NCBI RefSeq assembly: GCF_001651875.1
Contig: NZ_LNQB01000089.1
Location: forward strand, 24,928 to 88,927
DNA: 64,000 nucleotides
Source of the DNA: Sinorhizobium saheli
GTDB lineage: Bacteria > Pseudomonadota > Alphaproteobacteria > Rhizobiales > Rhizobiaceae
Direction of reading: 5' to 3'
Shown: piece by piece, positions 1 to 64,000 of the stretch
Position numbering within the stretch: position 1 is the first letter of the stretch
Layout of the letters: each line of letters opens with the position of its first letter
The notes under the pieces: model-generated
The model's database searches: none
Told to the model about the DNA's origin: nothing
What the model saw: only the letters and a program-made list of their open reading frames with translations
Position numbers and translations under genes: made by a program

Positions 1-1
1 A

Positions 2-1549
2 GGGCGGGTCATCATCGTGACAGGTGCCGCAGGGGGTATCGGCCGCGCGCTGGTCGATATTTTTGCCACGAATGGAGATGTTGTCGTCGCGGTGGACCTT
101 CCGGACAGCGGTGTGATTGAACTGGGCCGTCATCTTGGCCAGCCCCATCTCTGCCTTGAGTTCGACGTGTCGCGACAGGACGATGTCCTCGCATTCTGTA
201 CGCTTCTGGAAAACCGATTCTCGCAGATTGGAGTGCTCGTCAATAATGCGGGGATAGGGCCGACGATGGCTGCGACCGTCGATACTCCCATCAAAGATTT
301 TCAACGCGCGCTAGCGGTAAATCTCATCGGTCCGTACTCGGTGGCGTGCGAAATCGCCAAGTTGATGAAACCCGGCGCAGCAATCGTCAACGTCGCTTCG
401 CTTGCTGGCCTCCTCGGCAACCCGAAGCGCAATGGCTACGCCGCTTCGAAAGCTGCGCTGATCTCAATCACGAAAACGCTGGCGTGCGCATGGGCTTCGC
501 GCGGCATCCGCGTGACGGCAGTAGCCCCCGGTTACGTGCGTACGCCAATGGTCGCGGAACTAGAAACAGCTGGCAAGTTGGACGTTAGGGCAATAAGGCG
601 CCGCGTACCGATAGGCCGACTGGCTCGTCCCGACGAGATCGCGCGAGCCGTGCACTTCCTCGCCAGTGAGCAGGCACGTTACATCACCGGATCGGCGCTT
701 GTAGTCGATGGTGGCTGGATGTCATTCAACCAGCCAGGTGAAGCCCACCCGGCTCAGGGTAGGACGCCCGGAGCAGAACTCTTACGCCCGATCGAGGACA
801 CCGATGCGCGAACGGTGGTCGTCATGGACGGTGCTAAAGGCATAGGTGCGGCCATCGCTCGCCGCTTTGCCGCGAGCGGCGATACGGTTGTGATCGCTGA
901 CGGAGACGGTTGTGCAGCGGTAAAGCTCGCTAATTTGCTCGGCGACAAGCACCTGTCAAAACGCGTGGACAGGACAGTCGAGAGCGAGGTCGTCGCGCTC
1001 TTCGAAGAATTGCGGAAGCGCTTCGGCCACATCGACGTCTTCGTCAACGGCCTTGGCGTGAATGGCACATTCGTCCCCGATATTGAGCAGGCGACGGCAG
1101 TGCTCAAAAACACTCTGGGTATAAATCTTACTGGCGCCTTCACATGCGTGCGCGAGGCCGCGATATCGATGCGACGTGGTAGTGTAATCCTGAATCTCAC
1201 GTCGAGTTGCAGACTCTTACCTCTCTCGATGAAGCATGCTTACGCCGCGTACAACGCCGGCCTAGATATGCTTACCCGGTGCATGGCGGCCGAATTCGGG
1301 CCGCTTGGGATCCGCACAGCCACAGTCGCGCCAGGTCACATCCGCGCGTTTGGCGACATCCAGTGCGAAACGGCTACCGGCACAGGCCCGAGATCGCTCC
1401 GACAGGAGATCCCTTTGGGCAGGTTTGGGGAACCGGAGGAAGTCGCCGAAGCCGTCTACTTTCTGGCATCGTCTGATGCCTCCTACATCAACGGCTCGAT
1501 CCTGCACGTGGACGGAGGCTGGGCCTCGTCCGGAGACGCGGGGAACTGA
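2..1549 (+). CDS. Two-domain short-chain dehydrogenase/reductase (5' end outside window)
   Basis: This is an NAD(P)-dependent SDR fusion. The reading frame is open to the window edge and reads GRVIIV just before the first glycine motif, so the true start lies upstream. The first Rossmann domain has TGAAGGIG, VNNAG and a catalytic Ser followed by YAASK. The second domain begins near residue 270 with DGAKGIGAAIA. It has NGLG where NNAG is expected and YAAYN where YxxxK is expected, so the catalytic Lys is replaced by Asn. The family normally carries one domain of about 250 residues. The architecture resembles y4vI of the NGR234 symbiotic plasmid (from memory). The downstream luciferase-like gene is on the same strand 177 bp away. 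The substrate is unknown. Confidence 0.9.
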   Translation, partial: GRVIIVTGAAGGIGRALVDIFATNGDVVVAVDLPDSGVIELGRHLGQPHLCLEFDVSRQDDVLAFCTLLENRFSQIGVLVNNAGIGPTMAATVDTPIKDFQRALAVNLIGPYSVACEIAKLMKPGAAIVNVASLAGLLGNPKRNGYAASKAALISITKTLACAWASRGIRVTAVAPGYVRTPMVAELETAGKLDVRAIRRRVPIGRLARPDEIARAVHFLASEQARYITGSALVVDGGWMSFNQPGEAHPAQGRTPGAELLRPIEDTDARTVVVMDGAKGIGAAIARRFAASGDTVVIADGDGCAAVKLANLLGDKHLSKRVDRTVESEVVALFEELRKRFGHIDVFVNGLGVNGTFVPDIEQATAVLKNTLGINLTGAFTCVREAAISMRRGSVILNLTSSCRLLPLSMKHAYAAYNAGLDMLTRCMAAEFGPLGIRTATVAPGHIRAFGDIQCETATGTGPRSLRQEIPLGRFGEPEEVAEAVYFLASSDASYINGSILHVDGGWASSGDAGN

Positions 1550-1726
1550 GAATTCCCACGTGTTGGCTGTGAGCTCTGAGCACAGTGAGACCCCTTCGAC
1601 AGAGTCGCTTCATCGATCATGGGAGCGTGCTCGTGAATCGAGGCCGTTCCAGGCACGCCTACATGCCCGCACTGACCGCCCGATCATCACGAGCTGTGTG
1701 ATCCCTTCCGCAAACAAGGAGACACC

Positions 1727-2785
1727 ATGGAGTTCGCAACTTTCATTCTGGCTGCCCAGCGAGGCTATCATCAATCTTCCGATAGCGTCATCCGCAACTC
1801 AGTAGAGCAGGCCGTTCTTTCGGAGCAGGCTGGCTTCCGCACAGCTTGGTTCGCCGAGCACCACTTCAACAACTACAGCCTCGTCCCGTCGCCCCTGCTG
1901 ATGGTCGCCCACTGTGCCGGATTGACGAGCACCATACGCCTCGGCACCGCGGTCTGCGTGCTGCCACTCTATCAACCGCAGCGCCTGCTAGGGGAAATCG
2001 GCTTTGTCGATATCGTTGCGAACGGCCGACTCGAGCTCGGCGTTGGTTCGGGATACCAGCAGTTTGAATTCGACCGTTTCGGCGTCAATGTAGATGAGGC
2101 GCCCGCCGTCTTTTCGGAATACCTCGACATCTTGCTCAAGGGTCTCAAGCAAAACGTCTTTTCCCACAATGGTCACTACACGCAGATGCCTGCGACGGCG
2201 ATTTCGGTGCGCACCCTTCAAAAGCCGAGCCCGCCGATCTGGATTGCCACCGGGTCCTCCAAAACAATGCGCCGAGCCTATCGTGAGGGACACAACCTTT
2301 TCGTTACGGCCCTCCATGAGGGCTTGGAAACTTTGGGCCTGCTGCGAGACATCATCCAGACCGCCGCTGCATCCGAGGGCAAGAAGGTCCGTGACGCCAA
2401 GCTGTCGCTTTTGCGCTGCTGCTATGCCAGCGATGATGGCGCGGAAATCAACCGCTATCTCGATAACGCCCGCTTTCAGCGCCGGCTGTCCGAGGCCCTG
2501 CATCAGCGTCGGCAACAGAGCAAGGACGGCTACATGTTGGAGGCGGTGCCGACGCATCAGGACCTGTCGTTCGATACTATGCGCAAGAACCTGCCCATCG
2601 GGAACATAAATCGCGTGATTGATCGACTTCTGGAGGAGATCGGAGTCTTGAAGCCGGACCAGATTGCAATTCAGACGCAGTTGGGGGATTTGAACCAAAG
2701 CACGATGCTGCGCCAGATAGAGCTCTGGGGAGACAGGATCATCCCAGCAGTCCAGAAATCTCTCGGGCAGCCGGACACTACCTAA
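1727..2785 (+). CDS. Luciferase-like flavin-dependent monooxygenase
   Basis: A 352-residue protein of the bacterial luciferase-like (LLM) superfamily, whose members use reduced flavin and O2 on diverse substrates. Family hallmarks are the early TAWFAEHHF stretch (about residues 38-46), the LGTAVCVLPLYQP strand and the LGVGSGYQ segment. An AAGGAG ribosome site lies just before the ATG. It resembles y4vJ of the NGR234 symbiotic plasmid, which also sits beside an SDR fusion. The enzyme would need a flavin reductase; one is encoded at 32934. The substrate cannot be told from sequence. The gene is cut off from nifH by about 13 kb of insertion sequences and secretion genes. Confidence 0.85.
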   Translation: MEFATFILAAQRGYHQSSDSVIRNSVEQAVLSEQAGFRTAWFAEHHFNNYSLVPSPLLMVAHCAGLTSTIRLGTAVCVLPLYQPQRLLGEIGFVDIVANGRLELGVGSGYQQFEFDRFGVNVDEAPAVFSEYLDILLKGLKQNVFSHNGHYTQMPATAISVRTLQKPSPPIWIATGSSKTMRRAYREGHNLFVTALHEGLETLGLLRDIIQTAAASEGKKVRDAKLSLLRCCYASDDGAEINRYLDNARFQRRLSEALHQRRQQSKDGYMLEAVPTHQDLSFDTMRKNLPIGNINRVIDRLLEEIGVLKPDQIAIQTQLGDLNQSTMLRQIELWGDRIIPAVQKSLGQPDTT

Positions 2786-2789
2786 CTTT

Positions 2790-4429
2790 CTAGTCTAGTT
2801 TCCGTCCATAAACACGTATATTTTATAGCGTTTGCAAGCACTTGTCTCGGGTTGGCGTCCTCTTGGAGGGCGTGGATGGGGTGCAGGGTGCGGGGTTTCG
2901 TCAGGGCGGAGTTGCTGGAGTAATTGCGCGCACGGCGCTGGGCCGACGCAAGGCCGGCTGAGCTGCAATACGGGTCGGCATCAGGTCGATTTGAGGCGCG
3001 TGAGGAGGACGAGGTTGTAGGCCACGACCGAGGACCAGACATAACTCTTGAAGTGATCAAGGCCGCGCCAGGTGCAGCGCGCCAAGCCGTAGGCGCGCTT
3101 TAGGCAGGAGATGCCGGCCTCGATGCCAGCGCGGAAGTTGCGCAGCTTGCGATAGACCCAGTTGCTTTTGACCATGTCCTCGATCCGCAGGCCGGCCTTT
3201 TTGTGGAAGGCCATATCGTGAACGCCCCAAGTCTTCGCTGCGACCAAGTTGTTGCGCGTGGCAAAGCCACCATCGGCCGCCGCCTGCCGTGGCGCGTTGC
3301 CATAGAAGGCGATGTGGCGTTTCAGCATCGGCAGCAAGCGATCGCTGTCGGCCGGATTGCCAGCCTCCACCACCAGATCGAGGATCATGCCGCTCCTGCC
3401 GGCGGTCAGATTGAGCTTGTGGCCGTATTCGACGTCACGACTGCCTTTGACGATGATATCGGCATGGGATTCGAACAGGCTGACCAGCTTCTCACCCGCC
3501 GGCACCGTTTCGCCGGTCAGGACGCGCCGCTCGCTCTGGGTGATGACGCGTTCGATCAGCGGCCGATAGTGACGGGCCTCGATCTGCCACGGTGCGATAC
3601 GGGGATTGGTCGCGACAGCCAGGCTCTCGCTCGCCTGGTCCAGATAGGCCAAAGTCGTGCGGGCGATTGCGATCAGCTCACGGTAGAGTTGGACACGGTT
3701 GGGCCGACCGCGTGTGAACTGAATCTTGCGGGCCCGCTTCTTGGCCGCGCGGCAATGGTCTCGCCATGCCAGACCACCGACCAGGGTGTCTGCCCGCTTC
3801 AACAGGCGCACCATGACCCGCACAGCATCCCACAGCAGGCTGCTGTCGCTCGGTTCATGGATCGGTGCTGCGGTGACGGTGCTATCCAATCGCACGACAC
3901 TACCATCCTCCAGCCTCGCCTGCCGAGCGCTCAGCAGCAGTGCCCGGTTGATCTCTTCCCAGGTCTCTGGTCGGATTGCACTGATCGTCTTCTGCAGCAC
4001 CGACTTCTGCGGGCACCATGACCACGGCAGTCGCGCAAAAGCGCGAAACGAGGCGGAGTCCTCCAGATGGAAGCCGGTATTGCTTCAGCAGCGCGCAGCG
4101 CAAGACCGCCTCAGCAGGCAGGCCTTGGCGTCCAGTTGCCTTGACGCTGTGTCGACACAGGTCTCGCGCCACCAAGCCAACCAGATCCCGATGCTCGTCC
4201 AGCCAGTCCGACATCGCCTTCAGTTCGCAGCCGATCTCGTGCGAGGCGAAAAGATCGAATATGCTGGCTTGGACGGTGCGTTCTTGGCGCATTGTCGGCT
4301 CCGGCGGTGGCAGGACTTGGAATCAGTGGCATGATCCAGGATACCTGAAACCGCCGGGCCTTGCCCGCAAAACTGCGATTCATCGAACAAAATCAATCGC
4401 TTGTTGTTTATGGATGGAAACTAGTCTAG
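2790..4429 (-). mobile_element. ISNCY-type insertion sequence with damaged transposase
   Basis: The element is bounded by 24-bp terminal inverted repeats with one mismatch: ctagtctagtttccgtccat... at 2790-2813, and its complement at 4406-4429. It encodes one transposase on the minus strand, which is broken. The right end CTAG at 4426-4429 also serves as the target site of the neighbouring IS701-type element. Confidence 0.75.
2981..4292 (-). pseudogene. ISNCY-family transposase, internal deletion with frameshift
   Basis: The N-terminal part (4292 down to about 4080) reads MRQERTVQASIFDLFASHEI and ends at LLKQYR. The rest (about 4075 down to 2981) is in another frame and reads FHLEDSASFRAFARLPWSW, then VLQKTISAIRPETWEEINRA, through to the end. 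In intact relatives these two parts are joined by about eight residues (from memory). The sequence between QYR and FHLED is missing here and the frame is shifted, so the gene is inactive. The C-terminal part contains the DDE-type region with DGGFATRNN. Family assignment is from recall of related proteins. Confidence 0.8.
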
Positions 4430-5869
4430 TACTACAGTTGCGTATTACTTCGCATTTTTCTGTGTGCGATTGCCGCTTTGAATTGGTGCTGTCGGCGCCA
4501 TCGGGACCATTGGAAGATGAACGCGACTGACATGACGTGGCGCGGCATGAGCCGAGCGAATAGATGCAGTATTTCGGGCGTCGTGTAGGCTCGCCAAGTT
4601 TTCGGCATCATGCGGCCGCGACTTGAGCGGCTGGACTCCTTTCGTTCTGTTTTCCAAAGGCCTCACGGCGCTGCTGGGCCGTGATCCTTGCAAGGAATGC
4701 AGCGGCGGCCATGACCAGACTCATATGGCGGTGCCAACCATGCGAGGATCTCGCTTCGCAATGATCGAGACCAAGATCGTCTTTAGCACGTAGGAAACAT
4801 TCCTCGATCGTCCATCGTAGTCCAGCGGCAGCAGCCAAGTCCGCCAGCGTCGCTTGGGTTGGTGCGTAGGCGAAGTAGTAGGCGATCGCATCTGGATCTC
4901 GCAGGCTCCGGCGAGCTAGCAACCATCGGGTGAAGCCCTCTTCAGTTTCCCAATTGAGGGGTAGGCGCACCCAATCGTAAAGGCGCGGTCCCTTGGCACC
5001 TTCGCCAGCCGAAAGCGGCTGCCAGGTCTGCCCTTCAAGATCACTGACGAGTGTGGCCGGATCGGTTTCAACGAACTGCCATTCTTCCAGAAAGCGCAAG
5101 ACGTGGTTGGAACGGATAGCCAGCACATAAGCCTGCCCCCGCTTCTCCAGCATCCGCCTGAACTTATAATCCGATCCGTACACTGCATCCGCCAGCACGA
5201 ACGCGCACGGAATGCCTTCATCGAGAATTCGCGAGACCATCTCGCGCGCCATCGCCGGCTTGGTAGCAAAAGCCACTTCCTCCGGCACACAGGCCTTTAC
5301 GCGCCGAGCCTGGCTCTCCGCCCATCCCTTGGGCAGATAGAGCCGTCGGTCGATGAGAGCATGGCCGAAGCGGCTTGCATAGGCGGCAAACACGCCCACC
5401 TGGCAGTTCTCTACACGTCCGGCCGTGCCGGAATATTGCCGCGTGACGCCGACAGAATGCTCCCCCTTCTTCACAAAACCGGTCTCGTCCACCACAAGCA
5501 CACCGTCGGCGTCGCCAAGTGCGTCGGCCACATACCGGCGAACCCGATCGCAAAGCGCGTCCGCCGACCAGGACGAACGCCCGAGAAGCGACTGCAGTCG
5601 ATACGGGCGGTCAAGGCCAGCCTCTTCTGCCAGCATCCAACCCGTCTTGCGCTCCGCTCGCGACAGAACGCCATCGATAAAAGTGCTCGCCGATGCCCTC
5701 TGTTCTACACGCTTGAACGCCGGCGCAAGAAACTGCTTCATATCTGCCAGGGCATGCCGCCAATCGAGACCCGTACCTACCCAATCCGATACCGCCATGA
5801 ATTGATCATCCCATCATCGCCTAAACGACCATTAGGAATCACAATTCGCCTAAATACGCAACTGTAGCA
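4430..5869 (-). mobile_element. IS701-family insertion sequence, apparently intact
   Basis: Terminal inverted repeats are tactacagttgcgtatt (4430-4446) and the complement of tgctacagttgcgtatt (5853-5869). CTAG is directly repeated on both sides, at 4426-4429 and 5870-5873, as expected for a 4-bp target duplication. The left copy is also the last four bases of the adjacent ISNCY-type element, so this insertion came second. It encodes one full-length transposase. Confidence 0.85.
4608..5798 (-). CDS. IS701-family transposase
   Basis: A 396-residue DDE transposase with no visible break. Family features are VLVVDETGFVKKGEHSVGV (first catalytic Asp), FVLADAVYGSDYKFRRML (second Asp) and RWTIEECFLRAKDDLGLDH (Glu region). 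It fills its element between matching terminal repeats, so the element may still be mobile. The long plus-strand frames over it are shadows. Confidence 0.9.
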   Translation of the reverse strand: MAVSDWVGTGLDWRHALADMKQFLAPAFKRVEQRASASTFIDGVLSRAERKTGWMLAEEAGLDRPYRLQSLLGRSSWSADALCDRVRRYVADALGDADGVLVVDETGFVKKGEHSVGVTRQYSGTAGRVENCQVGVFAAYASRFGHALIDRRLYLPKGWAESQARRVKACVPEEVAFATKPAMAREMVSRILDEGIPCAFVLADAVYGSDYKFRRMLEKRGQAYVLAIRSNHVLRFLEEWQFVETDPATLVSDLEGQTWQPLSAGEGAKGPRLYDWVRLPLNWETEEGFTRWLLARRSLRDPDAIAYYFAYAPTQATLADLAAAAGLRWTIEECFLRAKDDLGLDHCEARSSHGWHRHMSLVMAAAAFLARITAQQRREAFGKQNERSPAAQVAAA

Positions 5870-5948
5870 CTAGGCCGCAAACTCATAAACGGGGTTTTCT
5901 AACCGGACGGGTGATGATTCAATGAGGCCTTGATTTGGAGGCCTATGC

Positions 5949-6122
5949 GTGACCCGCCGTCGTTTCGACCTGACCGATTTCGAGTGGGCGATTATTCAGC
6001 CCTTGTTGCCGAACAAGGTTCGCGGCGTGCCGCGGGTCGATGACCGGCGGGTGATCAACGGCATTTTGTGGTGGTTCCGCACAGGCTCGCCTTGGGCAGA
6101 CGTGCCGGAGCGATATGGGTGC
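5949..6122 (+). pseudogene. IS5-family transposase, N-terminal fragment
   Basis: The first 55-60 codons of an IS5-type transposase are readable: FDLTDFEWAIIQPLLPN, then VNDRRVINGI-like sequence and WWFRTGSPWADVPERYG. Similarity ends at about 6120, where unrelated sequence begins. A probable element end lies upstream around 5875-5920. The fragment is non-functional and marks another insertion boundary. Confidence 0.75.
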
Positions 6123-6269
6123 GGGTTTCGGAGAAGTCCGGATAGGGTTTCCGGTAATCTCCGGACACGCCGAGGACCAACCTGGTCAAACTGTCCGGAC
6201 TTTAGTGAAACCGCTGTGCGGGATTTAGCGGAATCAATGTCCACCTTTTGCGAAGCGCGCACCTGACCT

Positions 6270-7018
6270 TCCAGGGTGGCGCGGCATGGCGAAAGCGGCT
6301 GCTGGACGAGATCGGCGACCAGGGGCCGGTGACCGCCCTGATCGAGCGACGTTCCGACGAGGAGCTGCAAGCGCTGATGGTCAATCTCGGAGGACATGAT
6401 CTGCCGAGCCTGCTCGAAGCCTTTGAGCGAGCTTCGCAGCACGACTGTCCGGTCTGCTTCATCTGCTACACGATCAAGGGATATGGCTTGCCGCTGGCAG
6501 GCCACAAGGATAACCACGCCGGGCAGATGACCGCCACCCAGATGGAAAGCTTCCGCCAGCGGATGGGTGTGCAGCCTGGACAAGAATGGGAAAAATGGGC
6601 GGCGGCCACGATGCCGGCCGGTGAGCTCGAATCCTTCGTCGCTCGTGCTCCCTTCTTCAGGGAAGGCCGCCGCAGGCTCTTAGCGCCGGCGGTTCCCGTT
6701 CCCCTTACACTGCCTTCGCCTAGTCAGCCAGGTAAGCTGATGTCGACCCAAATGGGCTTTGGCCAGATTCTTAACGATATCGCGCGTGGTGACACGCCGC
6801 TTGCCGAGCGCATTGTCACGACCTCGCCGGACGTAACCGTGTCGACCAACCTCGGCCCCTGGGTCAACCGGCGCGGGCTCTTTGCCCGTGAAAGCATGGC
6901 CGACATCTTCAAGGCTGAACGGATTCCGTCAACCTACAGCTGGGATTTCGGACCGCAGGGCCAGCATCTCGAATTGGGCATAGCTGAATCCAACTTGATG
7001 ATCATGCTCGGGCACTGA
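6270..7018 (+). pseudogene. Fragment of pyruvate dehydrogenase E1 (AceE/transketolase-like) gene
   Basis: About 245 codons match the middle of homodimeric 2-oxo acid dehydrogenase E1 proteins: CFICYTIKGYGLPLAGHKDN, then FGQILNDIARG, VSTNLGPWVNRRG, YSWDFGPQGQHLELGIAE. E1 proteins of this type are about 800-900 residues, so both ends are missing. Insertion-sequence debris lies on both sides (IS5 fragment to the left, ISL3 to the right). It is probably a relic stranded by insertions and deletions. No start codon or ribosome site makes sense for expression. Confidence 0.75.
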
Positions 7019-7158
7019 GTCTTTCGCATTCGATCAACGGCGCTCGGATCCTTGTAGGGCGACAATCTGGGGTTCTTCCGCAATTTTGGTGCAGGCAGCG
7101 GGATTCACGCCGAATGCGAACAAGTCCATAAAGTGGGAATCGCAGTCAATGCAGTGAT

Positions 7159-8325
7159 TTGCCCGTGCAGGATTTCTTTCGCCCGCTGATTTCTTCCGAG
7201 CTTTCCATAGTCCAGATTCTTCCGCGGGCCGATCGCGTTGTGCTTGTAGCGCGCCCGACGGCAAAAGAAACTTGCTGCCCCTGTTGTGGCTTTCGAACGG
7301 CGCGTGTCCATAGCCATTACCAGCGTCGGCTGGCGGATCTGCCGTGGCATGGGCGTGTGGTGGAGGTTCAGCTGCAGGCTCGCCGTTTGCGATGCGTCAA
7401 TCCAGGCTGTTCGCGCCAGATCTTCACAGAGAGATTGCCACAGACTGTGCTCCCGAAAGCGCGTCGCACGACGCGCTTATACGAGCACCACCTTGCGATC
7501 AGCTTTGCCACGGGTGGAGAACCTGGCTCGCGCCTGTCGAGAAAGCTGGGCATGCCGGTCAGCGGCGACACCCTACTGCGAATGGTGCGGATGGCTGCGT
7601 GCGAGCCCATATCGGCACCGCGCGTGGTGGGAGTTGATGATTGGGCATGGCGCAAGGGGCAAGGCTACGGAACGATTATCTGCGATCTGGAGCGCAACCG
7701 TGTCCTTGACCTGCTGCCGGATCGCAACGCCGACACGCTCGCATCTTGGCTGGGCCGCTACCCCGGTATCGAGGTCATCGCACGCGACCGCCGGCGTCTA
7801 CGCCGAAGGCGCTCGTCGCGGCGCGCCTAACGCAGTTCAGGTCGCTGACCGCTTCCATCTTCTGCAGAATCTCGGCCAGGCCTTGCGGCTCGTGGTCGAC
7901 CGCAATCGTGTGTCCTTCAACGCCGCCGGAAGGGCGATGTTTGCCGAGCCTGTTAGTCACGATGGCGCCGAAAAGGCCGCCACCAGTGCGCCAACCGGGC
8001 TGGAACGATTGCGGCAGGATCGAAGAGATCAACGTCACGAGGGTCATGAGGAAATCCGCCGCCTACATCGGACCGGCATGTCGCCGCGGCAAATAGCGCC
8101 GCGTCTGGGGCTCAACGTTAGAACCGTCGAGCGTTGGCTTGCCGCGGCCGGGGAGCCGGAGCATCGGCGGCCGGAAACACAGTCGGCCACGTTGGAGCCT
8201 TTCAGGCAATACCTGGAACAACGATGGCAGGAAGGTCAGCACAATGGAGCGCAGCTATGGGAGGAGATCAAGCAGATGGGCTTCAGAGGTGGCAGGGCGA
8301 CGGTTTACAGATGCGCAATAGCAGG
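7159..8325 (+). pseudogene. ISL3-family transposase, frameshifted and 3'-truncated
   Basis: The N-terminal part carries the ISL3 zinc-binding pattern CCPCCGF...C, the RRLRCVNPGCSRQIFTERLP segment and VVGVDDWAWRKGQGYGTIIC with the first catalytic Asp. The frame breaks at about 7790, just after EVIARDR, and continues in another frame as AGVYAEGARRGAPNAVQVAD and FHLLQNLGQALR. A helix-turn-helix linker (GMSPRQIAPRLGLNVRTVER) follows. Similarity ends around 8320, where an integrase-type fragment begins on the other strand. The gene is dead. Confidence 0.8.
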
Positions 8326-8945
8326 ACAGGGTCGAGCCCGGCGTAGATTTCCTGCAGATGGGAGCGGACTACATCTGACGTGCGAGCGTCGGCAACCAGA
8401 CGCTGATGCGGCGTGGCTGGCGGACTATACGTCTTGCGCACACGAGCGCCGTCGCGCTGCTTCGCGATTAACTTGAACGATGGCTGAAAGAAGTTCACGA
8501 ACAGCCGCGCTGATCGGTAGAGCTTCGCTAGCAGCGCGGCGGCCTCCAGCCCCTCGAACCGACGATATCCGACCATCCTGCGCACCACGGCGCCATTCTT
8601 CTGCTCGACAAAGGCCTGGTCGTTCTTGCGGTAGGGGCGGCAGCGCGTGAAGACGATGTTGGCGGCGTCACAATAGGCCTTCAGCGTCTCGTTCATGAAG
8701 ACGGTGTCGTTGTCCGTATCCAGGCCGAGAAGCGCGAAGGGCAGTTGCTTGCGCAATTCTGTGAGGACACTGCTCAACAGCGTCTGTTCGCGAACCAGCA
8801 GCGGCGCACATTCCGTCCAGCCATTCGCGATGTCGGTGAGCACAAGGGTTTGGATGAAGCTGCCGCGAGCCGAAGGGCCGCAATGGGCGACGAGATCCGC
8901 CTCAACGAAGCCTGGCGCCGGATCGTCCCAATCCGCCGACGTCCT
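8283..8945 (-). pseudogene. Integrase-core (DDE) transposase, C-terminal fragment
   Basis: The fragment reads, from upstream, FVEADLVAHCGPSARGSFIQ, then VLTDIANGWTECAPLLVREQ, LLGLDTDNDTVFMNE and RCRPYRKNDQAFVEQKNGAV. These give the three acidic positions of an rve-type integrase core. The N-terminal DNA-binding half is absent upstream of about 8945. It abuts the truncated ISL3 gene. An IS481-like or similar integrase-type element is likely; the exact family is not certain. Confidence 0.7.
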
Positions 8946-9210
8946 AACTATAGATTAGGGAGTAGCTGTGGCCAGCAGCTCGGCCACAAGGTTCTTGACG
9001 TGAAATCGCCTACCGCTATGCACCTTGTTATGCTCCCACAAAGTAGCCGGCTGTAGACCGCATGACAATGCACTCTACCCGAAAGATCACCTCGCTACCT
9101 CCGGCTATCGTGGTAAGAGCTCAAACATCACGGATCACCGGAAGCGAGCGCTGATCGGCTCATTTGATTGGACAACCTGATGCGTCGCGGTAGGAGAATA
9201 TCGGGCACGC
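8946..9210. other. Spacer between IS debris and secretion genes
   Basis: No gene, hairpin or regulatory motif was recognised here. It is the junction between transposase debris and the 3' end of the type I secretion genes. Confidence 0.5.
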
Positions 9211-10530
9211 CTATTTTTCTTTCATGCTCTTATGGAAGGCGTCGATCAACGGCTTCGCGATATATTGCGCGAAGGTTCGCTCGCCGGTGGAAATGATCAC
9301 ATCAACCGGCATGCCGGCGACCATACGTTCCTTGATCTCTGGGGGCACGTTCTTATCGTCCACACGCACAATAGCTTGGTAATATGGCTCTCTGCTTTTG
9401 CCACTCTCCGGCTGAACGACGTCCTTGCCGAGAACGGAAACCTTACCGTAGATCGCTGGCGTCGTCTTGGCTGAGAACGCAGAGAAGCGCACTTCCACAT
9501 CAGAATCAGCGCCGACATTGTCGATGTCGATCGGCCGGATTTGTGCATCGACGACCAGATCGTCATCAATCGGCACGATGTCGAGAAGTGGTTCAGCCGG
9601 GCGCACGACACCATTTGTGGTGTGGATGCGGATACTCTGGACCATGCCCCGCACGGGGGCGATCACGGTGGTTCTGGACAGTACGTCCCCTGCAACGCGG
9701 AGGCGCTCGCGTACTTCGTCGATCTGATCGCGCACTTCCTTATGCTCCTCGATGGCTCTGTCGGAAAACTCCTGCTTGACCTGGACGATCTGCAGCTCGG
9801 TTTCACCGATCGTTTCACGGATCTTGGTGAGTTCGGTCTCGGCCTCACCACGCACGCGAGACATTTCCAGCATGTTGCGCGTCATCTGTGATAGCCGATT
9901 GACGGGCACCACACCGATCTTTTGGCCGTTGCTCAACCGCCCGATTTCCTCACTCATCGAAGCTATTTGCATGTCGCTGGCGTCAATCTGCTTGGCGAAC
10001 CCTTCGGCCTCCTTGTTGAACTGATGGATACGCGAACTCAAAATGGCCACCTTGCCGTTGCGCGTTTTGATGTGCGATTCTAGGATGTTGCGTTGAAGCG
10101 TCATAGCCACTTTGGCTTCAGGCAGCGGGCTCGTCAGAAGGCTTTCGGGAAAATCAATGTTGCTATCGCCCTTAGCTTCCGTAATCAGGCGCGCCTCCGC
10201 TGTCTGAAGATACAGAAGCTTGGTGCTCAAAACCCTGTAGTTGCCCGCGGCCTGGGTAGGGGCTAGCTTCACCAGCACATCGCCCGGATTAACGATATCT
10301 CCTTCCTTGACAACGATTTCCGAGATGATGCCGCCTTCCAGATGCTGTATTGTCTTGCGATTACCCTCGATCGAAACCACGCCAGGCGCAACGATCCCGC
10401 TGGCGAGTGGCGCGGTTGCCGCCCAGGTTCCCAAGGTACCGCAGCCGAATAGAATTGTAACATATCCGCCCACAACATAGGAACGCGGCGAGAATCTGTT
10501 GCTTTGGGCATGCTCTTTAGTCTTAATCAT
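9211..10530 (-). CDS. Type I secretion membrane fusion protein (HlyD/PrsE family)
   Basis: A 439-residue periplasmic adaptor of a type I secretion system, which links the inner-membrane ABC exporter to an outer-membrane TolC-type channel. One membrane segment lies near residues 20-42 (VVGGYVTILFGCGTLGTWAA). A lipoyl/barrel-sandwich half follows (GIVAPGVVSIEGNRKTIQHL, EGGIISEIVVKEGDIV), then a long alpha-helical hairpin and a second half with RTTVIAPVRGMVQSI. It lies 86 bp downstream of the ABC transporter on the same strand and is probably co-transcribed. No TolC gene is in the window, so a chromosomal one would be used. Confidence 0.9.
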   Translation of the reverse strand: MIKTKEHAQSNRFSPRSYVVGGYVTILFGCGTLGTWAATAPLASGIVAPGVVSIEGNRKTIQHLEGGIISEIVVKEGDIVNPGDVLVKLAPTQAAGNYRVLSTKLLYLQTAEARLITEAKGDSNIDFPESLLTSPLPEAKVAMTLQRNILESHIKTRNGKVAILSSRIHQFNKEAEGFAKQIDASDMQIASMSEEIGRLSNGQKIGVVPVNRLSQMTRNMLEMSRVRGEAETELTKIRETIGETELQIVQVKQEFSDRAIEEHKEVRDQIDEVRERLRVAGDVLSRTTVIAPVRGMVQSIRIHTTNGVVRPAEPLLDIVPIDDDLVVDAQIRPIDIDNVGADSDVEVRFSAFSAKTTPAIYGKVSVLGKDVVQPESGKSREPYYQAIVRVDDKNVPPEIKERMVAGMPVDVIISTGERTFAQYIAKPLIDAFHKSMKEK

Positions 10531-10616
10531 CGGGTTGTCTCAAGCGCTCTTGAAAGGCAAAGAAATATTATAAGACCCAAGGCATGAAGACGAACACGCT
10601 CCACGCTCGCCTTCGC

Positions 10617-12308
10617 TTAATCGGCCGAATGGATGGCCGTGACGGCTGATTTGGGCTGGAGAATGTCGCGCGTTGCGCCGTAGCCTTGCATGCGACCTTG
10701 GGCAAGCACTAGCGTCTTGCCCGACATAGCGATCAGGCTCATCTTGTGGCTAACGAAGAGAACGCTTTTGCCCATGGTCTTCAGCGCCAGAACGACTTGG
10801 TTGAGCGCTTCTTCGCCTTCATCATCGAGGTTAGCATTCGGCTCATCCAGCACGATTACCGAGGGATTTCCGTAGACAGCACGCGCCAGTCCGACGCGCT
10901 GGCGCTGACCGCCCGAAAGCTGCCGCCCCCCAACACCGATTTGGGTGTCGTAGCCGTCAGGCAGGTTCTGGATTAACTGGTGCACACGGGCAAGCTTTGC
11001 AGCCTCGATGATGGCTTCCGGCTTCGCGGCCTCCTGAAAACGGGAGATGTTTTCAGCGATTGTGCCGGAGAACAGCTCAACGTTCTGCGGCAGATACCCA
11101 AAATGTTGGCCAAGCGCGTCAGTTTCCCAATGCTGGAGCTCGGAACCGTCCAAGCGAACAGTGCCGGCGGCCGGCGACCAAATGCCGACAAGAGCACGCG
11201 CTAGGCTGGATTTGCCTGCACCGCTCGGACCGACGATGGCCACCGCCTCACCAGGATTGACTCGGAAGGTAACGCTATGAACCAACGGCGCCTTGGTCCC
11301 GGGAGCCGCAACGGCCAGTTGTTCCACGCTCAGCGTGCCGCTAGGAGTCGGCAAAGAAAGCTTTCTTTGTTCTTCCGGCACTTCTAGAAAGATCTTGCTC
11401 AAACGACCATAGGCTTGACGGGCGCTAACGAACTGCTTCCATTGGCCGACGACCTGATCGACCGGCTGCAGGGCGCGACCCATCATGATAGATGCGGCGA
11501 TTATAGAGCCAGGCGAAATCGCAGCTTCCAGCGCAAGATAGGCTCCGGCACCCAGGATGATGGTTTGCAGACCCATGCGCACGAACCTGGAGATGGACAG
11601 CAACGCGGCGGATCGATCGCTGGCAAGGGCCTGGCTTTCAATCACCTTCCGGTGCAGGGCATTCCACCGTCCGCACAGGCTGTCTTCCATACCGAGCGCG
11701 CGCACAACTTCGACGTTCATGAGAGTAGAGTTGGAGAAGTGGATTGCACCCTGTCCGGCAATCGTTGCTCTGAACAATTCCTTCTTGGTCATGAATTCAT
11801 TAGCGATCGCCAGAGTGAAGACTATAACGGCGCCCCCGGTCGCAATAAATCCGATCAACGGATGAAAAAAGAAACACACGGCTAGGAAGATCGGCATCCA
11901 CGGGAGGTCGCAAAGCGCAACCAGTCCGTAACCGGTCAGGAACTCTCGCAGGCGATCGATATCCATAAGGGCGAATTCGGACCGGCCCTGAGGATGCCTG
12001 AGGGTAGAGGTGATGACACGGCTGAAGACGCCTGTGGCGATCATCTCATCAAAGCGCATACCAGCCCGCATCAGCACCCGGGAACGAATCCATTCGAGCA
12101 GGTTACAAAGTGCAAGCATCGTCAGCGCAATCAAAGTCAGCATCATTAACGTCATTTCGTTACGGCTGTGAAGTACTCGATCGTAAACCTGCAGCATGTA
12201 AAGGGGACTGACGAACATCAGAACGTTGATCACGATGCTAAAGCTCATGGTCGCAACAATGATCGTTCGGTACGTGGCTAAAGCCTGTCTGAACGGGTTT
12301 GCTTTCAT
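10617..12308 (-). CDS. Type I secretion ABC transporter/ATPase (PrtD/PrsD family)
   Basis: The start chosen is the ATG at 12308, preceded by a strong GGGAGGAT ribosome site; this gives 563 residues and begins MKANPFRQALATYRT. The frame is open further upstream but without a better site. An N-terminal six-helix membrane domain (from about residue 20, with SPLYMLQVYDRVLHSRNEMT) is followed by an ATP-binding domain. That domain has Walker A GPSGAGKSS, signature LSGGQRQRVGLARA and Walker B VIVLDEPNANLD. Like PrtD/HasD/PrsD exporters it lacks a C39 peptidase domain. It exports proteins with C-terminal uncleaved signals, most plausibly the RTX protein encoded just upstream. Confidence 0.92.
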   Translation of the reverse strand: MKANPFRQALATYRTIIVATMSFSIVINVLMFVSPLYMLQVYDRVLHSRNEMTLMMLTLIALTMLALCNLLEWIRSRVLMRAGMRFDEMIATGVFSRVITSTLRHPQGRSEFALMDIDRLREFLTGYGLVALCDLPWMPIFLAVCFFFHPLIGFIATGGAVIVFTLAIANEFMTKKELFRATIAGQGAIHFSNSTLMNVEVVRALGMEDSLCGRWNALHRKVIESQALASDRSAALLSISRFVRMGLQTIILGAGAYLALEAAISPGSIIAASIMMGRALQPVDQVVGQWKQFVSARQAYGRLSKIFLEVPEEQRKLSLPTPSGTLSVEQLAVAAPGTKAPLVHSVTFRVNPGEAVAIVGPSGAGKSSLARALVGIWSPAAGTVRLDGSELQHWETDALGQHFGYLPQNVELFSGTIAENISRFQEAAKPEAIIEAAKLARVHQLIQNLPDGYDTQIGVGGRQLSGGQRQRVGLARAVYGNPSVIVLDEPNANLDDEGEEALNQVVLALKTMGKSVLFVSHKMSLIAMSGKTLVLAQGRMQGYGATRDILQPKSAVTAIHSAD

Positions 12309-12722
12309 AGAGACATCCTCCCCCCGCTTCAACGCTCGCCCCATACTCACGGATTCACGATGCTTACACGAGGACCGATCACCTTGTGCTGCATCGATGA
12401 CCATACGCAGCGACTTAAACTCGGCCACTGGCCACCAGGCGCCGACCGCATTCGCTCGCCGCTCATCGCGAGGGGCAAAGCTCCGCTTAAAAAACTCTGT
12501 GCGTATCGCGCATAGCCTCACCCGCGCAAACGCGCGTAGCTGGCCGCCGACGTTCGACCGAAAAAGATAATCGTCCGCGGCTGCTGCGGCCATGCAATCG
12601 AAATAACAACAGCTGAGCGGAGCTTGAACTACCGACGAGCGACCAGCCTAAGTCTTCGACCGCGGTCAGTTGCACGCGCCGGTGTCTTTCACCTGCCGCC
12701 CACTCAAGCAGAGGCCGCAGAA

Positions 12723-12761
12723 GGAAGCGTACCGTGCCGGGGTGGGCACGGCACGGCTTCC
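12723..12761 (-). terminator. Strong hairpin after the RTX gene
   Basis: A nested dyad pairs GGAAGC with GCTTCC on the outside and CCGTGCC with GGCACGG inside, with a 6-base loop. It starts about 12 bp after the RTX gene stop. There is no clear U-run, so it may be a processing or stability element, or an attenuator between the substrate gene and its exporter, rather than a classic terminator. Confidence 0.45.
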
Positions 12762-12773
12762 GATCACTACGAA

Positions 12774-13529
12774 TCAGGTGAAGATGAAATTGTCCCGAGA
12801 AAAGAACTGTTCGGACGTGTCCTCCACGTTTGACAGCTGGGCAAACGGGTGGGCATGGTCTTCTGAGTCAACATAGGCTAGTATAACAGAGCCGTATTGA
12901 TCATCGTTGTACACAATGATATCGCCTGGCTTCTCATTGTTTACGGAGGCAGCAGCCTCGCTGCTATCGCCAAAGCTTTGATCAGTGAGCACCAAGACAT
13001 GCTCCCCGTTTGCGTCGGCGGCTCGCCCTTGGAAGAAGGTGTCAGCTGCGCCACCCAGGCCGCCGGTGGAGTGGTTGACGAAGTTGCCATCGGCACTCAT
13101 GCTGCCGAGAAGATCCTTGGCGTCGAACACAAACTTGTCTTGCCGCGCATCGAAATCCGCGATTTGGACAGGCTGCACACTCCCCTCGGTCTTCGGGTCA
13201 TGATACCGGAAAAGAAAGCGGTCCTTGCCGGCGCCACCTGTCATCAGATCGTGCCCGTCACCAGCCACAAGATAATCGTCTCCTGGGCCGCCATCGAGAA
13301 CGTCATTGCCCGCCACGACTTTATCGCGTGGTACATTGACTGTTGAGTCGCTAAAGAGGGTATCATCGCCCTCCTGTCCGAACAGCAGGTCACTGCCTCC
13401 ACTGCCGATTACGATATCGTCGCCGGCGCCCGCGTAGACGGTGTCGTTGCCATCGCGGGCGTCGATGGACTCACTTTCGGGCGTGCCGATCATTTTTTCA
13501 CTTTGGTCGGTACCGGAAATCCAGATCAT
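12774..13529 (-). CDS. RTX calcium-binding secreted protein, NodO-like
   Basis: A 251-residue acidic protein without an N-terminal signal peptide. Residues about 20-120 hold glycine/aspartate-rich nonapeptide repeats of the GGxGxDxUx type: DARDGNDTVYAGAGDDIVIG, SGGSDLLFGQEGDDTL, DGGPGDDYLVAGDGHDLMTG. These form a Ca2+-binding beta-roll. The C-terminus ends in hydrophobic residues (DNFIFT), as in type I secretion signals. The exporter genes lie directly downstream on the same strand. Size, repeats and symbiotic context resemble NodO, which is secreted through PrsDE and promotes infection; NodO identity is inference. Confidence 0.8.
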   Translation of the reverse strand: MIWISGTDQSEKMIGTPESESIDARDGNDTVYAGAGDDIVIGSGGSDLLFGQEGDDTLFSDSTVNVPRDKVVAGNDVLDGGPGDDYLVAGDGHDLMTGGAGKDRFLFRYHDPKTEGSVQPVQIADFDARQDKFVFDAKDLLGSMSADGNFVNHSTGGLGGAADTFFQGRAADANGEHVLVLTDQSFGDSSEAAASVNNEKPGDIIVYNDDQYGSVILAYVDSEDHAHPFAQLSNVEDTSEQFFSRDNFIFT

Positions 13530-13628
13530 TTACAATTCTCCTTAGGTGAACGAAAACCCCGGTACTCTATACTCCGGTCGGACAGCCAGGAAAAATTCGT
13601 TTGTTTAATGGAGCCATCCAGATAATGG

Positions 13629-14279
13629 ATGTCACTGCCCTCTCCGCGGGTCGCCGCGACCCCGGAGTCAATTCGACCGCACCGACGCGTTGCGACCTTC
13701 GAGTACATCGATCACCACGCGCCTTGCCAAGTCCACTTGGAAGCAATCCGCGACTGTCTCCATCGTTACTGTCGAGGGATCGACCGGGCAGACGAGGCCG
13801 CTTTGCGCAGCTGTTATTGGCCCGATGCAACTGACAATCACGGAAGTTACTCCGGCTCTGCCGGGGGGTTCATTCAGCTTGCGCTTAGTGTCTTCAAAAC
13901 CCAGCCGCGCAACATCCACCAGCTTGCCAACATAATGATCGAGTTCCTGGGACCGGCAGAGGCCGCCGTCGAGAGTTATTTCACCGCGCTGCAGCGCGGA
14001 CCCGACGAGGCAGGCGAGATGAGGCAGATGCTCCTCTGCGGACGCTACTGTGATCTGTTTCAGAAAAGGGAAGGGGAGTGGCGCATCTCCGAACGCACCG
14101 TGGTCTATGATTGGGTCGAAGAGCAGAGGCCCCCGACGTCCGCGGAAGCTGAGCGGTTCGGTCCCCGCCAGCCGATTGGGGCACCGCACCCGAATGATCC
14201 CGTCTACGAACTTTTGAAGCGGCACGCTCCTCTGAAAACTTATCCAAAGATCCGGGTTGGCGGTGGAGAAGAAGAATAA
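13629..14279 (+). CDS. NTF2/SnoaL-like protein
   Basis: A 216-residue protein with one NTF2-like (SnoaL/ring-hydroxylase small-subunit type) fold from about residue 30. It reads [20 protein letters not shown], then [16 protein letters not shown], and later [20 protein letters not shown]. Related proteins act as small polyketide or aromatic-ring enzymes or as subunits of ring hydroxylases; no partner large subunit is nearby. It is transcribed divergently from the RTX gene, with about 100 bp between. The start is chosen as the first ATG with adequate spacing; a second ATG at 13625 is out of frame. The substrate is unknown. Confidence 0.7.
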
Positions 14280-14387
14280 TGATGCGATTTGGCTACCCTC
14301 CTTTTCCCCCCGCCACCACCTGTCCAGTGAAGACACGCCTGGACCATTGCCAGGTTCAGCCGGGGCGTGTCATCATCGGGACAGGTA

Positions 14388-15480
14388 TCAAGCGACATCG
14401 GAATGAGTCCCCTTGGCGTCATATAAAACTGGCCCCCTGTTGCAGAGCACGGTGCAGTTCTGGCGGATTACCTCCCGACCCAACGCGATCGCGAGGTGAG
14501 ACTTGCCAACGCCCGGTGGCCCCAGCAACAGTACTGCGTCGCCATGAGCGACCCACCGGCCGGTTGCGAGTTCGCGGATCTGATGCGGGTCAATGCTGGG
14601 CTGAGCATCGAAGTCGAACCCGTCGAGCTCGCGGGCATGCGGGAAGTGCGCAATCTTCATCGCCATCTCGATCCGGCGTTCATCGCGCCGGGCAATCTCT
14701 CGTGAGACCAGGAACGCCAGAGCTTCGCGCAAGGTCATCTTCGAGCGGGCCGCCTCGTCCAGGAACGTGTCGAGTTGATCGCGGAGCCGTCAGCTTTAGC
14801 CGATCGAGTGTCGCAATGAGTAAATCGTGATCGACGGACGTCATCACCAGCCACCTCCAACAACAGCCTCGTATTCCGCAAGTCGTCGCAGCAAGGCGGC
14901 TGGTGCCAGCTCAACTGAAGCGGTGCGAACCAGTCCTTCGCTACCTGCGACGCCAACAAAGTGATCCCGGCCGACGATCCGTTGTCGCCGTCCTTGGCAG
15001 AGAGGATGATCGGCCACAACCTGGCCAGCGTGACGGATAATTACACGGCCAGCCAGTACAACGACTTGGACGCTCTCGCCGATGAGACGCCAGGGTACGG
15101 AATAGCTGTTTGTGTCGAGATCGATGGCGCAGTCCGCCTGCACCTTGCGCACGAGGTCGCGGAGTTGTCCAAACGGTGCGCGGCCGGATAGCGGCCGAAG
15201 GGCTTCGGCACTTCTGGGGAAAATTCACGCGGCATTGACAGTGCCGTGTTCTCGTCGGTCTGCGACCTCTCTTATCCATCGGTCAAGGTGCGCCTCGAAC
15301 GAAGCCCAGTTCTCAAACCGGCGACCAGCGATAGCATTCTTCTTGACGTACCCGACCCCGCGCTCGTCCTTCCCCTTCTTTCAAGTCCAGGACTGCAGTT
15401 CGTGCGCATGGACAAGCGCGCATAGAGTTTGACAGCCGCTGGGCGCGGCTCATTGCGTCGTGGCATTGCAACCTCCTTTG
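14388..15480 (-). pseudogene. IS21-family element remnant (istA' and istB')
   Basis: On the minus strand, parts of IstA are readable: RRFENWASFEAHLDRWIREV near 15330-15250, then DCAIDLDTNSYSVPWRLIGE and the C-terminal stretch to about 14845. They lie in different frames. They are followed by an N-terminal and Walker A part of IstB (14738-14388) with LLGPPGVGKSHLAIALG. IstB ends after about 110 residues. Both genes are incomplete and non-functional. The remnant sits immediately before the nifH regulatory region. Confidence 0.75.
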
Positions 15481-15625
15481 GTTTGACTGCCTCATGATGC
15501 TACGAGAGGACGAGGCGGACCATCCTACCGCCCCGAATACAGCAACCCAAAACCGCCGGAGCGAACTCAAAACTGGATAAAACTTGGGGCAAGGTCAGAC
15601 GCTATACGACAATGCTGGTTACAAT

Positions 15626-15641
15626 TGTCGGTTCGGCGACA
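15626..15641 (+). promoter_or_regulatory. NifA upstream activator sequence for nifH
   Basis: TGT-N10-ACA (tgtcggttcggcgaca), the NifA-binding consensus. It lies about 90 bp upstream of the -24 element, within the usual range for enhancer binding with IHF-assisted looping. Confidence 0.88.
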
Positions 15642-15682
15642 AGGACTTGCTTTGCGACGCGGGCGGTCTCTTTTCGGCATAA

Positions 15683-16726
<1,044 letters not shown>

Positions 16727-16826
16727 CTGCCTCGCAGACGATGTCGGAACTTTACCCGGCGCAACATTCCACCAACGGTGCCTCTTCTTCGAGGCATCAC
16801 CTGAATCTCGAAAAGGGGGCAGGCGA

Positions 16827-18329
16827 ATGAGCCTCGACTACGAGAATGACAGTGCTCTCCATGAGGAGCTTATCACGCAAGTGCTGTCGCAATACCCACA
16901 CAAAGCGGCGAAGCGTCGTCAAAAGCACCTCAGTGTCGCAACGGACAGAGAGGAGGTCGGCGAGGAAGGCCTGACCATTTCCGAATGTGACGTAAAGTCG
17001 AACATCAAGTCCATTCCAGGCGTAATGACGATCCGCGGCTGCGCCTATGCTGGCTCGAAAGGCGTGGTCTGGGGCCCGGTCAAGGATATGGTCCATGTCT
17101 CGCACGGGCCGGTCGGTTGCGGTCAATATTCCTGGTCGCAGCGCCGCAACTACTATGTCGGCACGACAGGCGTCGACACATTCGTAACAATGCAGTTCAC
17201 CTCCGACTTTCAGGAAAAGGACATCGTCTTCGGTGGCGACAAAAAGCTGGAAAAGATCATCGACGAGATTGAGGAACTGTTTCCACTGAACAAGGGCCTC
17301 ACCATACAGTCTGAATGTCCGATTGGCCTCATCGGTGACGACATCGAGGCGGTGTCGCGCAAGAAGGCCAAGGAGTATGAAAAAACAATCGTGCCGGTAC
17401 GCTGCGAAGGCTTCCGCGGCGTCTCGCAATCGCTCGGCCACCACATCGCCAATGATGCCATACGTGACTGGGTCTTCGGCAAGGCCGAAGTCGAATTCGA
17501 AACTGGCGCCTACGACGTCAACGTGGTCGGGGACTACAACATCGGCGGCGACGCCTGGGCCTCGCGCATCCTGCTTGAGGAGATAGGTCTGCGCGTAGTC
17601 GGCAACTGGTCGGGTGATGCCACGCTCGCGGAAGTGGAACGTGCCCCGAAGGCCAAGCTCAACCTCATCCACTGCTACCGATCGATGAATTACATCTGCC
17701 GGCACATGGAGGAAAAATACGGCATCCCCTGGATGGAATACAATTTCTTCGGCCCATCCCAGATCGAAGCCTCTCTGCGCAAGATAGCCAAGCATTTCGG
17801 CCCTGCAATTGAAGAAAGGGCCGAGAGGGTCATCGCCAAGTACCAGCCCTTGGTCGACGATGTAGTCGATAAGTATTGGCCGCGCCTCCAGGGCAAGAGA
17901 GTGATGCTTTATGTGGGTGGGTTACGCCCCCGTCACGTCGTCACAGCCTATGAAGACCTCGGCATGCAGATCGTCGGCACCGGGTACGAATTCGCCCACA
18001 ACGACGACTATCAGCGCACCGGCCATTACGTGAAGAAAGGCACGCTGATCTATGACGACGCAACCAGTTACGAACTGGACAAGTTCATCGAGAGGATTCG
18101 TCCCGATCTTGTTGGCTCCGGCATCAAGGAAAAGTACCCGGTGCAGAAGATGGGCATACCATTCCGCCAGATGCACTCATGGGATTATTCCGGCCCATAC
18201 CACGGCTATGACGGCTTCGCCATCTTCGCCCGCGACATGGATCTGGCCATCAACAATCCGGTCTGGGACCTCTACGACGCGCCTTGGAAGAAAGTGAGAG
18301 CGCCTGCGGCAGCGGTTGCAGCCGAATAG
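16827..18329 (+). CDS. nifD: Nitrogenase MoFe protein alpha chain
   Basis: 500 residues; forms the alpha2beta2 MoFe protein with NifK and holds the FeMo cofactor. P-cluster and cofactor ligand regions are readable: [37 protein letters not shown] and the [18 protein letters not shown] stretch, with the C-terminal cofactor His in [19 protein letters not shown]. It starts at the ATG after GGGGGCAGGCGA, 100 bp after nifH. It is intact and follows the canonical nif order. Confidence 0.98.
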
Positions 18330-18430
18330 AAGCGTGGTCTTCCGCGGACAGGAGCCCGCGGGAGATCCGACGTCTCAAAAGTTTTCCTGTGCCGCCGTTT
18401 GACGAGGCCAGATGAAAAAGGGTGACCAAT

Positions 18431-19972
18431 ATGCCGCAATCGGCCGAAAAGATTCTTGACCATGCTCCCCTGTTCCGCGAGCCGGAATACAGGCAGATGC
18501 TAGCGGAGAAGAAGCTTAATTTCGAATGTCCTCACTCCGATCAGATCGTCACTGATCAAGGTGAATACACCAAGACCTGGGAATATCGCGAAAAGAATCT
18601 TGCCCGCGAAGCGCTCGTGGTGAACCCAGCCAAAGCCTGCCAGCCGCTGGGCGCGGTATTCGCCGCCGCGGGATTCGAGCGGACCATGTCCTTTGTACAT
18701 GGCAGCCAGGGATGCGTTGCTTATTACCGTTCGCACCTGTCGCGGCATTTCAAGGAGCCCTCATCGGCAGTCTCATCCTCCATGACCGAGGACGCGGCAG
18801 TGTTCGGCGGCCTGAAGAACATGGTCGATGGGCTCGCCAATACTTACGCGCTCTACGACCCGAAGATGATTGCCGTCTCTACCACCTGTATGGCGGAAGT
18901 CATTGGTGACGATCTGCATGGTTTCATTGAGAATGCCAAGGACGAAGGCTCGGTCCCCCTCGAATTCGACGTGCCATTCGCTCATACGCCTGCCTTCGTC
19001 GGCAGCCACGTCGACGGCTATGACGCCATGGTCAAAGGCATCCTAGAGCACTTCTGGAAAGGCAAGGAGCGTACGAAAGCGGCAGGCACGATTAACATCA
19101 TCCCGGGTTTCGACGGCTTTTGCGTCGGGAACAATCGCGAGCTGAAGCGCCTGCTCAACCTTATGGACGTGTCCTACACCTTCATCCAGGATGCCTCCGA
19201 TCAGTTCGATACGCCGTCGGATGGCGAATTCCGCATGTACGACGGCGGCACGAGGATCAAGGACGTGAGGGCCGCACTCAATGCCGAGGCGACGCTGTCG
19301 CTGCAGCACTACAATACGCGAAAGACGCTCGAGTATTGCCGCGAGGTCGAACAGGCTACCGCCTCCTTCCACTATCCGCTCGGGGTCGAGGCAACCGACG
19401 AGTTCCTGATGAAGGTGTCGGAGATTTCCGGTAAGGAAATTCCCGAGACAATACGCCTGGAACGCGGCCGGCTGATCGACGCCATGGCGGACAGCCAATC
19501 CTGGCTGCACGGTAAGAAATACGCAATCTACGGTGACCCTGACTTCGTCTACGCCGTGGCCCGATTCATCATGGAGACCGGCGGCGAACCGATCCACTGC
19601 CTCGCCACCAACGGCACGTCCGCCTGGGAAGCCGAGATGAAGGAGCTCCTTGCATCTTCTCCCTTCGGTAAGGATGCCCAAGTTTGGCCTGGAAAGGATC
19701 TGTGGGCAATGCGATCGCTACTCTTCACCGAGCCTGTAGACCTGCTAATCGGCAATTCCTATGGCAAGTATCTCGAGCGCGATACCGGCACACCACTCGT
19801 CCGGCTGATGTTTCCGATCTTCGATAGGCACCACCACCATCGGTTTCCCCTCATGGGCTACCAGGGCGGGCTGCGCGTCCTAACCACGATCCTCGACAAG
19901 ATCTTCGACAAACTTGATCGCGAGTCGATGCAGATTGGTGTGACGGATTATTCTTATGACCTCACTCGCTGA
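18431..19972 (+). CDS. nifK: Nitrogenase MoFe protein beta chain
   Basis: 513 residues from the ATG at 18431 ([20 protein letters not shown]); an in-frame GTG at 18422 is a possible alternative. It completes the MoFe protein with NifD. P-cluster ligand regions are seen in [38 protein letters not shown] and [17 protein letters not shown]. It lies 101 bp downstream of nifD and just before nifE. No lesions are visible. Confidence 0.98.
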
Positions 19973-20025
19973 ATGCCGCTGCCGGCAAAGATCGGCCCGC
20001 TCGTAAAATGTTGGAGGTCAACGAA

Positions 20026-21486
20026 ATGTCCTCGCTCAGTGCCAAAATTCAGGATATCTTTGTCGAACCTGCCTGCGAGAAAAATGGCAGGAAGGATGCC
20101 GGCGCCCGCAAGAAGGGCTGTTCGAAACCGCTGACCCCCGGTGCGACAGCCGGCGGCTGCGCTTTCGATGGCGCCAAGGTAGTGCTGCAGCCGATCACCG
20201 ACGTCGCGCATCTAGTTCATGGACCGCTCGCCTGCGAAGGCAATTCCTGGGACAACCGAGGTACGGCGTCGTCCGGTCCCACGCTGTGGCGCACCAGCTT
20301 CACCACTGATCTAACCGAACTCGACATCATCATGGGGCAGAGCGAGCGGAGGCTGTTCCACGCGCTGCGCCAGATCAAGGAAGCGTACGCGCCGCCTGCG
20401 ATCTTTGTCTATGCAACCTGCGTGACCGAACTCATCGGTGACGACATCCGGGCCGTCTGTAAGCGCGCGGCGGAAAAGTTCGGCTTACCGGTGGTGCCGA
20501 TCAATGCGCCGGGCTTCGTTGGTTCAAAGAACCTAGGCAACAAGCTCGCCGGCGAGGCTTTGCTCGATCACGTCATCGGCACGGTGGAGCCTGATGACGT
20601 CGGCCCTTACGACATCAATATCCTTGGAGAGTTCAATCTGTCTGGCGAGTTCTGGTTGGTGAAGCCACTCTTGGACCGGCTTGGCGTCCGTATTCGTGCC
20701 TGCATCCCCGGCGACGCGCGCTACCGAGATGTTGCCTGCTCTCACCGCGCACGCGCAGCCATGTTGGTGTGCTCGACGGCACTCATCAACCTTGCCCGGA
20801 AAATGGAAGAGCGTTGGCAGATCCCCTTTTTCGAGGGGTCCTTCTACGGCATCACCGCCACCTCGGAAGCTCTCCGGCGGATTGCGGAGCTGCTCGTAAA
20901 GAGAGGTGCCGATGCACAGATCCTCGATCGCACCGACACACTCATTGCAGAGGAGGAAGCGATTGCGTGGAAAAGGCTAGAGGCATACCGCCCGCGGCTC
21001 GAAGGCAAGCGGGTGCTCATCAACAGCGGCGGCGTGAAGTCCTGGTCGCTTGTGCATGCGTTGATGGAGATCGGCATGGAGATCGTTGGCACCTCAGTCA
21101 AGAAATCGACGGTCGAAGATAAGGAGCGCATCAAGCAGGTGCTGAACGACGAGCACCACATGTTCGAGTCGATGGCGCCCCGAGAGCTGTACACCATGCT
21201 CTCAGAGCACAAGGCCGACATCATGCTGTCAGGCGGGCGCACCCAGTTCATCGCGTTGAAGGCAAAGACACCTTGGCTTGATATTAACCAGGAACGCCAC
21301 CATCCCTATGCCGGCTATGACGGCATGGTGGAACTCGTACGCCAGATCGACCTCGCCATTCACAACCCTATCTGGTCCGAAGTGCGGGAGCCGGCACCAT
21401 GGGAAGTCGATCCTGCTGCGGAGGAACGACCGAGCACGTACACGCACACAGAGACTGCGAGTGTCGCGCCCTTCGCTGAGTGTTGA
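20026..21486 (+). CDS. nifE: FeMo-cofactor scaffold protein NifE
   Basis: 486 residues from the ATG at 20026, which has a GGAGGT ribosome site; an earlier in-frame start at 20008 lacks one. NifE is a NifD paralogue that, with NifN, forms the scaffold on which the FeMo cofactor is finished. Readable family motifs are GATAGGCAFDGAKVVLQPI, HGPLACEGNSWDNRGT and YATCVTELIGDDIRAVC. It lies 54 bp downstream of nifK and 9 bp upstream of nifN, in one operon. Confidence 0.97.
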   Translation: MSSLSAKIQDIFVEPACEKNGRKDAGARKKGCSKPLTPGATAGGCAFDGAKVVLQPITDVAHLVHGPLACEGNSWDNRGTASSGPTLWRTSFTTDLTELDIIMGQSERRLFHALRQIKEAYAPPAIFVYATCVTELIGDDIRAVCKRAAEKFGLPVVPINAPGFVGSKNLGNKLAGEALLDHVIGTVEPDDVGPYDINILGEFNLSGEFWLVKPLLDRLGVRIRACIPGDARYRDVACSHRARAAMLVCSTALINLARKMEERWQIPFFEGSFYGITATSEALRRIAELLVKRGADAQILDRTDTLIAEEEAIAWKRLEAYRPRLEGKRVLINSGGVKSWSLVHALMEIGMEIVGTSVKKSTVEDKERIKQVLNDEHHMFESMAPRELYTMLSEHKADIMLSGGRTQFIALKAKTPWLDINQERHHPYAGYDGMVELVRQIDLAIHNPIWSEVREPAPWEVDPAAEERPSTYTHTETASVAPFAEC

Positions 21487-21495
21487 GGAAAGCCA

Positions 21496-22902
21496 ATGGT
21501 CCACGTCTATCCCCAAACCAAATCAGCAACGGTCAATCCGCTCAAGTCCTCCCAGCCGCTGGGCGCCGCGCTAGCCTTTCTCGGCGTGGAGGGTGCGGTT
21601 CCGCTGTTCCACGGCAGCCAAGGCTGCACCAGCTTCGCGTTGGTTCTATGCGTTCGCCATTTCAAGGAAACGGTTCCTCTGCAGACTACGGCGATGGACG
21701 AATTGGCAACAGTCGTGGGCGGGGCAGGCCATCTGGAAGAGGCGATTCTCAATTTGAAGGAACGCGCGAACCCGCGGCTGATCGGGATCTGCACGACGGC
21801 CCTAGCGGAAACCCGTTCTGAAGATTTCGCAAGGCAAATCGCCAACATCGAAACGATGCGCGCGGAGGAACTTGGCGCGGAAATAGTGCTGGCAAACACG
21901 CCGGATTTCGATGGCGCCCTCGAGGAGGGATGGGCCAAGGCCGTCGCCGCAATGATCGAGCGGATTACCCGGCCCGGCCAGCAGGCGCCTCGCTCAAAAC
22001 GGGCAAGAGTGATCGAGAGGAGTACAAAGCCTCGCGAGCAGCCGTGGAAGCGGAAGAAAGTCGCGATCTTGCCCGGCTGGCATCTCACTGTCGCTGATAT
22101 CGAGCATTTGCGCGAGATGGTGGAAAGTTTCGGGCTCAAGCCGGTGATCCTTCCGGACGTTTCGGGCTCGCTTGACGGAACGGTGCCCGACCGCTGGATG
22201 CCTGTCACCTATGGCGGCACCAGCGTTGAGGACATCCAGGAGTTGGGCACGGCGGTGCAATGCATCGGAGTCGGAGAGCATATGCGGCGCCCAGCTGAAC
22301 TGCTGCAGAAGCTGACGGGTGTGCCTTACATCCTATTCCAGTCGCTAACGGGATTGAAGAACGTCGACCGGTTCGTCTCGCTTCTTTCCGAAATTTCCGG
22401 CGTGTCGGCGCCGGCGAAAATCCACCGTTGCCGCTCACAGCTGCAGGACGCGATGCTCGACGGACACTTCCATTTCGCCGGCAAGAAGATCGCGATCGCC
22501 GCCGAGCCGGACCAGCTTTACCAGTTCGCCACCTTCTTCACCGGGCTTGGCGCCGAGATGGTGGCGGCCGTTACCACTACCGGTGCGTCAGAAATTCTTG
22601 AGAAAGTGCCGGCCGAATCGATCCAGATCGGCGATCTCGGCGATTTCGAAGATCTAGCCGGCGGCGCTGATCTTCTCGTCACCCATTCGCACGGACGCCA
22701 GGCGGCGGAGCGCCTCGGCATTCCTCTCCTGCGCGTCGGCTTCCCGGCATTTGACCGTCTCGGCAGCCAGCACAAGCTCACGATTCTGTATCGGGGCACG
22801 CGCGATCTGATTTTCGAGGCGGCAAACATCTTCCAGGCCAACCAACACACGCCGTCGCCCGAGATAGTTGATGCACTGCGGAAGCGGAGAAATGCCGGAT
22901 GA
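21496..22902 (+). CDS. nifN: FeMo-cofactor scaffold protein NifN
   Basis: 468 residues; a NifK paralogue that partners NifE. Motifs include NPLKSSQPLGAALAFLGVEG, HGSQGCTSFALVLCVRHFKE and GICTTALAETRSEDF. It starts after AGGAAAGCCA, 9 bp beyond nifE. Its stop overlaps the nifX start (ATGA), indicating translational coupling. Confidence 0.97.
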   Translation: MVHVYPQTKSATVNPLKSSQPLGAALAFLGVEGAVPLFHGSQGCTSFALVLCVRHFKETVPLQTTAMDELATVVGGAGHLEEAILNLKERANPRLIGICTTALAETRSEDFARQIANIETMRAEELGAEIVLANTPDFDGALEEGWAKAVAAMIERITRPGQQAPRSKRARVIERSTKPREQPWKRKKVAILPGWHLTVADIEHLREMVESFGLKPVILPDVSGSLDGTVPDRWMPVTYGGTSVEDIQELGTAVQCIGVGEHMRRPAELLQKLTGVPYILFQSLTGLKNVDRFVSLLSEISGVSAPAKIHRCRSQLQDAMLDGHFHFAGKKIAIAAEPDQLYQFATFFTGLGAEMVAAVTTTGASEILEKVPAESIQIGDLGDFEDLAGGADLLVTHSHGRQAAERLGIPLLRVGFPAFDRLGSQHKLTILYRGTRDLIFEAANIFQANQHTPSPEIVDALRKRRNAG

Positions 22903-23381
22903 ATTCCGTTCGTCGCCTCTCGCTCGTCGCTGACGAGATTCACCCGCGGCATCCCGGCGCATTGCGCATCGCGATTGCGACGCAGGATATGAAAGCGCTT
23001 AATGCCCATTTCGGATCGGCCAAGCACTTTGCAATCTACGACGTGATGCGCGACGGCTGGGATTTCGTGGAAGCAGTGAGCTTCGATGACGTGTCCGACG
23101 AGACGGGGAAGCATCGGATCGAGGGCGATGACCGGATCACACCGAAGGTAAACGCGTTGAGAGGCTGTCACCTCCTCTTTTGTGTGGCTATCGGCGGACC
23201 TTCCGCAGCCAAGGTCGTATCGGCGAAAATCCATCCGATAAAGGTGGGGCACCCCGAACCTATTCAAGACGTACTTTCGCGAACCCAGAAAATGCTTAAG
23301 ACGGCTCCTCCGCCGTGGCTGCGCAAGGCGCTGGCGCAAGCAGGCATCGCCGAAAAGAAATCTTTCGAGGACGAGGACTGA
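22899..23381 (+). CDS. nifX: Nitrogenase cofactor carrier NifX
   Basis: 160 residues of the NifX/NifY/NafY/VnfX fold, which binds cofactor intermediates and passes them between assembly proteins. Typical segments are [39 protein letters not shown] and [20 protein letters not shown]. It overlaps nifN by 4 bp and is followed within 5 bp by the DUF269 gene, which is the usual partner. Confidence 0.95.
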
Positions 23382-23385
23382 TGTC

Positions 23386-23874
23386 ATGAAAAAAGTGTCG
23401 GCCGCTGGGGGCACGCCTGCTGTCAACGAGCACGAGGCGGCCCTTGCCACCCCTTTCGTCAGATGCCTCACGCGGCTGATCCGCGCTCAGGATGCCTATG
23501 GGCGGCAGGACGGCGCGTCGGACGTGGAGCTGCTGGCCAACTACATCGTCACCGAAGAGCAGCGCCGTCAAATCCCGATCATCGGCGATCCCGATCCGGA
23601 CATGATGTTGAGGCTCAATATCTTTTACACCGCCGTCGGGCTTACAATCGAAGCGCGCACCGGTTTGGCGGCGTCGCCGGCTATGATGATCAGCCATGAG
23701 GGCTTTGGACGAGTGCTTCTCACGACCGGGCGGCTGGTCGTATTTTCGAAAACAGTGCGCGACGTCCACCGATTTGGCTTCGCGACGCTTCCTAAGCTCG
23801 CCGAGGCCGGTGCAAAGCTAGTGGACGATGCGATCGCCGCCATCGAAGCCTATCCCGAAGTGGCGCGGGCCTGA
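23386..23874 (+). CDS. NifX-associated protein (DUF269), copy 1
   Basis: A 162-residue protein of the family found directly after nifX in many diazotrophs; its biochemical role is unresolved. The core reads [17 protein letters not shown], then [20 protein letters not shown] and [20 protein letters not shown], and ends [20 protein letters not shown]. It starts with ATG 5 bp after nifX. A paralogue lies at 26272 and a fragment at about 25010-25252, so the family is represented three times in 3 kb. Confidence 0.92.
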
Positions 23875-24125
23875 CGGTCGATTCGGCAATAATGAATCGT
23901 CGACCCTCACGCCCCTCGAGGGCCGACGTGGGCAGCGGGGCTGATCTCCCCATTACTCCCGGTCCCGCTGCCCTCACTGCACCGAACCTGAGGCGCCAAC
24001 ACATGCCTAGGTGCTGTGATGCCCCACCGATGACCAGCAGATCGCCCGGATAAGCTAGGAGCTCAACAACAACATTGGACGGCACCGGGTTTGGACGGGT
24101 GAGGTCATGTCAGATTTTGGAAAGT
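23875..24125 (+). repeat. Left copy of a segment duplicated downstream of DUF269
   Basis: The sequence after the first DUF269 gene matches, with many changes, the sequence at about 25253-25512. Shared blocks include gccgacgt-ggcagcggggc, ggtcccgctgcc, gatgcct and gatcagcaga-cgccc, ending in tgaggtcatgtcagat versus tgagattatgtccgat. Similarity stops at about 24125. On the other copy the sequence runs on into fdxB. This supports a tandem duplication of the nif block with later deletions. Confidence 0.7.
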
Positions 24126-24640
24126 TTTCTGTGCTGTGCGCATGAGGGCATAACGTTGGTTTCCCGCAAACCAACGTTAGGGGGCCTCAAATTACGAACA
24201 CCTAACGCAATGCGCGTTGAACTTTCGTTTGGGTGGATTCTGGAATCAGGCAGGCGGCCTCTCCAGACAGGAGCGGTCATTCACGACCGTTCCACGTCAA
24301 CTGCATCCTAGGCTCAGCAAGACCTACGAACTGTTCACGGCGAGCGTTTTTTCAACGAGCGGTTTCCACCCTCACCGCCCTCCAAGTCTTTACGCGGCGA
24401 ATTTACGCCCAGGTTTTGGTTGCAGTCGGCGGCTGCACGCGTTTCGCGGGGCGGGCGAGTATACGATAGGGCTGCGATGCGCGCCCTGCCTTAGCCTCCT
24501 TCAAAAGACGGAATATCGCCGAAAGATCAAGACCGAACTCGTAAATCGGAAGATGAAGTTGGTTGCGAAAGCATTGTTATCGGCACCGACCTGCCGGCGA
24601 GGAGCAATGTGTAGCGATCCAAACAGTCGCATCGACAGTT
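24126..24640. other. Non-coding stretch with a perfect inverted repeat
   Basis: No gene is supported here. The clear structure is a 12-bp perfect inverted repeat with 5-base loop at 24151-24179 (taacgttggttt / aaaccaacgtta). No U-run follows. It could end the nifHDKENX transcript or be a transposon scar at the duplication joint. Open frames across it show no family features. Confidence 0.5.
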
Positions 24641-24656
24641 TGTCGGTTCAGCGACA
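24641..24656 (+). promoter_or_regulatory. NifA upstream activator sequence, second copy
   Basis: TGT-N10-ACA (tgtcggttcagcgaca), differing from the nifH site at 15626 by one base. It is part of a duplicated nifH regulatory region. Confidence 0.88.
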
Positions 24657-24741
24657 CAAGCTCGTTTACCAAACTCTTGTTTGCCTCTGAAAAAAGGACT
24701 GAAAAGCAGCAACAAACTCCTTTTTAGCTCCCGCAGCCAAC

Positions 24742-24756
24742 TGGCACGAGTCTTGA
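24742..24756 (+). promoter_or_regulatory. Sigma-54 promoter, second nifH-type copy
   Basis: tggcacgagtcttga matches -24/-12 spacing (TGGCAC-N5-TTG). The distance to the NifA site is like that of nifH. The leader and ribosome site (acgaaggaaagtgac) before the ATG at 24819 are also kept, so initiation here should be NifA-dependent. Confidence 0.85.
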
Positions 24757-24818
24757 AGACATTCCTTTGAGAGGCGGCGAAAGCTGCCAATCAGTACGTA
24801 TCAACGAAGGAAAGTGAC

Positions 24819-25252
24819 ATGGTAGGTCTGCGTCAGATCGCATGCTGCTGCAAGGAGCGCATGGGCACGTGCACCATCACCCCCAAGTACGCTCACCGCC
24901 CTTGTCGCCCTTGGACCGAGGATGCATATCGTCGGCCGCGACAGGAGGATCGACTCAAGCCACCTCATCCTGGACTCGAAGGCGCAGGACTGGGCGGCAG
25001 CACCCTGCGACCACGATCGTCGGCGGTTCCGACCCTTGCTACATCGCCGTCGCGCCCGCGATGCGCGCACCGGCGGGTGGCTTCGCGGACTATGATGAGG
25101 AGGCACGAGGGCTTCGGGATGCCCGGACCTGGCCGTATTCACCGACGCCCACCGGTTGGGCTTCGAGAGGCTTCGGAAGCTCGCCGGAGACCGGGGCGAA
25201 ACTGGTCGACAATGCAATTACCCCCATCCATGGGTATCCCGGCGTGGCGCGG
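24819..25252 (+). pseudogene. Collapsed nifH'-'DUF269 remnant
   Basis: It begins MVGLRQIA like nifH (MAGLRQIA), then drifts and shifts frame. In the second frame LTALVALG and LILDSKAQD match nifH codons up to about 59 ([17 protein letters not shown]). From about 25010 the sequence instead matches the DUF269 gene, ending GAKLVDNAITPIHGYPGVAR. A deletion has thus joined the nifH start to the DUF269 end, removing nifDKENX from this copy. The P-loop is destroyed (CCKERMGTC), so no Fe protein can be made. A 223-codon frame does run through it. Confidence 0.85.
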
Positions 25253-25571
25253 GCGAAGGTCGACCCACGCGATGAAAAACCTTCCGGTCCTCCCGTTCTC
25301 CCGGGGGGGCCGACGTCAGGCAGCGGGGCCACTCCTCCCCATGCCCACCGGTCCCGCTGCCGCGACCGTTCCAAAGGACGAGGCTCGAAGATGCCTCGGC
25401 ACGTTTTTTCAAGGGCCCACCAATGATCAGCAGACCGCCCCCGATAAGCTGGACAGGGTTGCCGGCGGACGGGACCGTTTTGATGGATGAGATTATGTCC
25501 GATCCTGGAAGACATTGACGTTTTTTGCGGTTGGCCGCTGCCGAGAGAGAGCCTGCGTTGGAGAACTTACG

Positions 25572-25889
25572 ATGACAATTCATTTCTTTACCCGCGATGG
25601 CTCGAGATGGATCCCGGAATATCTGACGGCGATTGATGCCATGACCTGCATTGGTTGCGGCCGCTGCTTCAAGGTCTGCTCGCGCGAGGTCATGCACCTG
25701 CACGGCATTAACGAACTGGGTGAAATCCTTGGTATCTGCGATGGCGAGGACGACGACTTCGATGGCGAGCTCAATCGTATGATCATGATTGTCGACTACG
25801 CCGGCCGCTGCATCGGCTGCGGAGCCTGCGCCCGCGTCTGCCCGAAGAACTGCCAAACCCATGTCGCGGCTGACAAGATTGTTGCTTAA
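25572..25889 (+). CDS. fdxB: Nif-specific ferredoxin III (FdxB)
   Basis: A 105-residue ferredoxin with two [4Fe-4S] sites: CIGCGRCFKVC near residues 30-40, and CIGCGACARVCPKNC near the C-terminus. It is a likely electron carrier for nitrogenase or cofactor synthesis. The start is the ATG at 25572 after GGAGAACTTACG. It is the first intact gene behind the second nifH-type promoter. Its end overlaps the next gene by 29 bp. Confidence 0.93.
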   Translation: MTIHFFTRDGSRWIPEYLTAIDAMTCIGCGRCFKVCSREVMHLHGINELGEILGICDGEDDDFDGELNRMIMIVDYAGRCIGCGACARVCPKNCQTHVAADKIVA

Positions 25890-26148
25890 TCTGACGGACG
25901 AACCGGGAGCGGCGTTGCGCTTCAGAATATTTTGTCGCGTCCTGCAATTGGTCGTGTGCGCCAACGCTCTAACGGTCTACTTCGTCTCGCATTCGGTCCC
26001 CAGAGTGATCATTTCCACGTTGGGTACTTCGCTGCTTCTTCAAGTTGCCTACTTCGGAAGTGTACTTATTCTGGTTTGGCGAGCTAAGTGCAATCGCAGA
26101 GCTGTCGAAAGGACCGGAAAGAGAACGTCTGACTCTGACTATTCCTAG
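25861..26148 (+). CDS. Small SyrA/ExoX-like membrane protein, copy 1
   Basis: A 95-residue protein from the ATG at 25861, overlapping the fdxB end. It has two hydrophobic stretches (VLQLVVCANALTVYFVSHSV and LGTSLLLQVAYFGSVLILVW) followed by basic residues. This layout and the LLQVAYFGxVLxLV pattern resemble the SyrA/ExoX family of small membrane proteins that modulate exopolysaccharide production. Function here is inference. A diverged paralogue is at 26987. Confidence 0.65.
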   Translation: MSRLTRLLLNLTDEPGAALRFRIFCRVLQLVVCANALTVYFVSHSVPRVIISTLGTSLLLQVAYFGSVLILVWRAKCNRRAVERTGKRTSDSDYS

Positions 26149-26271
26149 TGCGCATGGCTGGAAATGCATTTTGCATGATTGGGGGACGGTTATCTCGGGC
26201 TAGCATGGGGCCGTGCCCGAGGAACAATGGAGAGATAGAGCAAAGGTGCGTGAAGAATGAGGACTGGAACG

Positions 26272-26757
26272 ATGGCAACACTATCTGATCCCACTGTTAT
26301 CCCGGTTCTTGGCGACAACAAAGCCGTTGCCACTCCTTTTATCAAGTGCCTGGTGCGGTTAATCCGCGGCCAGGATTGCTACGGGTCGTGGAAGGAGAAG
26401 TGCGACGCTGACCTGCTCGCCTACTTTACCGTCCCCGAGGAAAAGCGCTGTGCGATTCCAATCATAGGCGATCCCGATCCGGGCGTTCTGTGGCGGCTCG
26501 ACATGTTTTACCGGGCCGTCGGTGTCTCTGTCGAGGAGCGCTCCGGCCTGCTGATATCGCGGACCATGGAAATCAACCATGAGGGTTTCGGGCGCGTGCT
26601 TTTTACGACCAGACGGCTAGTCGTTCTGTCGAAAACCCTGCGTGACGTTCACCGGTTTGGCTTCAGTACTCTCCGCAAACTCGCCAAAACGGGCGCGAAG
26701 CTGGTCAACGATGCGGCCCGAGTTATCGAGGCTTATCCGGATGTGGCACGGGCCTAA
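26272..26757 (+). CDS. NifX-associated protein (DUF269), copy 2
   Basis: 161 residues from the ATG at 26272 (MATLSDPTVIPVLG); an in-frame ATG at 26257 is possible. The core is very like copy 1: [77 protein letters not shown]. It is intact and on the plus strand between two SyrA/ExoX-like genes. It is probably a functional second DUF269 protein expressed from the second nif-type promoter. Confidence 0.9.
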   Translation: MATLSDPTVIPVLGDNKAVATPFIKCLVRLIRGQDCYGSWKEKCDADLLAYFTVPEEKRCAIPIIGDPDPGVLWRLDMFYRAVGVSVEERSGLLISRTMEINHEGFGRVLFTTRRLVVLSKTLRDVHRFGFSTLRKLAKTGAKLVNDAARVIEAYPDVARA

Positions 26758-26986
26758 TGAACCTACGTTCGAGGGCAAATATCACGCCAGAGCCTGAAGA
26801 CATCAGGACGACGGTTCGAAAGCTGCAGTTGCGTGTTGTAATTGCAAAGATGGTATCGCACGACCATGCCAGGCTTTTGCGACCGACTGAAGCGAAATCA
26901 TGGCCGTCGCCTCGGCAAAACGTTTGCAGCTATTGCTCGGGAGATGCTGCCGAAGTGCCAAACAGATCAAGAACCAGGAAAACCGC

Positions 26987-27283
26987 GTGCCCTTCAGAAA
27001 CTCTCCGCGAATCTTTTGCTTGCTTCTGTGCGCCAATACTCTGGCCATGCATGTTATCTCGCATCCCATTCGCAGCTTATTTGCTAAGACACTCGCCTAT
27101 TCGCTGCTCCTTCAGATAGCTTATATCGGAAGTCTCTTCCTTCTGGTCTGTCTGGCCGTGTTCGCACAAATGTTCAAAGGGCTGAACATTTTGGTCTTTT
27201 CAACCGCGCGTAATTCCCTTCGTCGTTACACAAAGCCAAAGCGTAGCGTTCGCCCCGGAGCCAGCCGCATGGGCCAAGGTTGA
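26987..27283 (+). CDS. Small SyrA/ExoX-like membrane protein, copy 2
   Basis: From a GTG at 26987 (AGGAA 7 bp before) the product is about 98 residues. It has two hydrophobic segments, RIFCLLLCANTLAMHVISHP and LAYSLLLQIAYIGSLFLLVC, which parallel copy 1 (IFCRVLQLVVCANALTVYFV, LLLQVAYFGSVLILVW). The in-frame region upstream of the GTG shows no family similarity. It ends 54 bp before the halogenase gene. The start is uncertain and the C-terminal tail is poorly conserved. Confidence 0.55.
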   Translation: MPFRNSPRIFCLLLCANTLAMHVISHPIRSLFAKTLAYSLLLQIAYIGSLFLLVCLAVFAQMFKGLNILVFSTARNSLRRYTKPKRSVRPGASRMGQG

Positions 27284-27337
27284 CCGAGAAGAACGCGGCT
27301 TTGCCAACACAATCGGAAAATTACGACGGTAACGTGA

Positions 27338-28852
27338 ATGATTGATTTGACGAACGCAAAGCGGGTAGGAATTATCGGCGGGGGAATTGTTGGCTGGCTT
27401 GCGGCGATTACGTTGGCCCGTGTTTTCGGCTCAGATGTGGATGTCACCGTCATAGAGGCTCCGGCGGTATTTCCACTTGGCCTGGGGGAGGGGGGCTCGC
27501 CTAACCTCATTGACACGTTGTGTCGTAATGATCTCGATTTGGACGTTTTCATCGGTGAAGCCGGTGCCAACTATAAGCATGGTGTGCTCTATGACAATTG
27601 GCTGGGCAGGGGAGTTCCAGACCGCTATTATCACTTGTTCGGCGGACGAGGCATTCCGGGGCTCGAATATCGCGTCAACGGCTTCTTCCCTCGGCTGTCC
27701 GCGAGGATCGCGATGGGACAGGACCTTCACACGTGCATCCCCGGGTTTAAGGCGATCGCGAGGAATGCATCGCAGCAGGAAATAGACGAGTTGGTCGCGA
27801 CCGGCGAGTCCGGTCTCTACCTGTCCTACCATTTCGATGATGCCGATTTCGAGCGATACCTGAAGCGGGTTGGCCTGGCACGTGGGGTCACTTCATACGC
27901 CGCCAAAGAATGTTGGATTAGGCTTGATGATCGAGGCCATGTGTGCGCCTTACAGCTTCAGGGCGAGCAATTCAAGGTCGACTTTGCCGTCGACGCCTCA
28001 GGGTTGGCAAGAATGGGTCTCGGCAGTGCCTTTAAGCCCGGTTGGCGTTCATTCGCAAGTGTATTGCCAACAGACCGAGCAATAACCTTTGATCTTCAGC
28101 CGAAAGAATCTTCGCTTCGATCCCTGACCCGTTCGACCGCCATGACAGCCGGATGGACCTGGGAGGTTCCATTGAATCGCACCACCAGCGCCGGCTGTGT
28201 GTTCAGTAGCAGACATGCAGACGATTCGATGGTGATGGCGGAGGTCCAGCACCGCTTTGGATACGGTGTCCAGCGAAAACATGAGCTTTCGTTCGATCAA
28301 GGCTATTTCGAAACCGTCTGGGTCAACAACCTCGTAGCACTCGGAACGGCTACCGGTTTCGTCGAGCCCCTGGGGGCCGCGCTTGCCGCCCACACCTTCG
28401 AGCAATTGAGGAATTTGGAACGCACTCTCACCAACGGAGGCGGAATCGTGCCAGCTCATGCGATTGAGGCTTTCAACAGCGCGAACGCAAAGAGTTGGAC
28501 AGGCGTTCGGGACTTCCTGCGCCTGCATTATGATTCGAAAAGGAACGACACGCCTTTCTGGCGAGATCTCAGTGAGGCCGATTTACCGAAGAGTTATGCC
28601 GAGCTAAGGGCCTGCTTTCAAAAACGCACACCCCGCCATATCGATATCGAACCCTACGTCGGAAGCGGGTGGCAAAGCCTATTCCATCAGATCGATTGGA
28701 TATCGGTGGCGGCCCCTCTGGGGGTGGTGCCGGCGGCGGCGGCGCGTGCAGAGCTCAGCCAGCTCCCCTTGGAATGGCAATGCGAGGACCATCCCGATCT
28801 GCTGGAAGGAGCGATGTCGACGATCCGACCACGGAGTGGATGGGTACACTAA
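27338..28852 (+). CDS. Flavin-dependent halogenase (tryptophan-halogenase family)
   Basis: 504 residues. It has an FAD-binding GIIGGGIVGW at residues 11-20. The catalytic Lys lies in ANYKHG at residue 80, the position of Lys79 in PrnA. The family signature GWxWxIP appears as GWTWEVP near residue 272, with GTATGFVEPLGAALAAHTFE later. Such enzymes make HOCl or HOBr from FADH2, O2 and halide, and halogenate an aromatic ring. They need reduced FAD; a flavin reductase gene lies at 32934. It ends a plus-strand gene series starting at fdxB. Substrate preference (tryptophan or another aromatic) cannot be told. Confidence 0.88.
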   Translation: MIDLTNAKRVGIIGGGIVGWLAAITLARVFGSDVDVTVIEAPAVFPLGLGEGGSPNLIDTLCRNDLDLDVFIGEAGANYKHGVLYDNWLGRGVPDRYYHLFGGRGIPGLEYRVNGFFPRLSARIAMGQDLHTCIPGFKAIARNASQQEIDELVATGESGLYLSYHFDDADFERYLKRVGLARGVTSYAAKECWIRLDDRGHVCALQLQGEQFKVDFAVDASGLARMGLGSAFKPGWRSFASVLPTDRAITFDLQPKESSLRSLTRSTAMTAGWTWEVPLNRTTSAGCVFSSRHADDSMVMAEVQHRFGYGVQRKHELSFDQGYFETVWVNNLVALGTATGFVEPLGAALAAHTFEQLRNLERTLTNGGGIVPAHAIEAFNSANAKSWTGVRDFLRLHYDSKRNDTPFWRDLSEADLPKSYAELRACFQKRTPRHIDIEPYVGSGWQSLFHQIDWISVAAPLGVVPAAAARAELSQLPLEWQCEDHPDLLEGAMSTIRPRSGWVH

Positions 28853-28914
28853 GTGCAATGGCGAGAGGGGGCCCCGCTAGCAAGCGGCGACACGTAGCAC
28901 ACCATGAGAACTGT

Positions 28915-29886
28915 TCAAGTCTGATGAAATGCATTGTCAAACCCGCCCGGTCTTGGACGTCCGGCGGCCTTAGTCGGAGCAGTCATGCGGCCGGCCTCCT
29001 GTAGCAGAATCTCTTGCATCCATATGCTTGCCTGATCTCTGTTGTGATGGGCTGGCCACTGGACAGCCATGGTAAATACTGGAAGTGGCAGCGGGAGCTC
29101 GACGATCCGTAAGGGAATTGTCTTTGCGAAATGACGGGCGAGCCGCAAGGGTATGGTCGCTATACGCTCGGTCCCTAACAGCAGCGGCGGGATCAAGCTG
29201 AAGCCGGGCGCGACGACCTCGATGCGCCTCTTTAGACCGTGCTCGAGCAAAAACCAGTCTTCGATGGAGGGCTTCAGCGCACGCCCGAACTTGGCTGCAA
29301 CATGCCCCATCGACAGGTATTTTTCGAGGGAAAGCTGCTGTGGCAGTCGTTTGTTCGTGGGGCAGCCCACGCAGACGAGCGTCTCATCGAATAGTCTTGC
29401 TTGGGGATGCGCGTTAGACAAGAACTGTTCAGGAAGGATTAGGAAATCGACTTCACCGCGCCCGAGTAGCTCATTGGGTTCATCATCGGGAAACATCAAT
29501 TCGAAGGCGACGGCTGGAGCTTCCCGAACCACACGCTCTACGATCTTTTCAAAGAAAACAAGTGTCACGAAATCGGACACGATGATTCTGAAACGTCGCT
29601 CCGACATGGCAGGGTTGAACATGTCGCATGAAATAATGGAAAACTGAATATGGAGCAGGACATCGCGGACCGCGGGGGCAAGGGCTTTGGCACGCGGAGT
29701 TGGGATGAATTTGCGGCCCTGCATTGTAAACAGGTCATCGCCGAAATAGATGCGTAGCCGCGCGAGGGCAGAACTCATCGCCGGCTGACTGAGGTTAACG
29801 CTACGTGCCGCTGCGGTGACGCTTCGTTTAGTCATCAGAGCATCGAGCGCAACGAGGAGGTTGAGATCAAGGCCCTTAAAACGCAT
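28915..29886 (-). CDS. nodD: LysR-type nodulation regulator NodD
   Basis: 323 residues, closely matching the NodD pattern: [20 protein letters not shown], then helix-turn-helix [40 protein letters not shown] and the effector domain with [20 protein letters not shown]. It senses plant flavonoids and activates nod operons at nod boxes. It is transcribed on the minus strand; a degenerate nod box lies only about 10 bp upstream of its start. No nodABC genes are in the window. Which nodD paralogue it is cannot be decided here. Confidence 0.93.
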
Positions 29887-29895
29887 GCTTTGACG

Positions 29896-29942
29896 TGTCC
29901 ACAGTGCGGATCATTGACATCCAAAAGTAACTCTATTGCCGA
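29896..29942 (+). promoter_or_regulatory. Degenerate nod box abutting nodD
   Basis: The stretch reads gtccacagtgcggatcattg then acatccaaaagtaactctat, which follows the nod-box scheme ATCCA-N5-TGGAT...GCCATCCAAACAATC with several mismatches. It is oriented away from nodD. No recognisable nod gene follows on the plus strand, so it may be a relic or serve NodD autoregulation. Confidence 0.4.
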
Positions 29943-30568
29943 AATGACGCCGTCCGCCACGGCACTCGGGGCCAGTCACGGGTCTCTATGCAACCACGAA
30001 ACAGACATGAGGCGCTTAGTAGCACCCAACATGGCGTGTCTTAGACATCTCGCGCGAATGGGCGCATCGACCGCAACATGGCCGCGTCACTTTGATCGCA
30101 GCTGATCGCATCGATCATTTTTACGGCAATACCATTGCGTGGCTGGCTAGGCACCCGCGCCTCAGGTCCAGCGTATGGCCGCCTTGGTGCGTCAGCTCGG
30201 CGGCAGAGCACGCCGCCGCCATTTGCGCGTCCCACAGTGCACTGCTAAATCGCATCATCTTTGTTGGACGTGGCACCGGGCTGCAACTTCGTGAATGCAT
30301 CGGTGGGATCTCTCTCCGGTAAATGAATGGAAGGAGATCCTAGTGCTTGCCGGCGTTCCCTTGCCATGCAAACTGCAAATCCTAACATGCGCTTCGGATA
30401 TGGTTGAGGAACTCTTTGCACGGAAATGCCGCGAAACAGCGCTGGCACAGGGCTCATAATAAGCCCGCTGGCGCGACGCAGGTCCTGAGCGTCGGAGGTG
30501 AGGGGCTGTTGCGCGCTGCGTGCCTGTAGTTGAGCGAGCATAGTAGATCAGAGCATGACAACGAATGT
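29943..30568. other. Non-coding region between nodD and a nod box
   Basis: No gene is supported. Short open frames on both strands show no family features, and the longest minus-strand frame (30255-31004) runs over a nod box and a LysR gene start. It may hold decayed sequence that once followed the nodD-proximal nod box. Confidence 0.4.
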
Positions 30569-30615
30569 ATCCATGGCATGGATGAAAGCCATGCGAAAAC
30601 TCAATTTCCCCACTC
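30569..30615 (+). promoter_or_regulatory. Nod box upstream of a LysR gene
   Basis: atccatggcatggatgaaag then ccatgcgaaaactcaatttc fits the nod-box consensus (ATCCA...TGGATG...GCCATCC-AAC-ATC-ATTT) with few mismatches. It points at the LysR-type gene starting at 30996, about 380 bp downstream. NodD-controlled regulators of this kind (for example SyrM in other rhizobia) are known. Confidence 0.7.
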
Positions 30616-30995
30616 TCGCGGAATTCGACTAGAAAGCGTTCGCAAATCGCAGGCAAAGGTGGAAATTCAGACACACGGCAGCCCAAGAGGCACTGTGGCA
30701 GAGGGAACATGATTGGCAATCCGGGCGTCCAATGAAGTGAGATCAGGGAACGAATATAAGTGGGGCATATCTCGGGCATGCTGTTTTGCGGCTTGAGCTT
30801 AAACTCAAGTTTGGAGTGTGGACGCCCGCGCAATGGCCATACCGGGCCGGACGCTTGAACGCATCGCCATAGCCTAAGTGCGTCCAACCGACCCGCAGTT
30901 CGTAACCGTACGAAAGGCAGAGGAAGGTTTTCTTGACCCCTCTCACAACGGCCAAGGGTGTGGCCCGAGAACATTATTCTCCGAGGAGAGAAATC

Positions 30996-32009
30996 ATGGA
31001 TCACTCCGTTTGGAAGGGGTCACATTCGATCATCGTTGACAGTGACGCCGCACAGCAACGGCGGATGCCGAGCCTGGCATCAATCGACCTGAACCTGCTG
31101 GTGGAACTCGAAGCGCTATTGCAGTACCGAAACATCACGCACGCGGCCCAACACGTCGGCCGAAGTCAACCGGCAATGAGCCGAGCGTTGTCAAGACTGC
31201 GTGGCATGTTCAACGACGATCTTTTGGTTCGCGGCTCGCGCGGCTTGGTCCCGACGCCGCAGGCCGAACGCCTGGCCAAAATGCTGCCGTCTGTATTGAA
31301 GGCGGTCCGGGAGATGGTGAATTGCAGCTCAACCCCAAGAGACATGCGCTGGAAGGCAACAATCGCGATGCCCGATCACCAAGCGCTAATTTTGCTGCCG
31401 CGTCTATTGCCGCGTCTGCACGAGTGCGCGCCTCATCTCGACATTGTTACCAACCCGCTCTTGGGCTGCGCACTGCGGCGGCTTGAGCAAGGTGAGATCG
31501 ATTTAGCCGTCGGGCAGATCGGAGCCGCACCGCCGGGCTTCTTGCGGCGCAAGCTTTACGCGGACCACTTCACCTGCCTGCTACGCCACGACCACCCGGT
31601 GCTAGAGCAAGAGTGGAGCACAGAAAGCTTCGCTGAGTTGCGCCACGCCTCCATCGTATCAGACTCCAATGATCGCTTCGGTCAAGTCTATGACGGGCTG
31701 TTCGAGCTGGGGCTATCGGACCGTCATCCGATCGTGGTCTCCAACGTGCTGACGGCGGCTGTAGTCATTGCGGCGACCGATCTGGTCTTACTCGTACCGC
31801 ATCGTGTCGCGACCCGGATCGCCACCATGCTGCCGCTCGCGGTTGTCGATCCTCCCGTGCAACTGACGCCATATGAGGTTGCGTTGATCTGGCACGAGCG
31901 TTCGCATCGTGACCCGAAATATCATTGGCTCCGCCACGAAATCGCTGCGGCAGCGCGGCCTGGCCGGAACGCGCCGGACGCCAAATCAATTGGGGAGGAG
32001 ACTGAATGA
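30996..32009 (+). CDS. LysR-type transcriptional regulator (NodD/SyrM-like)
   Basis: 337 residues from the ATG at 30996, which has GAGGAGAG upstream; an earlier in-frame start at 30933 has no such site. The N-terminal winged helix reads SIDLNLLVELEALLQYRNIT, then HAAQHVGRSQPAMSRALSRL and DDLLVRGSRGLVPTPQAERL. The effector domain follows from about residue 110. The organisation resembles the NodD/SyrM/NahR subgroup. A nod box upstream suggests NodD control, making this a second-tier symbiotic regulator. No specific orthologue is claimed. Confidence 0.85.
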   Translation: MDHSVWKGSHSIIVDSDAAQQRRMPSLASIDLNLLVELEALLQYRNITHAAQHVGRSQPAMSRALSRLRGMFNDDLLVRGSRGLVPTPQAERLAKMLPSVLKAVREMVNCSSTPRDMRWKATIAMPDHQALILLPRLLPRLHECAPHLDIVTNPLLGCALRRLEQGEIDLAVGQIGAAPPGFLRRKLYADHFTCLLRHDHPVLEQEWSTESFAELRHASIVSDSNDRFGQVYDGLFELGLSDRHPIVVSNVLTAAVVIAATDLVLLVPHRVATRIATMLPLAVVDPPVQLTPYEVALIWHERSHRDPKYHWLRHEIAAAARPGRNAPDAKSIGEETE

Positions 32010-32039
32010 TGGGGTTCGTGCATTTCGGCGCGGGCGCAT

Positions 32040-32400
32040 CGCTCAGGAAACCGGCCGCATTACCTCGCCGGCGGTGGCGAGACGCCAGAGCGCAATCCCC
32101 AGCTTGCGGGCAAGCGCCACGGTCATCGTCTTGCAAATGGTTTTGCGGCCGCCGGCGGTGCGTTCTTGGAACCAGCGGCAAGGGCGCCGTCCTTCTGCGG
32201 CGAAAGCGCCAAGCGACTGAATCATGCCGCGCCGCACGCGGGCACTGCCAGCGATGCATCGGCGTCGAGTTTTCTGCGAACGCTGCCCTTAAGCCCGGGA
32301 AGAGCGCGGCGACCAGCCATTGCACCTCGCTCATCTCGATCCCATCGTGGTCAAGAGCGACGAGCGACCGGCTCTCGGCAAACGACTCTGCTATGAGGCA
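32040..32400 (-). pseudogene. Decayed transposase remnant (IS110-like C-terminus)
   Basis: The minus strand reads IAESFAESRSLVALDHDG and IEMSEVQWLVAALFPG, then in another frame RGMIQSLGAFAAEGRRP and GGRKTICKTMTVALARKLGI, ALWRLATAGEV. The last part resembles the end of IS110/IS116-type transposases. It is frameshifted and lacks the catalytic N-terminal domain. Confidence 0.5.
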
Positions 32401-32538
32401 TCTCCTTCTTATGCCGGATTTGACGACGGCGAAGGATGCCACTCCTTCGCCGTTGAGCTATGTCAATGGAGTGTGTCGAGAGATGTGGAACTCATATCAT
32501 GTCTCCCCGAGACCCATAACATGCCGGATTGAGCAGAC

Positions 32539-32697
32539 GATGGTGCTGACTGTTAACTCTGAAAAGAGAGGAAAGCCGAACTCTGTTGAGGCCCATGTCG
32601 GCTGGCGAATTCGCCAGCGGCTTGTGTGGCAGAACATGTCGCAACGTACAAACGCGGACTTCACGAAGGCCTCTTCGTCGAGGACGATCAAGCTCTG
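32539..32697 (+). pseudogene. Fragment of an XRE-type regulator gene
   Basis: The frame contains PNSVEAHVGWRIRQRLVWQN, similar to the start of a common rhizobial Xre repressor family (PNPIDVHVGxRIRxRR..GMSQ). It stops soon after MSQRTNADF, before the recognition helix is complete. It is probably a relic; the comparison is from memory. Confidence 0.35.
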
Positions 32698-32933
32698 ATA
32701 TGATTACGCCAACCTGATGCAATTCACAGCACCGATAGTTGCCATGCAAACAAGCGATTTCTCGCATCTCCCCGCATGCTGCATAAATCTGCGACAACAC
32801 CTTCGATCGCATCAATGGACACTCTGTTTCGTTTAACCCGGTGGATGAGGCGGCTCGACGAAGACATGGGGCAGCCGGCCATTAGTGCGAACGCGGCCTG
32901 TCCAGCCAGAACTAGTCCAAAGGAGTGATGGGC

Positions 32934-33473
32934 ATGCCGGACCAGCCGCAAGTGCACACCGACATTGTGATCAGCGATGGCGCAGACCCGGTGGACTCCG
33001 ACGCCCTCAAATGTGCTTTGCGCAGGATGGGCGGTGGCGTCAGCGTCATCACCGCAGGGGAGGGTGAAGAGCGTACAGGAGCAACTGTTACTTCCGCGAC
33101 TGCCCTTTCGGTCGAGCCACCATGCATGCTCGTTTCCCTCAATCGTTCCTCCTCGACGTGGCCTGCCGTTGCGCGGTTCGGCCATTTTTGCGTGAACATC
33201 CTGGGCCACGCCCACGAGATGCTGGCGAATCAGTTCGCCGGTCGAGGCGGGCTTAAGGGCGCGGAACGTTACCGCGGTGCTGAGTGGACTCAACTCATCA
33301 GCGGCGCGCCTGTCCTTCAGAATGCGGTGGCCGCCGTGGACTGCAAGGTTGAGGAAGCGATAGAACGATACAGCCATGTAATTGTGCTCGGCCGCGTCGT
33401 CGGCATTTGCATCGGCAACGGCGGCTCCTTGGTTTACCGTGACGGCCGGTATTTTCCAGTTGCCGACCAGTGA
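32934..33473 (+). CDS. Flavin reductase (FMN-binding split-barrel family)
   Basis: 179 residues from the ATG at 32934, 8 bp after AAAGGAG; ATG 32928 and GTG 32925 are alternatives. Family features are ALRRMGGGVSVITAG, GATVTSATALSVEPPCMLVS, LNRSSSTW and FCVNILGHAHEMLANQFAG. Such NAD(P)H:flavin oxidoreductases feed reduced flavin to two-component monooxygenases and halogenases. Both types of partner are in this window (1727 and 27338), although not adjacent. It is intact, lying between transposase debris and an IS21 element. Confidence 0.85.
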   Translation: MPDQPQVHTDIVISDGADPVDSDALKCALRRMGGGVSVITAGEGEERTGATVTSATALSVEPPCMLVSLNRSSSTWPAVARFGHFCVNILGHAHEMLANQFAGRGGLKGAERYRGAEWTQLISGAPVLQNAVAAVDCKVEEAIERYSHVIVLGRVVGICIGNGGSLVYRDGRYFPVADQ

Positions 33474-33787
33474 GACAGGCGAAGCTCACCGCGCTTGGAG
33501 CCTAATCGTGCCAGCGAAGTCCTTTCCTGATGGAGTTCCTACGCATCCGCTTCGCATTCACGGAAAGCGTACCATAGCCGCCGAGATTGCCCCGTGTGCG
33601 GCGCGGCAATCAATCTGGGAACAGCGTCAATCTGGATGGGAGCGTCGCCAGGGGCGTCACGGAGGGCGGGCGTAGCCCGGCCGGAGGGACGTTCCTGGCG
33701 ACGGCGCGAACCCACATAGGGGTTCACGCCGTCTGGTGATCGCGATGTGTCGGGTGCATTTCTTCTTCCGGCTCAAAGGAAGAAGGC

Positions 33788-35296
33788 ATGCCCGGCAGAC
33801 ACATCACGGATCAACAATTGAGGCTCTATATGCAAAATCGTCAGAAGCACAGTGTCCCTGTCGCGGCCGCCAAGTCAGGCTTCAGCCCATCGACTGGTTA
33901 TCGGATCGAAGCAGACCCCCGTCCACCAAGCGAGAAGAAGGCCAAACACGAACGACGTCGGCCCGATCCATTGGAAGGGATATTCACCGAAGAGGTGGTT
34001 CCGATGCTGCAAAGCGCTCCCGGCTTGCGCCCTGTCGGTATTCTTCGTGAGCTTTGCAAGCGGCACCCCGAACTCGGTTCTGGTATCCGCCGCACACTTG
34101 AGCGCCGCATTCGCGCGTGGCGCGCAAGTCATGGTGAAGATCAGGAGGTGATGTTCCGGCAGGTTCATGAGCCGGGACGCATGGGGCTGTCGGATTTTAC
34201 CCACGCTCCGGGCCTCAAGGTCACGATCGCCGGCGTGATCTTCGAGTACCTGCTCTATCACTTCCGGCTGGCCTATAGCGGCTTCGAGCATGCCGAGATT
34301 GTCGAAGGCGGCGAGAGTTTTGCCGCGCTGACGAGTGGTTTGCAGAATGCCCTTTGGTCTGTCGGTGGCGCACCGCGCGATCACCGCACGGACAGTCTTT
34401 CGGCTGCATTCCGCAATCTCAATGCCGATACCGCGCAGGATATGACAGATAGGTATGAAGCGCTTTGCGCCCATTACGGCATGAAGGCCAGCCGCAACAA
34501 TCGCGGTGTCGCCCACGAGAACGGCGCCGTCGAAGGATCCCATGGCGATCTCAAGCGCGAACTGGAGGATGCTCTTCTGCTGCGCGGCACGCGGGACTTT
34601 GCCGACGTCAGCAGTTTTGCCGCCTTCATCGACGCGGTTGTCGGCCAGCGCAATGCTCGCCGGGCCCGGGAGATCGCTATTGAGCGCGAAAGCCTGCTGG
34701 CGCTGCCGCGCAAGCGTCAGCCCGAGGGCGAAGACGAGATCGTCTACGTCACCAGCAGTGGCGGCTTTACCCTTCGCCGGGTCTTCTACACCGTCCCGTC
34801 ACGGCTGATCGGACATCGCCTGCGCGCACGGCTGTTCAAGGAGCATATCGAGCTGTTCCTCGGCGGCACGTCGCTGATGACGTTGCCGCGCGTCAAAGGC
34901 CAGCTCGGTTCCAGCCAGCATGTCGTGAACTACCGTCACGTCATTCATTCGCTTCGCCAGAAGCCGGGGGCACTGCCCAGACTCGGCTATCGCGATCAGC
35001 TCTTCCCAAGGGATGCCTATCGCAATCTCTACCATGCCGCCATGGAGGCGCTGCCGGAGCGCGATGCCTGCCGTCTGACGGTGGAGCTGCTGAGCCTGGC
35101 CCATGAGCGCAATGTCGAGGCCGCACTCGCCCACGCCATCCAGGGCGAGCTCGATGCGGGAACCTTGCCAACGCTTGACGGCATGCGCGCCCGGTTCGCG
35201 CCGAACCCGGCTTGTGTTCCGCACGTCTGCGTCAATCTGGGCAAGCTGGTCGATTACGACCGGCTTATCAGCACCCGCGTGGAGGTCACGGCATGA
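33788..35296 (+). CDS. istA: IS21-family transposase IstA
   Basis: 502 residues with an N-terminal helix-turn-helix region and an rve-type DDE core: MGLSDFTHAPGLKVTIAGVI (first Asp), DHRTDSLSAAF (second Asp) and NNRGVAHENGAVEGSHGDLK (Glu). No frameshift is visible. The stop overlaps the istB start (ATGA). Confidence 0.93.
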   Translation: MPGRHITDQQLRLYMQNRQKHSVPVAAAKSGFSPSTGYRIEADPRPPSEKKAKHERRRPDPLEGIFTEEVVPMLQSAPGLRPVGILRELCKRHPELGSGIRRTLERRIRAWRASHGEDQEVMFRQVHEPGRMGLSDFTHAPGLKVTIAGVIFEYLLYHFRLAYSGFEHAEIVEGGESFAALTSGLQNALWSVGGAPRDHRTDSLSAAFRNLNADTAQDMTDRYEALCAHYGMKASRNNRGVAHENGAVEGSHGDLKRELEDALLLRGTRDFADVSSFAAFIDAVVGQRNARRAREIAIERESLLALPRKRQPEGEDEIVYVTSSGGFTLRRVFYTVPSRLIGHRLRARLFKEHIELFLGGTSLMTLPRVKGQLGSSQHVVNYRHVIHSLRQKPGALPRLGYRDQLFPRDAYRNLYHAAMEALPERDACRLTVELLSLAHERNVEAALAHAIQGELDAGTLPTLDGMRARFAPNPACVPHVCVNLGKLVDYDRLISTRVEVTA

Positions 35297-36093
35297 GACC
35301 CAACGATCCTGTCGATACCGCGCGCTTGTCCCTGATGCTCACCGATCTGAGGCTGCCGGGCATCTCCAGGGCCTGGCACACCTTCGCCGAGCGGGCGGAC
35401 ACCGAAGGCTGGCCGGCTTCTCGGCTGCTGGCGGCGCTTGCTGAGTTCGAGGTCGCCGAACGTGAAACGCGGCGTATGCAGCGCCATCTCACCGAAGCGC
35501 GTCTTCCACCGGGCAAAACCCTCGATACCTTCGACTTCTCAGCCGTGCCTATGGTCTCCAAGGCCAGGGTCATGGCATTGATCGCGGGTGATGTCTGGTT
35601 GAAGAGCGGCGCCAACCTGATGCTGTTTGGCGGACCGGGCGGCGGGAAATCGCATCTGGCAGCCGCCATCGGCGCCGGATTGATCGAGAATGGCTGGCGT
35701 GTTCTGTTCACCCGGACCACCGACCTCGTTCAGAAACTGCAAGCCGCCCGCCGCAATCTCGATCTCGAAGGGGCCATCGCAAAGCTCGACAAGTACCATC
35801 TGCTGGTGCTCGACGACATGGCCTACGTGACCAAGGATCAGGCTGAAACCAGTGTGCTCTTCGAGCTGATCAGTGCGCGATACGAGCGCCGCTCGCTTCT
35901 CATCACCGCAAATCAGCCCTTCGGTGAATGGGACAAGGTCTTTCCCGACAAAGCCATGACGTTGGCCGCCATCGACAGGCTGGTTCATCACGCAACGATC
36001 TTCGAGATGAACGTCGAAAGCTACAGACGAAAAACGGCAATATCCCGTTTGACGGAAAACAGCGACGGCAACGCTGGCCTCAGCCCTGGCTGA
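35293..36093 (+). CDS. istB: IS21-family helper ATPase IstB
   Basis: 266 residues from the ATG that overlaps the istA stop. AAA+ features are Walker A FGGPGGGKSHLAAAIG and Walker B YHLLVLDDMAYVTKDQ, with ITANQPFGEWDKVFPDKAMT. It directs target choice by IstA. The gene is intact, so with istA the element may be active. Confidence 0.93.
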   Translation: MRPNDPVDTARLSLMLTDLRLPGISRAWHTFAERADTEGWPASRLLAALAEFEVAERETRRMQRHLTEARLPPGKTLDTFDFSAVPMVSKARVMALIAGDVWLKSGANLMLFGGPGGGKSHLAAAIGAGLIENGWRVLFTRTTDLVQKLQAARRNLDLEGAIAKLDKYHLLVLDDMAYVTKDQAETSVLFELISARYERRSLLITANQPFGEWDKVFPDKAMTLAAIDRLVHHATIFEMNVESYRRKTAISRLTENSDGNAGLSPG

Positions 36094-36228
36094 TTGACGC
36101 GCCGCGACAAACAACCAACGCCTCTGATTGACGCCAAAGAAGGTCGGCCTCCAACTTCAAACGGACGCCGGCCTTCTTTGGCGAGCATCGCAGTGGTCCG
36201 CGACAAACACTCCCATCCAGATTGACGC

Positions 36229-36500
36229 GCCGCGTCAATCTAAAAGCCGACCTCGTGTCGCGCAGCGTCAATTAAAAATCCCCCCTTGCAACGAACCGAT
36301 TCACAGTCCATCTTCGCCCAATCGCGACCACCTATCTCGTCATCCTGATCGTCGCGCCTTCCCATCCAAATTGTCGCGCCATACCCGTGTACGTTTACGA
36401 TGGGGGGATGGCTGAAGCCTTAGGACCAGCTAGCGCGAGACTGAGCAGCAGATCGCGGTTGCGGTGGAAACTCCGCGCCAGCATGGAACAAGCCGCGTCA
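36229..36500. other. Spacer beyond the IS21 element
   Basis: No gene is seen. A partial IS21-like end motif at about 36361-36380 suggests an older related element was here. Confidence 0.4.
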
Positions 36501-38030
36501 ACTCGGCGTCGTCACATTCAGCCGTGGCATCGCTCGTAGCTCAGAAAAAGCGTGACTGATGTTGATGGTGATTTCCGTCCGCACGCCGGGGATAGCTCGA
36601 GCCCCTTTTGTGGCGGCCACGAGCGTCTCCTGGTCCTTGGCAAAGATGGCGCGCTCAACCAATTTATCGACGCCTCGGTCGGCGATGCCGGCATAATTCC
36701 GCGAGGCCTCGCGCTTGGCGGCTGCCGAGCCCCAGTAATCCGCTTGTTCGTTTCCAGGAGACGATGTCTGGCGCCAGATCACAGGTCACGTCGTAGTCGA
36801 ATGCGTTGTTGCGTTTGATGTATTGCGACGGATGGACAACGGTTACCCGCACCTCGATGCCAATACGTATAGGTTTCGGACATAGGGCAGTGCCACGGTC
36901 TTCTGAGCGCAATTGTTCAACATGAACTCGAAGGTGAATGCGTGCCGGTCGTCGCGCTGACCATCCGGTTACCTTTGAGCTCGAACCCAGCCTGCTTCCA
37001 GCAGCGCAGTCGCTTGCGCAGGTTTTTGCATGAGATGTCGTGCTGATAGGGTACCTTGATGCGTAAACACCTCCCTTGAACTCGTTTATGATCTTCAGTT
37101 CCCGCCTTGAGGCAGTCCCGCGGAACTAGCTCATGAGGATCATGCAGGCCTCGGTTCCGAACATGCGCTGCAAACCTTTTGACGAAGAGACGGTGCGCGA
37201 GGCGCCCCGTAAGGGGTTTGGCACCTCCTCCCGCTTCACCCGGCCGTCCATCACTGCCGGAAACTCGTATCCGATCGCCCGGCGCATGCCCTGGTCTTCG
37301 AGCCAGCGGCGGAATGCCTCGAACTCGACGTCGCGATCGCCAAAAAAGGAGTAGGTGATCGAATGGAAATTGTTCTTCCCCACATTGACGTTGAGCGAGG
37401 CGCCCCAGTTATCTGGGCGCGGTTCGTAGCGGATTGTGCCGCCGGGGGAGTATGAGGCGATACGATAGGGGCCGGAGCCCGTAAGGGGTTCGAGTGTCGT
37501 GCGGGTGATGTCGCGCGGCTCGCCGTTGGGTCCGGTGCCCTCCCACCAGTGTTTAGGTACAACCAGGATCTGACCGAGAATATGCGGCAGCTCGTGATTG
37601 TTCTTCTCGTCGAAACGGAAGGTTGCATCGCGATGTCCGGTCTTCTCCGCGTGCACCACATGCCGGGAGTAGCTCTGATGGAGCGGACTTAAGTCCTTCC
37701 CTTTTTGAAGCTGAAGACGACATCCTCCGACGTGACCGCTTCTCCATCCGCCCATTTCGCCTCCTGCCTCAGCCGGAACGTTGCCAAGGAGATGTCGTCG
37801 GGGAAGGAAAGCGACGACCCGTAGTGTTGGACCGGCTGCTCTTGAGCCTCTACCGTTGGCACCAGAGGTATTGACACTGTCAAAAACGCCGCCGCAAACC
37901 GCGTTATTCCATTATCGCGTGCCGTCAACACCCCCCGCTTTTCCTTGTGTTCCGCATGTGTCTGTAAAACTCCATCCTGCGGCCACCAATTCATTAATGC
38001 GGTCAATCGGATCGTTACTTGATGCTGCAT
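36498..38030 (-). pseudogene. Decayed extracellular solute-binding protein (peptide ABC transporter, YejA-like)
   Basis: From the left end of the protein: a signal-peptide-like region (FAAAFLTVSIPLVPTVEAQ) and YGSSLSFPDD, then WADGEAVTSEDVVFSFKKG (38030-37690). In another frame come DATFRFDEKNNHELPHILGQ, VVPKHWWEG and GSGPYRIASY (37680-37126). Finally RNNAFDYDVT, IWRQTSSPGNEQADYWGSAA and a C-terminus end near 36498. These are family-5 periplasmic binding protein segments in the right order but in several frames, with a stretch missing around 36950-37120. No permease or ATPase genes are near. A nod box lies at its 5' end. Confidence 0.75.
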
Positions 38031-38035
38031 TCGGC

Positions 38036-38082
38036 TGTTTTACAAATCGATTGTTCGCATGGCATTCATCTGCGCGTTGGAT
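38036..38082 (-). promoter_or_regulatory. Nod box before the decayed solute-binding gene
   Basis: Read on the minus strand: atccaacgcgcagatgaatg then ccatgcgaacaatcgatttg. It keeps ATCCA, GATG, GCCAT and the AACAATCGATTT block of the nod-box consensus. The transport pseudogene begins directly downstream, so this promoter now has no intact target nearby. Confidence 0.65.
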
Positions 38083-38330
38083 ACAAGAAAATCGGTCACC
38101 CGTGTCTATTCGCTTGTGCTCAATCAGCCGACGGTGCCGAAAGAAAGCGCTCCGCGGGAGGGAAGGCAGGGGTTCCGTACGGCCGTACGGGTCAGAGGAA
38201 AAGTCCCCCGCGGTCAGGCCCAGGCCGACCAGGTCGTTTTGTTTGTCCACCTCGCTCAGTTGGGCGAACGCGGGAGCTTCGCCGTAGCTACATAGGCCAG
38301 AGTAGCAAAGCCGGTGTTTGCATCGTGGAA
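38083..38330. other. Spacer before the IS66 remnant
   Basis: Nothing was recognised. A minus-strand frame continues through it from the IS66 remnant but loses all similarity. Confidence 0.35.
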
Positions 38331-38399
38331 CATGATGATGCCGCCATCTAACTCCCCGGAGATTGCATTCGTGGCGGCACAGCTAGAGGCGAAACTTTG

Positions 38400-38970
38400 G
38401 CCGGAGATTACCGCACCGTGCTCGCCATTTGCACTGGAGACCGGCCAACTGCCTTCCAGCAGATGAGCCGGGCTCTCCGCTTGCACCACGCCCGTGATGC
38501 CCTCGGGGCAGGCGTATTTCGGACGGATCGTGACGATCACCTGATAGATCACCGCTCGAGCCGCGGCGAGTTCTGAGGCAGCGCGCGCGCTCTTTGCGAG
38601 GGACGCTTGTCGAGAGCGGGCACGCTGCCCGCGGTCTTTTCCTCGATGAAGGCGACCGGCCTGTGTTTCGGCAATTGCCGTCTCAGGTTCTCCAGCGCCC
38701 AGTTCCATTTGCGTCAGATCTAGCTTTTCAGATATCGGCCCGAACTTCGTGCGGCTGTAGTCTCGAACCCGGCTCTCCAGCTTCCAGATCAGGTCCTTCA
38801 ACTCACTGCAGGCGTAAATCTGCTGCCGGGTCATATCATGCCGATGAGCCACTTCCGTTACCGTAGCTCCGGAAACCCCAACCGACATGACGATGTCGAG
38901 TTTCTGTTCATCACCCCATCGATGCCGCCGTTCCTGCCTAAGATTTCCGCATACGCATGGCAAACTTAGC
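38400..38970 (-). pseudogene. IS66-family remnant (tnpA and tnpC fragments)
   Basis: A single minus-strand frame strings together IS66 pieces. RRHRWGDEQKLDIVMSVGVS and GATVTEVAHRHDMTRQQIYA are from TnpA. LESRVRDYSRTKFGPISEKL is from the TnpC start. VIVTIRPKYACPEGITGVVQ and APAHLLEGSWP-like sequence are from the TnpC zinc region. The TnpA end, all of TnpB and the TnpC catalytic domain are absent. The frame continues to 39269 and 38256 without similarity. Confidence 0.7.
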
Positions 38971-39135
38971 CTAAGACACGTCGCAAACGACGTCGTTAAA
39001 CACTTAGCGACGCTTGCCATCCAATCGTGGGCTCGGGGGCTACGCCGCGATGGTCCAGAATTCGCAGTTATGTACGCGGGCGTGAACTCGAACGGTGCGC
39101 CGTCGCGATCCTGGAGGGAAGTGAATTCGGCTCGA

Positions 39136-40080
39136 TTACCGCGGATTATCGACCACATTGCTGATAAACCACTCGTAGGATCTAGCCAGTCCAACTTCGA
39201 TTGAGGTTTTCGGGCGCCACCCCATCGAGAGTAGTTTTTCGCTGGACAAGAGCTTTCGTGGTGTTCCATCCGGTTTGGATGTATCGAGTTCTATGTCCCC
39301 TTTAAAGCCAACAACGTCGCAGACGAGGCGAGCAAGCTCGATGATGGTTATGTCGCTGCCGAAGCCAATGTTAATGTGTTCAGCTTCGGAGTAATGCTTA
39401 AGAAGGAAAACCGCTGCATCGGCGCAGTCTTCACTGTACAAGAACTCCCGACGCGGCGTTCCGCTTCCCCATATACGCAGTCGATCAAAATTTCTAATCT
39501 TTGCATCATGTGCTTTGCGTATCAACGCGGGCACGACGTGGCTGGTCACAAGATCGAAGTTATCGTGAGGGCCATAGAGGTTCGTCGGCATGACGGAGAT
39601 AAAGTCCGCGCGGTATTGCTTGCGGTAGGCCTGACACAACTTAACGCCGGCAATCTTTGCAATTGCGTACCATTCGTTGGTCGATTCAAGCGAACCAGTC
39701 AGTAGCGCCTCTTCTCTGATGGGTTGTGAAGCGTATTTCGGATAAATGCAACTCGATCCCAGAAAGAGAAGCTTCTCAACGCCATTTCGAAATGACGCTT
39801 CGATCACGTTGGCCTCCATCACCAGATTCTGGTAGATGAAGTCGGCAGGCATGGTGTCATTTGCCAATATACCGCCAACCTTGGCCGCGGCCATTACGAC
39901 TGCATGCGGTTTTTCCTTTAACAGAAATTGCTGAACATCTTCTTGCCGCGTCAGATCAAGCTTTTGCCTGTCGGCTACGATAATTTCGCAATCCTCCGTG
40001 GCCAGGGACCGGGTAATAGCGCTGCCGACCATACCCCTATGTCCTGCGACCCAAACTCGCTTTCCGCTTAGCGAATACAT
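39136..40080 (-). CDS. nolK: GDP-L-fucose synthase
   Basis: 314 residues from the ATG at 40080; ATG 40089 is an alternative overlapping noeL by 22 bp. It is an extended SDR that epimerises and reduces GDP-4-keto-6-deoxymannose to GDP-L-fucose. Features are the N-terminal [18 protein letters not shown], catalytic Ser in FLGSSCIYP and YxxxK as [10 protein letters not shown], with [13 protein letters not shown]-like sequence ([14 protein letters not shown]). It follows noeL directly and is the last gene of nodZ-noeL-nolK. Confidence 0.95.
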
Positions 40081-41141
40081 TGTCCCCATGCCTCTTCCTG
40101 TGGCGAACCCCTCATGACCTTCAGATCTTCCCTAACCATTTCGCGGGCAAGCTCCCTCACACTGGTCTCGTGCCTCCAACCCAAGACTTGCGCCGCCTTA
40201 GTGGCATCGCCTAAAAGTAGGTCTACTTCCGTAGGCCGGAAATAACGCGGATCTACGGCCACTATGCACTTGCCTGTGGCGGCATCGACGCCGCGTTCTT
40301 CGCTGCCTTCTCCGACCCATTCAATCTTTCTGCCGACTTCCTCGAAGGCCCATTCTACAAACGTGCGAACTGATGTTGTCACGCCGGTGGCGAGGACATA
40401 GTCATCTGGCCTGTCCTGCTGGCACATCATCCACATGCCGCGCACATACTCACGGGCATGACCCCAATCACGTTGAGCATTGAGATTTCCGAGATAAAGC
40501 ATGTTCTGTTTACCGAGGCTGATTGCTGCCGCAGCCCGGGTAATCTTGCGGGTCACGAATGTTTCACCTCGAAGCGGGCTTTCGTGATTGAAAAGAATAC
40601 CGTTGGAAGCGTGCATGCCGTAGGCCTCTCTATAGTTCACGACAGTCCAGTACGCGTAGAGCTTGGCGGCAGCGTAAGGTGAACGCGGGTAGAACGGCGT
40701 CTTCTCATTTTGCGGGACTTCTTGTGCTAGACCATATAACTCGGACGTTGATGCCTGATAAAAGCGCGTCCGGTTGGTCAGGCCAAGAATTCGAATAGCT
40801 TCCAGCATGCGCAGTGTACCAATTGCATCTGCGTTCGCGGTATATTCGGGCGTTTCGAAACTCACGTGGACATGGCTTTGCGCCGCAAGATTGTAAATTT
40901 CATCCGGCTGGGTTTGCTGAACAATACGTAGCAAATTGGTCGAATCTGTCATGTCTCCATAGTGAAGAAAGAATCTTGCTTCGGGATCGTGCGGATCCTG
41001 ATAGATTCGCTCTATTCGTTGACTATTGAATGATGATGACCGTCGTTTGATGCCATGAACTATATAGCCTTTGCCCAACAGCAGCTCGGCGAGATAAGCC
41101 CCATCCTGGCCGGTTACACCCGATATCAAAGCTACTTTCAT
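40068..41141 (-). CDS. noeL: GDP-mannose 4,6-dehydratase
   Basis: 357 residues from the ATG at 41141 ([20 protein letters not shown]); the frame is open further upstream without a better start. It converts GDP-D-mannose to GDP-4-keto-6-deoxy-D-mannose. Family motifs are [30 protein letters not shown], catalytic YxxxK as [10 protein letters not shown], and [10 protein letters not shown]. It lies between nodZ and nolK in one minus-strand operon behind a nod box. Confidence 0.95.
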
Positions 41142-41403
41142 ATTCGCCACTTTTGAAATCTCCGATGATTGCCGAGGAGGGGGAGGCGTTCTGACCACTG
41201 TTTCCTAGTGAGACGAATCGCGTTCGGCGAGCACAGACGCGCATGGCGCCTCTCCCTTCAGTGCTGCTGAGCCCGTTGCTCCCGGATGCCTTGGACGGCG
41301 AGCAGCGGGATGTCCCGCACCTGCTGATCTGCACCACATGGGAAGCGGACGAGGTGCCTGTATGGCGAACGGGCGAACGGTGAGGCAACGCCCCCCATGA
41401 AGA

Positions 41404-42384
41404 TCAGAGATCCTTTGACACTCCTTCAATCAAGATCAATCGGCTCGGATCATTCACATCGAACTCAATTACACGAGGCACAAAAAGGCGAGCATAGCGC
41501 GTAAAGGCGCTCGTCGGCGGAAAGCGAATTACGGTGTCGCAGCGCCCTAGTAGATACATCTCAAGGATAGCGGAAATTCCGCCGTCAACCCCAAGCTCTG
41601 GACTGTGCAACGGGCCAGCCTGGTGCGATCGAAAACGCTTAGGGACGGTGATAAGATTGGGGAACCTACTCGACAAGTAGGCCACCACCTGCGCGCTATC
41701 CGTTGACAAGAATATCCGCACAGGATTTGAGTGGAGTAACGTTTTGGCCTTGTTAATGGCAGTGCACACTTGGCGCATCGCCAGCTCCGGATCGGCCCAA
41801 TATGGTGCATGGTCCATAATGTCTTCGCCGTTGCCATGCCGAACGTGAACGCCAATGACACTGTGCCCCGCAAACCTTTCCTGATAGATGGCCTCTATGC
41901 GACTTTGGATATCAGACCGAGGCTTGACACTCCGAAAAATCTGCCGTTCGGCCTCCTCATCGCAACGCCACATCAAACAGGCGTCACACACTACAGTTTT
42001 AGCGCCCACATCACCTTGAGCCTGAAAAAGCTCGCTTAGTTCATCGCGTTCTTGGAAAACCTGCTCATCTGGTCGGTATACGCAATCGATTGAGGGCTTA
42101 TTCCACCAGTTTGGGAAGAATGGCCCCGGGAATGAGAACTCGTTGATCCGGTCATCGCAAATGACCGACACGCCAGCGATGTCTTTGATCGGGTCGAAGA
42201 ACACCGGAAATGCGTTCGCGAAGGGTTGATTGAGATAGCATGATCCACGCCAGTCAACGGCGAGCGTTCGCCCCGTGCGCTGCGCGTACTGCCAAGCGGC
42301 CGCCAGCGACCACAGACAGTCACCAAAACCGGTACGCCTCCGAGAGACGACGAATCGGTTCTCGATTAATTGATTATCAAGCAT
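41404..42384 (-). CDS. nodZ: Nod-factor alpha-1,6-fucosyltransferase
   Basis: 326 residues from the ATG at 42384 (MLDNQLIENRFVVSRRR); earlier in-frame starts give an unlikely extension. NodZ moves fucose from GDP-L-fucose to C6 of the reducing-end GlcNAc of the lipochitooligosaccharide. Characteristic segments are RRRTGFGDCLWSLAAAWQYA, WRGSCYLNQPFANAFPVFF, IGVHVRHGNGEDI (the catalytic Arg/His motif) and CDTVIRFPPTSAFTRYARLF. No strong ribosome site is visible. A nod box lies 220 bp upstream. First gene of nodZ-noeL-nolK. Confidence 0.95.
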   Translation of the reverse strand: MLDNQLIENRFVVSRRRTGFGDCLWSLAAAWQYAQRTGRTLAVDWRGSCYLNQPFANAFPVFFDPIKDIAGVSVICDDRINEFSFPGPFFPNWWNKPSIDCVYRPDEQVFQERDELSELFQAQGDVGAKTVVCDACLMWRCDEEAERQIFRSVKPRSDIQSRIEAIYQERFAGHSVIGVHVRHGNGEDIMDHAPYWADPELAMRQVCTAINKAKTLLHSNPVRIFLSTDSAQVVAYLSSRFPNLITVPKRFRSHQAGPLHSPELGVDGGISAILEMYLLGRCDTVIRFPPTSAFTRYARLFVPRVIEFDVNDPSRLILIEGVSKDL

Positions 42385-42604
42385 TTGCGGTGGCCGTTTC
42401 GGAATGCAAGGAGGCGAGTTGGATCTGGCGCGGGCGCTCGGCCCGTCATTGATCGACCACGGTGCCGACCAGTGTGGTGGCGGACCCTGCAGCCCCATGG
42501 GAAACTGATGTGTCCCCTTGAAGGCTCTCTACTTTTTTGTGTCGCTTGCATTTGCCTGATGCACTCGCCTCCACTTAAATTCAGCGCTTTCTAATGTGGC
42601 CGGT

Positions 42605-42653
42605 GGCATCGGTAAAATTTATTGTTTGGATAGCACTCATCCATAAGATCAAT
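42605..42653 (-). promoter_or_regulatory. Nod box of nodZ-noeL-nolK
   Basis: Read on the minus strand: attgatcttatggatgagtg then ctatccaaacaataaatttt acc. It matches the nod-box consensus closely, including the invariant TGGATG, GCTATCCAAACAAT and ATTTTACC blocks. It directs flavonoid/NodD control of the fucosylation operon. Confidence 0.9.
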
Positions 42654-42907
42654 GCAATTGCACTCCGAAGGAGGCCCTCGCTGGGGCTTTAGGATCCGTC
42701 CGCCAAATCGGGCAACACCAAAGGCTCACCAGTCGCCGAGTTCAACGACATCAGGAACTGCGCACTGAGACCACAGACGCCACGCCCCGACAGTCCCCGC
42801 ACTAGCGCGTCTGAAGGCGCAGATGAGCGCCCATCCGAAGCCGAATGACTCGGCTCATGAACGCCGAAGCAGCCGCCGACGCTCGAGCGCGTCAAATTCC
42901 GCCGATC

Positions 42908-44341
42908 TTAGCGCTTTTCTTCAGCCCAATTGTTAAGCACCGCCAATCCTTGAGCAAGCAGATGTTCGGCAGTACCTGGGTCCTCTGCCTCAACATAGCA
43001 ACGCAGTTCAGGCGCGTTTCCTGAAGGACGGATGTGCAGGGTCCGGCCGCCGTCCAAGGTCAGCCGCAGTCCATCCATGTAATCCGTCGCCTTCACGCGC
43101 CCGATCCCCCCGAACAAATGCGCGACACTGGCTTCCGACGCTTTCAAGTGCGCTAGCAGCGCACAACTCCTGTCGAGCGAGTAATTCTCGATCCGGCTCG
43201 ACAGAGCGACTGGCAGGTGATGCCGTGCGACCACAGCCGAAAGCGGAATTTTTTCCTCTGCAGCTGCCTTGAGCGTGGCAAGGATGGGCAGGACGCTGTC
43301 CCGGGTAGGCAAGGGGGAAAGCGGGCGCCCTCCAACCGAGAAGTCCGACCCTAGCATGACCCCGCCGTTGGCCTCGAAACCGATCACCCCCTGTTTGCCA
43401 TACCCAACCGCCTCAGTCATCGCGCTAATGACGTAAGGCGAGCCAACCCGTGTACGCACCACCTCGACGCCGCTCGCCGCCTCGATTCCGGAATTGCTCG
43501 TTATAGGCGTGGCGATAAACTTTGCCCGCAGGAGCTTTGCCGAAATAAGGCCGAGCAGGTCGCCACGCAATGGCGAACCAGTTTCGTCCGCTACAAAGGG
43601 ACGATCTCCATCTCCGTCCGTCGACACGATGGCGTCAAGTGCGTATTTCTTCGCCCAAAGGGCGAGCTTCTCACTTGTCGCCGCCGATACAGCTTCCGTA
43701 TCAATGGGGATGAAAACCTCGGATCGGCCGATTGGCAAAATCGTTGCCCCAAGGCTCTCCAAAATCGTGATCAAAATGTCGCGGGCAACGCTGCTGTGCT
43801 GATAGACGCCGACATTGAGCCCCTTAAGCAATGTTTCAGGAAGCAGGGCCTTGTAACGTTCGATAAAGTGGCGAGTTGCTTCGGCAGAGTGATCGGCGCC
43901 GGATCCATGCTCAACTTTTATTGAGCCGGCGTCGGCTGCAAGCTGCTCCGCCAGCCGCGTGATTGCCTGCTCGTCAGCCTTGTTGATCTCACCGTTTGGC
44001 GCGTAGAACTTGATGCCGTTTCGGTCCGCCGGAATATGCGACCCTGTCACCATGAGTGATGCGGCACCGAGTTTGAGGCCATAAAATGCAAGCGCTGGCG
44101 TAGGCAGTGCTCCGCAATCAACCGGCACCATTCCCGCCCGCGCGAGTGCTCCCATGCAGGTAGCGGCGATCTCAGGACTTGAAGGGCGAAAGTCGCGGCC
44201 TATCAATACGATTGTCCCTGGGCCGGCCTGCCCCCGTTCAAGAAGCATATTCGCGAAAGCCGTAGCGTACAGCGCCGCAACCCTACCGACGAGTTCGGTC
44301 GCAAGTCCACGCAGACCACTCGTGCCGAATTTCGGCCCCAT
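42908..44341 (-). CDS. noeK: Phosphomannomutase
   Basis: 477 residues from the ATG at 44341 behind GGAAGGAGAAAAGCC. It turns mannose-6-phosphate into mannose-1-phosphate for GDP-mannose and hence GDP-fucose. Alpha-D-phosphohexomutase features: KFGTSGLRGLA at the start, phosphoserine loop TGSHIPADRNGIKFY, metal loop DGDGDRPF and sugar/phosphate loops FEANGGVMLGS and RPSGNAPELRCYVEA. It lies upstream of nodZ and divergent from noeJ. No nod box is seen between it and noeJ. Confidence 0.93.
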   Translation of the reverse strand: MGPKFGTSGLRGLATELVGRVAALYATAFANMLLERGQAGPGTIVLIGRDFRPSSPEIAATCMGALARAGMVPVDCGALPTPALAFYGLKLGAASLMVTGSHIPADRNGIKFYAPNGEINKADEQAITRLAEQLAADAGSIKVEHGSGADHSAEATRHFIERYKALLPETLLKGLNVGVYQHSSVARDILITILESLGATILPIGRSEVFIPIDTEAVSAATSEKLALWAKKYALDAIVSTDGDGDRPFVADETGSPLRGDLLGLISAKLLRAKFIATPITSNSGIEAASGVEVVRTRVGSPYVISAMTEAVGYGKQGVIGFEANGGVMLGSDFSVGGRPLSPLPTRDSVLPILATLKAAAEEKIPLSAVVARHHLPVALSSRIENYSLDRSCALLAHLKASEASVAHLFGGIGRVKATDYMDGLRLTLDGGRTLHIRPSGNAPELRCYVEAEDPGTAEHLLAQGLAVLNNWAEEKR

Positions 44342-44485
44342 GGCTTTTCTCCTTCCAGTGGGCAGCGTGGAGGCTCTCAGCACAATCTCCACACGCCACG
44401 AGGACGAGGCGGAAAGTCGACTGATTGCCTCCCGAGTTCAATATCGCTATGAAGCGTCAAGCTGAACTACTCAAAAAGCAATTCC

Positions 44486-45913
44486 ATGCCTCCGAACATT
44501 ATTCCAGCTATCATGGCAGGCGGTAGGGGCACAAGGCTCTGGCCACTGTCTCGCGCGACTGCCGCAAAACAGTTTCTGAAGCTGACCGGCGAGGAAACGC
44601 TATTTCAAGCGACGCTTGAGCGCGTATCGGATTCCACCATATATGAGGCACCACTCGTCATCACCAATGAGGAATTCCGCTTTTTGGTGGCCGAACAGGC
44701 TCGCGAGTTGGGAGCCACGCTTTCCAGTATCGTCCTTGAGCCGGTGCCACGTAATACGGCAGCCGCAGTTGCCGTCGCCGCTGTAATTGTGGCCCGTCAG
44801 TTCGGCAACGACGCGTTTTTGTTCGTTCTGCCGTCAGACCACGCCATCTCCGCCGACGATGTTTACAGGAGCTGCCTTCGTTCAGCTTGCCTAGCTGCAT
44901 CGGATGGCAAACTGGTGACGTTCGGTATTCAACCCAGTGGACCAGCGACGGGCTACGGGTATATCGAGTGTGGCACCGACCTAGGCAATGGGGCGCATGC
45001 CGTCGAGCGCTTTGTTGAGAAACCCAGTCGCGAGAAGGCGAGCGCTCTTTTGGAGTGCGGCAATTACTACTGGAACTCTGGTATGTTCCTCTTCCAGGTG
45101 GGCAGGGTGATCGCCGAACTCGAGGAACATGCACCCGACGTGCTAATGGCGGCGCAAGCCGCTGTCGATGGCTCAACGATCGACGCCGACTTCCTACGAC
45201 TCTCCTTGGAGGATTTCAGCAAAGCGCCATCCATCTCCATCGACTATGCACTGATGGAAAAGACCGAGAATGCCGCGGTAGTTCCCTCACATTTTTCCTG
45301 GTCGGATCTCGGCAGTTGGGATGCTGTTTGGAAAATCGAGGAGCAGGATCTGGATGGTAACGTGATCAAAGGCAATGCGACAGTCCATAACACAAGGAAT
45401 TCACTTGTGATGTCGCGTACTACTCACCTCGCTGTACAGGGACTCGATGGCATGGCTGTTATCGCAAGCGAAGATGCTGTGTTTGTGGGGCGATTGGAAG
45501 AGGCTCATGAGATCGGTAACCTGGTGAAGCGCCTCGCTGCCGACAAGAATACAGCACATCTTACCGAATCGCATCCGACATTTCTGCGCCCTTGGGGGGG
45601 CTACACGACAATCCTTAACGGCGATCACTTCCAAGTGAGGCGGTTGTTCGTACACCCCGGTAAAATGCTTACGCTCCAGAAACATCTTCATCGCTCGGAG
45701 CACTGGGTGTGCGTGAAGGGGGCGGCGGAAGTGACCATCGACGACAAAGTGTCGATCCTGCACGAGAACCAGTCGATCTACACCGCGAGGGGCGCGGTAC
45801 ACCGGCTGGGCAATCCGGGCAAGATAATGCTTGAGATGATTGAAATTCAAACCGGTTCCTATTTAGGCGAGGACGACATCGTACGCGTCTTCGGCGAGTT
45901 TGGCCAAACGTAA
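44486..45913 (+). CDS. noeJ: Mannose-1-phosphate guanylyltransferase (type II PMI/GMP)
   Basis: 475 residues of the bifunctional type. The N-terminal nucleotidyltransferase domain has MAGGRGTRLWPLSR, the VLPSDHAI motif and FVEKP. A C-terminal cupin (phosphomannose isomerase-type) domain follows from about residue 360, with RPWGGYTTI, GKMLTLQKHLHRSEHWVCV and IPLGAxHRL-like RGAVHRLGNPG. It makes GDP-mannose, the precursor of GDP-fucose. It is divergent from noeK with a 144-bp gap. Confidence 0.93.
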   Translation: MPPNIIPAIMAGGRGTRLWPLSRATAAKQFLKLTGEETLFQATLERVSDSTIYEAPLVITNEEFRFLVAEQARELGATLSSIVLEPVPRNTAAAVAVAAVIVARQFGNDAFLFVLPSDHAISADDVYRSCLRSACLAASDGKLVTFGIQPSGPATGYGYIECGTDLGNGAHAVERFVEKPSREKASALLECGNYYWNSGMFLFQVGRVIAELEEHAPDVLMAAQAAVDGSTIDADFLRLSLEDFSKAPSISIDYALMEKTENAAVVPSHFSWSDLGSWDAVWKIEEQDLDGNVIKGNATVHNTRNSLVMSRTTHLAVQGLDGMAVIASEDAVFVGRLEEAHEIGNLVKRLAADKNTAHLTESHPTFLRPWGGYTTILNGDHFQVRRLFVHPGKMLTLQKHLHRSEHWVCVKGAAEVTIDDKVSILHENQSIYTARGAVHRLGNPGKIMLEMIEIQTGSYLGEDDIVRVFGEFGQT

Positions 45914-46302
45914 GGAGCCTTTGGTCGCTCGCCGGACTTTTCGTGCATATTTCGGCGGTAGAGCGTGCGGCCTCTCCACTCTCAAGGAGGGACAAAAGCT
46001 GAGCTTCGAAGTTACCTAGGATCGCCGATCGGGCAAGACTTCCGCGGACAATCTTCGTGCACTCTGATCGATGATGCGGCTCAAGGAATGGGCGAGGGCA
46101 ATCAAACGGGACGTGCACGCTCTCTGGCTCGCCGCACACGATCCTCTAACGTCTTGGTATGCAAGGCATTCGCCTTTGCCATCGCTGCCTATGCGCTCTC
46201 GCCCTTGATCTGATCCCCATATTGGCCCCTGAACATTAAAGGGGCACCGATATACGGTAGGCGGATCAAAGGGCGAACGAGATGGGGCGAAAGCCGTTTT
46301 CG
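45914..46302. other. Non-coding region after noeJ
   Basis: No gene, promoter motif or repeat was recognised. It lies between noeJ and a Tn3 transposase remnant and may be transposon debris. Confidence 0.4.
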
Positions 46303-47383
46303 TCAACAGCGGGTTTGTCCTCCCAAAGGCACATGCTCCCATGAGAGCGGAGACAGACTGGAAAGCAGGTGCTCGGGAACGAAATGTCCGGCGTAGCACA
46401 GAGCATAGACGACGCGGCCGGTGTAGATCGCGTTCCGGTGTATGATTGCGGTGACGACCAGATCGAGCGCTGATGCCCTGATCGACAGGTTTTCCTGACT
46501 GCGATCGCGGAAACGGCCGAGACGGTGAAGATTGACGGCCCGCACGTGGCTGTTGCGGCTTTCTCCCTTGTTCAATTCCGCAGTCGTTGTTTTTCGGAGT
46601 TGCTCGTCGTTGATCCAGTCGAGGGTGAAGATAGTTCGCTCGATCCGGCCCATCTGCCGCAGCGCTTGGGCGAGACCGCTCTGCCTTGTGGTCCCCGATA
46701 ATCGTTTCAGCATAAGCGAGGCGCTGACGGTGCGGGTACGGAGAGAGGTCATCAGGCGCAGGATGTCGTCCCGGTACGCACGAATTAGATCGGCGTCGAC
46801 GCGGTCACCCATTACGTTCTGAAGGATGCCATACTGCTTTGCGGGACCGAAGCCATAGAGGCATCGCCCGTCGAGATCGGGAATGCGTGGTACGAAGGCG
46901 AAACCGAGTGCATGGCAGAATGCGAAGACAAGATCGCTGACACCGCCACCATCGACATGGTGCCGGGTAACCATCGGAAGAGGAAACGGTATGTGATCCG
47001 AACACGGCCGCGAATGGGGCGGCGTGCTGAGCCTCGACCAGCCCGGCGAGCGCTAAGGTGAAGGTCTCCTCCCGAAAATGCCGGATCGCCATCTGCTGGA
47101 GCTGGCGACGCATGATGCCGGGGCACGCAAGCGCCATCTTCGAAAACCCCAGATTGGTAGCCTCGGCAATAAGGGCTGCAAAAAACACCCGCAGGTCTGA
47201 GGGGGCCGTCCTGTCTGGAGATGCTCGACCCAGGGAGCTGAAGCTGGTCATTCGGTCGATATCGGCCACAAGTTCCGTCAGCCGAATCCGACATGGCTGT
47301 CGCCACGCGTTTTGCGAATGCGATGGCGGCTGTCGTTTGGCACTTAACCGTAAGAATGCGGCCGTTTCTTTCTTGGTTGGCAT
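46303..47383 (-). pseudogene. Tn3-family transposase remnant
   Basis: On the minus strand, IRLTELVADIDRMTSFSSLG, LIAEATNLGFSKMALACPGI and FREETFTLALAGLVEAQHAA (47383 to about 46990) match the catalytic domain of Tn3 transposases. In another frame come HHVDGGGVSDLVFAFCHALG, FVPRIPDLDGRCLYGF and LRQMGRIERTIFTLDWINDE, ending LCYAGHFVPEHL (46974-46303). There is a frameshift near 46980. N-terminal domains are missing or scrambled upstream of 47383. No resolvase or inverted ends were found. Confidence 0.8.
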
Positions 47384-47900
47384 TTAATTTGAGATTCCGT
47401 GGGCTGAGAATCTCAATTTAAGTGCAACTGCGAAGACCTCCGCGAGTGGCGCCCGCAGTCCACCATCTCTTCTATAGCGTTGCCGAAGCGGGCTTTGATT
47501 CTCGCCCATCATATGGCCACGCAGCATGGAGAGCATCTCCGGCCCAGCTCGCTGGACGATCGCCACACCCGCTAAAAGAGCTGACCGCAAGTGCAGCTGC
47601 AAAATCGGACTTGCTGGGGTCGGAAGTTCCCTCGTTTCCATCTTTAGGACATCATCGAGATCAGGAATGATGACGCCGAGGACTCTGTAGCTCACGGTTC
47701 GTAGCGATCGGGGAACGACTTTGACCGTCCAGTTCCATAAGCTATCTTATGCGATATGTTATAACGTAACGCCCACACGAGAGCCAGAAACGCTCGTTTC
47801 CTGCACCTGCAGGCCGCGTAAAGCCCAATTTCATCAGCCGGACGCGGATATGCTGCTGCGTCGCAGCAAAACGGGTCGGGAGGTCTAACAGTCACAAAAC
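47384..47900. other. Region upstream of the first UPF0262 gene
   Basis: A minus-strand frame at 47384-47695 (YRVLGVIIPDLDDVL) may be further decayed transposon sequence, but no family was recognised. Otherwise nothing is supported. Confidence 0.35.
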
Positions 47901-48572
47901 ATGCAGCATGAAGATCTGACCCGATCCACTACCCCCCGCTTCGCTCGGAAAGCCGGCGTTTCGGGCGATCTGTCTGGAGCAACGTCGATGGCCACGGCCG
48001 TATTCCGGATCTACGACTTGTCGCTTGATCGCTCCTTGAGCAGCCGCAACGCGCACCTAGCGCGCGAACAAGCGATCGCTGTCGATGACTTGCTGGAGTA
48101 CAACAGCTTTGCTCCCGTCGGTCATGAGGGCGGCCCCTATTGCCTCAACCTCGCATTGGCAGATGCCCGCCTGGCGCTGCAGATCACCACGGAGCAAGGA
48201 GTGCATGTGGGGAGGCACCACTTGTCGCTCACTTCGCTGCGTCGGCTGTTCAAGGACTACTTCCTGATCTGCGAAAGCTATAACGATGCCTTGACACGCC
48301 CGAACCCGCAAAGGCTCGCAGCGATCGACAGGGGCCGCCGGGCAATTCATGACGACGCCTCGGAACTGCTTCGAGAGCGGCTCGCATCGACTGTGGCTGT
48401 TGACAAAAACACTGCTCGGCGGCTGTTCTCATTGCTCTATGCGCTCATCGCGGACCGCTATCCCTCATCGGTTCCAAAAGCGCCACAACCCGGTCTGCGG
48501 AAGCTCTGCACCGGTTCCGGAATGGGCATCGACATCTGCATGGAAGCATCGCGAGCGGAGCGACCTCGATGA
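47901..48572 (+). CDS. UPF0262 family protein, copy 1
   Basis: Conserved rhizobial protein of unknown function. The UPF0262 core starts at about residue 30 (MATAVFRIYDLSLDRSLSSR, possibly the true start at 47988). It includes HLAREQAIAVDDLLEYNSF, GHEGGPYCLNLALADARLAL and SLRRLFKDYFLICESYNDA, then IDRGRRAIHDDASELL and TARRLFSLLYAL. The usual length is about 160 residues, so the longest frame is extended at both ends. Its stop overlaps the next UPF0262 gene by 4 bp. Confidence 0.8.
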   Translation: MQHEDLTRSTTPRFARKAGVSGDLSGATSMATAVFRIYDLSLDRSLSSRNAHLAREQAIAVDDLLEYNSFAPVGHEGGPYCLNLALADARLALQITTEQGVHVGRHHLSLTSLRRLFKDYFLICESYNDALTRPNPQRLAAIDRGRRAIHDDASELLRERLASTVAVDKNTARRLFSLLYALIADRYPSSVPKAPQPGLRKLCTGSGMGIDICMEASRAERPR

Positions 48573-49138
48573 CCGCAGCAGCGTACCGACTGTGCCATGT
48601 GACGCTCGATGGCTCGTTCAGCAGTCGCAACGCGCACTTGGAGCGGGAACGCGCCATTGCCGTTTACGACCTGCTCGAGGAAAACGCCTTCATTCCTGTC
48701 GGCCACGACGGCGGGCCCTATCGTCTCAGCCTCGCCTTGGCTGGTGCACGCTTGGCGCTGCACATCTCCACAGAGGCGGGAGCGCACGTCATGAGCCATT
48801 ACCTCTCGCTCGCTCCGTACCGGCGTCTCCTCAAGGACTATATCCTGACCTGCGAGAGTTTCTACGACGCCATACCGCACGCGAGCGCCGCCAGGTTCGA
48901 AGCGATCGACATTGGCCGCCGTGCCATTCACAACGATGCCGCCGAGCTGCTGAGGCAGCGGCTCGGCGGCAAGGTAACCGTCGACAGCGATACAGCCCGA
49001 CGGCTGTTTACGCTGATCTACGTGCTGCTCATGCGAAGGCCCTCGATCGCGCTCTCGAATGATGAAAACGAAGGCCTAGGATCGCGCCGGAAGCTAGCAC
49101 CCGGTCGCGGTTTGATTACCAGGGAGCATAGCGGATGA
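48569..49138 (+). CDS. UPF0262 family protein, copy 2
   Basis: 189 residues. Core segments: [107 protein letters not shown]. It overlaps copy 1 and the following AraC gene (ATGAGTG) by 4 bp each, so the three are probably translated together. Function is unknown. Confidence 0.83.
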
Positions 49139-50148
49139 GTGTGCTCAGAAGTGTTCGCTTCGAAGCCAATTCGCGCGATGCGGTCCTGCGCAACCTCGAT
49201 GCGGTCGAACCGAATTGGCGGTGGACGCTTTCTGCCCCTCCGGCCGAGGATTGCTCGCTGAGGTTCGGCCGGCAGTATCTACACTCAAGCTCGATAGTGA
49301 CCGCCGAACATTCCGTCGGCATTGGCGCCGTTGCCAGACGCAAGGCGGCGCGCGTCAGCCTCTATTTCGTGTTGGCCGGCGCGATGGAAATCGCTGATCG
49401 CGCGGCCCGCAAGGTTTTGTCCATCCCCGCCAACCACGTTGCAAGCGCCTGCGAAAGTTCTGCAAAACGTCTGGCCATCGAAGCTCGCAGTTCGTGGTTG
49501 GCGTTCCACATTCCCGAGCCCACGCTCAGGCGACACTTTGAGGAGTTGACCGGACGGCCATATGTCCAGGAGTTCGTGCTGCCGGTGACCAGGTTTTGCG
49601 AGGGCGATGGGCATGGTCTTTATCAAACCCTCCGACAGGCAGAAGAGGATCTTTCTTCCGCCTCGCCGGAAGAAAGGCCGATGCTCGCAAAAGCGTACCA
49701 ACAATTGGCGCTGGCGAAGCTGTTTGCGAAGACGCCGCACAACCTCGCCGAGGCATTCGGGCGCGGAACTCTGTCGGATGCGCCAAGGCAACTCCTCAAG
49801 GCCGAGGCTTTCATGCGTGAGAACCTGGCCAGCCCGATAACGATAGACGATCTCGCCGGCGCTGCTGGCTGCAGCCCCCGGGCGCTGCAGAGGATGTTCC
49901 GCACCTATCGGGGAGACTCGCCCATCGGGATTCTTTGCAGCTACCGGCTGGCTGCAGCGCACGGCGCGATCCGGACCGGCCGAACGGCGAGCATCACTGA
50001 CTTGGCCCTGAGCCTACAGTTTTCCAATCCCAGCCGCTTCTCGGTTCTCTACAGGAGCGCATACGGCTGCAGCCCCTCGTCCGCCCTGCGTTTGGCACGC
50101 GATGAGGCTAAGATGGAGACCGCTGAAAACGACGATACCCGATCATAA
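49135..50148 (+). CDS. AraC-family transcriptional regulator
   Basis: 337 residues with an N-terminal AraC-binding (cupin-type) domain ([32 protein letters not shown]). A C-terminal double helix-turn-helix follows from about residue 235: [53 protein letters not shown]. It is coupled to two UPF0262 genes. A degenerate copy of its DNA-binding region is at about 50620-50720. Ligand and targets are unknown; the tra region or the UPF0262 genes are possible targets. Confidence 0.85.
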
Positions 50149-50399
50149 CCAGCATGCGACGCTGTTTCTGCCGGCGCTTGCGGACGCTTGCGATCACGCA
50201 TTCGCCTGATAGCGTCCTTCAGAGCCAAACGCTGCTCAATGGCCTCCTCTGGCTGAGGCCACCGCTTGTCTGAATCCGCTTCTAAACTGCCCCTGACATT
50301 CGGCGTACCGATATAGATCCGCGGCATCTACACGCCCTTAGATATGTGATCATGCACTTGGCTGGGTAGCTCAGGCGCGCAGACAGCCACCGATCATCA

Positions 50400-50550
50400 A
50401 AGAGCTCAACCTGCGCTGTTCTGCTCAGGCAGAATCAGCAGATCTACGCTGAGTGGCCCACCTAGGGACATGCGACCATACTTTCCCGCGGGGAGTGAGC
50501 CATCTTCCCCGCTAACTAGCCCGGTACTACGTACCGGGCATTTTTTTGCA
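50400..50550 (+). ncRNA. Candidate small RNA ending in a strong terminator (repABC ctRNA-like)
   Basis: Two consecutive hairpins are visible: gcggggagtgagccatcttc then cccgc (about 50488-50511), and gcccggtactacgtaccggg c (50519-50539) followed by TTTTTTT. The layout and the cgctaactagcccgg stretch recall, from memory, the counter-transcribed RNA of repABC plasmids. No repB or repC sequence was recognised on either side. The 5' end is a guess. Confidence 0.45.
50518..50547 (+). terminator. Rho-independent terminator
   Basis: A perfect 9-bp stem (gcccggtac / gtaccgggc) with loop tac is followed by seven Ts. It is 370 bp after the AraC gene, so it more likely ends a small RNA than the AraC operon. 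Confidence 0.8.
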
Positions 50551-50619
50551 TTTGACTGTCTCAACCTGGATTGAAGCTCGCGCAGATCATCGAGTGCGGA
50601 CGACCTAGTCCGCCTCCGA

Positions 50620-50720
50620 CCCCAGAACCATCGACGACTTCGCCGGGGATGCAGAATGCAGGCCGCGGGCGCTACGGAAGATGCTTCGGCTATCGGGGGG
50701 ATACCGCGATCTTCTTGACC
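50620..50720 (+). pseudogene. Degenerate fragment of an AraC DNA-binding domain
   Basis: The frame reads TIDDFAGDAECRPRALRKML, mirroring [20 protein letters not shown] of the gene at 49135. It then decays (RLSGGYRDLLDHS). DNA around it is also similar to 49838-49920. It is a partial duplication or a leftover of a second AraC gene. Confidence 0.6.
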
Positions 50721-50799
50721 ATTCCTTCGTCGTTCCTGCCCCCGCCCCCGCCCCTTTTTATCACGGCGGTCCCGCACCACTCCTGAGAAATCAGTCCGT

Positions 50800-51126
50800 G
50801 TGCTCGACCAAACTCCATGCGAGCAGATCGCACCGGGGTGCCTTGCGGTTCGCTGCACCCACGTGTCGTGCCAGAGCTCAAGCGCCGCTACTGATCCCAA
50901 GATAAAAAATTGCCAGCCCAACAAGGGGAAGCGGGAAAATCGTGTCGCTATCCGTATAGACAGCGCAGGACACATCTTCGTAGTTGGGGCTTTCGTCGAC
51001 AGCGTGTGTTTGCTGGCGACGCTGTCGGGGGTGGCCACGCTTCTGGGCGCTGGCGCTGTTCGAGCCCTTGAACCCGCGAGTGAAATGATCGCTTCGTCGA
51101 AGGTGAACAAGTACCATGCAGCGTGA
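50800..51126 (+). CDS. Possible small ORF overlapping the MFS start
   Basis: A frame ending 51126 overlaps the MFS start codon by 11 bp. Its last 60 codons include a hydrophobic stretch (FVDSVCLLATLSGVATLLGA). No family is recognised and no ribosome site supports a start. It may be a leader affecting MFS translation, or chance. Confidence 0.25.
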   Translation: MLDQTPCEQIAPGCLAVRCTHVSCQSSSAATDPKIKNCQPNKGKRENRVAIRIDSAGHIFVVGAFVDSVCLLATLSGVATLLGAGAVRALEPASEMIASSKVNKYHAA

Positions 51127-52759
51127 AGACTCTCGTCCGGCCATTTCGACGACGCTGGTCCCTCTTCAGAACCCGGTATTCCGTTCAATCTGGACGGCCA
51201 CCCAGATTTCCAGCCTGGGTTGGCTCGTGCAGACAACGGCCATCAGTTGGCTGATGGCGACGATTGGGGCCTCTGATCTGATGGTGGCGCTCGTACAGGC
51301 CTCGTCCACGCTGCCCGCTTTCTTCCTGTCCATCCTCGCCGGCGCCATCGCCGACAGTTTCAGTCGGCGGGGCGTGATGCTCGCTGGACACTTCCTGATC
51401 GCTCTGGCCTCCCTGACGCTGGCAGTCTCCGTCGCACTGGGCCTCTTCAGCCCATGGCTGATCCTGGGATTGGGTTTCGTGGCCGGATGCGGTTTTGCCC
51501 TGAACGATCCGGCCTGGCACGCCTCTGTCGGCGACATTCTCGAGAAGCGCGACATCCCGTCGGCGGTGACGCTGATGTCGGTCGGCTATAACATCGTGCG
51601 AAGCACGGGCCCCGCCATTGGCGGCGCGATCCTGGCCTTCTTCGGCCCCCTTGCGGCCTTCGTCCTGGCCGCGCTGAGCGATCTGGTGCCGCTTGCCGCG
51701 ATCTCGCGCTCGAAATGGCACGTGCACTCGTCTTCGCTGCCACGCGAGCGCGTCACGACCGCCGTTCATGACGGGCTGCGCTTTACCGCAATGTCCTCGT
51801 CAATCAAGGCGGCCATCGTGCGCGGGACCTTGTTCGGCGTTGCGAGCATTTCCATCCTCGCGCTGCTGCCGCTGATCGTCCGGGATCATCTGACGGGTGG
51901 ACCGATCGTCTACGGCGCGCTGCTGGCCGCTTTTGGCGTCGGCGCCTTTTCAGCTGGTCTTAGCAGCAGTTATCTCAGACGGATGGTGCCTCAGGACCGG
52001 CTGATCGCACTCGCTTCGATCGCCTGTTCCGCATGCTGCCTTCTGCTTCCGCTGACGACGTCAATCCCCGTTGCGGCGCTTGCACTCGCAATCGGCGGCG
52101 CGGGCTGGCTGCTCACCTGGACCGGTGTTGACGTTGCGATTCAGCTGTCGAGCCCAAGGTGGGTCGTCGGCCGGACGCTTTCGATTTACTACGCCTTATC
52201 CTACGGCGGCATGGCTGCCGGCAGCTGGATCTGGGGCGCTGTCGCGCAGAACTATTCCTTGACCATCGCATTCGAGGGAGCGGCCGTGGTTCTGCTCCTG
52301 GTCGCCGCGGCAGCTTTCGTGCTGCCGATCGAATTGTGGGAAGAATCGGAGAAGGAAGCTTCGGAGTTTGTACCGCCGTCGCTCGCCATCGACTTGAAGC
52401 CGAGAAGCGGACCTATCGTCGTCAAAGTCGAATACGCAATAGCGGAGCAGGATCTCGAGACCTTTCTCGAGTGCATGCGCGAGCGGCGGCGCATCCAGAG
52501 CCAAGCGGGGGCACGCAACTGGACGCTCCAGCGCAATCTGCTGACCCCCACCCTATGGACGGAGACGTTCCGCACCCCGACCTGGACGGACTATCTCCGC
52601 CTGAATCACCGCCTGTCGGCGGCCGATCGCGAACTCGGCGGACGTCTTGCCGCCCTTCAAGATGGGGCGGGCTTCCCTCAGACCGTGCTGGCAATCGAGC
52701 GGGCGACGACCTCGGTTCGCGCCCGTAGCCAGCCGATAACACGCGTCTCACGGCCCTGA
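51116..52759 (+). CDS. MFS exporter (EntS/MFS_3 type)
   Basis: 547 residues with about 12 membrane segments. The N-terminus is typical of this group: RPAISTTLVPLQNPVFRSIW, then GWLVQTTAISWLMATIGASD and a motif-A-like loop DSFSRRGVML. The membrane part ends near residue 400. A cytoplasmic C-terminal extension of about 130 residues follows (RSGPIVVKVEYAIAEQDLET, RNLLTPTLWTETFRTPTWTD), which resembles an antibiotic-biosynthesis-monooxygenase-type domain seen in this family. Relatives export siderophores, macrolides or other small molecules. The substrate is unknown. The start is the ATG at 51116. Confidence 0.85.
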   Translation: MQREDSRPAISTTLVPLQNPVFRSIWTATQISSLGWLVQTTAISWLMATIGASDLMVALVQASSTLPAFFLSILAGAIADSFSRRGVMLAGHFLIALASLTLAVSVALGLFSPWLILGLGFVAGCGFALNDPAWHASVGDILEKRDIPSAVTLMSVGYNIVRSTGPAIGGAILAFFGPLAAFVLAALSDLVPLAAISRSKWHVHSSSLPRERVTTAVHDGLRFTAMSSSIKAAIVRGTLFGVASISILALLPLIVRDHLTGGPIVYGALLAAFGVGAFSAGLSSSYLRRMVPQDRLIALASIACSACCLLLPLTTSIPVAALALAIGGAGWLLTWTGVDVAIQLSSPRWVVGRTLSIYYALSYGGMAAGSWIWGAVAQNYSLTIAFEGAAVVLLLVAAAAFVLPIELWEESEKEASEFVPPSLAIDLKPRSGPIVVKVEYAIAEQDLETFLECMRERRRIQSQAGARNWTLQRNLLTPTLWTETFRTPTWTDYLRLNHRLSAADRELGGRLAALQDGAGFPQTVLAIERATTSVRARSQPITRVSRP

Positions 52760-52899
52760 GGTGTGCTTGAGATGAGGCAGAAGATCGAAGTTCGACAATG
52801 CTTGCACTCTGTGTGCGGCCTCGGCTCGTTCGCTGAAACGTCGGCGATTGAGCTGCATCGGCGTTTACCTAAGGAAGTTCCCGGCCTGCGAATGGCATT

Positions 52900-53215
52900 T
52901 TCTCCAGCCTCGCAGGGCCACTCGGCTGCCGTCGAACAGGTCCCGACGGCAGCCACTTTTTCTTCGGTTGTTTGCAATGGTGTCCGTGCCACTGCGTGGC
53001 CACTGGCGGCGCCTCGCCAGGACAATCCCCGTGGCGCCGACGTTCGGAAGCGACAGCACAGCGATAAGGACCGGCTCTGGTTTTCGCGTCGAAGTCGGGG
53101 GACGAGGTTTTCGACCGTATTTTCCTTTTGCCCAGCCTCCCAGGGCAAAGTGGCTGTCGCCGAACCCGTTCCGGCGGCAGCCACGTCTTGTGTTTCCTCC
53201 GACAGGATCGGTCGC
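52900..53215. repeat. Two related hairpin-bearing repeats
   Basis: The first unit (about 52905-52975) has cagcctcgcagggcca and ggctgccgtcg / cgacggcagcc. The second (about 53125-53200) has cagcctcccagggcaa and tggctgtcgccg / cggcggcagcca. They are diverged direct repeats about 220 bp apart, each centred on an 11-13 bp dyad. They resemble intergenic mosaic palindromes common in rhizobial genomes. Frames through them on both strands show the repeat in the peptide but no family. Confidence 0.6.
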
Positions 53216-53253
53216 GCGGATGTGGTCGACACTGTTCCGAGGCGGGGTGCGCG

Positions 53254-53763
53254 TTGACCTGCACGAGCACCCCGCCATCCCGGTTTCGTCTTTCAGCTAT
53301 TTCGCTGGACCCGCCTTTTGGCGGCCGGATGGATGCAGCACACAAGCACGAGCAAGCTGTCGCCATTTTCGACCTCCTGGAAGCCAACAGGTTCGCTCCG
53401 GTCGAGCATGGCGGTGGTCCCTACCGGCTGCACCTTGAATTGGCGGACCGGCGACTGGTGATGTCGGTCACCACCGAGACCGGCGCGCTGGTCCTCTGCC
53501 ATCACCTCTCGCTGACGTCATTTCGCCGACTGCTCAAGGACTACACGCTTGTCTGCGAAAGCTTCACCAACGGCGCGGCACGGCTGCCGCCCGATCGGTT
53601 GGAAGCCATCGACATGGGGCGCCGCGCGATCCACAACGAGGCCTCCGCCCTGCTACGCGAACGTCTCAAATCCAAGGTCGAGATCGATGAGGAGACGGCC
53701 CGCCGACTGTTCACGCTGATCCATCTGCTGGTTTCGCAGACACTGCCCGCAGGGGTCGATTGA
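53254..53763 (+). CDS. UPF0262 family protein, copy 3
   Basis: About 169 residues from a TTG at 53254, the point that gives the usual family length; the open frame extends to 53128 without similarity. Segments: [100 protein letters not shown]. It lies 170 bp upstream of traR. The closest relatives in the window are copies 1 and 2. Function is unknown; the start is uncertain. Confidence 0.75.
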   Translation: MTCTSTPPSRFRLSAISLDPPFGGRMDAAHKHEQAVAIFDLLEANRFAPVEHGGGPYRLHLELADRRLVMSVTTETGALVLCHHLSLTSFRRLLKDYTLVCESFTNGAARLPPDRLEAIDMGRRAIHNEASALLRERLKSKVEIDEETARRLFTLIHLLVSQTLPAGVD

Positions 53764-53933
53764 AATGCAGGAACAGTATAGTCGAGCGATGGCAACTCTC
53801 CTCCTTCCGGCTGCTGGGACAACACACTGTCCGAACGATTGCTGACGGAAGCACCATCATGCCGGTGAATTTGAACTTGGCCGGCGTGCGGGGGACCGCT
53901 CTGGGGCGGCGCATGATTTGAGGAGAAGACTGA

Positions 53934-54638
53934 ATGCGACAGTGGCTGGACAGGCTCACCGATCTCGCCGCGATACCTGGCGATGAACGGATTGTGAAAC
54001 ACGGGCTTGCGAATTTCACCGAGGAGATGGGCTTTGTTGGCTATGCCTATGTCAATATTCTCTCAAGCCACGTACACATCGTCTCAAACTACGGACCGGA
54101 ATGGCAGTCCGAATATACCGAACAGCATTATTTCGAGATCGACCCCGTGGTGCGTCGCGCCAGAGCTCTGAAAGGGGCCTTCACCTGGAGCGGTGAACGA
54201 GAGAGGTCACAATTGACCAAGGAAGAGCGCTCATTCTACGCGCACGCAGCCGATTTCGGCATTCGCTCCGGTGTGACGATCCCCATCAGAGCGGCGCATG
54301 GCACGCTTGCAATGTTCACTCTTGCCTCGGGGAAGCCGGAGAGCGAACTCAGACAGGGACTGGACCCGTTGGCCGCCGCGGCGGCAGTTGGACAGTTGCA
54401 CGCCCGCATCAGCTTTACCGATCTGGCGCCAACCGTCCCCCAACCCGAGTTCTTTGATTCCAAGGCGGCCACCTATCTTTACTGGCTTTCCGAAGGCAAG
54501 ACAAAGCAGGAAGTGGCAGACCTCGAGAATGTCACCTATGGCAGCGTGCGGTCAAAGCTTCGATTGGCGGAAAAGCATCTCAAAACCGGCAATACGATGC
54601 ACCTTGTCGCAACAGCCATTCGCAAGGGCCTGATCTGA
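53934..54638 (+). CDS. traR: Quorum-sensing activator of conjugation TraR
   Basis: 234 residues, LuxR type. The N-terminal acyl-homoserine-lactone domain keeps the conserved residues of TraR (MRQWLDRLTDLAAIPGDE, YGPEWQSEY, HYFEIDPVVRRAR, FTWSGERERSQLTKEERSFY, HAADFGIRSGVTIPI). The C-terminal helix-turn-helix reads LYWLSEGKTKQEVADLENVT. It activates tra promoters at tra boxes when bound to signal. traM lies convergently 4 bp downstream. The synthase gene traI is not in the window. Confidence 0.95.
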   Translation: MRQWLDRLTDLAAIPGDERIVKHGLANFTEEMGFVGYAYVNILSSHVHIVSNYGPEWQSEYTEQHYFEIDPVVRRARALKGAFTWSGERERSQLTKEERSFYAHAADFGIRSGVTIPIRAAHGTLAMFTLASGKPESELRQGLDPLAAAAAVGQLHARISFTDLAPTVPQPEFFDSKAATYLYWLSEGKTKQEVADLENVTYGSVRSKLRLAEKHLKTGNTMHLVATAIRKGLI

Positions 54639-54642
54639 GACT

Positions 54643-54951
54643 TCAGTTCGCCGGCACCTTCGGGATATATCCGAGGATGTTGATCAGCGTGTTCGTCGCA
54701 TATAACTGGGCGTGCATCTCCATGCAGGCTCTGATGTAGTCGAGATGCTGCGCGCTGCCGACCATTTCCGGAATCTTGTCCCCCTCCGGCAATGCCTGGA
54801 AGAGTTGATCGGCCTTGTCGGCCAGGATCCGGTGGGTTCGAATGGCTTCTACGGTCAGAAGTTCCAACTGGGGCGTTGGAAGTCCCTGAGTGAGCCCGAA
54901 CAGGGCGCGAATTTCAGGTTTCGATTGCAACGCGGCTGTTTCCGATCCCAT
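54643..54951 (-). CDS. traM: TraR antiactivator TraM
   Basis: 102 residues from the ATG at 54951 (MGSETAALQSKPEIRALFGL); the upstream part of the frame has no similarity. TraM binds TraR and blocks activation below quorum. Typical segments are LELLTVEAIRTHRILADKAD and LDYIRACMEMHAQLYATNTL, with NILGYIPKVPAN at the end. It is convergent with traR. Confidence 0.92.
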   Translation of the reverse strand: MGSETAALQSKPEIRALFGLTQGLPTPQLELLTVEAIRTHRILADKADQLFQALPEGDKIPEMVGSAQHLDYIRACMEMHAQLYATNTLINILGYIPKVPAN

Positions 54952-55269
54952 TTCCACTCTCCCGGCTTGTCCGCGGTGCGCCCCCGCAGACGTTAATCCC
55001 TGATCCCAGCCGGGGGTTGGAAACTGTACCTGGACAGTCCTGCGACCTTTAGCACCGGAGCACCTGGACATACGTCACAGGCCCCCGGCCGAAGGCCAGA
55101 GGATTCTGATGCCGGAACGGCCGGCATCAACCGCCAGATAGAGGTTTCCACACCCCGGGACAGCGCGTACTGTCCTACCCGCCCTTATAGAGGGCGGGAT
55201 CAATTTTCGCCAGTGCAAACAGGCGGATAATTGCCATCCGCACCGTGCAAATCTGCATCGGTTCCACGA
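54952..55269. other. Region between traM and traH with a tra-box-like dyad
   Basis: No gene is supported. A GTGCAAATCTGCAT dyad at 55245-55258 resembles the TraR-binding tra box but lies downstream of traH, so it may be left from a lost TraR-controlled gene such as the traI-trb operon. The stretch 55150-55200 includes cccgcc-tatagagg-gcggga, a short dyad. Confidence 0.45.
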
Positions 55270-55899
55270 TCATTTTGCCTCGATGCCGGAAAGATCGATG
55301 CGGATGCCGGCCTTGTTGGGATCACCCTGCAATGGGGGATCGTCTGCCGGTTCGCGTTCTGCTTCATCACCGGGCCCGTCCGACATTCCATCACCCGCTT
55401 TCACATCCTCGCTAGCGCCGGGTTCAGCCCCTTCGACCCTCCCCGGATCCGGCGTCCGGAACACCGCCTCTCCCTCGAAAAACCCCGTCTGCCAGGCGAG
55501 GATCGCGTCGTCGAGCACCTCGGGCGGCACATCCTTGCCCGAGGGAATGCCATACCACTTCATGACGATGCGGTGGACCTTGGCGAAGAGCGCCGTGCCC
55601 ATGCGGAGATTCTTGCAGGCGTCGACGAGGTCGGGTTTGAGTTCGCCCGCCTGCATGATGCCGAGACCGGCCGGATATTGGGCGATTCCGACCCGCACGG
55701 TGTTGCGGCCGATATGCTGGCGGATGAGCTCCATCGCCGCCTCCGGTGTCGTCGGCTTCGGAACGAGCACGACGCGGTTTCCGGAGCGGACGGTGATAGC
55801 GAGCGGATCCTCGGACCCGGCCCGCTCGACGAAGGCCTCGACGATGGCGGGCTTGAGGCTGGGATCGCTGCATTTCTGTATGAGGGCGGCGTCGACCAT
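55270..55899 (-). CDS. traH: Conjugal transfer protein TraH
   Basis: 209 residues from the ATG at 55899 (MVDAALIQKCSDPSLKPAIV). It follows traB on the minus strand by 11 bp, the normal traAFBH order of rhizobial and Agrobacterium plasmids. Segments include GNRVVLVPKPTTPEAAMELI and DVPPEVLDDAILAWQTGFFE. The C-terminal 60 residues are acidic, low-complexity sequence. Its exact role in transfer is not known. Confidence 0.88.
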   Translation of the reverse strand: MVDAALIQKCSDPSLKPAIVEAFVERAGSEDPLAITVRSGNRVVLVPKPTTPEAAMELIRQHIGRNTVRVGIAQYPAGLGIMQAGELKPDLVDACKNLRMGTALFAKVHRIVMKWYGIPSGKDVPPEVLDDAILAWQTGFFEGEAVFRTPDPGRVEGAEPGASEDVKAGDGMSDGPGDEAEREPADDPPLQGDPNKAGIRIDLSGIEAK

Positions 55900-55910
55900 T
55901 GCTGTCTCCG

Positions 55911-57092
55911 TTATGTGTTGAAGGCCGTGACGACGGGCACACCAAAGAGCCTTGCCCAGGCGATGACGCTCGCCTTCTGGATGGCAACGATCGACGTACC
56001 CTTGGTCCACCAGCCATTGCCGGCGGCGACGATGATCTCGGGGCGATGCAGCATCGACTGCAGGACCGGCCAGAGGATGAGCTGCTCGTAGCAGATCAGC
56101 GGAGCGATCCTCATGCCGTCGAGGCCGACCACCGGATTGACGAAGAAGTCAGCATGCGCGCCGCCGCCCTCGCCGGTCCATCGCAGCCATGGCTGCCACA
56201 TCGACACGGGCACCGGCATGCGTTCGCGATAAAAAATCCGCGCGCCGTCTTCCGAGACCGCGACCAGGACATTGTCGTAGCCTTGCGTGTCGATGACGAC
56301 CGCGCCGGCGATGACGATCATGCCGGAGCCGCGCAAGCCCTCCTGCCAGAGCCGCGCCACCGTCGGCGTCCAGAAGCCGAGAGCGCTTTCGGGAAGGACG
56401 ACAAAGCGCGTTCCGTCGCGAGCGTGGCTCCGAACTGTGGCAATCAGGACTCGGTGGCGGTCAAATGAGGTGTCGCGTCCAAGGGTTTCGCCCAGTTTCA
56501 GATCGACGCCCTTCCACCCCCCGGCTAGGCTCGGTTCTGTCCACGTTGCGGCGGACCAGAGCCAGAAACCTGTCAGGATCGTGAGTGCAGCCGGCCACAG
56601 CCTCGTCGTCATAGCGAGGAGGCCGGCGGTCGCGACAATCACCCCCCACCATCCCCAGCCGGGAAACAGGATGCCGGCGGCCGTCAGCGGATGCGCCCAA
56701 CCGACGATCCCGAACGGCGGCAACCCCATCAGAACCAGGACCAGCAGGTAGCGTGCTGGACCTTTCCACTGCTCCCGCCCCTTTTCCGGTTGCCCTGACC
56801 AGAGCGCCGCATGCGCCAAGACGAAGCAAAGCGAGGCAGCCAGCCACAGCAGCAGCCCCGGCCAGAGATCGGCGGTGTAGAAGTTCGCCACCCCTTGCGG
56901 CAGGCCGCGCGACGTCGCGAGAAAATAGCCTGCGGATAGAGCGGCCGCGGTGAGTCGTGAGGGCGCGCGTGCCCAGAGAAGCGGAAAGGTCATCGCAACC
57001 GGCAAAGCCAGCGGATAGCCGCTCCAGGCGGTCCAGCCGCAGGTGATGGCGGCAAGGATCAGCAAGAGCGCTCGGACACGGTCACGGATCAA
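55911..57092 (-). CDS. traB: Conjugal transfer protein TraB
   Basis: About 393 residues from a TTG at 57092 that overlaps the traF end by 11 bp; the open frame extends to 57317 inside traF. It is a membrane protein with six to seven hydrophobic segments in the first half. A nitrilase/apolipoprotein N-acyltransferase-like domain follows ([13 protein letters not shown] with the Glu, [13 protein letters not shown] with the Cys, AGNGWW). It raises transfer efficiency in Ti-type systems. The start is uncertain. Confidence 0.88.
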
Positions 57093-57609
57093 AGGTGAAG
57101 ACCGGCCGGGCGCAACCAAGAAGCCCCTTGACGGGGATCGGGCCGAAATATCGGGAGTCATAGGAGCTCGCAAAACTGGAGTGGAGAAAGAGATGCCCTG
57201 GCGGCACCACGTTGCCGGAAAAGGCAGCCATGGCCCTGCCCTCCCCGTCGAAAGCGCGAAGCTTGGAGTCCGGGAGAGGCCGACCGTCGATGACGACGTC
57301 AGCGCCGACATCGACATGATCGCCGGGAAGCGCCGCGACCGTCTTGATCAGCGGCGCGAAACCGCCAGGACAAAGTCCGCGGCGTAGATAACCTCGGTCT
57401 CGAGCCTGTCTGAACGGCTCTGTATCCGGTGGGCAGATGAAGACAAGATCGCCGATTTGAAGCGGCCGCTCAGCCTTCACGATCCGCCACAGGCCGAGCG
57501 GCTCGCTCGGGGTGAAGTTCAGCCGGTAGCCGCCGATGAACCCCGCCAAGGTCATACCACTCAGCACGATACCAGCGACGCCGAGAAGACGGACGCCACG
57601 CTTCGTCAT
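57082..57609 (-). CDS. traF: Conjugal transfer peptidase TraF
   Basis: 175 residues of the S26 signal-peptidase-like TraF family, which matures the transfer pilin. One N-terminal membrane segment is followed by catalytic Ser in [12 protein letters not shown] and Lys in [13 protein letters not shown]. It starts with ATGA overlapping the traA stop. The C-terminal end overlaps traB. Confidence 0.93.
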
Positions 57610-60600
57610 TGCTTCAGCACCGGCGTCTGGCGCTGCGAGAGCGCCAGGTCTTCCGTCTGCTTCAGCGACATCACCGTCCGTTCATGAGCGGCGAGTTGCT
57701 GGGCGGTGCGCATCACCGGCCAGGCCTCCTTCAGCCGCTCTTTTTCCTCAGGCTTCATTCCCTCTGCGAGCTTGTCGAACAGCTTGCCCGAGGGCTCGCG
57801 CGCGGCATTGGTGAGCAGGCTGCGCTCACCGAACCGCTCCGTGACAGCCTGGTTGAAGCGATCAATCTCGAGCTTGGTCTCGCGATTGCTGATCGCGAAT
57901 CCAAGTGCTGTCGGCAGGTCGTTACGGTCGATTGCATCGCGCACACGCTCAAGCACCGTCAGTGCGGCGGGCGACAGTGCCGGAATGTCGATCGACACAC
58001 GGTGGCGCAGCGCCTTCTCATTCGCCTCGAGCCGCTGAACGGCTGACTCACGCATGGCGAGATAGCGCTCGAGGTCGCGCTTCAGCGCCGGGAGATTGAC
58101 CTCGGCGATGCGCCGCGCCTCTTTCTCGGTTCTACTCGCAAGGACGCCCCTCTTGCCCTTCAGCGCCCCAATCGATGCCGACTCAAGCGCAAGCTTCTCA
58201 AGGGCCCGGCGCGCCATGTCCTTGTCGGCGATGACCGCATCAAAGTTCATTGCGCGGAAAGCGGCTTCCGGATCGGCAAAAACATAGCGGAAGCGTGCTG
58301 ACACCTCTTCCCATTGTTTTTTCAGGGCCGGATCGGCGTCGAGCTTCTGAGCGACTCTTTCGTCGGGCGTGGTGGTAAACTGCGTAATGCCGGCGACCAT
58401 CGGCCGGGTCTCCTTGCTTGTTTGCGTTAGGGGTGATTGCCGCAGGCCGAGACGCTCTCCGACGGCGCGCAGGCGCGCCGCAAGATCGGCCAGCTTGGAG
58501 CTCTGGCGCAGCGTCCAGTCGAGCCGATCGCGCATCAGCGTCCGGGCGACCTGGACGATGTGCAGCCCGCGGCTTTCGGCGAAACGCAGCGCATCGCGGT
58601 AGAGCAGGCCATGCGCATAGTCGAGCGTCGTTTCCTTGGCGTTTCGCCGTGAGAGGACCTGCTCAAGACCTCCATTGAAGGCGAAGGATTGGCGGCCGTA
58701 ATAGAGCTGCAGATCCTCGCGATGGCGGGTCAGCGCGACATAGGTCAGGTGGCGATCGAGCGAGAGTGAGGCCAGCACCTTCACCCGGTCGACGGTCGCG
58801 CCTTGCGACTTGTGGATCGTCGTTGCATAGCCATGGTCGAGATTGTTGTAGAACCGGCTTTCGACCGCGACCTGCCGGCGATGTTCCCCTTCGCCGATCT
58901 CGGCGACGATACGGTTCTGAGCCGCTTCCACGACCTTGCCCAGCATGCCGTTCTTGACGCCGAGCGAGCCTTCGTTCTTCAGGAAGACGATCTGGTCGCC
59001 AGCGGCGAAGTTGCGCATGCCTTCAGCCGTCCGGAAGCTTTCCCCCTCCCCGACGATGCCGCGCCCGACCAGTTTCGCCCGCGCCATGTCGTTCAGCATG
59101 CGCACGTCGCGGCGCAGATGCGCGAGGATGAGCGTGGTCCTGGATCGATCGTAGTTACGGTCCCAGTCGGCGATCAGGTTGTCGATCGCCTCGGCCTTGA
59201 GTTCCGATCCGAGCACCCTGCCCTCGGTCCGATAGGCGGCCAGAGCCTGCCCGACATTCCCGCGCGCGAGATCGAGCGAGGCTTTACGCATCCAGTGCTC
59301 GCGCTGGCGATAGATGGTCTCGAGTTCGGCGTAACCGATCCGGTCGGCAATGGCGCGGAAGGCGGCGCCCGCCTCGATCGGCTGCAGCTGCTCGGGATCG
59401 CCGACAAGCACGAGTTTCGCGCCCGCCCTGGCGATGGCTACGACGAAGCCGGCCATCTGCCTCGAGGCCACCATGCCCGCCTCGTCCATGACGAAGACGG
59501 TCTTCGCATCCAGCACGTCACGGCCACCTTTCCAGCGCAGCTCCCAGGAGGCGAGCGTCCGGCTTTGGATACCGGCTTCCTTCTCCAATCCCTCGGCCGC
59601 CTTGCCGGCGAGTGCACCGCCGACGACGCGATATCCGGCCGTCTCCCAGGCTTCGCGCGCCGCCTTCATCATCGTGGTCTTGCCGGCGCCCGCCCGACCG
59701 ACGACCGCGGCAATCCGCGCCGGACCGGCGACATGCTCGATCGCCGTCTTCTGCTCCTCCGACAGGTGTCGATGGCGCGCGAAAGTCGCCTCCAGCATTT
59801 CCTTCCGGACACCATGCGATGATCGCCCCGAGAGCCAGACCGCGCTGCTGGCCATCTCCGCTTCGAGCCGGATCAACGCGCGCGTCGTATAGCGCGCCGG
59901 CACGTTCTCCCCGTTCGAAAATGCAATCGTGTCGCGCTGCAGGCGCAGCGTGTCAGGGCTCTGGATGATGCGCGCCAGCAGCTGCCGAAACAGACCGGGA
60001 TCGTCGACATAGCGATGCAGGACCTTGGCGACGTCGCGCTCGTCGAAGACGCTCTTCTCGCGGGTGACGAGATCGAGCACGATTTCCGGGCGGCGGAGAA
60101 TGCGACGGGCATTTTCCGCGCGCCTGATCTCGTTGAGCTCCAGCCGTTCGAGCTCCGGCCGCGTTCGCTGGATCTTCGCCTTGCGCTCGATCGCCTTGGC
60201 GCCGACGCCGAGATGGATGGTCGGCACGAGTTCGATGCCCTGCTTTTCGTAGGAGCGGCCATCAACCCTGAGCGAGACGCCGTTCAGGGCCAAGTGATGG
60301 TTCTGGCGCTCGAACCAGCCGTCGCGAAGCACATTGAACTCCGCCGTGCCCCCTGCCCAGGGCTCGTAGATCATCCTGCCCATCTTGGTCTTGAGCGGCC
60401 GACCGTCTTCCCCGAGAACCGCAACCTTCTTCGCGCCAAACCCCTCCTCCGTCAGCGGGCGCAAGGTGGTCATCAGGTGGATGTGCGGATTGCGCGCGCC
60501 AATCCGGTTCTCATCGTGAGGAGAACCAAAGGCATCGGCGCCACTCGAACTGCCATTGTCGTGATAGACCCAGTCGGCGACCATGCCTTTTGCCAGCACG

Positions 60601-60965
60601 TGTTTTTCCACGAAATCGCGCACCAGCGCGATGTTCTGCTCGGCCGTCAGTTCCAGCGGCAGGGCGATGGTCAGGTCCTTGGCGAGCTGCGCGTCGGCGC
60701 GTTTCTCGAAGGCCTCGACCTTGTTCCAGAAGGCTTCAGACGCGCCGGCAATCGAGCGGTCGGCGATCAGTTTCCGCGCCCAGTCCGGCGCACCTTCGGG
60801 AATGCGAAACTCCTCATGCAGCAGGCCTTCTTTCCGGGTGTAGTCGATGGTGCGGGCCTCGCGCTCATAGTCCATGCGGGCGCAGTGCCGGTAGGCCGCC
60901 GACAGCACGGCGCTGCGGCCGTCGCCGCGGCTGACGATGCTGACGGAGAAATGGGGGATGGCCAC
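57606..60965 (-). CDS. traA: Conjugative relaxase/helicase TraA
   Basis: 1119 residues from a GTG at 60965 ([20 protein letters not shown]); the frame runs upstream to 61370 through oriT and the tra box, which argues against that longer start. An N-terminal MobA/MobL relaxase domain ([10 protein letters not shown], later [11 protein letters not shown] with the metal His motif NPHIHLMT) nicks oriT. A TraI-type helicase domain follows with Walker [21 protein letters not shown] and Walker [11 protein letters not shown], then [16 protein letters not shown]. It is the first gene of traAFBH. Confidence 0.95.
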
Positions 60966-61029
60966 GGCGACAAAGCTCCAGATCGTTGAACGATGTTCGT
61001 CGGGAGCGGCGGCCCAACCCTGGCCTTTT

Positions 61030-61090
61030 GGCAGGGCGCTAGAGCAACACGTCGCATCAGCGACGTATAATTGCGCCCTTGGATCCGCTC
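61030..61090. other. Origin of transfer (oriT)
   Basis: Between traA and traC lies an inverted repeat acgtcgc / gcgacgt (61049-61066), followed by ataattgcgcccttgg. The latter matches the nic-site core of the RSF1010/Ti-plasmid oriT family. Position and polarity are as in Ti and rhizobial plasmids. Confidence 0.85.
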
Positions 61091-61133
61091 TCGTCGAGCG
61101 GCGGGATGATGGCCCAAAGTGTCGGCCTTGCCG

Positions 61134-61151
61134 ACGTGCAGATTTGCACCT
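61134..61151. promoter_or_regulatory. tra box between traA and traC
   Basis: acgtgcagatttgcacct contains the near-perfect dyad GTGCA-GATT-TGCAC, matching the TraR-binding tra box of Ti plasmids. It can serve both traAFBH and traCDG, as known there. Confidence 0.8.
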
Positions 61152-61227
61152 TTCCCTGAACAGGCATCCGGAGGAGTCTTGGCACCGTGAGCGAAGCGCC
61201 CAGGACCAACAGGAGATGCGACCTAAA

Positions 61228-61524
61228 ATGAAGAAGCCGTCATCGAGGATCAGGGAAGAGATCGCCCGGCTGCAGGAGCAGTTGAAGCAGGCCGAGACAC
61301 GCGAGGCCGAACGCATCGGCCGGATCGCGCTCAAGGCTGGTCTCGGCGAAATCGAGATCGAGGAATCCAAGCTTCAGGGCGCCTTTGAGGAACTTGCCAC
61401 GCGCTTTCGCGGAGGCAAAGGACAGGCGACCGGAAGGAAGAGCACGACCGACGCCAGGACCGGCAGCGAGACGTCCTCGGCGCTCGCGCCTGGCGCGGCT
61501 GAGGGCGGCATTGGCGAGGCTTGA
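61228..61524 (+). CDS. traC: Conjugal transfer protein TraC
   Basis: 98 residues from the ATG at 61228 ([20 protein letters not shown]), with AGGAG about 13 bp upstream; an ATG at 61216 is too close to that site. The N-terminal half is a predicted coiled coil. TraC is an accessory relaxosome protein of the traCDG operon divergent from traA. Confidence 0.88.
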
Positions 61525-61528
61525 GCGG

Positions 61529-61744
61529 ATGGCGAGGACTATGTCGAACGATGCCCGCAAGAAGGACACCCGCGAAAAAATCGAGCTCGGTGGCCTGATC
61601 GTCAAGGCAGGGCTGCGCTACGAAAAACGCGCGCTGCTGCTCGGCCTGCTGATCGAGGCGGCGGGCCGGCTCAAAGGCGACGAGGCGGAGCGATCGCGGC
61701 TGACGGCAATCGGCACGGAGGCGTTCGGCCGTGACAGTAAATAG
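61529..61744 (+). CDS. traD: Conjugal transfer protein TraD
   Basis: 71 residues from the ATG at 61529, or 67 from ATG 61541 ([20 protein letters not shown]). The sequence [20 protein letters not shown] is typical of rhizobial TraD. It lies 4 bp after traC and overlaps the traG start. It is a small accessory protein. Confidence 0.88.
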
Positions 61745-63680
61745 GCTCCTGCTTGCGCTCATGCCGGCGGCGATCATGGTCGCGGCCATGGTCTCAATGA
61801 CGGGCATCGAACAATCGCTGGCAGCGTTCGGCAAGACCGCTGCGGCGAAGCTGATGCTCGGGCGGGTCGGTTTTGCCCTGCCCTATGCCGCTGCGGCCGT
61901 GATCGGCGTCATCGCCTTGTTCGCCGCCGCCGGCGCGGTGAACATCAAGGCAGCCGGCATGAGCGTGATCGCCGGCGCCATGCTCGTCTGCTTGACAGCC
62001 ATCGCGCGTGAGGCATCGCGTCTCCACGCGCTTGCAGACCAGGTGCCCCAGGGCAAATCGGTCCTGGCCTATGCCGACCCTTCGACCGTGCTCGGCGGCT
62101 CTGCCGCGCTTTTCGCCGGCATCTTCGCGCTCCGCGTCGCTATAAAGGGCAACGCGGCATTTGCCAGACCTGTCCCCCGTCGCATCACCGGCAAGCGCGC
62201 CATCCACGGCGAGAGCGACTGGATGGCGATGAAGGGCGCGGCAAAACTCTTTCCCGAGAACGGCGGCATCGTCATCGGCGAGCGCTATCGCGTCGACCAC
62301 GACAGTGTCGCCGGCATCGCGTTCGGGTCCGATGAGCCCGACACGTGGGGCGCCGGCGGGCGCTCTCCCCTGCTCTGCTTCGATGCCTCATTCGGCTCAA
62401 CGCATGGCGTCGTCTTTGCCGGCTCCGGCGGCTTCAAGACGACCTCGGTGACGGTCCCGACCGCGCTCAAATGGGGCGGAGGCCTTGTCGTTCTCGATCC
62501 GTCGAGCGAGGTGGCGCCGATGGTGATCGACCACCGCCGCAAGGCGGGACGAAAGGTCATCATCCTCGATCCGGCAAATCCGGATACGGGCTTCAATGCG
62601 CTCGACTGGATCGGGCGGTTCGGAGCGAGCCGGGAAGAGGATATCGTCGCCGTCGCCACCTGGGTGATGACCGACAACCCGCGTATGGCGGCCGCGCGCG
62701 ACGACTTCTTCCGGGCCTCGGCCATGCAGCTGCTCGTCGCTCTGATTGCCGATGTCTGCCTCTCGGGCCACACCGACGAAAAGGATCAGACACTGCGGCA
62801 GGTGCGCGCCAATCTCGCCGAGCCGGAGCCGAAGCTGCGCGAGCGCCTGACCCGCATTCACAGCCAGTCGAATTCGGATTTCGTCAAGGAGAATGTCTCG
62901 CCCTTCATCGCCATGACGCCGGAGACCTTTTCCGGCGTCTATGCCAATGCGGTCAAGGAGACCCATTGGCTCTCCTATCCGAACTATGCGGCGCTCGTCT
63001 CGGGCGACACGTTTGCCACTGACGATCTCGCTGGTGGTGACAACGACCTCTTCATCGCCCTCGATCTGAAGGTGCTGGAAGCGCATCCTGGCCTTGCCCG
63101 CGTCGTGATCGGCTCGTTCCTGAACGCGGTCTACAATCGCAAGGGCGAGATGAAGGGCCGTGCGCTGTTCCTTCTCGATGAGGTGGCGCGGCTCGGCTAT
63201 ATGCGCATTTTGGAGACCGCGCGCGACGCCGGGCGCAAATACGGCATCACGCTGACGCTGATCTTCCAGTCGCTCGGCCAGATGCGCGAGACCTATGGCG
63301 GCCGCGACGCCGCCTCGAAATGGTTCGAGTCCGCCTCCTGGATCAGCTTCAGCGCCATCAACGATCCTGATACGGCGGAATATGTTTCGAGGCGTTGCGG
63401 CGAAACGACGGTGGAGGTCAATCAGCTGAGCCGCTCGACCCAATCCTCCGGCTCATCTCGGACGCGCTCCAAGCAGCTCGTCAGCCGGCGTCTCATCCTG
63501 CCACACGAGGTCATGCGCATGCGGGCCGACGAGCAGATCGTCTTCACACCAGGCAATCCGCCGCTCCGGTGCGGGCGCGCCATCTGGTTCCGGCGAGAGG
63601 ATATGAGGACCTGCGTCAAGCCGAACGCCTTCCAAAGCGTCGCCAAGACAGCTGAGGCGAGCAAAGAGGCTCAGCCCTGA
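61731..63680 (+). CDS. traG: Conjugal coupling protein TraG (VirD4-type)
   Basis: 649 residues. N-terminal membrane segments lie within residues 1-75 and near 105-125. The cytoplasmic ATPase has Walker [14 protein letters not shown] (a degenerate P-loop, as in rhizobial TraG) and Walker [13 protein letters not shown]. It brings the relaxosome to the mating channel. It overlaps traD by 14 bp. Confidence 0.95.
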
Positions 63681-63904
63681 TGCTGTTCTTCCGGAACATC
63701 AGCAAGCAGCCCGTCATAGACTTCGAGCAATGCATTGGTGATCGCCTGGCCGAGCGCGTTCCCCGCGACGCGGACATCGTCCTCCGTGCCGTCGCGCGCC
63801 GCCTTGGCGAGCTCGAAACCTTGCTCACCGACGATCTGCTTGGCGACTTCGATCGCCCAGAGGCCGAAGTCACCACGGTTTCCAATCTGAATCGTGTCTT
63901 CCAT
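63671..63904 (-). CDS. Conserved small protein convergent with traG
   Basis: 77 acidic residues (MEDTIQIGNRGDFGLWAIEV start) with no recognised domain. It is convergent with traG, overlapping by 10 bp. Small ORFs in this position are common on rhizobial plasmids. Function is unknown. Confidence 0.6.
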   Translation of the reverse strand: MEDTIQIGNRGDFGLWAIEVAKQIVGEQGFELAKAARDGTEDDVRVAGNALGQAITNALLEVYDGLLADVPEEQHQG

Positions 63905-64000
63905 ATTGATCCCTCAATTGTCCGTGCCGCGCCTTTACCAGCTTTGTCGACACGAAGGCCAGTGCATGAGCGGCTGGACGACCGGGCGGAGCAAAACCTT

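Follow-up and report, generated by a model that had tools for sequence, protein, structure and literature searches.

In Sinorhizobium fredii HH103, the last gene of operon psfHH103d_306-311 is described as a "partial tryptophan halogenase", and a putative SyrM box lies at -127 to -62 of psfHH103d_306 (PMC4990936). This operon is induced by genistein and NodD1 (log2 fold change of 3.6 with genistein), and the induction by genistein was seen in free-living cells, while the function of the study's own SyrM boxes was said in 2016 to remain to be demonstrated (PMC4990936). SyrM was later stated to be required for the two HH103 operons with a well-defined box (PMC10771577, 2023); operon 306-311 is not named in that paper's passages on SyrM dependence. 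In S. meliloti, SyrM activates nodD3 and syrA (PMC8227245). Among papers retrieved on rhizobial halogenases in connection with nodules, bacteroids, NifA or the nod box, the items relevant by title and start of abstract were the HH103 paper and a review that repeats it (PMC5793154). Nothing relevant was retrieved under NGR234 gene names guessed for the halogenase region. Reiterated nifH promoters are also familiar from rhizobia, for example P1-P3 of S. meliloti.

The window analyzed here, a stretch of 64,000 nucleotides from Sinorhizobium saheli, contains an intact open reading frame for a flavin-dependent halogenase family protein of 504 aa (27338-28852, plus strand; PF04820, 1.3e-114, residues 9-469). 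We consider it quite probable that two regulatory units meet at this locus, with the halogenase-family gene belonging to a predicted SyrM unit and fdxB to a predicted NifA unit. We infer that HH103 operon 306-311 is the homologue of the window operon: both end in a halogenase gene and carry a putative SyrM box at matching distance. Unlike the window gene, the HH103 halogenase is called partial, and induction in HH103 is therefore uninformative on enzyme function. The copy in NGR234, which we take as a homologue of the HH103 operon, has its halogenase after nifK2, whereas in the window the box comes after an fdxB unit that has a NifA promoter to itself. The fdxB-syrA-nodD3-syrM region of S. meliloti (L056) shares the surrounding gene order with the window but differs in that no halogenase remnant was found there, nor any exact match to the upstream activating sequence (UAS) or the -24/-12 element before fdxB.

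The candidate promoter of fdxB consists of a NifA UAS of the form TGT-N10-ACA (24641-24656, plus strand, TGTCGGTTCAGCGACA), with a further TGT-N10-ACA upstream at 24610-24625, and a sigma-54 -24/-12 element (24742-24757, plus strand, TGGCACGAGTCTTGAA) at proper spacing. An earlier description of this promoter as almost identical to that of nifH holds for the motifs, since the UAS shares 15/16 letters with the nifH UAS at 15626 and the -24/-12 element 14/16 letters with its nifH counterpart at 15733 (TGGCACGGGTCTTGTA), but not for the whole promoter length. Taken singly, neither pattern was strongly above shuffles (5 found versus 2.15 expected for the UAS; 2 versus 0.42 for the -24/-12 element). 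As a pair (TGTC-N8-GACA, 70-100 bases, TGGCAC-N5-TTG) they exceed chance, with five occurrences in the 6-Mb genome and none for the reversed-pattern control. The nifA gene lies on the same contig, and a similar -24/-12 element precedes fdxB in S. alkalisoli, nif copy 1 of NGR234 and CCBAU 83666. On the basis of the motifs, the same arrangement in relatives and the candidate NifA sites tabulated for fdxB in Rhizobiales (PMC4999443), the proposal that a nifH-type NifA/sigma-54 promoter drives fdxB is well supported.

All genes from this promoter to the halogenase are on the plus strand. The dead nifH stub reported previously is real (24803-24990, 77% to the nifH start at 15817-16003), and it continues into a hitherto unnoted DUF269 (NifX-associated) remnant (25059-25361, in pieces 25059-25114 and 25143-25361). 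The reiterated nifH promoters of rhizobia likewise combine a promoter of the nifH type with a shortened nifH, although the one in the window precedes fdxB. Profile matches bear out the gene order given before: fdxB, encoding nif-specific ferredoxin III (25572-25889; TIGR02936, 2e-39); a first SyrA/ExoX-like gene (25915-26148; PF11089, 2.7e-11, frame 25789-26145), which would start at TTG judging by its S. garamanticum homologue; a second DUF269 gene, DUF269-2 (26257-26757; PF03270, 9.9e-43), probably starting at ATG 26272 by homology; a second SyrA/ExoX-like gene (26987-27283; PF11089, 1.5e-5, at the cut-off, frame 26900-27280), with GTG as presumed start; and the halogenase-family gene. DUF269-2 is followed by a DUF683 (CCE_0567) remnant (26814-26910, plus strand) that matches its S. 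garamanticum counterpart at 77% over 98 bp. The gaps are not short throughout, as had been stated: 581 bp, partly DUF269 remnant, separate the nifH stub from fdxB, 229 bp separate DUF269-2 from the second SyrA-like gene, and the 108 bp between the first SyrA-like gene and DUF269-2 contain a promoter-like element.

This element, located between fdxB and the halogenase and before DUF269-2, resembles a SyrM box (plus strand, core 26153-26178, two mismatches to the pattern; putative outer ends 26137-26202, placed by the published HH103 box positions). A second core lies on the minus strand upstream of a nodD2/3 homologue (30364-30389). The pattern was derived from the halogenase loci compared below and from relatives; at up to three mismatches it gave two sites in the window versus 0.02 expected, and these were the only two in the 6-Mb genome (control, 0). 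It also matches upstream of S. meliloti nodD3, and fits the S. meliloti syrA box poorly (five mismatches). In NGR234 the core begins 111 bases before DUF269, which fits the box put at -127 to -62 of psfHH103d_306 (PMC4990936), and the window box stands in a matching position. The first-pass annotation had named a separate promoter, located after fdxB and before the halogenase, as evidence that would refute its own reading; at the sequence level, the predicted element at 26153 is such evidence. A nod box immediately upstream of the halogenase operon was rejected, as no site of at least 27/40 positions occurs between 24000 and 29000.

The regulators that such a circuit would need lie next to the operon. 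The NodD2/NodD3 homologue (28915-29886, minus strand) matches NodD3 of S. meliloti and NodD2 of NGR234 equally well, at 76%. The syrM homologue, 2.2 kb beyond the halogenase, probably starts at 31065 (31065-32009, plus strand; ORF from 30933), and its product, 71% identical to S. meliloti SyrM, is the one close SyrM homologue in the genome, the next best reaching 29-31%. Upstream of it, a nod-box-like sequence (30569-30616, plus strand) agrees at 33/40 positions scored against a consensus that we assume to represent the nod box.

We propose that in the first unit NifA and sigma-54, acting at 24641-24757, would transcribe fdxB and the first SyrA-like gene, supplying ferredoxin during nitrogen fixation; the unit is probably the leftover of a duplicated nif operon in which nifH and DUF269 decayed. 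In the second, NodD with flavonoids would probably induce syrM through the nod-box-like site, and SyrM binding at 26137-26202 would lead to transcription of DUF269-2, the second SyrA-like gene and the halogenase-family gene, while the second SyrM box would drive the nodD2/3 homologue. By analogy, the window strain is presumably regulated like HH103. The halogenase is thus most likely under a root-signal (SyrM) switch of its own, predicted to stand between the gene and the nitrogen-fixation promoter, and would be mainly an early, root-signal-responsive gene to whose expression nif read-through in bacteroids may contribute.

The alternative set out in the first-pass annotation was that transcription of the entire string depends mainly on the NifA promoter of fdxB, making the halogenase a bacteroid gene. 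We consider this highly unlikely. All genes do share one strand, the UAS and -24/-12 motifs are strong as a pair, and S. garamanticum, S. numidicum and NGR234 likewise have nif genes upstream of the halogenase. However, among the 14 halogenase loci usable with context, a SyrM-type box is upstream of the halogenase in every one (six served to draw the pattern, and all eight others fitted it), whereas the fdxB promoter is upstream in 5/14 and missing from the other nine. That promoter also persists at three loci where no more than remnants of the halogenase are left (L087, L088 and L090), and in NGR234 promoter and halogenase are in different nif copies. The halogenase therefore tracks the SyrM-type box more than the fdxB promoter, which places the NifA promoter with fdxB and leaves NifA control of the halogenase unsupported as the main reading; the genistein induction of the apparently matching HH103 operon in free-living cells also speaks against it (PMC4990936). 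A stronger form of the two-unit reading, in which SyrM matters at the early root stage and read-through from nif matters just as well once the nodule has formed, is a possibility that we hold only tentatively. It agrees with the presence, at 14/14 loci, of nif genes ahead of both the box and the halogenase and on their strand, and with the fdxB promoter that is additionally upstream in five. In bacteroids, NifA-dependent read-through may reach the halogenase, and it could dominate there given that terminator-like sites occurred at chance number only.

Apart from its control, the protein itself may be of no use, whether expressed or not, the ORF being a late survivor of decay. Although compatible with control by two units, this seems to us rather doubtful. 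Loss of the gene is recurrent: it is broken in six of the 15 genus genomes with a match and in G071, remnants are left in G397, G403 and G396, and IRBG74 retains a trace of 71 bp. A scan of genome contigs gave only three distant loci (28-29%). The window protein matches structurally characterized flavin-dependent halogenases (9luq, 6y1w, 9ltb and PyrH, 2wet/2wes) distantly over most of its length (phmmer 144-175 bits), and its AlphaFold2 model has a mean pLDDT of 58. It has the flavin motif GxGxxG as GGGIVG and, like those enzymes, a WxWxIP-type motif (WTWEVP, Val for Ile) and a lysine (YKHGVLYDNW, aligned to YKLGIRFENW of PyrH) that we take to be the active-site one. At position 346, Gly faces the Glu of PLE/PIE in all five printed alignments, which represent four enzymes (2wet and 2wes both being PyrH). 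The matching PyrH residue, counted from the alignment, is E354, presumably the active-site Glu. Six fredii-type copies have Glu there, and the NGR234 gene, which is intact, encodes Glu; Gly is found in the window, G045, S. alkalisoli and G071, the last two with broken genes. Against the protein being vestigial, the intact Gly copies of the window and G045 diverge at a dN/dS of 0.27 (95% bootstrap 0.20-0.36). This is far less than 1 and overlaps what pairs with Glu give, which shows that the Gly pair is still under constraint. Given the Gly substitution and repeated gene loss, activity in this lineage is probably weak or altered. An improbable further reading is that a halogenase-fold flavoenzyme of the flavonoid/SyrM circuit, which lost its catalytic Glu in this lineage while purifying selection still acts on its two intact copies, was repurposed to act on a compound of early symbiosis, for instance a flavonoid or an indole/auxin.

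Under the two-unit reading, the halogenase would lose its assumed part in nitrogen fixation and belong instead to the stage at which plant signals guide symbiosis, and its substrate would have to be looked for there. The locus also illustrates how operons can be misread because of promoters and remnants left behind by reiterated nif copies. The copies of this one gene family, mostly at one locus, carry Glu, Asp, Gln or Gly at a single active-site position and form a natural series for the role of that residue. Finally, a flavin reductase gene is located nearby (32925-33473) and was also found in G394 (92%); since the genome has five such domains, we do not claim it as the partner of the halogenase.

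Re-derivation of the gene order in the window, which lies on contig 89 of a 5.99 Mb genome, agreed with the string described by the first-pass annotation. The genes nifHDKENX and a DUF269 gene are followed by a second nifH-type promoter, a nifH/DUF269 stub and fdxB (25572..25889), and then by SyrA-like 1, a second DUF269 gene (DUF269-2), a DUF683 remnant, SyrA-like 2 (SyrA2) and the halogenase (27338..28852, 504 aa). Past the halogenase come a minus-strand nodD2/3 homologue and a plus-strand syrM homologue. The likeliest reading of these motifs and genes is that of two units with separate switches, in which the NifA promoter would drive the fdxB unit and SyrM would act through its own element on the halogenase unit (DUF269-2, SyrA2 and the halogenase).

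Judged by its motifs, the NifA promoter ahead of fdxB (UAS at 24641, -24/-12 element at 24742) is real, as the first-pass annotation had proposed: such pairs at the same spacing occur five times in the whole genome versus none in the control, and nifA is on the same contig. Like promoters precede fdxB in S. alkalisoli, NGR234 (nif copy 1) and CCBAU 83666, and, together with a nifH stub, in G045, G408 and G071. A protein-level search for the stub in S. alkalisoli gave no match, although the DNA of the region aligns. Promoter and stub also precede fdxB in three genomes where the halogenase is a mere remnant (G396, G397 and G403). On this distribution the promoter goes with fdxB, a gene matched above the cut-off in 30 of the 33 Sinorhizobium genomes. 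The promoter was found at 5 of the 14 halogenase loci with upstream context, which comprise the 15 matches in the genus minus G412 (contig without upstream sequence) and G257 (gene away from the nif genes), plus G071 of another genus.

The first-pass annotation had suggested that this one promoter might drive the whole string through to the halogenase, and missed a second promoter-like element between fdxB and the halogenase. This SyrM-box-like element (core 26153-26178), ahead of DUF269-2, belongs to a block common to the upstream regions of DUF269-2 homologues, from which the search pattern was drawn. The pattern matched twice in the window (0.02 expected) and twice in the whole genome (control 0), before DUF269-2 and before the nodD2/3 homologue (core 30364-30389). 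Both elements recur in S. alkalisoli, NGR234, S. garamanticum, S. numidicum and IRBG74, with 3-4 mismatches in the poorest matches; a single one also lies upstream of nodD3 in S. meliloti. At least one match (up to 3 mismatches) was obtained in 28 of the 33 genomes, several in other places, where they are probably due to chance. An element lies upstream on the halogenase strand at all 14 loci; as six of them supplied the pattern (window, S. alkalisoli, NGR234, S. garamanticum, S. numidicum and S. sojae), the remaining test set is eight, and the box fits all eight. Read-through from the nif genes into the halogenase unit is possible alongside this putative second switch.

In S. fredii HH103 an operon, psfHH103d_306-311, is reported to be genistein-induced via NodD1; positions -127 to -62 relative to its first gene hold a putative SyrM box (function then undemonstrated), and gene 311 is described as a 'partial tryptophan halogenase' (PMC4990936). 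According to a later paper, SyrM is required for the two HH103 operons that have a well-defined box (PMC10771577); the names 306 and 311 and the word halogenase were not found in a search of that paper's main text. Because of gene number, product and the box distance in the NGR234 copy, we infer that 306-311 is the homologue of the halogenase unit.

Among the 15 of 33 genus genomes with a halogenase match (1e-20), nine carry an uninterrupted frame spanning most of the gene, including G407 with a diverged C-terminus, and six are broken. A family-wide draw gave matches at this threshold in 18 of 394 genomes, 13 of them at ≤42% identity. Remnants of ~220-230 bp persist between SyrA2 and nodD2/3 in G396, G397 and G403, and traces in G418 (weak, E 0.005) and IRBG74 (71 bp); a locus search in S. 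meliloti found no remnant. DUF269-2 matched at full length in G396, G397, G403 and G418 (not in IRBG74), so at these loci the halogenase has been lost while its operon neighbours stayed.

The window halogenase belongs to PF04820 (1.3e-114), and its solved relatives include 9luq, 6y1w and PyrH. All five printed alignments, covering four enzymes, pair its Gly346 with the Glu of the PLE/PIE motif, a residue that counting along the alignment gives as E354 in PyrH. Gly is shared with G045, S. alkalisoli and G071; S. garamanticum and S. numidicum carry Asp, G257 and G415 Gln, and the six fredii-type copies Glu. Glu was also found in four of five more distant family members by motif scan, and by alignment in the fifth (G323). 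The Gly copies group together in the tree with the G408 fragment, included without position 346. The intact Gly pair gave a dN/dS of 0.27 (0.20-0.36) and two Glu pairs 0.21 and 0.24; the intervals overlap, so relaxed selection was not found in this comparison and these values indicate that constraint persists on the Gly pair. For the close pair of S. garamanticum and S. numidicum the value was 0.67, with a dS of 0.05. Function of the protein in the window strain is doubtful but possible.

A flavin reductase domain gene past syrM (32925-33473, PF01613), with a 92% homologue in G394, is a possible partner for a flavin enzyme. HlyD-like, ABC transporter and calcium-repeat ORFs upstream of nifH (9211-13529, named by eye) possibly form a type I secretion set, and three ORFs similar by eye (47901-48572, 48569-49138 and 53128-53763) constitute a small repeated family. 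The lone homologue in G257 (locus L067, 7089-8609; 62%) has Gln in place of the catalytic Glu and Arg in place of the catalytic Lys, and adjoins MBOAT- and FkbH-like ORFs, named by eye. In G072, a small-genome family member, a distant homologue (~41-42%; locus L076, 3792-13724) is flanked by two ORFs (793 and 1914 aa) resembling repeat adhesins by eye.
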